Source: Phycisphaerae bacterium
GTDB taxonomy: Bacteria; Planctomycetota; Phycisphaerae; Sedimentisphaerales; Anaerohalosphaeraceae
Assembly (NCBI GenBank): GCA_029858345.1
Contig: JAOUFG010000013.1
Location: 1-39,600 of the forward strand
Direction of reading: 5' to 3'
DNA length: 39,600 nucleotides
The notes beneath the pieces are model-generated. The model did no database searches. It had not been told where the DNA came from and worked only from the letters and a program-made list of their open reading frames with translations. Both the position numbers and the translations under genes were made by a program. Position 1 is the first letter of the stretch. Each line of letters starts with the position of its first letter. Below, one piece after another: positions 1 through 39,600 of the stretch.

Positions 1-63
1 GAATATCAGACTGATTCATCGTCGAAGCCGCCTGCACCTGGAAGTGTTTTCAAGAAAATGTAA
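1..63 (+). CDS. 3' end of an unknown gene (partial)
   Basis: Frame 1 is open from the window edge to a TAA at 61-63 and reads as a hydrophilic tail ending SVFKKM. Nothing about its function can be said from 20 residues. A 39-bp element that recurs near the right end of the window begins 6 bases after the stop, and a terminator-like hairpin follows at 284-312. The reading frame could be chance, since it is short. Confidence 0.35.
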   Translation, partial: EYQTDSSSKPPAPGSVFKKM

Positions 64-69
64 AAATAA

Positions 70-108
70 CAAAATGATAACTTGACAAAGGTCGTTCCAT
101 ATCAGCCG
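70..108 (+). repeat. 39-bp exact repeat, left copy (inverted relative to 39460-39498)
   Basis: These 39 bases equal the reverse complement of 39460-39498 with no mismatch. The element contains TTGACA and a TTGAC-N4-GTC core resembling half of a CRP/FNR-type box, and is bounded by TGATA and TATCA. Both copies start a few bases after the stop codon of an upstream reading frame and point the same way relative to it. Here it runs straight into a palindromic repeat rather than into a gene. Confidence 0.85.
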
Positions 109-166
109 GGGGCGTGAGCCCCCGGTAGCAGGGTCTCAGGATATTTAAGCCCTGAGGGGGCGAAAG
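104..166 (+). repeat. Composite palindromic element, copy 1 (forward)
   Basis: The hairpin CCGGGGGC-GTGA-GCCCCCGG (106-125) is followed after a short spacer by the AGCCCTGAGGGGGCGAAAG hairpin. Full copies of this family have a small variable hairpin, a GTTAGCCGG core hairpin and an AAGCCCC/GGGGCGAAAG hairpin. This copy lacks the first hairpin. It forms a head-to-head pair with 174-273. Confidence 0.8.
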
Positions 167-173
167 AAATGAT

Positions 174-273
174 AGCCAACCTGTCGCCCCTCCGGGGCTT
201 GTGTGTTTGAGTGAGCATTCCTTTCCGGAGGTTTACACCTCCGGCTAACAACCTTCCGAGCCTTTGGCTCTGA
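174..273 (-). repeat. Composite palindromic element, copy 2 (inverted)
   Basis: Read on the minus strand it has all three parts in order: GAGCC-aaa-GGCTC hairpin, GGTTGTTAGCCGG core with its dyad, and the AAGCCCC/GGGGCGACAG hairpin. Together with copy 1 it makes a BIME-like inverted pair in the space before hflK. Confidence 0.8.
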
Positions 274-283
274 AATATATTTT

Positions 284-312
284 CCCGGCACTGCCGTTCC
301 GGGCTTTTTTTT
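284..312 (+). terminator. Rho-independent terminator candidate
   Basis: CCCGG and CCGGG arms enclose a loop and are followed by a run of eight T. It would end transcription from the gene cut by the left window edge and isolate hflK from it. Confidence 0.65.
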
Positions 313-376
313 CACGATTTTTTCTGCAACACTCTTCTGTTTTCGGCATCTTTACTATAGGTAATAGCCCGTTTTT

Positions 377-396
377 GGGAATCAATGCGGATTCCC
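377..396. promoter_or_regulatory. 7-bp perfect dyad upstream of hflK
   Basis: GGGAATC and GATTCCC are separated by six bases, just upstream of the predicted hflK promoter. It could be an operator or simply a hairpin; no protein can be assigned. Confidence 0.35.
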
Positions 397-408
397 GATA
401 AAAAAACG

Positions 409-436
409 TTGCCATTTAATCAATAACGATTATAAC
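409..436 (+). promoter_or_regulatory. Predicted sigma70-type promoter of hflKC
   Basis: TTGCCA and TATAAC are separated by 16 bases. The predicted start of transcription lies about 40 bases before the hflK ATG, which has the Shine-Dalgarno AAAGGAAA. Confidence 0.5.
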
Positions 437-484
437 AAACTACAGAAATGGCAATTCAAATTGTTTCAATGAAAGGAAACAATC

Positions 485-1591
485 ATGGCACACACGTTTA
501 ATGTACGAAGGATCAACTCTCCTCAGCAGATCAATCCGATTGTGATCTGGAGGATCATACGATGGGCCGTTATCGCCGTGCTTGTCGTCTATGGGGTCAT
601 GACCTCGCTCTATACGATCGAAACCAATTCCGCCGGCGTGGTCAAGCGGTTCGGCAAGTACAACCGCATCACGGAGCCGGGCATTCATCTAAAACTGCCC
701 TTCGGCATCGAAAAGGCCATTGGGGTTCCCGTCAAGAGCGTGCAGAAAGAAGAATTCGGATTTCGTACCGTCAAAGCCGGTGTTGATTCGCAATACCTTG
801 GCATCGATGAAATTCAGTCCGGCCGGTACAGCCGGGAAGCACTGGTCAATCTCATCCGTGAAAGCGGCGAATCCCGCAGCAGCTCCGGCAATTTACAGAG
901 CTTTGCCAAGGAACTGCTGCAGCGCGAATATATCATGCTGACCGGCGATCTGAACATCGTCGATGTCGAGTGGATCGTGCAGTACAAGATCAAAAACCCG
1001 CGGCAGTACCTGTTTAACGTTCGCAATGCACGTCAGACCATTCGCGATTGCAGTCAGGCGGTCATGCGGCAGCTGGTCGGCAACGGCAGCGTGGATGAGG
1101 CCATCACCATCGGGCGAACCGAATATGAGAAATCCGGCGAAAAAATGCTTCAACAGCTTTTGGATAATTATGAAACGGGTATTCATATTGTGACGGTCAA
1201 GATGCAGTCCTCCAATCCGCCGCAGCGCGTTCGTCCGGCATTTAACGAAGTCAACAAGGCCCTCCAGCAAAAGGAACAGCGCATCAATGAAGCGATGAAG
1301 CAATACAATGAAGTGGTTCCGAAAACGAGAGGACAAGCTCAACGTGTTATCGAAGCAGCCAAAGGATATGCCGCCGAGCGTGTCAATGAGGCACAGGGGG
1401 ATGTGAATAAATTTGAAAAGATCCTGACCGAATATCAAAAGGCCCCGACCATCACCCGACAACGGCTTTATCTGGAAACCATGGGTAAAGTCCTGCCGCA
1501 GATTCCGGAAAAATGGATCATTGAACAGGGCGGCGCCGACGGCGGCATCTTAATGAAACTGGATCTGGATAACGTAACCCCTTCAAAGTGA
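485..1591 (+). CDS. hflK: HflK-like SPFH-domain subunit of the FtsH modulator complex
   Basis: A 368-residue membrane-anchored SPFH/prohibitin-fold protein. One transmembrane helix (about residues 22-42) is followed by the typical TNSAGVVKRFGKYNRITEPG stretch and a long SPFH domain. The C-terminal half is helical and rich in Glu, Lys and Ala (about 255-320), as expected for the coiled coil. In characterised bacteria HflK and HflC form a large cage around the membrane protease FtsH and modulate its access to substrates. The next gene is hflC, whose start overlaps this stop region. ftsH itself is not in the window. The start has AAAGGAAA six bases upstream. Confidence 0.9.
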   Translation: MAHTFNVRRINSPQQINPIVIWRIIRWAVIAVLVVYGVMTSLYTIETNSAGVVKRFGKYNRITEPGIHLKLPFGIEKAIGVPVKSVQKEEFGFRTVKAGVDSQYLGIDEIQSGRYSREALVNLIRESGESRSSSGNLQSFAKELLQREYIMLTGDLNIVDVEWIVQYKIKNPRQYLFNVRNARQTIRDCSQAVMRQLVGNGSVDEAITIGRTEYEKSGEKMLQQLLDNYETGIHIVTVKMQSSNPPQRVRPAFNEVNKALQQKEQRINEAMKQYNEVVPKTRGQAQRVIEAAKGYAAERVNEAQGDVNKFEKILTEYQKAPTITRQRLYLETMGKVLPQIPEKWIIEQGGADGGILMKLDLDNVTPSK

Positions 1592-1599
1592 GGTCAATT

Positions 1600-2673
1600 A
1601 TGGACATATATGAAGATAACAAAACAATACCCGTCAAACATCAAAGTCTTGTTCGGCTGTTAATCGAAGCAGCGATCGTTGTCGTGGCACTTATCACGGT
1701 CGCATCCGTTTATATTGTTGACCAGTCCGAGCAGGCGGTCGTCACCCAGTTCGGCAAGCCCGTTAAGGTGATTATTAACCCCATCGAAGGCGTCAAGGCC
1801 GAAGCTGTCCAGGCCCGGCTCAAGAAAAAGTATAATGATGAAGGGATTACCGTCTCAATGGGGGCGGGACTGCGGTTTAAAATCCCGTTCATCCAGCAGG
1901 TTAACAAGTTTGAGCGGCGGCTGCTTCGCTGGAACGGCTACCCCGAACAAATCCCCACCAAAGATAAAAAATATATCTGGGTCGACAGCACTGCCCGCTG
2001 GTATATCGAGGACCCGCTGCAGTTCATGCGTTCGGTGGAAACAACCGAACAGGCGCTGGCCCGTTTGGACGACATCATCGACTCCTCCACGCGAAACTCA
2101 ATCACCAAGCGCAACCTCATTGAGGTCGTCCGCACGGATAACCGCCCTATGGAAGTCGCTGAAGAAGAGCTGCAGGAAACGACCAAGGTTAGTAAACTGA
2201 CCGAAGGGCGACCCGTGATTGTAAAAGAGATCACTGATACGTCACGCAAATCCTGCGAGGAGTACGGCATTGGTATTCACGAAGGCGGCGTCCTGATCAA
2301 GGGTCTGATCTATGTTGAAACCGTCAAGGCAGAGGTCGAAGGCCGGATGATCGAAGAACGCCTGCGGATCGCCAAGAAATATACGTCGGAAGGCGAAGGC
2401 GAATATGAGCGTATCATGGGAGATAAAGAGCGTGATATACGGACGATCTTGTCGGAATCCTACAAGACGGCCCGCGAAATCGAAGGGGCCGCCGATGCCG
2501 AATCGACCCAGATCTATGCCAATACCTACGAAAAAGACCCCGAGTTCTATCGCTTTATTAAAACACTCGAACTGTATGAAAACTCCATTGGCGGTCAGGA
2601 GACGAAATTGATCCTCGGCACCGACAACCCACTGTTCAAACTCATTAAAGGAGATATCCAAACGCCGGAGTAA
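1600..2673 (+). CDS. hflC: HflC-like SPFH-domain subunit of the FtsH modulator complex
   Basis: A 357-residue partner of HflK: one N-terminal transmembrane helix (about residues 18-40 of this start), then the signature VDQSEQAVVTQFGKP and an SPFH domain. The C-terminal part contains SEGEGEYERIMGDKERD, like the HflC region that precedes the coiled coil. I chose ATG 1600 because GAGGT lies five bases before it; a GTG at 1588 overlapping the hflK stop is the alternative. The about 20-residue segment VKAEAVQARLKKKYNDEGIT between the first SPFH strands is longer than in the E. coli protein as I remember it. Confidence 0.9.
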   Translation: MDIYEDNKTIPVKHQSLVRLLIEAAIVVVALITVASVYIVDQSEQAVVTQFGKPVKVIINPIEGVKAEAVQARLKKKYNDEGITVSMGAGLRFKIPFIQQVNKFERRLLRWNGYPEQIPTKDKKYIWVDSTARWYIEDPLQFMRSVETTEQALARLDDIIDSSTRNSITKRNLIEVVRTDNRPMEVAEEELQETTKVSKLTEGRPVIVKEITDTSRKSCEEYGIGIHEGGVLIKGLIYVETVKAEVEGRMIEERLRIAKKYTSEGEGEYERIMGDKERDIRTILSESYKTAREIEGAADAESTQIYANTYEKDPEFYRFIKTLELYENSIGGQETKLILGTDNPLFKLIKGDIQTPE

Positions 2674-2794
2674 ACCGACGAGTAATGCCCTTCAGGGTAA
2701 TATCCCGATAAATCTGGATCCGCGGGAACGACTTTAATGCACTTCGAAAAAGACATTGCCGCGCAATAAACGCTGTTTTTTAGGGAAATGGGGA

Positions 2795-3784
2795 TTATGC
2801 CTGATTAGAGAAGATCGGGTTCATCTCCGCGGCCCATTTTTTGAGCTTTTCCATCTGTCGTTCGGTAACCGGTTTCATGTCGGTCGCCAGGTCCAGGGCC
2901 ATCCGAAACAGCCGCACATCCCCCGGCGGAATCGCCGCAGTCACCGGCTGACTGAGTGTAAACGCCATCGCCAGTTTGGCCTCATCGAGATCGGTAATCG
3001 GCTGATACCAGCACTTGGGATACTCCTGTCGAACGGGATCGTCTTTCGGCGCCCGCTGCCGCGCGAATATCTTCAGGGCCAGGATCGCCATCTCTTTTTG
3101 ACGGGCAATTTCAATGACCTCGGGACTGAATTCGCCTTTGAGGTAGCCGGCGAAATTCACCGGGAACAATGTGGAGTCAAAATCAAACCGGTCCATCGCC
3201 GCTAATGCTGCCGCGTGAGAATGCGCCGAGAAACCCAGATACCGAATGCGGCCGTTTTTCTTTTCCTCGATCAGCAGTTTCATCGCGCCGTCGTCGGCAA
3301 ACGCAGCGTCCACGTCCTTGGCCACGTCGGTGATGGCGTGAAGCTGGTAGAGGTCGAAATGGTCGGTCTTGAGACGTTTCAGCGAGGCCTCGAATTCTTC
3401 TTTCGCTCCGGCGTAGGTGCGCTCGGTTGTCTTGCAGGCCAGAAAGACCTTCTCGCGATACGGCTGCAGCGCCGGCCCCAACTTGGTTTCGGCTTCGGTC
3501 TTGCCGTAAGACGGGGCGACGTCATAATAATTCACGCCGCGTTCAAAGGCCTCGGCAACAATCCGATTGACCTGTTCCTGTTCGTGACCCATCACGACAA
3601 TGCCCCCGAACCCGATCACGGAAAGCATGATGTCGGTTTTGCCGTATTTACGTTTGGGGATAAATCCCGGCCGATGTTCCGTAGGAAGCGGGGGATTGTT
3701 GGGATCGGCAAAAAGATTGAGATTGCTCATGGTCATCAGTCCCGTCGTCAGTACTCCGCGTTTTAAAAATTCACGTCGCTGCAT
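2795..3784 (-). CDS. Exported aldo/keto reductase with a twin-arginine signal
   Basis: A 329-residue aldo/keto reductase (TIM barrel, NADPH-dependent carbonyl reduction). The N-terminus MQRREFLKRGVLTTGLMTMS is a Tat-type signal, so the folded cofactor-bound enzyme is probably exported, as in many planctomycete oxidoreductases. The catalytic tetrad is visible: Asp in YYDVAPSYG, Tyr in the same stretch, Lys in LACKTTE and His in YQLHAI. The start at 3784 is fixed by AGGAGG six bases upstream; a longer frame to 3814 lacks a good site. Substrate unknown. It converges with hflC; 2674-2794 holds no clear gene or terminator. Confidence 0.85.
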   Translation of the reverse strand: MQRREFLKRGVLTTGLMTMSNLNLFADPNNPPLPTEHRPGFIPKRKYGKTDIMLSVIGFGGIVVMGHEQEQVNRIVAEAFERGVNYYDVAPSYGKTEAETKLGPALQPYREKVFLACKTTERTYAGAKEEFEASLKRLKTDHFDLYQLHAITDVAKDVDAAFADDGAMKLLIEEKKNGRIRYLGFSAHSHAAALAAMDRFDFDSTLFPVNFAGYLKGEFSPEVIEIARQKEMAILALKIFARQRAPKDDPVRQEYPKCWYQPITDLDEAKLAMAFTLSQPVTAAIPPGDVRLFRMALDLATDMKPVTERQMEKLKKWAAEMNPIFSNQA

Positions 3785-4053
3785 GGTTGGCCTCCTGACT
3801 TCAAAAAGATTCACTGTATCGCACTATTGTACTGTGTCGTGCTGCCAAGGTAAAGCAGCTTTTAAAAGGACAACAAGACCTTAAAGACAATTATACTGAT
3901 CACGATTGAAGTTGCCCATTTCTGCGAGGCTATGTAGAGTTGCTACCGTAAGTCATGGCTTGCGTGCGGGAATTTATTACCCTGAAGGGTATAAATGCCG
4001 GCATTCTTTGTCTATTACATCGAACTACGCCATTTATCGGCGGCAGTGTCAAT
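3785..4053. other. Intergenic stretch without a recognisable gene
   Basis: About 270 bases between the reductase start and the cold-shock terminator. Short open frames here have no ribosome site or recognisable protein. It should hold the promoter of the reductase; I could not place it with confidence. Confidence 0.5.
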
Positions 4054-4085
4054 AAAAAAAGCCCCTCGTTTTCACAAGGGGCTTT
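4054..4085 (-). terminator. Rho-independent terminator of the cold-shock gene
   Basis: On the minus strand GCCCCTT and the complementary GAGGGGC arms form a strong stem followed by seven T. It lies 30 bases after the csp stop. Confidence 0.85.
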
Positions 4086-4114
4086 CTGAGTTCAACCAAA
4101 CAACTGCTATACCA

Positions 4115-4318
4115 TTAGCAAGGTTTGACGGCTGTTGCGCACGGGCCTTTTTTGCCTTCGCCAACTTCGAACTCGACAGACTGGCCTTCTGCCAAAGAGG
4201 CATAGCCCTGCGAGACGATCTCGGAGTGATGGACAAACAGATCGTCGCCACCGTCATCCGGGCAAATAAAACCAAAACCTTTGCTGTCATTGAACCATTT
4301 TACTTTACCTGTACTCAT
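4115..4318 (-). CDS. Cold-shock protein (CspA family)
   Basis: A 67-residue single cold-shock domain, the usual length. The RNA-binding motifs KGFGFI (RNP1) and DLFVHHS (RNP2) are intact, preceded by the canonical [14 protein letters not shown] start. Such proteins bind single-stranded RNA and DNA and melt mRNA secondary structure. GGGAG lies eight bases upstream of the ATG. The 5' leader folds into a small GC hairpin touching this ribosome site, and a strong terminator follows. The neighbouring upstream gene encodes an RRM protein, another RNA chaperone type. Confidence 0.95.
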
Positions 4319-4326
4319 TTTTACTA

Positions 4327-4347
4327 CTCCCGGCCCGTTATGGGGCC
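4327..4347 (-). promoter_or_regulatory. Hairpin abutting the csp ribosome binding site
   Basis: On the minus strand GGCCC-CATAAC-GGGCC (4347 to 4332) is directly followed by the Shine-Dalgarno GGGAG. A hairpin stacked against the ribosome site fits the long structured leaders known for cold-shock mRNAs, but its role here is inference. Confidence 0.45.
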
Positions 4348-4487
4348 TAACTCAAAAATCCCTTTCCTAACTATTTGAGAGCGCCGGTCCAAAGGGACCC
4401 AAAAACCAACGCTCGCTGACACTGCGGCCCCGTCATCAACGCGATGACAATCGCCGCCGTGCTGTATGCTCATCTGCACCGCGATGC

Positions 4488-4874
4488 TTAGTACCGGTTT
4501 CCGCCGCCCCGGCTGCCGCCGTCACGTCCACCGCCACGGCTTCCGCCGCGGTTTCCGCCGCCATAGCCGCCACCAAATCGACGTCCGCCACCGCCGCCGC
4601 CACCGAAACCGCCTCTGCCACCGCTGCGGGCGGGGCGCTCCTTGGCCTGATCGACCTTTAATTCACGGCCCATAAATTCTTTGCCGTTCATTTCCTTGAT
4701 CGCGGCCTGGCCTTCACTGACTTCGGCCATCTCGACAAAACCAAATCCTTTGGACTGGCCCGTCTGTCTGTCCGTGAGAAGATTGACGGATTTCACTTCG
4801 CCAAACTCACTGAACGCCTGCCGTAAGTCATCTTCGGCTACATCATACGATAAATTACCAACATAAATCTTCAT
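4488..4874 (-). CDS. RRM-domain RNA-binding protein with glycine/arginine-rich tail
   Basis: A 128-residue protein with one RNA recognition motif (residues 1-80): KIYVGNLSY is RNP2 and KGFGFVEM is RNP1. The rest is a low-complexity tail of GGR, GGGGG and RGG repeats ending NRY. This is the layout of the small Rbp proteins of cyanobacteria and other bacteria, often cold-inducible RNA chaperones. The ATG at 4874 has AAGGA eight bases upstream; an upstream ATG at 4901 has no such site. It points toward csp 169 bases downstream, so the two may be co-regulated. Confidence 0.9.
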   Translation of the reverse strand: MKIYVGNLSYDVAEDDLRQAFSEFGEVKSVNLLTDRQTGQSKGFGFVEMAEVSEGQAAIKEMNGKEFMGRELKVDQAKERPARSGGRGGFGGGGGGGRRFGGGYGGGNRGGSRGGGRDGGSRGGGNRY

Positions 4875-5197
4875 ACTTGTCCTTTCCGGAAATTGCATCA
4901 TTAAAACACGATAGGGTTAGGTGCGGGAAAAATTATCGGTTATCTGAGCACACGATGCGCCCTGACCAGTAAGAACGCCTGTTCCGATACCGGTTTCAAG
5001 AAAATGCTTTCCGTCAGACAAGACACCATCAATTCTCAACGCACTATACATTTTATCAAAGAAAGAGAAATGACGGCATTAGATGGAAGGTTGTCTTTGA
5101 GGTTTACCTGCACTCGCTAATACTCAATAACTTAACGACTTAAGCTATCATTCCAATATGAGGGGCATTATCCCACGTCGGGCCGACCAATGCAAGC
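4875..5197. other. Leader/intergenic region of the RRM gene
   Basis: About 320 bases with no plausible gene. It must contain the RRM gene promoter and probably a long 5' leader, as in cold-shock genes. I could not mark the promoter reliably. Confidence 0.4.
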
Positions 5198-5228
5198 ATA
5201 TTCTTTTCCGGACCGAAAGAATATTTTT
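5198..5228. terminator. Hairpin next to tRNA-Val
   Basis: Perfect 9-bp arms ATATTCTTT and AAAGAATAT around a nine-base loop. It lies downstream of the tRNA on the minus strand, but the T run is on the plus strand, so whether it terminates the tRNA transcript is uncertain. Confidence 0.4.
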
Positions 5229-5245
5229 ACCTCCGGCCGGCCAAC

Positions 5246-5319
5246 TGGGCGATACGGGACTCGAACCTGTGACCTCACGGGTGTGATCCGTGCGCTCTAA
5301 CCAACTGAGCTAATCGCCC
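5246..5319 (-). tRNA. tRNA-Val (anticodon CAC)
   Basis: On the minus strand the acceptor stem GGGCGAT pairs with ATCGCCC. The D arm GCTC/GAGC, anticodon stem CACGG/CCGTG and T arm with GGTTCGAGTCC are all intact. The anticodon loop ATCACAC gives CAC, reading GUG. The discriminator is A. CCA is not encoded and must be added. Confidence 0.95.
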
Positions 5320-5414
5320 TTGGAATAGCGATTTAACCGCGCAGCCGCAGTGCTGTCAAGTCTATTTCGGCCCCGGCGACGGCCCCCTGCCGCAACGAAA
5401 AAAAAACAGGCCGT

Positions 5415-5429
5415 GCCGATAATATCGGC
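5415..5429. promoter_or_regulatory. 15-bp perfect palindrome
   Basis: GCCGATA-A-TATCGGC lies between the tRNA and the promoter of the coiled-coil gene. It may be an operator or part of a small hairpin; its function is not known. Confidence 0.3.
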
Positions 5430-5506
5430 GTTTTCGGACAGCTATGCGGTCCTTTTTTCAAAAAACACCCCGATTTCCGGAATTTTTAACTAAAACGCAG
5501 CTTTTT

Positions 5507-5515
5507 TGCTATAAT
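5507..5515 (+). promoter_or_regulatory. Extended -10 promoter of the coiled-coil gene
   Basis: TG-C-TATAAT is a perfect extended -10 element without a good -35, which such promoters do not need. It implies a leader of about 150 bases before the gene at 5673. Confidence 0.5.
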
Positions 5516-5672
5516 GCAGATATAAGCTTCGGGGGAAACAAGGCATATAAGAGCAACGTAAGGCCGTTTTCAGGTATGAAAACGAGGAAAAAATCACGGA
5601 TGTCCAATTTTATGAAAAGGGTGTGTTTATACCGGCTTCGGAGAACAACATTATTATTAAGGGGTGATGAAA

Positions 5673-5936
5673 ATGGACGATGTGAACTTCCGCGAAAAAC
5701 TATTCGAACTTCTCAAGGACATTGACGGCGTAACGACACCGGAAAAATCCAAGGTCATCCAACTAACCAAAAAGACCCGTCAAGGTCAGGATATGCTCCA
5801 GCAAAAGCTCAGCAATCTTCAGCAATCCCTGGACTCGCTGCGGCTGGGGCTCAAGTACCTGATCTTTGATCTGGAAGCCACCCGGCGCGAAAACAACGAT
5901 TTGCGAAAACGACTCGATGGGAACCCGCCGCGCTAA
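5673..5936 (+). CDS. Small coiled-coil protein of unknown function
   Basis: 87 residues, cytoplasmic, strongly helical. From about residue 33 on, heptad-like Leu spacing (MLQQKLSNLQQSLDSLRLGL) suggests a coiled coil. No catalytic motif is visible. The start at 5673 is set by an almost complete anti-Shine-Dalgarno complement (TAAGGGGTGAT at 5658-5668) ending four bases before it. The GTG at 5664 and ATG at 5667 lie inside that site and are unlikely starts. A strong terminator follows at 6033. It appears to be a single-gene unit. Confidence 0.7.
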   Translation: MDDVNFREKLFELLKDIDGVTTPEKSKVIQLTKKTRQGQDMLQQKLSNLQQSLDSLRLGLKYLIFDLEATRRENNDLRKRLDGNPPR

Positions 5937-6032
5937 TCAGGTATCGCAGCAAGATTATCCAATGATGAATTCCAGAGAAACAAGGAACAAAAATATCCCT
6001 TAACCTCTCTTGTCTCCTTTGGAAAAAATACA

Positions 6033-6070
6033 GAGGCCGTGATCTCCCGCGTCACGGTCTCTACTTTTTT
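6033..6070 (+). terminator. Rho-independent terminator
   Basis: A 10-bp stem, GAGGCCGTGA against TCACGGTCTC with one G-T pair, is followed by TACTTTTTT. It closes the coiled-coil gene unit. Confidence 0.85.
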
Positions 6071-6217
6071 GCGCCATCAAGGCTTTCTTCTGTCCGAAAG
6101 TTCGGGTATAATCCGGTACCGTACCCACTGTGCGAATAACCGTTTTAGCCGAAAAGGATTCGAGGCAGTACACTTGGTGCGTTTTTATGATGAATAAACT
6201 TTGAAAAGGAGATGGTC

Positions 6218-6484
6218 ATGCCGCTGTCACAACACATTATTCTGGGCGTTCACATTACCGACCGCATTCACCACGTCGACCCGGTCCAGCACCTGCTGAC
6301 CGAGTACGGCTGCAGCATCCGAACGCGACTGGGCCTGCACGAAGCCGATGCCGGTTTTTGCTCGCCCAACGGACTGCTTTTGCTGGAAATGACGGATGAT
6401 GAAACCAAGGCGACCGAACTGATGGACAAACTCAACGCCGTCGAAGGCGTCGAAGTCAAAAAAATGGCCTTCGACCACCCGTAA
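6218..6484 (+). CDS. Small ACT/ferredoxin-fold regulator, TM1266 (iron-only hydrogenase regulator) type
   Basis: 88 residues resembling the compact ACT-like proteins annotated as iron-only hydrogenase system regulators: an N-terminal strand (HIILGVHITDR), a helix, the TRLGLHE turn, and a C-terminal strand after VEGVEVKKMAF. Family members often sit beside [FeFe] hydrogenase genes; none is present here, so the ligand and role are open. ATG 6218 is preferred over ATG 6212 because AAGGAG ends six bases before it and zero bases before 6212. The stop runs directly into a palindromic repeat. Confidence 0.55.
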   Translation: MPLSQHIILGVHITDRIHHVDPVQHLLTEYGCSIRTRLGLHEADAGFCSPNGLLLLEMTDDETKATELMDKLNAVEGVEVKKMAFDHP

Positions 6485-6576
6485 CCCCGAAGGGGTGAAA
6501 GGTTATTAGCCGGGCGGCGTAAGCCCCCGGAAATAGATTTGAATAAATCAACAAGCCCTGGAAGGGCGACAGAAAG
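6484..6576 (+). repeat. Composite palindromic element, copy 3 (forward)
   Basis: ACCCCGAAGGGGT hairpin, GGTTATTAGCCGGGCGGCG core with its dyad, then AAGCCCTGGAAGGGCGACAG. Its first base is the last base of the preceding stop codon. Confidence 0.8.
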
Positions 6577-6645
6577 CATCTTTCGCCCCCTTGGGGCTTC
6601 GCCTCATATTCGATCCCCAAACCGGAGGCTCACGCCCCGGTTAAC
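6577..6645 (-). repeat. Composite palindromic element, copy 4 (inverted)
   Basis: The reverse complement contains the GTTAACCGGGGCGTGAGCC core and an AAGCCCC...GGGGGCGAAAG hairpin. It pairs head to head with copy 3. Confidence 0.75.
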
Positions 6646-6648
6646 TCA

Positions 6649-6704
6649 CCTGATCACTGATTACTATTGACTGTTGACTGATCACTGCTAACTGATCACT
6701 GAAC
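6649..6704 (-). repeat. Degenerate heptamer tandem repeat (CAGTNAN)n
   Basis: On the minus strand seven consecutive 7-base units fit CAGTNAN or one mismatch of it: CAGTGAT, CAGTTAG, CAGTGAT, CAGTCAA, CAGTCAA, TAGTAAT, CAGTGAT. The first unit supplies the TGA stop of the gene upstream. A related array lies inside addB at 16264-16301. Confidence 0.75.
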
Positions 6705-8591
6705 ATCCACCGGCCAGAAGACGGCGTCGCCGTCATCAGCCCAAATTTTGGGGCGACCTTGCCTGTCTTTGCCAGTGACAACTCCGCCGTCATCGGTGAA
6801 ATTGTAGCCAATGCTGTACAAGATAAAATCATCATCGGTCTTACGATAGATAAGCGGCTTGTCGCTATACGGATCCATCGGCACTGCTTTCAATAACTCC
6901 TTTTTCACCAGAGCATCAAGAGATTCGGGATATTCGCCATGTTCTTTTTCGTATTGCAAGATTGCCAGAGTCGCCAATGTTGCCTCACTGTCTACGCGAC
7001 TGCGATGAGAATAAGTTACCAGTTTTGTCAGTGCAGGCATCAGGATGCTAAGAAAGACACTGTTACTCATGGCTTCCTCGGCAAATTCATCCATATCCAA
7101 CCCCTGTTCTTTAACCGATGCTGGCGTTAGAACAGAAAGCTTTTCTATTTCAGCATAGAACCGCTCAACATCTCTGAGCGTTTGCTCTTTATCGGGATGC
7201 GTAAACAAGACATGCAGCCCGCCTTTAATCCAGACAGCAAGTGCCTCTTTATCAGTAATGTCTAACCTGTCGATTTCCAGCAAGCCGAACTGTTTAAGTC
7301 GTGGCAGGTATATATGGCTTTTGCCAAATCGGGATTGCGTAAAGCATCGCTGTGCCTCATCACGCATAAATAGTTTTTCGCTATCAAAATCAATTGCAAA
7401 ATCCTTATCAGCAATCATCGCTTCGAGCCGTTTTGGGACTGAGTTCAGCACCGGCACATCAATCTCCTTGCCATATTCAGTCAAAAACATCCGTAAAATA
7501 TCGGTAGATGTCCATTCGATAGACATCGCCACAAGCTGTTCAATCAGCGTGATATTCTGGCCTCGCAGGTGTTGCCCGAATGAATATGTTTCAAGAATAA
7601 TGTCAAAAGCCCTTTCAAAATCTCCCTGTTCGGCACTCAATAATCCCTGCCAGCACATCAGATATGTCAAATTTCGATAATCCGACAAGTGCGGCACATA
7701 TATCGCAGTTAACTCTGTTCGGTCTTCTTTTGTGGGTTCTTGCACCCCATATTCCCGCCAGTAATAGGGCTTTTGGTTCCCCTGTCGAATCAATTCCAGT
7801 GCCCCCTGATTGTCGCTGATGGATTGCTGGATAACCTGCAAATCCTGTTCGGACCGTGTGAAAGGGGAAGGGCTGGTGGGGTGGAAATCAAACTTTTCAT
7901 CCTCATTTCCATCTTCGTATTTGACAAATTTTTCCGCTGCCTGTTTATAATGCGGCCATGCGTTTTGGCTGTCATCGGCAATCGGACGCACTTGCTGATT
8001 CATGATATCCAGATAATTCGTCGTAATTTTCGGCTTGCCGGTAAAGAACCAGCCGATATAGAAAATCAACAGCAGAATCGACAGACCAATCAACTGAAAC
8101 GCCCGCGCGACCACCGTTCGCCACAAAGGACGGCAGCGTTTTTTGGCTCGCTTCAGAAGCTTGCCTAAAAGTTCGATATCCCCAAATCCTTCTATCAGTT
8201 CTTTTGTAGCTGCTTGTTTTTCTTCCTCTGTCTCACACTCCGCCAGCGCATCGGTAAAGTGGTCCGTCAATTCCTGCCGCACCTCGGCCCGCACGCTCCG
8301 TCGATATTTCATTGCGTCAATAATTCCATCAATCAATTCCCCAATCGACTCCGGCAGCAATTCGATGCCCTGGGTATGAATCTTTTTAGAAGATGAACCA
8401 ATAAAAAACAGATAATTACATATGAAAACACATACCGAAACTAAACCACCGATTAGCCACAGGTCAGCGTGTGAGGTCTTGGTAGCATCTAAGGAAATAA
8501 CAGCATCCAAACCCCAAATGATCAAAAAACTGCTGGCTAATCCAAGTATGGTTCCGGCAGTAAACTTCAGTATTTTAATCAACACCTTCAT
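6696..8591 (-). CDS. PadR-associated HAAS-domain membrane protein
   Basis: 631 residues. Two transmembrane helices (about 8-28 and 42-62) are followed by a helical HAAS-type region (about 85-150: RRSVRAEVRQELTDHFTDAL...EGFGDIELLGKLLKRA). A third helix (about 163-183) leads to a large soluble domain. Near the C-terminus is the planctomycete-style stretch QYEKEHGEYPESLDALV...VPMDPYSDKPL. HAAS domains are known partners of PadR regulators, and padR lies 116 bases upstream on the same strand. The true start is ATG 8591 (AGGAG upstream); the frame stays open through padR without coding meaning. Function probably envelope sensing, by inference. Confidence 0.7.
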   Translation of the reverse strand: MKVLIKILKFTAGTILGLASSFLIIWGLDAVISLDATKTSHADLWLIGGLVSVCVFICNYLFFIGSSSKKIHTQGIELLPESIGELIDGIIDAMKYRRSVRAEVRQELTDHFTDALAECETEEEKQAATKELIEGFGDIELLGKLLKRAKKRCRPLWRTVVARAFQLIGLSILLLIFYIGWFFTGKPKITTNYLDIMNQQVRPIADDSQNAWPHYKQAAEKFVKYEDGNEDEKFDFHPTSPSPFTRSEQDLQVIQQSISDNQGALELIRQGNQKPYYWREYGVQEPTKEDRTELTAIYVPHLSDYRNLTYLMCWQGLLSAEQGDFERAFDIILETYSFGQHLRGQNITLIEQLVAMSIEWTSTDILRMFLTEYGKEIDVPVLNSVPKRLEAMIADKDFAIDFDSEKLFMRDEAQRCFTQSRFGKSHIYLPRLKQFGLLEIDRLDITDKEALAVWIKGGLHVLFTHPDKEQTLRDVERFYAEIEKLSVLTPASVKEQGLDMDEFAEEAMSNSVFLSILMPALTKLVTYSHRSRVDSEATLATLAILQYEKEHGEYPESLDALVKKELLKAVPMDPYSDKPLIYRKTDDDFILYSIGYNFTDDGGVVTGKDRQGRPKIWADDGDAVFWPVDVQ

Positions 8592-8707
8592 AATCGCGCT
8601 CCTGTAAATCAAAAAGCCCAACCAACAACAGCCGAGCCGCGCGAGCGGCCGGATTGCGACACCCACACGGTTACGCTTATCGGGCGGCTTGCGCCGCCGC
8701 GCTTTTG

Positions 8708-9052
8708 TTACGCCGTCGCTAACCCACCAAAGCCGAACACCAGATTGACGCCCTGCTGCAGTGCCATCCATTGTTCTTTCTGGGCGGCGAGCTGGCCCTT
8801 GCCTTTGGAGGTGATGGAGTAATACCGGCGTTTGCGTTTGCTTTCGTTCTCGTCCCATTCTGCCGCAACCAGCCCCTTGGCTTCGAGATTGTACAGCAGC
8901 GGATACAGCGTCCCGCGGCCCAGCGTCAGAATCCCCTCGCTGCGCTGCTCCAGTGCCTCGCTCAACTCATACCCATACATCTTACCCCGGGCCAATATCT
9001 CCAAAACCACAACTGGCGCCACGCCTTTAAGTAGTTCCCGTTCAAATTTCAT
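8708..9052 (-). CDS. PadR-family transcriptional regulator
   Basis: 114 residues, a PadR winged helix: LKGVAPVVVLEILARGKMYGYEL, then the LTLGRGTLYPLLYNLEAKGLV recognition segment and the wing with KRKRRYYSIT. A short C-terminal helix for dimerisation follows (subfamily 2 length). PadR proteins usually repress themselves and a neighbouring membrane or transport gene. The gene is followed by the HAAS membrane protein and preceded by overlapping palindromes at 9085-9104, likely its own operator. GGAG lies about seven bases before the ATG. Confidence 0.9.
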   Translation of the reverse strand: MKFERELLKGVAPVVVLEILARGKMYGYELSEALEQRSEGILTLGRGTLYPLLYNLEAKGLVAAEWDENESKRKRRYYSITSKGKGQLAAQKEQWMALQQGVNLVFGFGGLATA

Positions 9053-9084
9053 AATCGATCTCCAAAAGAGTCATTGTTTAGTTT

Positions 9085-9104
9085 TACATATTATGTATTA
9101 CATA
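9085..9104. promoter_or_regulatory. Overlapping perfect palindromes, likely PadR operator
   Basis: TACATA-T-TATGTA (9085-9097) shares its right half with TATGTA-T-TACATA (9092-9104), giving three phased half-sites. PadR regulators commonly bind ATGT/ACAT-type dyads at their own promoters, so autoregulation is the simplest reading. Confidence 0.6.
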
Positions 9105-9164
9105 CTATACAAAGTCAATTAAAAAATTGAAAAATGCAGCTTTTTATAAGACATTTATTAGAAA

Positions 9165-12047
9165 CTACTTAGGCTTTATTTTTCGAGTTTTTCGCTTCGG
9201 TTTTTGGGGGTTGAGTTTATCTTTCAGGTAGTGTGCTGTATAGCTTTGTTCGTTCCTGATGATCTTTTCCGGGGTGCCGGATGCGATGACTTCGCCGCCG
9301 GCGTCGCCGCCTTCGGGGCCGAGGTCGATAATGTAATCGGCCATCTTGATCACATCCAGGTTGTGTTCGATCACGATGACCGTATTGCCCAGGTCGGTCA
9401 GCCGCCGCAGCACATTCATCAGGTTGTGGATGTCGGCAAAGTGCAGTCCCGTCGTTGGCTCATCCAGAACATACAGCGTATGCCCCGTCCCCGGTTTGCC
9501 CAGTTCCGACGCCAGCTTGACCCGCTGGGCCTCGCCGCCGGACAGGGTTGTGCTGGACTGGCCCAGCGTCATATAGCCCAAACCCACATCGCACAGCGCC
9601 TTGACCAGCCGAATGATTTTCGGGAAATTGGCGAAAACTGTCTTGGCTTCTTCGATCCGCATATCGAGAATGTCGGCGATATTTTTGCCCTTATAGGTGA
9701 TTTGCAGCGTTTCCGGGTTGTACCGCTTACCCTTGCATTCGGCGCAGGTCACAAACACATCGGGCAGAAAGTGCATCTCGATTTTCTTGGTGCCCTGGCC
9801 CTGGCAATGTTCGCACCGCCCGCCCTTGACGTTAAAGCTGAACCGCCCGGGTTTGTATCCGCGGATCTTCGCCTCGCGTGTCATCGCAAACAGCGCCCGG
9901 ATCAGATCGAACACGCCGGTATAAGTCGCCGGATTGGACCGCGGCGTGCGGCCAATGGGCGACTGGTCGATCTCGATGACCTTGTCGACCCGGGAGGTGC
10001 CGACGATATTCTTATGCTTGCCGGGCTTTTCACGGGAACTGTAGAGTCTGCGTTTGAGGCCCTTGAGCAGGATTTCCGTCACCAGCGTACTTTTGCCGGA
10101 GCCCGAGACCCCCGTCACACAGGTCAGCACCCCCAGCGGGAACCTGACGGAGATATTTTTGAGATTATTGGCCGCGGCGCCTCTGACCTCGATGCAGTTA
10201 GTTATTTTCACTTTCCGGCGGCAACTCGGCAGCTCAATCCGCCTGGCCCCGCTCATGTATTGCCCCGTAATTGAACGTTCGCACCGTTTGACCTCCTCCA
10301 GCGTCCCGGTTACGACCAGTTCGCCGCCGTGTTCGCCCGCCGCCGGACCGACGTCGATAATATGATCCGCCGAGGCAATGACATCATCGTCATGCTCAAC
10401 CACCAGCACCGTGTTGCCGATATCCCGCAGCTTCTTCAAAATCTCCAGCAGCCGGTTATTGTCCCGGCGATGCAGGCCAATCGTCGGCTCATCCAGCACA
10501 TAGCAGCACCCCACCAGGCCGCTGCCGACCTGCGTGGCCAGCCGGATCCGCTGGGCCTCGCCGCCGGACAGCGTTCGGCTGGTCCGGTCCAGGGTCAGGT
10601 ACCCCAGCCCCACGTCCATCATAAATTTCAGCCGTGCCCGAATCTCTTTCAGGGGCTGAGCGGCAATCAGTGTTTTTTCCTCATCCAATGTTAGCGACTG
10701 AAAGTAATCACAGGCCTCTTCAATGCTCATACAGGTGACATCGCTGATACTTTTGCTGCCAATGGTCACAGCGATGGCCTCCTGCCGCAGGCGGGTGCCG
10801 CCGCACTGTTGACACGGCGACTCGGAAAGATACCCGTGCAGCCGCGCCTTGACATATTCGCTGGTGGTATTTTTCCACCGATGGACCAGATTCGGAACCA
10901 CCCCCTCAAAACTGTGCCCGTATTTCTGCTCATCCTTTTCGGTCGTGCCGTACATCAGAATTTTTTGGATGGCAGCGGGGATCGTGCTGAACGGTTCGGA
11001 CTTGCGAATGTTGAAGTATCGGCAAAAACGCTTGACCAGTCGGTTGTAGTAGATATTCATCCGTTTACCGCCCTTGCGCCAGGCCTCGATCGCCCCGTTT
11101 TCCAGCGACACACCCTTGTCCGGCACAATCAAATCCGGGTCGAATTCCAGCACCGTTCCCAGCCCGTCACAGGCCCCGCAGGCCCCATACGGACTGTTGA
11201 AACTGAACAGCCGGGGCGACAGCTCCGCCAGTGAGGCCTCGGGGTGGTCATTGCAGGCATATTTTTCACTGTAAACAACGTCGTACCAGCCCCCGTCCCC
11301 GCCGTTGGTTTTCTGGGCCTCCGGTTCCTGAACCATGATACAGACGATACCGTCGCCGAGCTTTAAAGCGGTCTCGATGGAATCGGCCAGACGAATGCGG
11401 ATGGTGTCCTTGAGAATCAGCCGGTCCACCACCGCCGCGATGTCGTGCTTTTTATTTTTATCCAGCAGCGGCACGCTCTTGGCGTCATACACCTGGTTAT
11501 CCACCCGCACCCGGACAAACCCTTCCCGCTGAATCTGGGTGAAAACCTCCCGGTGCTCGCCTTTTTGCCCCCGAATAATCGGGGCGCACACCTGGATCCG
11601 TGTCCCTTCCGGACGGGACAGGACCGAATCGACAATTTGCGTAGCGTGCTGACTGCTGATGACCGCCCCGCAGATCCAGCAGTGCGGCGTGCCGGCGCGG
11701 GCAAACAGCACACGGCAATAGTCGTAAATCTCCGTCGTGGTCGCTACGGTCGAACGCGGATTGCTCGAGGCGCTCCGCTGTTCGATGGCGATGGTCGGCG
11801 GCAGGCCCTCAATATGCTCGACCTGCGGCTTTTGCATCTGCTCCAGAAACTGGCGGGCATAGGCGCTGAGCGATTCGACATACTTCCGCTGACCCTCGGC
11901 ATAGATGGTATCGAACGCCAGCGAGCTCTTGCCCGAACCGCTCATGCCCGTCACCACAACGAGCCGGTCCCGCGGGATCTCAACGTCGATGTTCTTCAGA
12001 TTATGTTCACACGCCCCGGTGACGCGGATGGCCTTTGGCTCGCTCAC
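9165..12047 (-). CDS. uvrA: UvrA, DNA damage-recognition ATPase of nucleotide excision repair
   Basis: 960 residues, full length. Two ABC ATPase modules are present: Walker [10 protein letters not shown] near residue 35 and GVSGSGKST near 640, each with a signature LSGGEAQR and a Walker B ([18 protein letters not shown]). Zinc-binding Cys pairs are visible ([20 protein letters not shown] with CAECKGKRY). UvrA dimers find bulky lesions and load UvrB; uvrB is not in the window. The start is GTG at 12047, since an in-frame TGA lies upstream and no ATG fits. A TATAAA-type -10 lies at 12077-12072. It is divergent from endonuclease V. Confidence 0.97.
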
Positions 12048-12071
12048 GACTTTACTCGCTTTTCAACCCTG

Positions 12072-12077
12072 TTTATA
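12072..12077 (-). promoter_or_regulatory. -10 element of the uvrA promoter
   Basis: TATAAA on the minus strand, about 24 bases before the GTG start. The -35 is not clear, so the call rests on position and the -10 only. Confidence 0.4.
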
Positions 12078-12163
12078 GACTCAATTTTTCTATGGCAAAG
12101 CAAGTGAATCATTGTACCATAGACAAGCGGACGAGTAAACGGTTTTTCTGATGTGGATTAAAG

Positions 12164-12835
12164 ATGACAGGCATTCAGAATTTGCATGGCTGGGACGTAA
12201 CCCCTGCACAGGCAAGGGGGTTACAGTTATCGCTGTCGGGGCAGATTTCACTGTCACCGATGCGAAAAAAAATACGGTTCGCCGCCGGACTGGACTGCTC
12301 GCTGAATAAGCGAAGGGGGAGAATATACGCCGCGGCGGTCGTTTTTTCATTCCCCGATTTAGCACTCATCGAAACAGCGAATGCTGAATTACCCTTGGAA
12401 TTTCCCTATGTCCCCGGCCTGCTGTCGTTTCGGGAGGCGCCGGTCTGCCTGGAGGCGGCCGGGAAGCTAAAACAGGCACCCGATGTCTGGCTCATCGACG
12501 GTCAGGGCATCGCCCACCCCCGGCGAATTGGGCTGGCGAGTCATTTGGGTTTGTTTTTGGATACGCCCACCATCGGCTGCGCCAAGAGCCGGCTCATCGG
12601 CACCTACGACGAACCCAACCCTGAAAAGGGGAGCTATTCATGGCTGTATGACAAAGACGAAACAATCGGCGCGGTGCTGCGCACCCGGACCGGCGTCAAG
12701 CCCCTCTTCATCTCCCCCGGGCATTTGTGCAGCTTTCAAGATACTATCTATTATACACTGGCCTGCACAACCAAATACCGCCTGCCCGAACCGACCCGCA
12801 TCGCCAATCAAACGGTGGGAAAGATCAAGCGGTAA
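12164..12835 (+). CDS. nfi: Endonuclease V (deoxyinosine 3'-endonuclease)
   Basis: 223 residues with the family motifs in order: AAGLDCS (Asp44), YVPGLLSFREAP (Glu91) and IDGQGIAHPRRIGLASHLG (Asp112). These acidic residues bind the catalytic Mg2+. The enzyme cuts the second phosphodiester 3' of deoxyinosine and starts repair of deaminated adenine. It lies back to back with uvrA across 116 bases. The Shine-Dalgarno before ATG 12164 is weak. A hairpin plus T-rich run follows the stop. Confidence 0.93.
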   Translation: MTGIQNLHGWDVTPAQARGLQLSLSGQISLSPMRKKIRFAAGLDCSLNKRRGRIYAAAVVFSFPDLALIETANAELPLEFPYVPGLLSFREAPVCLEAAGKLKQAPDVWLIDGQGIAHPRRIGLASHLGLFLDTPTIGCAKSRLIGTYDEPNPEKGSYSWLYDKDETIGAVLRTRTGVKPLFISPGHLCSFQDTIYYTLACTTKYRLPEPTRIANQTVGKIKR

Positions 12836-12845
12836 CGCCGGGCTT

Positions 12846-12901
12846 GGGAACGCGACCGTCTCGGTCGCACTTTTTATTGCGGGCGGGACGCCCGCGTTCC
12901 C
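12846..12901. terminator. Nested hairpin structure between convergent genes
   Basis: The hairpins GCGACCG-TCT-CGGTCGC and GCGGGCG-GGA-CGCCCGC flank ACTTTTTATT and are enclosed by an outer GGGAACGCG / CGCGTTCCC pair. The first hairpin plus T run can terminate nfi. The whole block looks like a repeat element reused as a terminator. Confidence 0.6.
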
Positions 12902-12908
12902 AGTTCCC

Positions 12909-13523
12909 TCAATCCATCGTAATCAACACACGCATCCCTGTCTCAACCCGCTCATACAGGTCGATCACATCTTCCGGATTCAGCCGAACGCATCCGGCTG
13001 ACGCAGGCCGCCCCAGATCGTCCACAGCATTGGTCCCGTGGATGTAGATGTACCGGCTGTAACTGTCAACATTGCCGCCGCGGTTGCATCCCCCTTCAGC
13101 CCCCTCAAGCCAGAGAATCCGCGACAGGATTAAATCGTCCTGAGTGTCCTGGCCATCTTTGTAAATGTTCCCCGTCCATTGGCGATCCTTGAGAACTGCC
13201 CCCGCAGGGAAATTGTCGCCGATTTTCGCCCCAACCCGATGCCAGCCCAGCGGTGTCTTGCCGGAATCTTTTTTGTTCCCCGCCCCGTTCGCCGCGGTCG
13301 AACAGCGATACTGTTTGACGATTCTGTTATTATCGATCACCACCAATTCCTGCTTTTCGATGGAAACCCAGATACCGGTTCCAGAGCCCACCATCATCTG
13401 CCAGTTATCAGCATTAAATGTCTCGGTGCAATCACCCACAAGTCGGCTCTCTAACGAACACCCGACACAGCAAACAGCTATTACGACAATATATAAAGCA
13501 TTTTTGATTATCTTATTTATCAC
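12909..13523 (-). CDS. L,D-transpeptidase (YkuD domain) lipoprotein
   Basis: 204 residues. An N-terminal hydrophobic segment ends in the lipobox-like CCVGC (Cys22), so the protein is probably lipid-anchored at the cell surface or in the periplasm. The YkuD catalytic signature is complete: YIHGTNAVDDLGRPASAGCVRL spans the His and the nucleophilic Cys. Such enzymes make 3-3 peptidoglycan crosslinks or attach proteins to peptidoglycan. The start is GTG 13523 with GGAATTT just upstream. A 12-bp palindrome, CACAGGCCTGTG, lies at 13540-13551. Confidence 0.9.
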   Translation of the reverse strand: MINKIIKNALYIVVIAVCCVGCSLESRLVGDCTETFNADNWQMMVGSGTGIWVSIEKQELVVIDNNRIVKQYRCSTAANGAGNKKDSGKTPLGWHRVGAKIGDNFPAGAVLKDRQWTGNIYKDGQDTQDDLILSRILWLEGAEGGCNRGGNVDSYSRYIYIHGTNAVDDLGRPASAGCVRLNPEDVIDLYERVETGMRVLITMD

Positions 13524-13539
13524 AAATTCCTACAACTTT

Positions 13540-13551
13540 CACAGGCCTGTG
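13540..13551. promoter_or_regulatory. 12-bp perfect palindrome upstream of the L,D-transpeptidase
   Basis: CACAGGCCTGTG is fully self-complementary and sits 16 bases before the GTG start, in a position suitable for an operator or leader hairpin. Confidence 0.3.
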
Positions 13552-13568
13552 TCCGATTTTGCTCTCAT

Positions 13569-13659
13569 AGAGCCGAAGGCTCAAAAGGCCGTTAGCCGGG
13601 CGGCGTAAGCCCCCGAAACAAGGTTCTAACACACAACCCAAGCCCCGCAGGGGCGAAAG
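13569..13659 (+). repeat. Composite palindromic element, copy 5 (forward)
   Basis: GAGCC-GAA-GGCTC hairpin, AAAAGGCCGTTAGCCGGG core with its dyad, and AAGCCCCGCAGGGGCGAAAG hairpin. It lies immediately downstream of the transposase gene. Its last 30 bases of conserved sequence are identical to copy 7. Confidence 0.88.
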
Positions 13660-13663
13660 TTAC

Positions 13664-14110
13664 TCACTTGAACACATACTTCGGATCATATTTTATATGA
13701 TGCTTTTCCAAAAGCCGCATCAATTCTTCCTCAAATGATAATTTCTTGTGATGGGCCTGCTGATTTTCAATATATTGAATCACTTTGTCCATCCCTGAAT
13801 ATGAAACCGAAAATGCTGAATACCCCTCCTGCCAGGAAAATGTCTGCAAGGATTCAAATGTTTCATGAATCCATTTCGATGAATTTGTTTTGATTGTGCC
13901 GACGAATGATGAAACCGACACACTCGGATGCAGCCCCACCGCCAGATGGATATGGTCGGCGGTGTTGTTGACGCAATGCAGCTTTGCTTTCATATTGCGA
14001 ATCATGCCGCCAAAATACGCATTCAACCGTTCGTCGCCGTTCGGATCAAGAAAAGTCCTGCGTTCTTTGGTCGAAAACACAATGTGATAATGCAAACTCG
14101 TGTAAGACAA
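13664..14110 (-). CDS. Y1 (IS200/RAYT-like) transposase
   Basis: 148 residues, a HUH single-strand transposase of the Y1 class. The metal-binding pair His53/His55 is in DHIHLAV. Tyr113, in VIQYIENQQAHH, fits the catalytic tyrosine, and WQEGYSAFSVS is typical of this family. Such enzymes cut and join hairpin-bearing single-stranded DNA. The gene stands alone without a TnpB partner and is bracketed by palindromic elements 5, 6 and 7, as RAYT genes are with REP sequences. It starts with TTG at 14110, with GGAGG five bases upstream. That site is the tail of element 6. Confidence 0.88.
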   Translation of the reverse strand: MSYTSLHYHIVFSTKERRTFLDPNGDERLNAYFGGMIRNMKAKLHCVNNTADHIHLAVGLHPSVSVSSFVGTIKTNSSKWIHETFESLQTFSWQEGYSAFSVSYSGMDKVIQYIENQQAHHKKLSFEEELMRLLEKHHIKYDPKYVFK

Positions 14111-14117
14111 CGCTGCC

Positions 14118-14226
14118 TCCTTTCGCCCCTGCGGGGCTTATCATAGAAAGAGAAGAGGGAGTTATTGCAATCTTCCAGACCGGGGGCTCACGCCGCCCGG
14201 CTAACAACCTCCCGGACCTTCGGTCC
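14118..14226 (-). repeat. Composite palindromic element, copy 6 (inverted)
   Basis: On the minus strand: GGACC-GAA-GGTCC, GTTGTTAGCCGGGCGGCG core with its dyad, an unusually long spacer of about 45 bases, then the AAGCCCCGCAGGGGCGAAAG hairpin. It leads directly into the transposase ribosome site. Confidence 0.85.
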
Positions 14227-14360
14227 TATGACATCTCAATCGCTAACTCGTTCTTTTTTCATAACATTCATTCAACACGATTTACTCAATAAGCAACAAC
14301 AAAATCATCATATATTTTGACTGGCGTTACACACAAAACATTTCAATTTACGCTGTTTAA

Positions 14361-14447
14361 GTCCCGAAGGGACAAAAGGCCGTTAGCCGGGGACGCAAGT
14401 CCCCGGAGCAAAGTCTCCACACAACCCAAGCCCCGCAGGGGCGAAAG
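14361..14447 (+). repeat. Composite palindromic element, copy 7 (forward)
   Basis: GTCCC-GAA-GGGAC hairpin, AAAAGGCCGTTAGCCGGG core with dyad, and AAGCCCCGCAGGGGCGAAAG hairpin. It has the same orientation as copy 5, so copies 5 and 7 form direct repeats around the transposase and copy 6. The 130 bases between copies 6 and 7 are AT-rich and hold no gene. Confidence 0.88.
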
Positions 14448-14451
14448 CTAT

Positions 14452-15000
14452 TCACCATTCGGCCCAAAATATTATTTCATTTTTCTCTTTGCTAATTGCA
14501 ACTCCATGCTCTTTAGAATGCTCAGGCAAATCGTCCGGGTTCTCATCAAACTGCATAATCTCAAAGTCCTTAGACAATTCAATTATTTCTGAATCACCTT
14601 CACCTCGAGGTCTTCGGTGTACCCATGTGTCACCATGCCAAGACTTTGTTGTGAATTCTTTAAAGTTTTCATAATAAGCATCGATTTCCACTTTTTCTGC
14701 TTGGAATCTCAGTTCAATCCTTGAACCAGATTGTAGAAAGCCCGGAAAGTAATAAAAGTCAACATTTGTTGCTTCAGGAGGAATTTCTTTGGGGAAATGC
14801 GAAACAATTTCAGGTGAAAAACTCTTCCACTCCTCTATAATTTTTGAATATTGCTGAATGTCTGTGATAGGTGTATTAGCTTTTTTAATGCCAATGTACA
14901 TTCGGACGAACGTGTATGCAAAAAAAATAACTATCAGAATACAAATAATGATAAACAGTGTCACGAGCCCCTTTAAAATTACCTTTGTTTTCTTATTCAT
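14452..15000 (-). CDS. Membrane-anchored protein of unknown function
   Basis: 182 residues. One N-terminal transmembrane helix (about 10-32) is followed by a soluble, presumably extracytoplasmic domain with no motif I recognise. Its base composition is clearly more AT-rich than addB next to it, which hints at separate origin. ATG 15000 has GGGAGG eight bases upstream and overlaps the last codons of addB by eight bases, so translation is probably coupled. An in-frame TTG at 15006 is too close to the ribosome site. Confidence 0.65.
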   Translation of the reverse strand: MNKKTKVILKGLVTLFIIICILIVIFFAYTFVRMYIGIKKANTPITDIQQYSKIIEEWKSFSPEIVSHFPKEIPPEATNVDFYYFPGFLQSGSRIELRFQAEKVEIDAYYENFKEFTTKSWHGDTWVHRRPRGEGDSEIIELSKDFEIMQFDENPDDLPEHSKEHGVAISKEKNEIIFWAEW

Positions 15001-18000
15001 TAACAATTCCTCCCTTCATCTTTTCTATAGCTTCTTCTTTATTGACTGTTTCGAGAATATTGTAATCATTGATCTGCCAGTCAAAGCGGCAGAGGGGGCG
15101 GTAGTCGCACCAGGAGCATGGCGAGCTGGTTCCGATGCGGTAGGGCGTAATGCTGATACATCCGGTGGATAAATCCATAATCAATTTTTTAATGCGTTGC
15201 TCGGTATAGTTCAGTAATGCCTGGAAATCGTCCGGTTTCAGGGCGCCGCTGCTGTTGTAAAAACTGTACGGCTCGCCGTCTTTATTCACATAAAAGTTGT
15301 AATATCCGCTCCACCCGCTCGGCGCGGCCTCCGTATCAATCGCATCAAAGAAACTGCCGTCGAAGAGCCCCTTGGCCTTGTTGAACCCCGCCTCAACCGC
15401 ATCCAGACCGGACAGTGCCGCCGAATTCGTCCCGCTGGCAATCGGCAAAAAGAACGCTCCGGCGGGCGTCATTTTCTGGTGCCCCATCGCCAGCAAATAC
15501 ACCGGAAGCTGCAAATCCAGCCCGTACAGCATCCCCGCGAAATCGACGCTCTTGCCGCCGGACTTGTAATCGAACACAACCGCCGCCTGGCCTGTCCCGA
15601 GTTGCGTCGAGGGATTGCCGTCGATGTCCGCGACATCCAGCCGGTCAATCAGCCCTCGAAGATGGATTTGCCGCCCATCATTCAGCGGCACAACCAGCCG
15701 CAATGTGTCGTCAAAGCCGAATTTCAATTCCGCGGCGGCCTGCTTAAAACGACTCGCTCGGCTCAACTGCCCCAGCATCGGCACAAACAGACGCAGCACC
15801 TCGCGCGCCGACTGGATAATATACCGGTGATGCGACCGCTTCCGCATAAAGTTGACCAGCAGCGTATTGCTCGACAGCACCTTCTCCGACTCGGCATCAC
15901 AGAGCGTAACCAGGTCCTCGACGCTCAAATCCCCCCAATCGGCACCCCGCTGTTTCAGGGCTTTGAAAATCGCCTCCAGCACATCATGATAAAACGTCCC
16001 CACATCCATCGGCTCAAACCGCAGCAACTGCCGCTTTTCCAGCCCGAGTGTATATTTTGCAAAATACTGATACGGACACTTGGCAAACGTCCCCATCCGC
16101 GTCACCGACATCGTCATCGGGAAATGAAAAAGCTTTTCGGCCAGCCCGGCATCCATCGTCGCGGCATTATCATAGCCAAGTGATTTTTCCACCAGGGCGG
16201 CCGTCTGTTTCAGCGACGGGTCGTCACTGTCGGCCATGCGATGCAGAACCCGCGCGCCAATTTCCTGACTGTTAACTGTTGACGGGTCACTGATAACTGA
16301 AGTCCGGTCCTTGCCGAGCCGCTGAGAAAGCCACAGCCCCAACTGGTGCGGATTTTGAATCTCATTTGCATCCTGTATTGATGCCTGCGGAAACCGGACC
16401 GCGACATCGGTAAACATCGCCGTCAACTGTTCGATGCCCGACCACGGCACGACCGCCGACCCCTTTTCGTCCAGCAGCGGATACGACAGATAAACCCGTT
16501 TCGATGCCCGGGTCAGCGCGATATAGGCCAGGTACGGCCGATGCGTCAGCGACACATCGTACGGATTGGCCAGTTCAAGCGAACCGCTCGCCGCAAGCTG
16601 ATAATCCTGCTCGGTCAGCAGCGTTTCGCCGGCGACCGGCACGGGAAACTGCTTTTGCGTGGCCCCGATTAAAAAGATGGCCTTGATATCCGGATGACGA
16701 CTGCGTTCAATCGAGCCGACCAGCACCTGATCCAGCGTCGGCGGAATCAGCTTGATCGTCTCCGAGGCCAGCGCGCCGGTAAAAATCGACCCCCACGCCG
16801 AAACGGGCATTTCGATGCCTTCAAAGACCGCGCACAACTCGTCCATCAGCCCGACCATCCCGGCGAAGATCTGCCGATGCCCGAACCGCTGATCGGTCGC
16901 ATCCTCGGCGGCCCATTGCCCCAGCACGCTTTGCACATCCAGCGTTTGAAGCAACTGCCAGACGGCCTGCGTAAACTGCCCCGCCGAAATCGTTTCCCGA
17001 TCCGTCAACGCTTGCTCCAATGTCCGCAGGGGCGCAATCAACTCCCGCCGGAGTGCGTCCATCGCGGGTTCGTCATACCGCTGCTTTTCCGTGTCCGAGG
17101 CAAAACGCCACGCCGGCTTTTGAAGCCATTCGGCGCCCTGCACATCAAACGCCTGGCAGTAATTGCCCAATGCGTCCACCTGATCAAACGAAGTACCCGC
17201 CAGTGGAGAGCTGATAAAACTCAGAACATCGGACGATGTAAATCCGTTTTCAACCGCCTGCAGGGCCGCCCCGATCAACTCGGTCAGCGGGTGGGTCTTC
17301 ATCCGGCGCGGGCGGTCCAGAAAGTACGGCAACTCGTATTGGTTGAACGCCGATTCGATATAATGCTGATACGCATCCATGTCCGGCACGACCACCGCAA
17401 TCTGGCGGTAGCGATAGCCGCTGTCTTTGACAAGGGCCCGGATTTGCCCGGCCACCCACAGTGTTTCCGCTCGCACATGACCGCACGCCGCGATCTGCAG
17501 GGCGCCATCGGAAAGGACCGGTTTGGCAGGTTTATCAGAAACGAAATTCGCCTCCAGCGCCGCTAACGCGGGCGCCTCAGAAAACCGAAGCGGTTTATCC
17601 AACACAACCGGTTCACGCAATCGCAGTTTACATCCTCGAACAACTCGCAGCAGTTGGCAATACGTCTGCTCGGTCGAGGCAAACAGCGAACACGGATCAA
17701 GTTTGTCTTCGTCGTCATTGGCAAGGTCGATCGCTGCCAGATCAAGACACAGCGCAATCGAGGCGTCTTTGCACACCTTGAGCATCTCGACCAGCAGATC
17801 CCGCTCCTGAACGCTGAAACCGGAGAACCCATCGACCCACAGCCGTGCCCCCTGCAGAAACGGAGCCGATGCAACCATCTCCCTGGCGAGCGTTAATTCA
17901 ATATCCGGATTTTTGAACCGGCTTTCAGCAGAGGCGAAAAACGTCTCGTATGCTTCAAAGACAGCCGCGATATCCGTCCACTTCGCCGCGGCCAGCTCCT

Positions 18001-18451
18001 GCCCCGGCTTGGCCCCCAGTGCATCCGCCAGCGTGCGAATCTGTTTGGGCGTGCAATCGGCGTGCTGAAGCTCGCCCAGCAGGTCGGACAGTTTGGCCGC
18101 CAGTCCCATCCGCTGGACATCGCCTTTATACAGGGTCAGTTGGCCGGCCAGTTCCAGCAGAATCTTATGCAAAATCATCTGCTTGCCGGTGCGGGATACC
18201 TCCGCGGCGCCGCCGCGGCCGGGCAGCAGCCGGAACTGAAGCCGATTGAACGACAGTACATGCAGACGGGAAAAGCCCTTGATGTCCGGATGCGACAAAA
18301 TCGCCCGCTCGGCCTGATACGTCGCCTGCTCCGGCACCAATAACACCAGCGGGCCGTCACCGGCGGCGGTCAATGCCTCACACACCGCATCAATGCACCA
18401 CCGCGTCTTGCCGCTGCCGCTGCGACCCAGAATGAATTGAACGCCTGCCAT
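14993..18451 (-). CDS. addB: AddB-type helicase-nuclease subunit for double-strand break repair
   Basis: 1152 residues, typical AddB length. Walker A GRSGSGKT lies at residues 9-16. The C-terminal PD-(D/E)XK nuclease carries VFDYKSGGKS and DLQLPVYLL. Cys in FAKCPYQYF and three Cys in PCSWCDYRPLC can form the AddB iron-sulfur cluster. With AddA it resects DNA ends for recombination; addA is not next to it here. Residues about 717-730 (TSVISDPSTVNSQ) are encoded by a heptamer repeat array. A promoter (TTGAAA-17-TAAATT) lies upstream, and a decayed copy of promoter and 5' end lies at 19027-19241. Confidence 0.9.
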   Translation of the reverse strand: MAGVQFILGRSGSGKTRWCIDAVCEALTAAGDGPLVLLVPEQATYQAERAILSHPDIKGFSRLHVLSFNRLQFRLLPGRGGAAEVSRTGKQMILHKILLELAGQLTLYKGDVQRMGLAAKLSDLLGELQHADCTPKQIRTLADALGAKPGQELAAAKWTDIAAVFEAYETFFASAESRFKNPDIELTLAREMVASAPFLQGARLWVDGFSGFSVQERDLLVEMLKVCKDASIALCLDLAAIDLANDDEDKLDPCSLFASTEQTYCQLLRVVRGCKLRLREPVVLDKPLRFSEAPALAALEANFVSDKPAKPVLSDGALQIAACGHVRAETLWVAGQIRALVKDSGYRYRQIAVVVPDMDAYQHYIESAFNQYELPYFLDRPRRMKTHPLTELIGAALQAVENGFTSSDVLSFISSPLAGTSFDQVDALGNYCQAFDVQGAEWLQKPAWRFASDTEKQRYDEPAMDALRRELIAPLRTLEQALTDRETISAGQFTQAVWQLLQTLDVQSVLGQWAAEDATDQRFGHRQIFAGMVGLMDELCAVFEGIEMPVSAWGSIFTGALASETIKLIPPTLDQVLVGSIERSRHPDIKAIFLIGATQKQFPVPVAGETLLTEQDYQLAASGSLELANPYDVSLTHRPYLAYIALTRASKRVYLSYPLLDEKGSAVVPWSGIEQLTAMFTDVAVRFPQASIQDANEIQNPHQLGLWLSQRLGKDRTSVISDPSTVNSQEIGARVLHRMADSDDPSLKQTAALVEKSLGYDNAATMDAGLAEKLFHFPMTMSVTRMGTFAKCPYQYFAKYTLGLEKRQLLRFEPMDVGTFYHDVLEAIFKALKQRGADWGDLSVEDLVTLCDAESEKVLSSNTLLVNFMRKRSHHRYIIQSAREVLRLFVPMLGQLSRASRFKQAAAELKFGFDDTLRLVVPLNDGRQIHLRGLIDRLDVADIDGNPSTQLGTGQAAVVFDYKSGGKSVDFAGMLYGLDLQLPVYLLAMGHQKMTPAGAFFLPIASGTNSAALSGLDAVEAGFNKAKGLFDGSFFDAIDTEAAPSGWSGYYNFYVNKDGEPYSFYNSSGALKPDDFQALLNYTEQRIKKLIMDLSTGCISITPYRIGTSSPCSWCDYRPLCRFDWQINDYNILETVNKEEAIEKMKGGIVNE
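16264..16301 (-). repeat. Heptamer repeat array inside addB
   Basis: On the minus strand five 7-base units run CAGTTAT, CAGTGAC, CCGTCAA, CAGTTAA, CAGTCAG. This is the same family as 6649-6704. It is translated without breaking the addB frame. Confidence 0.7.
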
Positions 18452-18484
18452 GAAAACCTCTCGAAAAAACCTCTTTGAGGTCTG

Positions 18485-18513
18485 AATTTAGCACAAAAAC
18501 CCCCCGTTTTCAA
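18485..18513 (-). promoter_or_regulatory. Predicted addB promoter
   Basis: TTGAAA (18513-18508) and TAAATT (18490-18485) on the minus strand, separated by 17 bases, about 35 bases before the ATG. The same arrangement, diverged, is found before the addB remnant. Confidence 0.55.
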
Positions 18514-18653
18514 TTTCAAACTGTTTTCTGATGCACTCAGCCCGAATCGGACGATAATATGATTGAATCCTGTTTGGATAGTGAAGCATTTAGAACGTGT
18601 TTTGGATATTCGAGATTTCAATTTAGAATTTTCAGATAATATGGAGGCCTGTT

Positions 18654-19004
18654 ATGCAGATGATTCAAAGACATAAGATAATGTTATTTTGCGGACTGAT
18701 TGTGTTGGTGTGTACAGCGTGGATGATCGCGGCGGAATATTCGTCGAGCCGGGGCGACGACCGGGAGGATTATACCTTTGTCGTCGGCCCGCAAAAGTCG
18801 GATATGCAGCGGATGATCGAGGCGTATGAAAATCTCTCCAGCCAGTACCTGACCCTCGTACAACAGAACCTGCAGCTGATGGTCTCTCGGGACCAGCAGA
18901 TTCTGAACAAACTGACAGCAATGGAACAGAAGATTGATGCCCTGACTATGCAGGTCAAACAACTTCAACAAAATCACCAAATGAAACCGGTGAGCGACAA
19001 ATGA
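18654..19004 (+). CDS. Small exported coiled-coil protein of unknown function
   Basis: 116 residues. An N-terminal hydrophobic segment (about 8-27) acts as signal or anchor. A linker is followed by a helical region from about residue 50 rich in Gln and Leu (NLSSQYLTLVQQNLQLMVSRDQ), probably a coiled coil. GGAGG lies six bases before the ATG. It sits on the opposite strand between intact addB and the addB remnant. No family recognised. Confidence 0.65.
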   Translation: MQMIQRHKIMLFCGLIVLVCTAWMIAAEYSSSRGDDREDYTFVVGPQKSDMQRMIEAYENLSSQYLTLVQQNLQLMVSRDQQILNKLTAMEQKIDALTMQVKQLQQNHQMKPVSDK

Positions 19005-19026
19005 ACGCCCCTGTCGCATCGAAGAC

Positions 19027-19176
19027 ATATCGGGCGGCCTGATAGGCGGCCTGTTCCGGCGCTGGCAAAATCAGCGGTTCGTCACCACCGGCAACCAATG
19101 CATCACAAATCGCATGAACGCACTGCTGTGTCTCGCTGGTGCCGCTCCTGCCAAGAATGAATTGAACCTGTGCCAT
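19027..19176 (-). pseudogene. Remnant of a duplicated addB 5' end
   Basis: About 50 codons read MAQVQFILGRSGTSETQQCV and onward, clearly matching the addB start MAGVQFILGRSGSGKTRWCI. The match continues through APEQAAYQAAR against VPEQATYQAER and then stops. The Walker A is destroyed (GTSET for GSGKT). The upstream region 19177-19255 also resembles the addB promoter, so promoter and start were copied together. Confidence 0.85.
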
Positions 19177-19212
19177 GAAACTCCCGTTTGATAATGAATC
19201 GTTTCCCACTTA

Positions 19213-19241
19213 TTTCTATCACAGAAAACGGTTTTTTTCAA
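19213..19241 (-). promoter_or_regulatory. Diverged copy of the addB promoter
   Basis: TTGAAA (19241-19236) and TAGAAA (19218-19213), spacing 17, with the flanking AATTGAAAA and AAACA-TTTG bases shared with the real addB promoter. Confidence 0.5.
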
Positions 19242-19314
19242 TTGCAAATTGTTTTTGACGGGCGACATGTTCAAGCGAAGCTGGGTGGCACGGTCAGGGG
19301 ATTTAAAGTAGTTG

Positions 19315-20274
19315 TTATTCTTCGGCTTCAGGGCACATCATGATGTATTCGCGGACCTTGTCCAGATCGCCTATCGCGACAGCAACTTTGTCATCGGCGG
19401 CGCCGTAGTACAGATAAAGCTGGTTGGCTTCGGGCATGACCACGCCGCCGGTCACAAACGTGACATCGCTGACATCGCCAATGCGTTCATAGTCTTCACG
19501 TGGGCCGAGCACCCATTCCTGGCTGCGGCGGAGTACACGCCACGGCTCGTTCTTGTCCAGCAGCGCCAGGCCGGTGCGATAAATCTGGCTGGCGGTGGTA
19601 TGACGCACACCGTGATACACAATCAGCCAGCCCTCGGGAATCTCGATCGGTTGGCAGCCCAGACCGATACGGGCACCGTCCCAGTGGGCATAACGGGTCG
19701 TCAGCAGCACCCGGTGGTCGCCCCAGTGCTTCAGGTCCGGCGACAAACTCATCCAGATATGCGCCTCGCCGCGAACGATGGGCCGGTGAATCAGCGCAAA
19801 TCGGCCATGAAACCGCCGCGGGAACAGGCAGGCGTCCTTATCTTCCGGCGGGATCATCCCGCCCAGACGAGCAAAGGTTTTGAAGTTACGCGTGATCGCC
19901 AGCGACACAATCGGCCCGCCCAGCCCGAATGAGACATACGTGATTCCGTACTGCTTCTGCTCTTCGAGCCAGACAATGCGCGGGTCCTCAAGGCCCCAGC
20001 GCTCCTCATGACTTTCCTGGTCGGCCTGCAAGGTTGGTTCCGGATCGATCTGCCAGTCCGTCAGGCCATCCTTGCTGCGGGCCACACAAAAATGGCTGAA
20101 TCCGCGCATATCCTCAACACGGTTCAGCAGCAGTACCTCGCTATTGACCCGCACCGCACCGGGGTTGAACACTGAATTGATCGGATACGGCCAATCTTTG
20201 GCCGTTAAAATCGGATTACCTTCAAAACGGCTGAAAAGCTCTGAGGCCAGCTTGGCGCGTTTCAACGGAGTCAT
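19315..20274 (-). CDS. GH130-family glycoside phosphorylase/hydrolase
   Basis: 319 residues of a five-bladed propeller of family GH130, enzymes that mostly phosphorolyse beta-mannosides. Recognisable are VFNPGAVRVNSEVLLLNRVED and GLEDPRIV with the catalytic Asp. HWDGARIGLGCQPIEI(P)EGWL, VYHGV and GGVV..ANQLYLYYGAAD also fit. No signal peptide, so it acts on imported sugars. ATG 20274 has AGGGA eight bases upstream; a TTG at 20322 with AGGA would add 16 residues. The exact substrate cannot be told from sequence. No transporter or other sugar gene adjoins it. Confidence 0.85.
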   Translation of the reverse strand: MTPLKRAKLASELFSRFEGNPILTAKDWPYPINSVFNPGAVRVNSEVLLLNRVEDMRGFSHFCVARSKDGLTDWQIDPEPTLQADQESHEERWGLEDPRIVWLEEQKQYGITYVSFGLGGPIVSLAITRNFKTFARLGGMIPPEDKDACLFPRRFHGRFALIHRPIVRGEAHIWMSLSPDLKHWGDHRVLLTTRYAHWDGARIGLGCQPIEIPEGWLIVYHGVRHTTASQIYRTGLALLDKNEPWRVLRRSQEWVLGPREDYERIGDVSDVTFVTGGVVMPEANQLYLYYGAADDKVAVAIGDLDKVREYIMMCPEAEE

Positions 20275-20322
20275 ATGCTTATTCCCTGAATCAATACCTA
20301 TGAACAGCGACTTATTTTTCAA

Positions 20323-20557
20323 TCGATCCTAATTTATTAGTTCGGCAATTAGGGTTTTGCTAATAAACATTAATCTTTCATTTTCCAAAAAACAACCCGA
20401 AAAACCGCTCTTTGGAAAAAAGAAAGTCCGGAAATACCGTATTGGGGAGCATTTTTCTCTTTTCAAACCCGCTGGGATTAGGTTAATCTTGGAACAATAA
20501 CGAGTTACCTACGTATCAAAAAAGATGATATTACAGCCGATCGAAGGGAAAATACCC
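20323..20557. other. Divergent control region between GH130 and dsbD
   Basis: About 235 AT-rich bases between two divergent genes, which must hold both promoters. I see no strong dyad or confident -35/-10 pair. Confidence 0.4.
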
Positions 20558-22414
20558 ATGAAAAATAAACCGTGTTTTCTATGGCTCGTGCTGAGTGTCG
20601 CGGGCTTGTGGTTTGGGGCCAGTAACGCGTCAGCCAAAACCCTTATCACCCAATATAAGGACCAATCCTCCAGCGCCTCCATCCAGCTGGCCCGCATGAA
20701 GGACCAACCCGGCATCGCCGTGGTCTTTGAGGGCACCGACGATCTGCACTATTACGCCACCGCAGAAGCCGGCGGAGTGCAACTGATAGAGCTAAAAGTT
20801 TCCGCAAAGGCAGCTGGTTTGACTTTTGGCAATGCCGTGTATCCTGAGCCCCATTATTATGACGACCCCGCCGTCGGGAAAGTCCCGGTTTACGAGGGCA
20901 ATTTCACCGTTTTTGTACCGATTGCAGGAGGCCCCATCATAAACGCGGCCAAAGAAAAAGATGTTACAGTAATCATCGAAGGCCAGGCCTGCACGAGTAA
21001 ATTATGCCTGAGACCGTTTACCAAAGAAATTACCGGTAAAATCAACCTGCTGTTTGACACCGCCCCGGAACTCGACTTCAAAACCGCCGCGCCGCGGGCT
21101 GAAACAGCCAGTCCCGAAAAAACAACCGGCCCGCCACCGACCGAAATGGCACAGGGCGATACCGGTCTCGGAAAGCTGCTGGCCGGCTATCAGGAGTCAA
21201 GTACGGACGAGGAACGAATTAACAGCACCGCGTGGTTTTTCCTGCTGGCGCTGTTGGCGGGACTGTCCATCAATATCATGCCGTGCGTGCTGCCCGTGAT
21301 CCCGCTGATCATCATGCGGCTGGTCGGCCAGGCCAAAGAGTCCGGCCCCCGGCGTGTGGCGTTGGGCTTTGCCTTCTGCGGCGGCATCATTTTGTTCTTC
21401 GCCGCCTTTGCAGCCATTTCCACGGCGATTCAGTTCGGCACCGGCGTCAAAATCGATTTGAACAGCTTGTACCGCATTCCCGCCGCGGTCATTACCTTGT
21501 TTTTGTTCATTGTTTTCTTCGCACTGGTACTGCTGGATGTGCTTGTGATCACCCTGCCCGGTTCGGTCTCAGGCCATCAGAGCGGCGGCGGGTTTGCCGG
21601 GTCGATCGGGATGGGCTTTTTTGCCGGTATCTTAAGCATTCCCTGCAGCGGCGCGATCATCGGGGCGGTGCTGGTCTGGGCGCAAACCCAGCATTGGATT
21701 GTCAGCAGCACGGCATTGGTCCTCATGGGCGTGGGGATGGCCCTGCCGTATGCGGTACTGATTTCGGTACCGAAACTGCTGGACTATATTCCCAAGCCGG
21801 GCACCTGGATGGAAATCTTCAAAAAAACAGGCGGCTTTTTGCTGCTGATTATCGCCGCCAAGTTCATGCTCGCCGGGCTGACCAAGGACCACATGCTCAA
21901 CGTCCTTCTGTACGGCGTGATCTTTGGCTTCTGTGTCTGGATGTGGGGAACATGGGTTACGTTCTCAACGCCGAAAGGCAAAAAATGGACCGTACGTCTC
22001 ATCGCATTGGTACTGGCAATCGCGACTGGGTTTTGGCTGCTGCCTGCCCCGGCGGCCTCCGAAGTCAACTGGCAGGACTACGAACCCGCGGTTGTGCAGG
22101 ATGCACTGGAAAAGGACCGGCCCGTTCTGATCAAGTTTACCGCCGACTGGTGCACCAACTGTAAGATCGTGGACAAAAATGTTTACAAAAACCCCGACAT
22201 CGCGGCATTTTTAACGCAACAAGGATTCACGACCATCAAGGCCGACACTACGCAGAACACCTATCGGGCCACGATTGATTATAACGCGATCTTCAAAGGC
22301 GCCGGCAGCGTCCCGAACACGATCCTGCTGAATCCGAAGACAAAAACGATTACCAACCTCCGCGGCATCTTCACGCCGGAGGAGTTAAAACAAATCATCA
22401 ATGAACAATTTTAA
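20558..22414 (+). CDS. dsbD: DsbD-type transmembrane thiol:disulfide reductase
   Basis: 618 residues with the three-part DsbD plan. A signal peptide (1-26) leads to an N-terminal domain with the Cys pair in QACTSKLC. Eight-helix membrane domain: the redox Cys lie in NIMPCVLPVIPL and LSIPCSGAIIG. The C-terminal thioredoxin domain has FTADWCTNCK. The protein carries electrons from cytoplasmic thioredoxin to periplasmic thiol proteins. The start is chosen to give an intact signal peptide; the ATG at 20525 would spoil it. Its stop overlaps the stop of the convergent DUF72 gene by four bases. Confidence 0.92.
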   Translation: MKNKPCFLWLVLSVAGLWFGASNASAKTLITQYKDQSSSASIQLARMKDQPGIAVVFEGTDDLHYYATAEAGGVQLIELKVSAKAAGLTFGNAVYPEPHYYDDPAVGKVPVYEGNFTVFVPIAGGPIINAAKEKDVTVIIEGQACTSKLCLRPFTKEITGKINLLFDTAPELDFKTAAPRAETASPEKTTGPPPTEMAQGDTGLGKLLAGYQESSTDEERINSTAWFFLLALLAGLSINIMPCVLPVIPLIIMRLVGQAKESGPRRVALGFAFCGGIILFFAAFAAISTAIQFGTGVKIDLNSLYRIPAAVITLFLFIVFFALVLLDVLVITLPGSVSGHQSGGGFAGSIGMGFFAGILSIPCSGAIIGAVLVWAQTQHWIVSSTALVLMGVGMALPYAVLISVPKLLDYIPKPGTWMEIFKKTGGFLLLIIAAKFMLAGLTKDHMLNVLLYGVIFGFCVWMWGTWVTFSTPKGKKWTVRLIALVLAIATGFWLLPAPAASEVNWQDYEPAVVQDALEKDRPVLIKFTADWCTNCKIVDKNVYKNPDIAAFLTQQGFTTIKADTTQNTYRATIDYNAIFKGAGSVPNTILLNPKTKTITNLRGIFTPEELKQIINEQF

Positions 22415-23181
22415 TCATCTATCAAATACCGTCGCAGCATTTGTGCGTTGCGCGGCGCATGGGCGTGGTCATCGTTGTTGAAGTAGGCGTATACGTCAAT
22501 CCCCTTTCCGAGATAGTCTTTAAGCCACGTTGCCCAACCTGTGAGCATCTGGTGCGAATATAAACTTCCATACAATCCGGGTCGGCCGTGAAAGCGGACA
22601 TAAATAAAATCGGCGGTACATTCTCGGATTCCATGCAGTGCCGGCATATCGGGCAGGACCAGTGCTGTACGATGTCGACGGAGCAATTCATAGACCCCGC
22701 TTTCGAACCAGCTTGCGTGACGAAACTCCACGGCAAAACGAAAACCCTCTTTGAGCTTGTTTTGTGTCTCGTCGCACAGGGTCAAAAATGCCTCCAGCCG
22801 CTCATCATCCCGGCGCATACTCGGCGGCAATTGAATCAACACAGGCCCAAGATGCTGCTTTAACAGAACTGCACGTTCAAGAAATGTTTCCAAGTCAGGA
22901 GCAATGTCTTTCAGCCGCCTGCGGTGGGTAATCCATCGCCAGAGTTTGACGGTGTAGGTAAATCCGGACGGCGCCTGCGTGTGCCATTTGGCAAATGTGG
23001 TGTCCGGAAACAAGCGGTAAAATGTCGCGTTCAACTCGACCGTATCAAGCTGCGAGGCGTAATACTCAAACCGGCGGGTCTTGGGAAGGTCAGCCGGATA
23101 GAATAAACCGCTCCAGTGCTCATAGACATAGCCCGACGTACCGACCCTGATGTGTCCGGTTTGTGTTTTCTTTCCCGCCAT
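22411..23181 (-). CDS. DUF72 family TIM-barrel protein
   Basis: 256 residues. The DUF72 hallmarks are present: RVGTSGYVYEHWSGLFYP, then the VELNATFYRL strand and FAVEFRHASWF. The ending YAYFNNDDHAHAPRNA is typical. Family function is unproven; members often lie beside DNA repair genes, as here beside nth. ATG 23181 is preferred: it is seven bases after a perfect -10 (TATAAT, 23194-23189) with -35 TTGTTT at 17-base spacing, so the mRNA is probably leaderless. ATG 23190 overlaps the -10 itself. There is no Shine-Dalgarno. Confidence 0.88.
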   Translation of the reverse strand: MAGKKTQTGHIRVGTSGYVYEHWSGLFYPADLPKTRRFEYYASQLDTVELNATFYRLFPDTTFAKWHTQAPSGFTYTVKLWRWITHRRRLKDIAPDLETFLERAVLLKQHLGPVLIQLPPSMRRDDERLEAFLTLCDETQNKLKEGFRFAVEFRHASWFESGVYELLRRHRTALVLPDMPALHGIRECTADFIYVRFHGRPGLYGSLYSHQMLTGWATWLKDYLGKGIDVYAYFNNDDHAHAPRNAQMLRRYLIDD

Positions 23182-23188
23182 AACAATC

Positions 23189-23217
23189 ATTATACGCTTG
23201 CAAGATACTGAAAACAA
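23189..23217 (-). promoter_or_regulatory. Promoter of the DUF72 gene (leaderless type)
   Basis: TTGTTT (23217-23212), 17 bases, TATAAT (23194-23189). The expected transcription start coincides with the A of ATG 23181. Confidence 0.7.
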
Positions 23218-23383
23218 GTGACAACAGCGCAGCGGCGCGCTTGTCCATCGTAGCTTTAGCGAAGATGGAAGCCGCCCGATTTCGCGACCCTGCGAATGGC
23301 TCAAAACGGTATGTGAATACGTAACAGACAGGGTGTCGCAATCGGAGAGCTTGCGCTCCCGCGCTATTGTCACAAGCGAAAGC

Positions 23384-23412
23384 TTGAACTCTAACCCTTT
23401 TTCGAGTATAAG
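23384..23412 (+). promoter_or_regulatory. Promoter of nth (near-leaderless type)
   Basis: TTGAAC (23384-23389), 17 bases, TATAAG (23407-23412). Only ten bases separate the -10 from ATG 23423, leaving a leader of three or four bases at most. Confidence 0.65.
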
Positions 23413-23422
23413 CATACCCACG

Positions 23423-24112
23423 ATGGCAAAGGCAAAAAAAGCAAAAATCACCGTCGATCCGGCCCAGGCGAAGGAACGGGGGTTGAAAATTATCCCGATC
23501 CTGAAAAAGACCTACCCGGACGCCAAAATCGCGCTGAACTGGGACAACCCGTGGAATTTGTTTGTCGCGGTGGTGCTGTCGGCGCAGTGTACGGATGTGC
23601 GGGTGAACATGGTCACGAAAGACCTTTTTAAAAAGTATAAAAAACCGCAGGATTATCTGGATGTTGAACAGGAAGAACTCCAGCAGGACATCCGCTCGAC
23701 CGGCTTCTACAAAAACAAAGCCAAAAATATCCGCGGGGCGGCGGAAAAACTCATCCGCGATTTCGGCGGCAAGATGCCCAAAACGATGGACGAACTGCTG
23801 ACGCTGCCCGGCGCCGGCCGCAAAACCGCCAACTGCATCCTCGGCAACGCTTTCGGTATCCCCGGCATTACCTGTGATACGCACGTCATCCGCCTGTCGC
23901 GGCGGCTGGGCCTGTCGGCACACAGCGATCCGGTCAAACTGGAATTCGACCTGATGGAAATCGTCCCCAAAAACAAATTCGGCGGCTGGACCATGTTTTC
24001 GCACTACATCATCTTCCACGGCCGGAATATCTGCAACGCCCGTAAACCCGATTGCGCCAACTGCCCCATCGCCGAATACTGCCCGTCGGCCAACAAGCCG
24101 GAGTTGTGGTAA
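23423..24112 (+). CDS. nth: Endonuclease III (DNA glycosylase/AP lyase)
   Basis: 229 residues. The helix-hairpin-helix LPGAGRKTAN carries the catalytic Lys134, and the second active residue Asp152 is in TCDTHVIRLS. Four Cys at 204, 211, 214 and 220 (C-X6-C-X2-C-X5-C) bind the 4Fe-4S cluster. The enzyme removes oxidised pyrimidines and nicks the abasic site. The start at MAKAKKAK is preferred over an upstream in-frame start at 23333, because the promoter lies between them. No Shine-Dalgarno is seen, in line with a near-leaderless transcript. Confidence 0.95.
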   Translation: MAKAKKAKITVDPAQAKERGLKIIPILKKTYPDAKIALNWDNPWNLFVAVVLSAQCTDVRVNMVTKDLFKKYKKPQDYLDVEQEELQQDIRSTGFYKNKAKNIRGAAEKLIRDFGGKMPKTMDELLTLPGAGRKTANCILGNAFGIPGITCDTHVIRLSRRLGLSAHSDPVKLEFDLMEIVPKNKFGGWTMFSHYIIFHGRNICNARKPDCANCPIAEYCPSANKPELW

Positions 24113-24250
24113 AGACCGATGCCGAAAATGCCGAAATTAATACAGGAACATACGAATGTATGAATGTACGAATATAAGGAAGTTTATGAAGTCATATTCC
24201 TGTCTACCTATATTCCTACATTCCCGATTTGAGACTGGAGACTGAACGAA
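24113..24250. repeat. Short octamer-like tandem repeat spacer
   Basis: TACGAATG, TATGAATG and TACGAATA follow one another near 24152-24177, and partly complementary CCTACATTCC-like words follow, then GACTGGAGACTG. It looks like a degenerate simple repeat; no gene is visible. Confidence 0.4.
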
Positions 24251-24949
24251 ATGACTGATTTTTACGTATCCGCTGAAGAAACATGGCGTATTTTTCGCAT
24301 CATGGCCGAATTTGTCGAGGGCTTTGAGGAATTAGCCAATATCGGCCCGGCCGTATCCATTTTCGGCTCAGCCCGGACACAACCCGGCGAACCGTATTAT
24401 AACTTAGCCGTAGAAACCGCGCGTCAGGTCGGGCAGGCCGGCTTTTCGGTCATTACCGGCGGCGGCGGCGGGATCATGGAAGCGGCCAACAAAGGCGCCG
24501 CCGAGGCCGGCGTCAAAAGTGTCGGCCTGAACATCGAGCTGCCTCACGAACAAAAACCCAACGAATTTCAGGATGTCTCGCTGCACTTTCGCTATTTCTT
24601 CTGCCGCAAGGTCATGTTCCTCAAATACGCTCACGGCTTTATCGTCATGCCCGGCGGCTTCGGCACGATGGACGAGTTTTTCGAATCACTGGTTCTCGTC
24701 CAGACACTTAAGCAGGCCCATTTCCCCATCATCTGCATGGACCATACATTCTGGGATGGGTTGATCGACTGGGTTAAGGAAGTCCTGCTGAAACAGCACG
24801 GCTACATCTCACCGGAGGATATGGACGTGTTCAGCGTGGTTGATGAACCCGAAGAAGCGGTCAGAATCATTACTGATTTCCACAAAAAAAACGGCCGCGC
24901 CGGAATCAAACAGCCCTGGGGGCTGAAGCGCCCCGCTCCTGAGTGCTAA
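24251..24949 (+). CDS. LOG-family (TIGR00730) nucleoside monophosphate phosphoribohydrolase
   Basis: 232 residues, Rossmann-like fold. The family signature PGGFGTMDEFFE is complete and GGGGGIMEAANKGA forms the phosphate loop. LOG proteins cleave N6-substituted AMP (cytokinin nucleotides) or plain nucleoside monophosphates to base and ribose phosphate. In bacteria they may recycle damaged or modified nucleotides. The C-terminal 20 residues are extra and basic. It follows nth on the same strand but with 138 bases between, so it is probably independent. Confidence 0.88.
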   Translation: MTDFYVSAEETWRIFRIMAEFVEGFEELANIGPAVSIFGSARTQPGEPYYNLAVETARQVGQAGFSVITGGGGGIMEAANKGAAEAGVKSVGLNIELPHEQKPNEFQDVSLHFRYFFCRKVMFLKYAHGFIVMPGGFGTMDEFFESLVLVQTLKQAHFPIICMDHTFWDGLIDWVKEVLLKQHGYISPEDMDVFSVVDEPEEAVRIITDFHKKNGRAGIKQPWGLKRPAPEC

Positions 24950-25153
24950 ACGATCCTCAATTAGACAATTCAGCGTTCGGTCAGAAAGGATACCGTGCCC
25001 GGCTACCAGGTTGGGTATTACGTATTTTTCGTTACATACCGACCGCTGCCATCGGCAATGGAGACATAAATAAACATCACCTCTGCCCTCACACACCATA
25101 ATAATTATTGCGTGCTTTGATAAGCCGGATATTCAGTCGTTAACGGGTTAAAT

Positions 25154-26155
25154 TCAGTAAACGCCATCGAGCCAATGCTCGGCCAAAACACCGAAATCGG
25201 GCAGGGTTACCATGCAATCATACGGCAGAGCGATATCGGCAGTCATTGGTTCCGGATCGTCATCCTGGGCATAGTAAATATCCCAATCCCTTGGAGCAAA
25301 TTCGGATTCATCGTAAACATGCAGTTCGAGTTGCCCTTCGGGCATGCATTCGAGGACTTTCATCGTCATATCAAACGGCTGGCCGGAGCCGATCCCCGGT
25401 CCTGAGGTACAGGTCCATAGCCATCCGCCCTGAGGCAACGGATCCCCGGTGTTGGGGTCAGTTGTTGTATACGTAACGTCCCAAGTATTCAATCCCGTGT
25501 GGTCGTCCAACCCCGGCAAAGCCAGTGAGTCAACTGTTGCCTGCGTGTGCGTCATAAGCAGTTTGGTGATCGCCCGTGTATTTTCCGTATGTCCGATCGT
25601 TGTCTCATAAAGGTCGCACTGATTACCCATGACATAGCATTTATAGCACCAGTACGTGATCTCTATGTCAGCGAGCAGATTGTAATTTGAGCTTGTGTTT
25701 TTGATCTTGACACACTCCCAGTCCGGCTGGGGGGTGAAGCTGATTTCTCCTACCCAGTAGGTGCCTTTGGAGCCGGTATTTGTAAAGCCGTTTGGGTCGT
25801 CAACGGTTCCGTTCACAGTTGAACCGGTTGGGGTGTATCCGACAGCGGACTCAATTTCCAACTCGTCGTCCCAGCTCGCATTGATCCGTACCTTCATGTT
25901 TTTTGTGTGTTCCGGTCTATACTCATTGTAGCAACCGATCCAGATATAATCTCCCGGAGCGAGGCCGATCGGCTCTTTCGCACCGGACCAATCCCACGGC
26001 GGCTTGGCGGGGGGCTTTTGGGTTGGTTGGGGCGCATTGGGGTCGGTTACAAACGGTGGAACCTGCTCAATGGGATAGGCAAAGGAGCTTGAAACAATAA
26101 CAGTCAGTGGGAGAATTAGCAGTAAGATTTTCAGGTGCGGCTTCTTTATCATCAT
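25154..26155 (-). CDS. Secreted protein with dockerin-like C-terminus
   Basis: 333 residues. A signal peptide (about 1-26, ending SSSFAYP) leads to a Pro-rich linker and a beta-rich domain with several Trp and Cys residues and Asn/Asp-rich turns. The C-terminal PYDCMVTLPDFGVLAEHWLDG resembles the truncated dockerin-like tails (DFxxLAxxWL) common on Phycisphaerae secreted proteins. Function unknown; extracellular or surface role inferred. GGAGG precedes the double ATG by nine bases. 24950-25153 and 26156-26500 hold no other gene I can support. Confidence 0.7.
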   Translation of the reverse strand: MMIKKPHLKILLLILPLTVIVSSSFAYPIEQVPPFVTDPNAPQPTQKPPAKPPWDWSGAKEPIGLAPGDYIWIGCYNEYRPEHTKNMKVRINASWDDELEIESAVGYTPTGSTVNGTVDDPNGFTNTGSKGTYWVGEISFTPQPDWECVKIKNTSSNYNLLADIEITYWCYKCYVMGNQCDLYETTIGHTENTRAITKLLMTHTQATVDSLALPGLDDHTGLNTWDVTYTTTDPNTGDPLPQGGWLWTCTSGPGIGSGQPFDMTMKVLECMPEGQLELHVYDESEFAPRDWDIYYAQDDDPEPMTADIALPYDCMVTLPDFGVLAEHWLDGVY

Positions 26156-26516
26156 GGTTCATGTCCTCCAAAAGAAACAACATTAATGATTACGATCCTG
26201 ATCTTGAAGACCAAAATCGATACAGTTAGTTTTTAATTTACCATCTTATCGGACGATTTTCAAGGAAAAAATAGGGAATTGGACAATTTAGTACTTTTTA
26301 TAAATGATACCGTTGGGATTCCTTGTTATGACCAGAACCTATCCCAAAACCTATAAAAAACAGCGTTTTCAGTACTAATATCGCCTAACCAAGGGGTTTT
26401 GGGATGGCTTCTAAAAACCATGGCTGTTTACATTAAAAAGCAAATAAAAAAAAGTGTAATCTATGGTTTCGATGGGTGATTTTGAAATTAGAGTTTTTGT
26501 GTTCTTGGTATTGAGG

Positions 26517-26522
26517 TATAAT
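26517..26522 (+). promoter_or_regulatory. -10 element upstream of the methyltransferase gene
   Basis: A perfect TATAAT about 80 bases before ATG 26603; the -35 is not clear. The preceding 350 bases are AT-rich and gene-free. Confidence 0.4.
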
Positions 26523-26602
26523 AGATTCTTAAGAAATTTACATCTGCGAAGTGAAAGAGCTGTCGTGGAGTTTGCGTTCCCTTGTTTTTGTGGAGGCAAG
26601 AG

Positions 26603-27439
26603 ATGCTGTGCCAACGCTACTTATCAAGTCTTGTTTTGGCGTCAGTTTTGCTGTTGTGCACTTCGTGCAAAGAAAACATCCCCGTTCCGCGGACGAATAA
26701 CCCCACCTCCCACAACTCCGCCGTGGCAGCGGCTGTATCGTCATCACGAAATGAATCTGCGAAAACATTTGATCCAAATGCCCCGGTGTGGACGCATCCG
26801 CGAAGTGATGAGCGGGCCGATGAGCGCAAGCGGATGGTGGATGTGCTGCGGCAGCGGTACGGCATGACGGATCCGAACATCCTGCGGGCGATGGAGGCGG
26901 TGCCGCGGCACTGGTTTGTACCCGCCAATGTCCAACGGTCGGCCTATGTTGACGGCCCGCAACCGATCGGGTATGGCCAGACGATTTCCCAGCCGTTCAT
27001 CGTGGCGTACATGACGCAGTTGCTGGAGTTGTTGCCGGAATCAAAGGTACTGGAGATCGGCACCGGCAGCGGGTACCAGGCGGCGGTGCTGACGGAGTTT
27101 ACGCCGCACGTGTACACCATCGAGATCGTCCAGCCGCTGGGCAAACGCGCGATGGCAACGTTCAAGCAGCGCAGCTACAATACCATTCGCGCCAAGATCG
27201 GCGACGGGTACAAGGGCTGGTCCGAACACGCCCCGTTTGACGCAGTGATCGTCACCTGTGCGCCGGACCATATCCCCAAGCCGTTGATCGACCAACTTAA
27301 GCCCGGCGGCCGAATCGTCATTCCCGTAGGCAGTCAATGGGGCGTGCAGGACCTGATGCTGGTAACCAAAAACAAAGACGGCAAACTGAAACGCCAATCC
27401 AAGATGCCGGTGCGGTTTGTGCCGCTAACGAGGGATTGA
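26603..27439 (+). CDS. pcm: Lipoprotein form of protein-L-isoaspartate O-methyltransferase
   Basis: 278 residues. The C-terminal two thirds are a PCMT: MEAVPRHWFVP, YGQTISQPFIVAYMTQLLEL and the SAM-binding VLEIGTGSGYQAAVL are clear. The enzyme methylates isoaspartyl residues so that aged proteins can be repaired. The first 22 residues form a signal peptide ending in the lipobox LLCTSC (Cys22), followed by a 60-residue Ser/Asn-rich linker. This would put the enzyme outside the cytoplasm, where SAM is not expected. GGAGG six bases before ATG 26603 fixes the start. Confidence 0.88.
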   Translation: MLCQRYLSSLVLASVLLLCTSCKENIPVPRTNNPTSHNSAVAAAVSSSRNESAKTFDPNAPVWTHPRSDERADERKRMVDVLRQRYGMTDPNILRAMEAVPRHWFVPANVQRSAYVDGPQPIGYGQTISQPFIVAYMTQLLELLPESKVLEIGTGSGYQAAVLTEFTPHVYTIEIVQPLGKRAMATFKQRSYNTIRAKIGDGYKGWSEHAPFDAVIVTCAPDHIPKPLIDQLKPGGRIVIPVGSQWGVQDLMLVTKNKDGKLKRQSKMPVRFVPLTRD

Positions 27440-27460
27440 CAATGGACGAATGACGATGGA

Positions 27461-28795
27461 TTAATGATTCCTGCGTTTTGTTAAACCGTAGATGATGGCG
27501 CCAGCAGCGAGGATTGCGGTGACGACGGCGAAGCCCAGCGGCCTTTGACTGACGGCGTAGGCGGCGGAACTGTAGAGCATGAATACACACGCCGCGGCGA
27601 ACAGCACCGTTGGAATCGGGTACAAAGGGACCTTGAAGGGGCGTTCGGCGAGGGGATCTTTTCGGCGGAGAATCCAGACCGAGGCGCAGGTACCGGTGAA
27701 AAACAACCAGACAACCGGCGCGGTGTAGAGGATGGTATCCAAAAACGACCCTGCACACAGGACAATGACAAGGCCGATGAAGCCCTGCAGCATCAGCGAC
27801 CGAAGCGGGGTGCCCAGGCGGCGGTGCCAATGTCCCAAAAAACCGAAAAGCGCATGTTCGGTGCCGAGAGCATACGAGATTCGGGCGCCGGTAAAGATAA
27901 GCCCATTCACCGCTCCCAGTGCGGAAACGCAGATCAGGATACTGATGAGGCGGCTTGCGATGGCCGGCAGCGTTATGGCCAGCGCATCGGCGGCGACGGC
28001 TTCGGATGCAGCCATTTGTGAATATCCCAGCGCATTCAGGAAGGCCCCGTTAGCCAGCAGGTACAATACGGTTACCGCGACGGTTCCGAAAATGAGTGCG
28101 CGGCTGATATTGCGAGCGGGGTTTTTGACCTCTGCGGCAACATATGCCATTTCGTTCCACCCGCCGAAAGTATACAAAACCAGGATCAAAGCCAGCGGAA
28201 TAGCGGGGGGTAATCCCTGCGTTTGCCCCTCCGTTAAAACTATGGAGGACAAGTCGGGCTGTTGTGCGGACTGGGGGGCGAGCAGTCCGGCAGCAACGAT
28301 AGCCAACAGGCCGATAACCTTGATGACGGTCAGCAGATTCTGCGTCCATTTGCTCTGCCGGACGCCGAGAATGTTGATGATACTCAGGATGATGATGGCC
28401 GTTGCGGCGTAGATGATTTTGCTCAAAGCAAACGGATACAAAGCCGACGCATACCGACCGAAGACGAAGGCCATCAGGGCGATGTCGCCGGGACGGATGA
28501 TAACCAGTTGTGTCCAGCCGAATAAAAACCCTGTCGGGCGGCCAAACGCATGGGTCAAGTAGACATAATCACCCCCTTGCCGTGGGTAGGCGGTGGCCAG
28601 TTCACTGTAATTGAGCGCCCCGGCCAGCGCGATCAGCCCGCCGAGGAGCCAGATGCCGAGCATCGCCGAGGCCGAACCCATGCTCGCCGCGACGGTAGGG
28701 GCGGTTTCATAGATGCCGGCGCCGATGATGATGCCTATGATGACACAAACCGAATCGAATACCGATAACGTCTTTTGCGGCTGGGGCGTGTTCAT
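27461..28795 (-). CDS. APC-superfamily amino acid permease
   Basis: 444 residues with about twelve hydrophobic helices. The first helix has the APC hallmark IIGIIIGAGIYETAP, and GALNYSELATAYPRQGGDYVYL follows helix 2. This pattern is nearest to LAT-type amino acid transporters or exchangers, so substrates are probably amino acids. No partner gene adjoins it. The stop lies 21 bases from the convergent pcm stop. Confidence 0.88.
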   Translation of the reverse strand: MNTPQPQKTLSVFDSVCVIIGIIIGAGIYETAPTVAASMGSASAMLGIWLLGGLIALAGALNYSELATAYPRQGGDYVYLTHAFGRPTGFLFGWTQLVIIRPGDIALMAFVFGRYASALYPFALSKIIYAATAIIILSIINILGVRQSKWTQNLLTVIKVIGLLAIVAAGLLAPQSAQQPDLSSIVLTEGQTQGLPPAIPLALILVLYTFGGWNEMAYVAAEVKNPARNISRALIFGTVAVTVLYLLANGAFLNALGYSQMAASEAVAADALAITLPAIASRLISILICVSALGAVNGLIFTGARISYALGTEHALFGFLGHWHRRLGTPLRSLMLQGFIGLVIVLCAGSFLDTILYTAPVVWLFFTGTCASVWILRRKDPLAERPFKVPLYPIPTVLFAAACVFMLYSSAAYAVSQRPLGFAVVTAILAAGAIIYGLTKRRNH

Positions 28796-28865
28796 GGCAA
28801 AACCTGCTTTCGATTGTATTATATCATCGAAAGGCGGATTTTATAGGAGAAAAATTATTGGCAGG

Positions 28866-28945
28866 ACAATACCCCCTCCCCCTTCGCTCGCCAGCTTCGG
28901 CGGGACAGGTCGGGGCACTTCCCCTTTGCAGGGGGAGAGCTTTAA
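28866..28945. repeat. C/G-rich dispersed-repeat-like block
   Basis: CCCCCTCCCC...CCCCTTTGCAGGGGGAG, a layout seen as a dispersed intergenic repeat in several phyla. It lies between the permease start and the XRE gene stop and has no coding meaning. Confidence 0.4.
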
Positions 28946-29157
28946 GGCTGTTCCAGTTGAAAAACCTCTTCAACGGTTTTGCCGAAGGCGCGGGCGATCT
29001 TGATGGCTAAGGGCAGCGAAGGCGCATAGCGGCCCTGCTCGGTGGCGATGATCGTCTGCCGCGTCACGCCGACTTTATCGGCCAACGCCTGCTGAGTCAT
29101 CTCCCCGGCCTCAAACCGCAGCCGCCGGATATTGTTGCTAAGCCGATCGTTACCCAT
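28942..29157 (-). CDS. Small XRE-type helix-turn-helix regulator
   Basis: 71 residues, a single Cro/CI helix-turn-helix: NIRRLRFEAGEMTQQALADKVGVTRQTI, then YAPSLPLAIKIARAFGKTVEEVFQLE. This compact type commonly accompanies small multi-helix membrane proteins. Two such genes lie upstream on the same strand, though a 290-bp palindrome-rich block separates them. ATG 29157 is chosen; the upstream frame adds only MGAV. Confidence 0.88.
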   Translation of the reverse strand: MGNDRLSNNIRRLRFEAGEMTQQALADKVGVTRQTIIATEQGRYAPSLPLAIKIARAFGKTVEEVFQLEQP

Positions 29158-29445
29158 CACCGCCCCCACCGGACCCCATCGGGGTCATCATAATAATAGC
29201 CGCGGGTGAAGGCCCAACAGGCCGAAACCCGTGGTTTGAGAAAGTTGTTGTTTTAACCGACCCTGTAGGGGTCGAATAAATCGCGCCGCTTTTGTCATCG
29301 AACGCTTGTTCAACCCCTGCGGGGTTGGGATGGTTGGGGTGCCTCGTTACCACGGGTTCCGTCCCGATTCCATCGGGACTGCACCCGCGGCTATTGGTAT
29401 TGAAGCCCCACGGGCTTCTAAAAGATGCTGCCTTTAAATCACAAT
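29158..29445. repeat. Second palindromic repeat family, inverted pair
   Basis: AATAGCCGCGGGTG...ACCCGTGG at the left is mirrored by CCACGGGTTCC...ACCCGCGGCTATT at the right. Internal hairpins include CCCTGTAGGGG, CAACCCCTGCGGGGTTG and GTCCCGATTCCATCGGGAC. It is distinct from the GTTAGCCGG family. A long open frame through it is an artefact of the repeats. Confidence 0.7.
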
Positions 29446-29952
29446 TCATGCGTCACCTCCTTCGGTTTGTTTTCGATACAGAATAATTTTTGTTAGAAAG
29501 TAGATGGTCATGCAAACAGCAAAGACAGCCGTAGAGATTGAAAAACAGAAAAAAATCAACGCCGGAAAGGGTGCATTATCCGAGCTGAATCCTAACAGGA
29601 TTATCATAATCAAAAGTAAAGTTAGTGGCCACAGGAACCAGACAGAAATGAAACTCATGCGGATCGCTTTGTTTTGGACCGCGGCATCCAATTCATCAAA
29701 ATCCGGCTCGGCCGGACTTTGCTTTTTACGCGGGAGCAACAATAGTGTCAATGCGATAAAAGGCAGTATCAGTGGCCAGTGCCGTAATATGTTCCTGACA
29801 ATTATTTCGATTTGACTTGGCTGGGGTTGAAATTTGAAACCGGGTACAGGAGTAGCAAAAAACATTCGTCCCGCAACAAAAAAAACACAAAAAGCAATCG
29901 CGATCAAACAATTGACCAATCCAAACCAGGCATTTTTCTGTGCGCGATTCAT
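29446..29952 (-). CDS. Four-helix membrane protein, paralogue of its neighbour
   Basis: 168 residues with predicted helices near 12-31, 58-75, 98-121 and 130-152. The cytoplasmic loop DFDELDAAVQNKAIRMSF matches in position and pattern the loop of the upstream gene. Its ATG overlaps the upstream stop as ATGA, so the two are translated together. Its role is unknown, perhaps membrane stress or a pair controlled by the nearby XRE regulator. Confidence 0.7.
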   Translation of the reverse strand: MNRAQKNAWFGLVNCLIAIAFCVFFVAGRMFFATPVPGFKFQPQPSQIEIIVRNILRHWPLILPFIALTLLLLPRKKQSPAEPDFDELDAAVQNKAIRMSFISVWFLWPLTLLLIMIILLGFSSDNAPFPALIFFCFSISTAVFAVCMTIYFLTKIILYRKQTEGGDA

Positions 29953-30389
29953 TCGACACCTCCTTCGGTTTCTCCATCGTCTTCCTTTGTGCACTGGAAC
30001 AGGATAATAAATGACTGGGTGCATTGAGCGAAGAATACCCCTGCAAAAAGCATCACTGGCATGAAAACAACAGGGATATTTCCCCCGCCGCCGATCATAA
30101 AGAATCCGGCTAAACAAAATATCAATAGGTATAGCGTAAAAGACATCATGCTGATTGAAAATGCCTTTTGGATTATTTCTCTTTCGCGTTCATCGAACTG
30201 TTTGAGCTTTTTTGTTTCCCATAGATATAGCCCGAGACCGGTGGGAACACCGACAAGGACCCAAATCAAAAGAAAGTCTAACCCTTTAGCATTGGTATGT
30301 GCCATAATCAAAAAAAGTGGAATTGTAATTAGGGTGCATATGCTGCTTGCAAAAAATTCTGTTTTTGCTTTCTTCTTCAACCGGTTCAT
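29949..30389 (-). CDS. Four-helix membrane protein (DUF2178-like layout)
   Basis: 146 residues with helices near 14-32, 37-57, 78-98 and 103-125. The loop KKLKQFDEREREIIQKAF resembles the DERExEI-KA motif of DUF2178-type membrane proteins that travel with small XRE regulators. Promoter TTGACA-17-TACATT lies upstream and overlaps the dyad ATACA-A-TGTAT. It is first in a transcript with the next gene. Confidence 0.72.
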   Translation of the reverse strand: MNRLKKKAKTEFFASSICTLITIPLFLIMAHTNAKGLDFLLIWVLVGVPTGLGLYLWETKKLKQFDEREREIIQKAFSISMMSFTLYLLIFCLAGFFMIGGGGNIPVVFMPVMLFAGVFFAQCTQSFIILFQCTKEDDGETEGGVE

Positions 30390-30433
30390 GTTTCTGCCCT
30401 TTCCAAATAGAAGCCCGTTTATATCCAGTGAAA

Positions 30434-30465
30434 TACAATGTATGGTATTTCGGACACAATGTCAA
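30434..30465 (-). promoter_or_regulatory. Promoter and dyad of the membrane-protein pair
   Basis: TTGACA (30465-30460), 17 bases, TACATT (30442-30437). The dyad ATACA-A-TGTAT (30434-30444) covers the -10, a position suited to repression by the XRE protein. Confidence 0.6.
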
Positions 30466-30496
30466 GTTTGCTTTACATGTTTTTCCAAAAAATTTT

Positions 30497-30778
30497 CTAT
30501 CGGTCATACATTTCTTTTGCCGGACCGATTGCAGTCAATTTAACATACTGCCCTTGAATCATATAAATCATTACAATGTCGGATGTTATATAGCAGTCAT
30601 ACCACCCTTCGCCGCGATTGATAAGCCGATTAACTGTAAATGATTTCGAAATATCTTTGCCCATCTGAAGCAATGTGACGGCTTTATTGAACGATTTTCT
30701 GAAAGAAACGGGGTTTTTGAGTGTTGCTTCGAGCCGGTTATAATCTTCTTTGAAGCGCCTCCTTGCTTTGATTTTCAC
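30497..30778 (-). CDS. YafQ/RelE-type toxin
   Basis: 93 residues of a RelE-fold mRNA interferase, YafQ-like: FKEDYNRLEATLKN at the start and GEGWYDCYITSDIVMIYMI-type strands at the end. YafQ enzymes cleave mRNA on the ribosome. The gene begins with GTG and overlaps the antitoxin stop as GTGA, so it is translationally coupled. Confidence 0.85.
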   Translation of the reverse strand: MKIKARRRFKEDYNRLEATLKNPVSFRKSFNKAVTLLQMGKDISKSFTVNRLINRGEGWYDCYITSDIVMIYMIQGQYVKLTAIGPAKEMYDR

Positions 30779-31035
30779 CGATCAAGCTCCTTAAATAACT
30801 CTTCAACGGTATCGAATTCCATCATATCTTCGTCCCTTTCGACTTCATCCATTCTTTCCTGAAGCTCTTTACTGGGTCTTCTGAATTCGATGCCGATTCC
30901 CTCTTGGCTCACGGCCTGCCCCAAAAACAATTTAATCGCCTGAGACAGGGTCATATGCATTTTTTCAAAAACCTTGACCGCCTGTTTTTTCAGGTCTTCA
31001 TCGACCCGTATCTGAATTGTTGTTTTTCCAGCCAT
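30775..31035 (-). CDS. RelB/DinJ-type antitoxin
   Basis: 86 residues. The ribbon-helix-helix DNA-binding part TTIQIRVDEDLKKQAVKVFE...MTLSQAIKLFLGQ is followed by an acidic C-terminus (VERDEDMMEFDTVEELFKELD) that should wrap the toxin. ATG 31035 follows a near-complete Shine-Dalgarno, GAGAGGTGAT. A 32-bp dyad upstream is the probable autoregulatory operator. Confidence 0.88.
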   Translation of the reverse strand: MAGKTTIQIRVDEDLKKQAVKVFEKMHMTLSQAIKLFLGQAVSQEGIGIEFRRPSKELQERMDEVERDEDMMEFDTVEELFKELDR

Positions 31036-31047
31036 AATCACCTCTCT

Positions 31048-31079
31048 TGTAGTGATATTGTCATTACATTGTCACTACA
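31048..31079. promoter_or_regulatory. Operator dyad of the DinJ/YafQ-like operon
   Basis: TGTAGTGA and TCACTACA end a 32-bp imperfect palindrome whose 13-base arms match at 11 positions. It lies between the -10 and the antitoxin start. Confidence 0.7.
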
Positions 31080-31082
31080 TAT

Positions 31083-31111
31083 AGTATCGCAAATTAACCT
31101 GTTCGGTTCAA
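31083..31111 (-). promoter_or_regulatory. Promoter of the DinJ/YafQ-like operon
   Basis: TTGAAC (31111-31106), 17 bases, GATACT (31088-31083). The words TTGAACC and TGCGATACTATA recur almost unchanged before the other toxin-antitoxin operon. Confidence 0.6.
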
Positions 31112-31152
31112 GGAAAAAACTGAAAAAAGTAACGCATTAGTTATAAATGAAA

Positions 31153-31190
31153 CGTCTGGATGCCGGATCAAGTCCGGCATGACAGCATGG
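31153..31190. repeat. ATGCCGGA/TCCGGCAT hairpin repeat
   Basis: Perfect 8-bp arms around TCAAG, followed by GACA. This word pattern is a widespread dispersed bacterial intergenic repeat. It supplies the last codons and TGA stop of ogt. Confidence 0.55.
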
Positions 31191-31701
31191 AATTTTCCAA
31201 GTTGAGCATGCGGATTTTGGTTTCGGTGCCGCCGGGGGCGGAGAAGTCGCCGGGTGCGCCGTCGGCTCTGATGACCCGGTGGCAGGGAATAATCAGCGGC
31301 AGCGGATTGGCGGCCATGACCGAGCCGATGGCCCGCGCAGCTTTCGGATTGCCGGATAATTTTGCCAATTGACCGTAACTGACTGTTTCGCCGTATTTTA
31401 CAGTTCTTAAAACCGCCAAGACTTTCTGCTGGAACTTGCTGAAGCCGTCAAGCCGGACGTTTACATCGGAAAAATCGACCGGCTGGCCCCTATAATAGTA
31501 ATGAATCTGCGTTTCCAACATTAAAAAGGCCGTTTTTGACCTCTCGGCGTTCGGAATATCCGACAGCATCCGGCCTTGAACGGCCTCTTTATGGGCGACC
31601 GGCAGGCACGTGCGAATCAAGCCGTTTTCATTGCCGAGCAGCCCAAACCATCCCCAGTGAGTTTTGAAAATATCATAGAAATAGGGTTGTTCCTGTTTCA
31701 T
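31168..31701 (-). CDS. ogt: Methylated-DNA-protein-cysteine methyltransferase (O6-alkylguanine repair)
   Basis: 177 residues. The active-site motif IPCHRVI holds Cys140, which takes the alkyl group from O6-alkylguanine in a single-turnover reaction. The helix-turn-helix part (VSYGQLAKLSGNPKAARAIGSVMAANP) is intact. ATG 31701 is preferred: it lies seven bases after -10 TATATT (31714-31709) with -35 TTGCTT at 17-base spacing, a leaderless layout. ATG 31707 is only one base from the -10. There is no Shine-Dalgarno. The C-terminus ends inside a hairpin repeat. Confidence 0.92.
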   Translation of the reverse strand: MKQEQPYFYDIFKTHWGWFGLLGNENGLIRTCLPVAHKEAVQGRMLSDIPNAERSKTAFLMLETQIHYYYRGQPVDFSDVNVRLDGFSKFQQKVLAVLRTVKYGETVSYGQLAKLSGNPKAARAIGSVMAANPLPLIIPCHRVIRADGAPGDFSAPGGTETKIRMLNLENSMLSCRT

Positions 31702-31708
31702 TTCCATA

Positions 31709-31737
31709 AATATAGTGATTTTTGGATTTTGAAGCAA
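31709..31737 (-). promoter_or_regulatory. Promoter of ogt (leaderless type)
   Basis: TTGCTT (31737-31732), 17 bases, TATATT (31714-31709), then seven bases to ATG 31701. Confidence 0.65.
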
Positions 31738-31755
31738 TCTCTTGTGTGAATTTCG

Positions 31756-31784
31756 TTGACGGAACGGGTGATTTTTGGTATTTA
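31756..31784 (+). promoter_or_regulatory. Possible promoter of the pheA-coaC operon
   Basis: TTGACG (31756-31761), 17 bases, TATTTA (31779-31784). The -10 is poor, so this is tentative. Confidence 0.3.
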
Positions 31785-31856
31785 AGGCGTTTCTGCTAAC
31801 AGGGAGAGAGTCTATCAATAGATTCAGGACGACAGGTCAGAAAACGGGTTACTCGA

Positions 31857-32927
31857 ATGTCACTGGAAGAACTGCGTAAAAAAATTGATGCGATTGATGA
31901 AAAGCTCGTTGAGCTGATCAATGAGCGTGCGCAGGTCGTTGTCGAGGTTGGCAAACTCAAGCAGGCCGGGTCCGAACCGATCTATGTGCCGCATCGGGAA
32001 AAAGCGGTTCTTGACAAGATAGCCCAGCTCAACAAGGGCCCGCTGCCTGACAAGACGATGCAGGCGATATGGCGAGAGCTGATGAGCGGGTCGTTCTTTT
32101 TGGAGCGACCGTTGCTGATCGGCTATCTCGGCCCGCAAGGAAGCTTTTCGCACAATGCCGCAATGCTCAAGTTTGGTCAGAGCGTGGACTATGAGGCGCT
32201 GACCGATATCCGCGGCATCTTCGAAGAAGTCAGCAAGGGCCACTGTGATTTCGGCATCGTGCCGATCGAAAACAGCGCCGGCGGCGGCATTCGTGAGTCG
32301 CTGGACGCGTTCGTCGAAACGGATGTCATGGTCTGTGCCGAAGCGAATATGGCGATCCATCACAACCTGCTGGCCAACTGCCCGATGTCTGAGGTCAAAA
32401 AGATTTATTCGCAGCCGGAAGTGTTTGCCCAGTGCCGCAACTGGCTGGCGGCGACGTTCAAAGAGGCGGATATTGTTCCGATGGCCTCTTCCTCGAAAGC
32501 CGCTCAATTAGCGGCCAACGAACCGGCTTCGGCGGCGATTGCGTCGGCCATTGCCGCGGAGATTTACGGGCTGAAGATATTGTGCCAGAACATTGAGGAC
32601 GTATCAAATAACATTACCCGCTTTCTGATTATCAGCAAGCGTGACTCCCAGCCCAGCGGGGATGATAAGACCGTTGTACTGTTCAGCACGGCTCATAAAA
32701 CCGGTGCCCTGGTGGACGTGCTGAATGTTTTCAGGGAATATGGCATCAACATGACCAATATCGGGTCCCGGCCGAATAAAAAACGGGAATGGGAATACTA
32801 CTTCTTTGTGGATTTTCTGGGCCACCGGGCAGATGACAATGTCAAGAAAGCGCTGGCCGAATCCAAACAACATTGTTTGCAGCTTTCGGTATTGGGAAGT
32901 TTTCCCCGCAGTGCCTCAATTTTATAA
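31857..32927 (+). CDS. pheA: Bifunctional chorismate mutase/prephenate dehydratase (P-protein)
   Basis: 356 residues. AroQ chorismate mutase (1-85: LRKKIDAIDEKLVELINERAQ) is followed by prephenate dehydratase (about 88-270, with the NNITRF motif). A C-terminal ACT domain (about 275-350) has GSRPNKKREWEYYFFVD for phenylalanine feedback. It converts chorismate to phenylpyruvate, the branch to phenylalanine. It is first in a seven-gene plus-strand run with tpiA, secG, yicC, gmk, rpoZ and coaC. The ribosome site is weak. Confidence 0.95.
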   Translation: MSLEELRKKIDAIDEKLVELINERAQVVVEVGKLKQAGSEPIYVPHREKAVLDKIAQLNKGPLPDKTMQAIWRELMSGSFFLERPLLIGYLGPQGSFSHNAAMLKFGQSVDYEALTDIRGIFEEVSKGHCDFGIVPIENSAGGGIRESLDAFVETDVMVCAEANMAIHHNLLANCPMSEVKKIYSQPEVFAQCRNWLAATFKEADIVPMASSSKAAQLAANEPASAAIASAIAAEIYGLKILCQNIEDVSNNITRFLIISKRDSQPSGDDKTVVLFSTAHKTGALVDVLNVFREYGINMTNIGSRPNKKREWEYYFFVDFLGHRADDNVKKALAESKQHCLQLSVLGSFPRSASIL

Positions 32928-32961
32928 CCGATTAAATGACTTGAATAATCAGGAGACAAAA

Positions 32962-33717
32962 ATGAGAAAGCCGTTTATTGCCGGCAATTGGAAAATGAAT
33001 ATGAATGCCGCCAGCGCTGTTTCACTGGCAAGCGGACTGGTAAAAGAGCTGGAAGGCGTGGACAGTGTGGATGTTGCGGTTTGTCCGCCGTTCGTGTACC
33101 TGCAGGCGGTAGCCGCGGCGCTGAGTGCATCCAATATCGCATTGGGCTCCCAAAATGTCTATTTTGAAGAAAATGGGGCCTTTACCGGCGAGATCAGTTG
33201 TGACATGCTCAAGGATGTCTGCTGCACCTATGCGATCATCGGTCACTCGGAACGCCGGCATGTCATGGGCGAAACGGACGAACTGATTAACAAAAAAGTC
33301 TCCGCCGCAATTAACGGTGGACTGCTGCCGATCTTCTGTGTCGGGGAACTGCTCGCCGAACGCAACGCCGGAACCACCAACGACGTGGTGGCTCGCCAGG
33401 TCAAAAAGGGCCTTGAGGGTATTTGCGACGAGCGGATTCAGGCCGTAACGATTGCATACGAGCCGGTGTGGGCCATTGGCACGGGCCTGACGGCGACGCC
33501 GGAGCAGGCACAGGAAGTGCACGCGATGATTCGCGGCTTGCTGACGGAACTGTACGGCAAGGATATCGCTCAATCGCTCCGGATTCAATACGGTGGGTCG
33601 GCCAAGCCGGGCAATACCGCCGAGCTGATGGGGCAGCCGGATGTGGATGGCCTGCTGGTCGGCGGCGCCAGCTTGAAAGTTGAAGATTTCGCTGCAATGG
33701 TCAAAACCGTTGCGTAA
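32962..33717 (+). CDS. tpiA: Triosephosphate isomerase
   Basis: 251 residues, normal length. GNWKMN with the catalytic Lys, IIGHSERR with the electrophilic His, AYEPVWAIGTG with the catalytic Glu, and the phosphate-binding YGGS and GLLVGGASL are all present. It interconverts dihydroxyacetone phosphate and glyceraldehyde 3-phosphate. AGGAGA lies five bases before the ATG. The tpiA-secG order is common in bacteria. Confidence 0.97.
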   Translation: MRKPFIAGNWKMNMNAASAVSLASGLVKELEGVDSVDVAVCPPFVYLQAVAAALSASNIALGSQNVYFEENGAFTGEISCDMLKDVCCTYAIIGHSERRHVMGETDELINKKVSAAINGGLLPIFCVGELLAERNAGTTNDVVARQVKKGLEGICDERIQAVTIAYEPVWAIGTGLTATPEQAQEVHAMIRGLLTELYGKDIAQSLRIQYGGSAKPGNTAELMGQPDVDGLLVGGASLKVEDFAAMVKTVA

Positions 33718-33761
33718 CAGTATAAACAAATTTAAAGTGAATTTTAATAAGAGGATTGAAT

Positions 33762-34244
33762 ATGGCTCTTTCGCTTGCACTGACATTGATTGGTAATTTG
33801 ATTGTCGCGCTGTTTGTTGTGGTGTGTACAGCGCTGATTTTAATTATCCTGCTTCAAAAAGGCCGCGGCGGCGGTATCGGCGCCGCGTTTGGCGGAGCCG
33901 GCGGAGCCGGCAGCCTGCTTGGAACCAAGACCGGAGACTTTCTGACATGGGTGACAATTTGCCTGGTGGCGGGTTTTCTGGTGCTGGCGGTCCTGATGGG
34001 TAAGTTCATGCGGCCGCAGGGAACCTCGTCGGACCTGTCCGCTCCTTTGGGAACGCAGACGACAACGGTCGATGAGAGTACCGCGGCGGGCACAGAAACG
34101 GTAGAAGTTCCCGTAGATACCACCGCAGCGGCAGGGGTTACCGAAGAAACGACGCCGGTGCCCGAAACCGCAACCGACGATGTTATGAATCAGCCCGCAG
34201 GCGATGACGCCCCGAAACCTGAAGCTTCTAACGAAAACAAATAA
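33762..34244 (+). CDS. secG: SecG, translocase subunit, with a long acidic tail
   Basis: 160 residues. Two transmembrane helices (about 5-30 and 60-80) flank the conserved LLQKGRGGGIGAAFGGAG...SLLGTKTGDFLTW loop of SecG, the SecYEG accessory subunit. The rest, about 80 residues, is a Thr/Glu/Pro/Ala-rich disordered tail not needed for the core fold. The start at 33762 is set by AGAGGA six bases before; an upstream TTG at 33756 is less likely. Confidence 0.92.
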   Translation: MALSLALTLIGNLIVALFVVVCTALILIILLQKGRGGGIGAAFGGAGGAGSLLGTKTGDFLTWVTICLVAGFLVLAVLMGKFMRPQGTSSDLSAPLGTQTTTVDESTAAGTETVEVPVDTTAAAGVTEETTPVPETATDDVMNQPAGDDAPKPEASNENK

Positions 34245-34255
34245 GGAATCCCCGC

Positions 34256-35140
34256 ATGATTTGCAGTATGACAGGATTTGGTCAGGCCTGCTCGGAAGTT
34301 GACGGCGTTGTTTACACCGTTGAGATTCGTTCGGTCAATAACCGTTATTTCAAGGCGCAATTACGGATACCGGATATTGCCGCTTATCTCGAAGGCGAGA
34401 TCGAGCGGGTCCATCGTGACGCGATTCATCGGGGCACGGTCAGTTTCTCGCTGCGGATGAAGAATATCTCGGGCAAATCGCTTTTTGATATCGACGAAAA
34501 TTCACTCAATACTTATATTCAGCGTCTCAACGATCTGCTTCCGGCCGGAGACGGGCACAGCCGAATTGATCTGGCGTCCATGCTGTCGTTGCCGGGAATC
34601 GTCCAGCCGGTGATTCCGGACGAAGCCCACATGCAAAAGATGCGTCAGGTGATTCTGTCGCTGACAGAGGAGGCCCTGGGGTTACTTAAGCAGTCTCGCA
34701 GCGAAGAAGGTAAAACCATCACGGTGGATCTGCTGGCGAATCTGGACCTGATTGCCAACCGCCTTAAAGCCATTGGTGAGCGTGTAGGCGTTGTTGTTGA
34801 GGAGTACCATCAGCGGCTGAAAGACCGGGTCGATCAGTTGCTGGCCAAGGCCCAGTTGAAGATGGATGAAGCTCAGTTGGCGCGCGAAGTGGCAATCTAT
34901 GCCGAACGCAGCGATGTCGCCGAGGAGGTTTCGCGGTTGGGGGCGCATCTGGCGCAATTCCGGGAGTGCTGTGAAAAAGGCGGCGCGGTCGGACGACGGC
35001 TGGATTTTATTACGCAGGAAATGCTTCGCGAGGCCAATACGATTGCCAGCAAGAGTTCGGACACGACGATCAATCAATCGGTGATTGAGATCAAATGCGC
35101 GATTGACCGCATCAAAGAACAAGTTCAAAATGTTGAATGA
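34256..35140 (+). CDS. yicC: YicC-family endoribonuclease
   Basis: 294 residues, full length, with the typical start MICSMTGFGQA, EIRSVNNRYFK and the C-terminal DFITQEMLREANTIASKSSD. YicC proteins are endoribonucleases acting on small and other RNAs. The gene is next to gmk, a conserved neighbour. AAGGAA precedes the ATG. Confidence 0.93.
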   Translation: MICSMTGFGQACSEVDGVVYTVEIRSVNNRYFKAQLRIPDIAAYLEGEIERVHRDAIHRGTVSFSLRMKNISGKSLFDIDENSLNTYIQRLNDLLPAGDGHSRIDLASMLSLPGIVQPVIPDEAHMQKMRQVILSLTEEALGLLKQSRSEEGKTITVDLLANLDLIANRLKAIGERVGVVVEEYHQRLKDRVDQLLAKAQLKMDEAQLAREVAIYAERSDVAEEVSRLGAHLAQFRECCEKGGAVGRRLDFITQEMLREANTIASKSSDTTINQSVIEIKCAIDRIKEQVQNVE

Positions 35141-35155
35141 AAGAGTATTTGCACA

Positions 35156-35746
35156 TTGACAGCGAAAGAATCTAAAACATCGGGAAAGTTGGTTATTATC
35201 AGCGGGCCTTCGGGTGTCGGCAAGAGTACGATTTGTGCACAGGCCGTTGAAAAGCTGGAGGCATTTTTAAGTGTTTCGTCGACGAGCCGTCCGCAGTCCG
35301 ACTCAGAAGAATACGGACGGGAATACACGTTTTTAACCCGTGATGAGTTTAAAACAAAGATTCGCGAAGGTGCATTCCTGGAATACGCAGAGGTGTTTGG
35401 CAATTATTACGGAACGCCGAGAACGCCGGTCGATGAGGCGCTCGCCGCAGGACGTATCGTGATTCTGGAGATTGACATTCAGGGTGCCCTGCAGGTCAAG
35501 AAACAGCGGCCGGAAGCGAAAACGATTTTTATCTTGCCGCCGCGAAAAAAAGATCTGCTGGACCGTATTGAAGGACGCGCACGCGGAGAGGATGAAGCAA
35601 CAAAAAAACGGCGGCTGGAAACAGCCGGCAGAGAAATTGCCATGGCCTGGCAGCATTATGATCACTTGGTCGTCAACGACGACCTGGACCAGGCCGTGCA
35701 GGAAGTGATTGATATTATCCAGGAAAAAATAAAGGAACAAATATGA
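35156..35746 (+). CDS. gmk: Guanylate kinase
   Basis: 196 residues. P-loop [10 protein letters not shown] near residue 20; GMP-binding [31 protein letters not shown]; and [13 protein letters not shown]. It phosphorylates GMP to GDP. No ATG or GTG fits; TTG 35156 is the most upstream usable start and leaves 15 bases after yicC. Its stop overlaps the rpoZ start as ATGA. Confidence 0.95.
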
Positions 35747-35973
35747 TCGAAGAACTGAAAAACACAGATATCGTGAACAAGGTCGGCGGACGGTTTAAGC
35801 TGTCGGCCCTGATTCAGAAACGAATGGTCGAATTGATGGAAGGCGGACGGCCGCTGATCGAGGATACCGAGGGCTTGACCCCGATGGAGATCGTCGTTCA
35901 GGAAATCAAACAGGACAAGATCGTTCTGGATGTTGTTGGCGACGAAAAGAAGCCGGCGATCAACCTGCTGTAA
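35743..35973 (+). CDS. rpoZ: RNA polymerase omega subunit
   Basis: 76 residues. [28 protein letters not shown] matches the omega core that supports beta-prime folding, with the following acidic segment. The place directly after gmk is the classical one. The start overlaps the gmk stop by four bases. Confidence 0.88.
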
Positions 35974-35979
35974 CCGATT

Positions 35980-36543
35980 ATGACGGAAGCACCGAAACAA
36001 CTGAACAATACAAAGGTTCTCGTGGGCATCAGCGGCGGCATCGCAGCGTACAAGGCCGCCGACCTGGCCAGCAAACTAACCGCCGCCGGCGCTGTTGTTC
36101 GCACGATTATGACTGAAAATGCGTGCAAACTGGTGACGCCGGTCACACTGGAAGCCGTGACCGGACAGCCGGTTTATACGAGTTTGTGGACCAGACCGGA
36201 GGATTTCAAGATCGGCCATATTCAAATAGCCGACTGGGCGGACGCGGTGGCGGTCGCTCCGGCAACGGCGAATATCATCGCCAAAGTGGCAACAGGCATT
36301 TGCGACGACCTGCTCAGTACGACGCTGTGTGCCTGCTGGAACAAGCCGGTCCTGCTGGCTCCGGCGATGAACAGTAACATGTGGGCCAACCCGATTGTAC
36401 AGCGTAACATGGCAATTATCACCGACCAGCTCAAATTCAACATCATCGGCCCGGAAAGCGGCCGCCTCGCCTGCGGCACCACCGGCATCGGCCGCATGGC
36501 AGAACCAGCCGACATTTTAGAAGCCATCATGAGACTTCTTTAA
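35980..36543 (+). CDS. coaC: Phosphopantothenoylcysteine decarboxylase, stand-alone CoaC domain
   Basis: 187 residues of the HFCD flavoprotein family. ISGGIAAYKAADLASKL binds FMN, the His of IGHIQIADWAD is catalytic, and PAMNSNMWANP and GRLACGTTGIGRM are the substrate-clamp motifs. It decarboxylates phosphopantothenoylcysteine in coenzyme A synthesis. In most bacteria this domain is fused to the CoaB synthetase (about 400 residues). Here it stops after CoaC, and no coaB follows. Confidence 0.9.
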   Translation: MTEAPKQLNNTKVLVGISGGIAAYKAADLASKLTAAGAVVRTIMTENACKLVTPVTLEAVTGQPVYTSLWTRPEDFKIGHIQIADWADAVAVAPATANIIAKVATGICDDLLSTTLCACWNKPVLLAPAMNSNMWANPIVQRNMAIITDQLKFNIIGPESGRLACGTTGIGRMAEPADILEAIMRLL

Positions 36544-36565
36544 TTTCTCACAAGCTATCCATACT

Positions 36566-37078
36566 TTATCTGATTTTAAAACTACTCTTGTTCAGATAGG
36601 TGCGGCCTTTTGAATCAAACATCAAGGTTTCTTCATAAGAAGTAATATCGCATGAAAGTGAGAGTTCGTAATATAGGCCGTTAGGATCGCAACTATACTC
36701 CCAGTTTACATGTGATAAATCTGAAAGATAGTTTGGTGTCAGTTGTTCAAGATTAGTTGGCCATTCACTTTTATCTTTTCTATATTTCTTTATTGCATCC
36801 CAATGATAGGGATCCGAAAAGTACCCCAATCCGTAGTAATACAACGAAGGTAAATAGTCAGGAACTAGCCTTTCGAGTAAATCAGGGTATTGCCCCTTTT
36901 GCTCTTTATATCTTTCAAGTGTACTTGTGTATCCGTACCCCACTTTTCCTAATGAAAGAAAATGGCATTTATCTTTGAGTATATCGCGTTCATCACTCAG
37001 AAATAGAATGTAAACTCCAGCACATAACAGTAAAAGTATCAGAAAAATATTCCATAATCGTTGATATTTTTTTTTCAT
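36566..37078 (-). CDS. Membrane-anchored protein with duplicated YP-type motif
   Basis: 170 residues. A transmembrane helix at about 9-28 is followed by two similar segments, YKEQKGQYPDLLERLVPDYL and YRKDKSEWPTNLEQLTPNYL, about 45 residues apart. The same motif type occurs at the end of the HAAS protein (YEKEHGEYPESLDALV). It resembles the short repeats of planctomycete pseudopilin-like proteins. AT-rich compared with coaC. AAGGAA precedes ATG 37078. Function unknown. Confidence 0.65.
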   Translation of the reverse strand: MKKKYQRLWNIFLILLLLCAGVYILFLSDERDILKDKCHFLSLGKVGYGYTSTLERYKEQKGQYPDLLERLVPDYLPSLYYYGLGYFSDPYHWDAIKKYRKDKSEWPTNLEQLTPNYLSDLSHVNWEYSCDPNGLYYELSLSCDITSYEETLMFDSKGRTYLNKSSFKIR

Positions 37079-37099
37079 CTGAAATTCCTTCAATGAAGA

Positions 37100-37360
37100 T
37101 TATATGCCTTGATACACATCCTTTCGATGGCCGATTTGGACAACTAATACGAGTAATTGATTGTCTTTGATGGTGTAGATGATGCGGTAGTCGCCGGTGC
37201 GGACACGGTATAAATCCTTCTTGCCCTTTAGTCGCTTACAGTCATGGGGCCGCGGGTCAACTTCCAGCCCACGAAGTTTTCGAATAATTTGCTGCTGTAT
37301 TGTTTTATCCTGTTTGCGGATAAACTTTTCGGCTTGGGAGCCAACATCAACCTTGTACAT
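37100..37360 (-). CDS. RelE/ParE-family toxin
   Basis: 86 residues. QAEKFIRKQDKTIQQQIIRKLRGLE followed by DCKRLKGKKDLYRVRTGDYRIIYTI and VVQIGHRKDVY is the standard RelE core with its basic catalytic stretch. It most likely cleaves mRNA on ribosomes. It overlaps the antitoxin gene by 14 bases. The start at 37360 gives the normal RelE N-terminus. Confidence 0.88.
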   Translation of the reverse strand: MYKVDVGSQAEKFIRKQDKTIQQQIIRKLRGLEVDPRPHDCKRLKGKKDLYRVRTGDYRIIYTIKDNQLLVLVVQIGHRKDVYQGI

Positions 37361-37625
37361 CCTTGTCCGTATCTCCTTCTTCGACTCCAAGTTCCTTTAC
37401 CAGTTTATCCAAGGGGATAAAATTGCCTTCCTTGAGCGCTTCTTCTGCGGCCTTGATATCGATTTCATCTTCGAGTCGTTCCAGTAACTCTATATCCTCC
37501 ATCGACACAATGCCGAATGCGGGTTTGTTGTTTTTTTCCACGATGACCCGCTCGCCGCCGTAGATGACGCGGTTGGCCAATTCGGACAGCTTTAATCGGA
37601 TTTCCGACATGCTGATTGTCGTCAT
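37347..37625 (-). CDS. Phd/YefM-type antitoxin
   Basis: 92 residues. TTISMSEIRLKLSELANRVIYGGERVIVEKNNKPAFGIVS is the Phd/YefM DNA-binding fold. The acidic tail neutralises the toxin. AAAGG lies seven bases before ATG 37625. Its promoter shares sequence with that of the other toxin-antitoxin operon. Confidence 0.87.
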   Translation of the reverse strand: MTTISMSEIRLKLSELANRVIYGGERVIVEKNNKPAFGIVSMEDIELLERLEDEIDIKAAEEALKEGNFIPLDKLVKELGVEEGDTDKDVQG

Positions 37626-37656
37626 ATTTTTGCCTTTCATTAATGCCTTCATTTAT

Positions 37657-37685
37657 AATATCGCATAAATATGGTTTGGGTTCAA
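37657..37685 (-). promoter_or_regulatory. Promoter of the Phd/RelE operon
   Basis: TTGAAC (37685-37680), 17 bases, GATATT (37662-37657). TGCGATATTATA matches the other toxin-antitoxin promoter at 11 of 12 positions. Confidence 0.6.
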
Positions 37686-37903
37686 GAAAAATATGTAAAC
37701 TTTAAAAAATTTTTAAACTATAGAAAAATTGTAACATTTTGTGCCCATTTTCAGCCTAAAAATAGTTAGAAGTCTGCGTTAATCTGTGTCTGAAAATATG
37801 GCTAAGAAAAAGCTCAACATCCCAATCACTGCCATCCTGAGTATCTTGGCCGAAGCCCTCTAACTTCGACAGTCATTTTCGAGCCGTCGATAAGGATTTG
37901 TAT
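37686..37903. other. AT-rich spacer without a supported gene
   Basis: About 220 bases. A 21-codon frame at 37798-37863 has no ribosome site. The word CTGCGTTAATCTGTG near 37773 resembles a common planctomycete intergenic repeat. Confidence 0.4.
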
Positions 37904-38566
37904 TTATGAGCCGGCCATTCTGCAATGCTTACACGGGCAGGCGTGTACTATTCTCAGTACCGAGGGGCCCAGTATTTCCGTTGCTTTAGACAGAATGGCC
38001 CCTTTTGCGGCCATCTCCCGAAAGGCGCGATCTGCCGCGGGGCGATTTCGCGTCCCGACAACATCTGTCAGCACCGTCACTTTTTTACCCCTGGTCAAAA
38101 GTCCCAGTGCCGTTGCTTTGACCGATCCTTCTGCTGTGGCGCCGATCAAATACAGCTCATCGGCCCGTAATCCCGTCAGCATCCTGTCGAGCCGTGGTTC
38201 TTCAAACGGATCCTCGCATCGTTTACAAAAAACGACCTGGTTGTACCGATCCAGAATATCCAGCGGCAAATCCGCTGAATCAGACGCCGGGTAGCATAAG
38301 CAGTTATCTCGAACCGTATACCTTAACTTTTTCAAACCATTGGTCCCCGCCAGGCAGTACCCCGGGCTGTGATAATCGGGATTGTAAACCTGAGTAGTCG
38401 AAATGGTGGGGATGTGGTTATGCCTTGCCGCTGCCATGACCCGATGGATATTGGCCAGGATTTTCCGGTGATTATAAACACTGGCGGCGCCATTGGCCAC
38501 AAGCAAATCCCGCTGCGTGTCGATGTCGATCAGAATCTGTCTCGGTTGATATCGAAGTATGATCAT
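37904..38566 (-). CDS. Isochorismatase-fold protein lacking the catalytic cysteine
   Basis: 220 residues of the cysteine hydrolase (isochorismatase) fold. Asp16 in LIDIDTQRDL and Lys115 in FCKRCEDPF match two catalytic positions. The nucleophile position in IGATAEGSVKATALG is Ser148 instead of Cys, so normal thiol chemistry is not possible. The C-terminus ends CPCKHCRM, a possible metal site. AGGGGG precedes the ATG. It follows the zinc-ribbon and hemerythrin genes on the same strand and probably shares their transcript. Confidence 0.8.
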   Translation of the reverse strand: MIILRYQPRQILIDIDTQRDLLVANGAASVYNHRKILANIHRVMAAARHNHIPTISTTQVYNPDYHSPGYCLAGTNGLKKLRYTVRDNCLCYPASDSADLPLDILDRYNQVVFCKRCEDPFEEPRLDRMLTGLRADELYLIGATAEGSVKATALGLLTRGKKVTVLTDVVGTRNRPAADRAFREMAAKGAILSKATEILGPSVLRIVHACPCKHCRMAGS

Positions 38567-38641
38567 TGTTAACCCCCTTTCTATTCAATATGAAGCTGCA
38601 TTGCATTTAACGCATCCATTATCGGGATATAATTGGGTCAA

Positions 38642-38860
38642 TTACGACGCTGTTTTTTTCACCGGACAAGACGGACAGAACTGATGGCGACAGCACGGAC
38701 AAACTCCGGTTAGCATTTCATCGTAGATAAAGTGGAAGCATTTGGGACAAATACAAAATCCGGTGCTTTCATCTGTCAGACGCCGCACTTGCACCTGTTT
38801 TGTGATACATGCTTTTGTGGCATTCGCAGGAGTCGTATTTTTTGAATAGTATGCATCCAT
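38642..38860 (-). CDS. Small zinc-ribbon-type protein
   Basis: 72 residues. CICPKC, CPCC and CPSC pairs give seven Cys plus His residues, enough for one or two zinc or iron sites. The N-terminal 30 residues are polar. ATG 38860 follows AAAGGAG by seven bases; ATG 38866 is too close. It lies 45 bases after the hemerythrin gene and 75 before the isochorismatase homologue. Redox or metal sensing is inference. Confidence 0.7.
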   Translation of the reverse strand: MDAYYSKNTTPANATKACITKQVQVRRLTDESTGFCICPKCFHFIYDEMLTGVCPCCRHQFCPSCPVKKTAS

Positions 38861-38905
38861 TTCCATACTCCTTTCACTTTTGTTCCAATGCCGGAATCAA
38901 AAGAA

Positions 38906-39445
38906 TCAGTATTCGAATTCATCACAGAACGCCTTGATCGTTTCCCATGTTTTAGCATCATCTAAAACAACAAGAGCGATAGGCCAAAGGATGTCTTCTT
39001 CATAGGACAGATGGTCCTGTACCATCGGGATAAAATGCTGAATGATCTTTTGAAGATAACCATTGAAATCAACGAACTTGAAATCCCCAAAAGAAGATAC
39101 CAATACAACAAGATTATTTATGTCAGCTAAAATCTTCCTATGTTCATCTTTGTCTGCCCTGCAAAGGCCTTTCCAACCGAACTTTTTCAGATAGGGAAAG
39201 ATGATGTCCTCTTCCCGTTCGATATGCCGCTTGAAATGGTAGAAATAATCAATCGTATGCGCCAGTCGACGAAATTCTGAGCTCATATCAGAAAGGCGAT
39301 CGAGATGATTAATCTCATCTGCAATTTGAACTAAATCTGCCAGATAGCATCGCGAAAGTGCGTGTTCGTTCAATATTTTCTGTAAGATGTGACTGTCAGG
39401 AAGCTTGGCTTCTGTTGCGTTGCCGTTCTCTTTACGGAGTCCCAT
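38906..39445 (-). CDS. Hemerythrin-like (HHE) protein
   Basis: 179 residues, all helical. Likely di-iron ligands are His19/His28, His70/His74, the Glu of HIEREEDIIFPY, His102, His137 and His145 with the Glu of HLSYEEDILWP. Hemerythrin domains bind oxygen or nitric oxide or store iron. The layout resembles the HHE part of DUF438-type proteins. No Shine-Dalgarno is visible before ATG 39445. The 39-bp repeat with TTGACA begins 15 bases upstream. Confidence 0.85.
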   Translation of the reverse strand: MGLRKENGNATEAKLPDSHILQKILNEHALSRCYLADLVQIADEINHLDRLSDMSSEFRRLAHTIDYFYHFKRHIEREEDIIFPYLKKFGWKGLCRADKDEHRKILADINNLVVLVSSFGDFKFVDFNGYLQKIIQHFIPMVQDHLSYEEDILWPIALVVLDDAKTWETIKAFCDEFEY

Positions 39446-39459
39446 CAGGATAAAGGTAG

Positions 39460-39498
39460 CGGCTGATATGGAACGACCTTTGTCAAGTTATCATTTTG
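39460..39498 (-). repeat. 39-bp exact repeat, right copy, upstream of the hemerythrin gene
   Basis: Perfect reverse complement of 70-108. Read toward the hemerythrin gene it carries TTGACA and TTGAC-N4-GTC between TGATA and TATCA. A canonical -10 at 17 bases is absent, so it may be an activator-dependent promoter or a non-promoter repeat. Confidence 0.85.
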
Positions 39499-39506
39499 GT
39501 AATATT

Positions 39507-39600
39507 TTAGCCATTTGAAGCAGTGAATTCTTTTAATGCTGGCAGAGTACCGGTTTCGAGGTAGACTTTCAATGCCTGTTTGACCGTCTCCACGGGATTT
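39507..39600 (-). CDS. 3' end of an unknown gene (partial)
   Basis: Open from the right edge to a TAA at 39509-39507, reading VETVKQALKVYLETGTLPAL and ending EFTASNG. The helical, charged pattern is protein-like. It lies just upstream of the 39-bp repeat and the hemerythrin gene and may be part of the same locus. Family unknown. Confidence 0.5.
   Translation of the reverse strand, partial: NPVETVKQALKVYLETGTLPALKEFTASNG

Follow-up and report, generated by a model that had tools for sequence, protein, structure and literature searches.

A Y1 transposase of subclass 1.2 framed by REP-like three-hairpin ends, and Acido-Lenti-1 (RF01687) as most likely a transposon end

What kind of system is formed by a lone Y1 transposase gene lying amid seven copies of a palindromic element, and are these copies transposon ends, regulatory repeats or RNA genes? 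The question arises from a stretch of 39,600 nt of a Phycisphaerae bacterium, called here the window, which corresponds to contig 95 of a 3.0-Mb draft genome in 198 contigs. A preliminary description drawn from the letters of the sequence reported a RAYT-like transposase between three of the elements, two further pairs near 104-273 and 6484-6645, and a unit of three hairpins, and compared the whole with REP-RAYT systems. The gene and all seven elements are recovered, each where it had been reported, and the two distant pairs are gene-less inverted pairs made of elements 1 and 2 and of elements 3 and 4 (Table 1).

Table 1. Transposase gene and hairpin elements of the window
Feature	Position	Strand	Components and evidence
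Y1 (HUH) transposase TnpA, subclass 1.2	13664-14110	minus	148 aa, TTG start; PF01797, NF033573, motifs, paralogue alignment
Element 1	104-161	plus	H2 106-125, H3 149-161; no H1; left half of gene-less inverted pair
Element 2	186-270	minus	H3 186-198, H2 225-244, H1 258-270; right half of pair with element 1
Element 3	6485-6567	plus	H1 6485-6495, H2 6510-6530, H3 6555-6567; left half of gene-less inverted pair
Element 4	6585-6650	minus	H3 6585-6597, H2 6622-6640; H1 degenerate; right half of pair with element 3
Element 5	13570-13654	plus	H1 13570-13582, H2 13596-13615, H3 13642-13654; 3'-side terminal inverted repeat; RF01687 18.9 bits, minus strand
Element 6	14125-14226	minus	H3 14125-14137, H2 14180-14200, H1 14214-14226; 5'-side terminal inverted repeat; RF01687 27.6 bits; GAAAGGAGG ribosome-binding site next to H3
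Element 7	14361-14442	plus	H1 14361-14373, H2 14387-14406, H3 14430-14442; solo; RF01687 36.4 bits, E 2.5e-6

Hairpins are named from the outside inwards: H1 is outermost, H2 follows with its NTAG tag, and H3 lies at the gene edge. The three-hairpin build is complete in five of the seven elements, elements 1 and 4 being without a recognisable H1. Around the transposase, H3 of element 5 sits 9 nt beyond the stop codon and that of element 6 stops 14 nt short of the TTG start, the ribosome site AAAGGAGG following directly on the tail GGGGCGAAAG of element 6. Since H3 abuts both the start and the stop of the gene, elements 5 and 6 bound a single unit of 657 bp (13570-14226), of which the transposase is the sole gene and whose terminal inverted repeats run inwards from H1 through NTAG-H2 to H3. 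Element 7 stands alone, 134 nt beyond this unit; the positions first given for elements 5 to 7 are thus kept, while their grouping is revised. Element 3 follows at once on the stop codon (6481-6483) of the gene upstream. The inverted and direct repeats among the window elements are also recovered by an independent repeat listing and, when folded as single-stranded DNA, the inward strands of the elements reach z scores of -1.75 to -4.23 against dinucleotide shuffles.

Other repeats are present in the window. The sequence at 1-107 recurs identically at the ends of 13 contigs and resembles one end of an insertion element present in many copies; in element 1 this end (1-103) has taken the place of H1. 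In seven of the 13 cases (C95, C162, C57, C59, C37, C31 and C186) the foot of H2 (AGCCG) adjoins it without a gap, and the insertion element behaves as if it targeted the REP-like H2 tag. At the other extremity, a 41-nt partial inverted copy of this end (39461-39501, 98%) is followed by no H2 hairpin. A direct repeat of 146 nt (18310-18455 and 19035-19180, 75% identical) has its copies 725 bp apart.

The class of the transposase was judged by comparing its motifs with Table 1 of PMC6006769 and by aligning it with its paralogues. The protein matches the Pfam profile PF01797 (Y1_Tnp, E 9e-29), is named an IS200/IS605 transposase by NCBIfam (NF033573) and, among PDB sequence matches, is closest to transposases of the IS608/ISDra2 type (E 7e-13); the Pfam and PDB matches make its Y1 fold plain. 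Its HUH motif reads DHIH, with both histidines invariant across the paralogues; its W motif is WQ (FSWQEGY), with W and Q invariant in the same alignment; its Y motif is YIENQQAHH, and the pattern Y---Q--HH is found in 85 of 87 homologues. In the numbering of the paralogue alignment the catalytic tyrosine is Y118. The Y---NP motif of class-2 RAYTs is absent from the protein, which has YIENQ in its place. Taken with the nearest solved relatives, this means that the protein first described as RAYT-like is no RAYT by membership, and the motifs place the protein in TnpA_Y1 subclass 1.2, beside the IS200 transposases and apart from the class-2 RAYTs. Its database name and structural neighbours would also suit an ordinary IS200/IS605 insertion sequence of subclass 1.1 with subterminal hairpins. 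However, the subclass 1.1 pattern (W[TS], and Y[IV]ENQ without HH) does not describe a protein with WQ and Y---Q--HH, the ends are true inverted repeats, the 657-bp unit is too small for a tnpB, and the paralogues are diverged rather than near-identical, which makes such an insertion sequence hardly tenable.

The nature of the hairpins can be approached through Rfam. Read outward, H2 and H1 together match the family RF01687 (Acido-Lenti-1) in an Rfam scan; the best window copy, element 7, falls just under the cut-off of 37 bits, and the genome holds 18 copies above the cut-off and 47 at E<1e-3. A scan with an H2 consensus allowing 3 mismatches gave no more matches than its control, and RF01687 was used instead, as an independent model of H2 plus H1. 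The type assigned by Rfam is 'Gene; sRNA', in line with the relevant passage of Weinberg et al. 2010 (PMC2864571), where the family is rated 'probably RNA' and placed in Acidobacteria and Lentisphaerae, and with passages of a 2026 paper (PMC13298647), where its function is called little known and it is treated as a non-coding RNA that may regulate proteases. These sources favour a genuine small RNA, whose gene the transposase would merely carry or neighbour. The passages naming Acido-Lenti-1 that a full-text search returned, from a corpus poor in subscription journals and preprints, make no link to a transposase. The hairpins of the present genome fit the Rfam model, but what is filed there as an sRNA gene appears here as one part of a transposon end, namely two hairpins out of three; moreover, RF01687 stands mirrored at both ends of the gene, which for an RNA would mean opposite directions of transcription. 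The identity of the hairpin pair with RF01687 is new with respect to the preliminary description, and so is the return of this plan at the genome's other related transposase genes and in further phyla.

Within the genome, eight related Y1 transposase genes are found, the other seven being 32-56% identical to that of the window; near-identical multicopy transposase genes are absent among the eight. Given this divergence, self-transposition is not recent. Inverted hairpin elements, of the same plan and of different sequence, lie on both sides of the paralogues for which both flanks are readable. Two exceptions concern a truncated paralogue (C167) and another (C132) whose upstream side is occupied by a complete gene-less pair instead of an H3 abutting the start codon. 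No RF01687 match occurs near the three other Y1 genes of the genome (C79, C96 and C190). Combining RF01687 matches with a stem search yields at least 64 elements, among them 17 gene-less inverted pairs with an H2-H2 distance of 130-147 bp, and in five gene-bearing units this distance is 576-604 bp. So many elements, and inverted pairs so tightly sized, imply that those of the window are not due to chance. Gene-bearing units and gene-less pairs stand to each other as autonomous and non-autonomous forms, as in REPINs or MITEs, and being half of such a pair is not what would be expected of RF01687 if it were a small RNA.

Individual copies depart from the common plan in several ways. In a hybrid pair (C162:17884-18057, pair coordinates 17910/18057), the left end belongs to family C and the right end to family D, which suggests exchange or cross-recognition between families. 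An element at C174:4977-5052 carries about 31 extra nt in its H2 loop. The 11-mer GTAAGCGTTCA has five copies in the genome, four of which (C56:24175, C57:10798, C96:34352 and C35:8635) lie about 10-90 nt outside H1 and point inward, and near-matches stand beside two further elements; as a candidate for the outer end of the element it was rejected, being too rare for a constant part.

The same arrangement was sought around 80 named homologues from eleven phyla, picked by protein sequence alone. RF01687 lies within 300 nt of 48 of these genes. Downstream, the nearest match falls on the plus strand in 41 of 45 cases and clusters about 50 nt away; upstream, it falls on the minus strand in 30 of 37. 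Among the carriers, Planctomycetes bacterium Pan216 (L134), a non-pathogenic organism available in culture, possesses the gene as well as the elements. The remaining 32 homologues have no RF01687 match within 300 nt; many of them have other hairpins, and most of those from Bacteroidota are without H2. For the two flanks of one gene, left against right, the median alignment score is 57, compared with 18 between loci, and 52 of 85 same-gene pairs exceed the 99th percentile of the cross pairs. A search independent of Rfam finds AGCC-tagged stems, 6 bp or longer, in 97 of 172 flanks, compared with 1.8 in shuffles and 14 on the opposite strand. Most of these 97 stems are preceded by NTAG (TTAG 32, ATAG 26, GTAG 22), and TAGCC shows no variation among 42 aligned copies from the window genome, where AGCC was required at collection and only the T is independent. 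NTAG occupies the place that GT[AG]G has in classical REPs, with a relaxed sequence; in E. coli, GT[AG]G is needed for binding and cleavage by TnpA_REP (PMC8266576). In the homologue tree, a clade dominated by Bacteroidota, with mostly GNA minihairpins only in its flanks, is separate from a mixed clade of Planctomycetota, Verrucomicrobiota and Acidobacteriota, with mostly three hairpins. A search of plasmids returned distant relatives only.

A tandem form of the elements is seen in Desulfococcaceae bacterium HSG8 (L118, 850-3400), where some 30 H1-H2 units of about 70 nt each, in one orientation, lie on both sides of a subclass-1.2 transposase. An attC-like reading was discarded, as GTTAGCC does not fit GTTRRRY.

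Whether the elements follow their transposase was assessed in 149 Planctomycetota genomes, drawn evenly across the phylum from many families, with thresholds of E<=1e-3 for RF01687 and E<=1e-15 for the profile A1 of subclass-1.2-like transposases. RF01687 is present in 40 genomes and the transposase in 33: 32 genomes have both, eight RF01687 only, one the transposase only and 108 neither (Fisher P 6.5e-24, kinship ignored). In other words, the elements occur in 32 of the 33 genomes with the subclass-1.2 gene and in 8 of the 116 without it, and the bond between element and transposase first proposed from the window extends to its relatives. Generic Y1 genes (PF01797) are found in 84 of the 149 genomes. 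Since RF01687 is as rare where other Y1 genes alone are present (3 of 51) as where Y1 genes are lacking (5 of 65), the link is specific to the subclass, and this fidelity, genome by genome, to one subclass of transposase also weighs against a small RNA. For the RF01687-only genomes, a relaxed search detects transposase fragments in G051, G123 and G089, mostly at contig edges, and no convincing transposase in G011, G041, G080 and G108 (G039 weak). In the transposase-only genome (G107, C1:6558264-6559246, L184) the gene is split, yet framed by three-hairpin ends. The split is due to an insert of about 500 bp in the subclass-1.2 transposase, and the end of this insert resembles an IS605-type right end.

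The loops and stems of the hairpins bear on the form in which they would be active. The commonest loop length in the flank hairpins is 3 nt (240 of 466). C-GNA-G loops, read towards the gene, number 134, against 21 of the mirror form C-TNC-G and 0.15 C-GNA-G in shuffled flanks; tetraloops are mainly C-GNNA, and about half of them are not GNRA. According to a passage in PMC4686876, which cites Hirao and Yoshizawa, GNA and GNNA loops on G-C stems form extraordinarily stable DNA minihairpins. As the loops of H1 and H3 are mostly of this DNA-stable type, single-stranded DNA is favoured over RNA as the working form, and the sequences point to it, if indirectly, as the form under selection. One consequence of the inverted ends counts against a transposon-end mechanism: each strand has one end in the GNA form and the other in the TNC form. 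Covariation was counted per family, as a mixed alignment puts families A and C out of register, so that RNAalifold on it gave H3 only. In H1 of family C, five of the six pairs vary and 88% of cells keep Watson-Crick pairing, against at most 77% in 2000 column shuffles. H2 of this family shows 100% pairing, including four copies with GG swapped for CC on both sides, and one H2 pair of families A/B takes all four Watson-Crick types; these H2 figures lean upward, as the copies were partly collected by their stem, while H1 was not strictly required. Thus two of the three stems announced earlier covary, H1 and H2, while H3 is nearly invariant within the window genome and differs between loci.

Covariation by itself cannot separate RNA from single-stranded DNA, and in this respect it leaves room for a small RNA. 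The triloops of DNA type, and GNNA tetraloops of which about half are not GNRA, argue the other way and, added to the mirrored placement, the paired occurrence and the tie to one subclass, make a small RNA very unlikely. As the outer two hairpins match its model, RF01687 most likely represents no RNA gene but a transposon end in folded form.

Evidence for mobility comes from close relatives. Two genomes of the same genus (G154 and G156) are without the pair 6485-6650 between the same two genes: the orthologous matches end at the edge of the element, and the gap is shorter by about 190 bp in G154 and about 180 bp in G156, although divergence of the remaining intergenic DNA means that this empty-site junction is not base-exact and defines neither a target duplication nor an end. 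From the sequences and this one empty site, we infer that the system of the window may be mobile and may cleave its elements. REPs have structural or regulatory roles in other bacteria. The elements could accordingly be domesticated repeats (terminators, mRNA-stability sites or chromosome-organisation sites), with a transposase turned maintenance enzyme and no longer mobile; some pairs do lie just 3' of genes, as after the stop codon that precedes element 3, and the transposases are diverged, without near-identical copies. Presence and absence between close relatives, the tight unit size and the families of similar copies within one genome nevertheless point to dispersal, so that pure domestication is unlikely, with the reservation that the two readings are mutually compatible.

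Altogether, the association with one subclass, the position at the gene ends, the tight size of the pairs, the REP-like tag and the DNA-type loops lead to the view that RF01687 copies are transposon ends. It is highly probable that a REP/RAYT-like mobile system, based on a transposase of the IS200 type (TnpA_Y1 subclass 1.2), is represented in the window by a single autonomous unit together with several gene-less derivatives, and that its RF01687 copies are transposon ends and not RNA genes. In the mechanism envisaged, a dimer of the transposase would recognise the ends as single strands, either on the lagging-strand template or in an extruded cruciform. The NTAG beside H2 would guide the choice of the cleavage site, while H1 and H3 would signal strand and boundary and make the folded end more stable. 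By analogy with the way RAYTs are thought to move REPINs, the whole unit would be moved rarely and the pairs of roughly 210 bp more often.

A broader proposal is likely, if somewhat less assured. RF01687 would be a folded single-stranded DNA end of a transposon and not an RNA family; REP-type ends with NTAG would serve both class-1 and class-2 Y1 transposases, the REP/RAYT arrangement having either preceded the split of the classes or arisen twice; and GNA minihairpins would be a signature specific to DNA. If this is true, such minihairpins could expose other 'structured RNAs' that are wrongly filed. Already on the main reading, an orphan RNA family gains a concrete origin, with caution advised in reading RF01687 matches as regulators. 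A transposase subclass reported without any cognate ends acquires them, and REP/RAYT biology, no longer confined to class 2, reaches Planctomycetota, Verrucomicrobiota and Acidobacteriota. The system also makes the movement of REP-like pairs easy to test, with oligonucleotides of about 100 nt and a single small protein.

Comparison with known systems specifies the place of this one. With IS608 and ISDra2 (IS200/IS605, subclass 1.1) it shares the single-tyrosine HUH fold, that of its closest solved structures, but not the W and Y motifs. The ends of IS608 and ISDra2 are non-inverted. TIRYTs and TIRtrons (Di Nocera et al. 2013, PMC3733652) likewise combine a Y1 transposase with long inverted repeats, some of them repeated in the genome; however, they belong mostly to subclass 2.1 and their repeats carry GGGG[AT][CG]A[CG], which GGGGCGAAAG of the window does not fit. 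Subclass 1.2 as defined by Quentin et al. 2018 (PMC6006769) agrees in its motifs (DH[IV]H, WQ, Y---Q--HH), its length of about 148 aa, its low copy number and the low identity between copies. There it is described as having neither REP nor IS200-type terminal structures and as occurring mostly in Cyanobacteria and Bacteroidetes, whereas here cognate ends are found, mostly in the PVC group and Acidobacteria, with structured inverted ends at most loci; since membership of the subclass rests on sequence motifs, it is the 'no REP' part of that description that needs revision. The nearest counterpart in organisation is the REP-RAYT system or REPtron (TnpA_REP, class 2, with REPINs), whose architecture, as had been recognised, is present: a diverged Y1 transposase, inverted palindromes at its flanks, dispersed gene-less inverted pairs and, at the corresponding place 5' of the hairpin, a tag of relaxed sequence (NTAG, compared with GT[AG]G in REPs). 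It differs in the class of the protein (1.2, with Y---Q--HH instead of Y---NP) and in the two extra GNA minihairpins, H1 and H3, that surround the tagged hairpin. Judged by its sequences, the system probably works like REP-RAYT, and in terms of membership its protein is a TnpA of class 1.2, here provided with REP-like ends.
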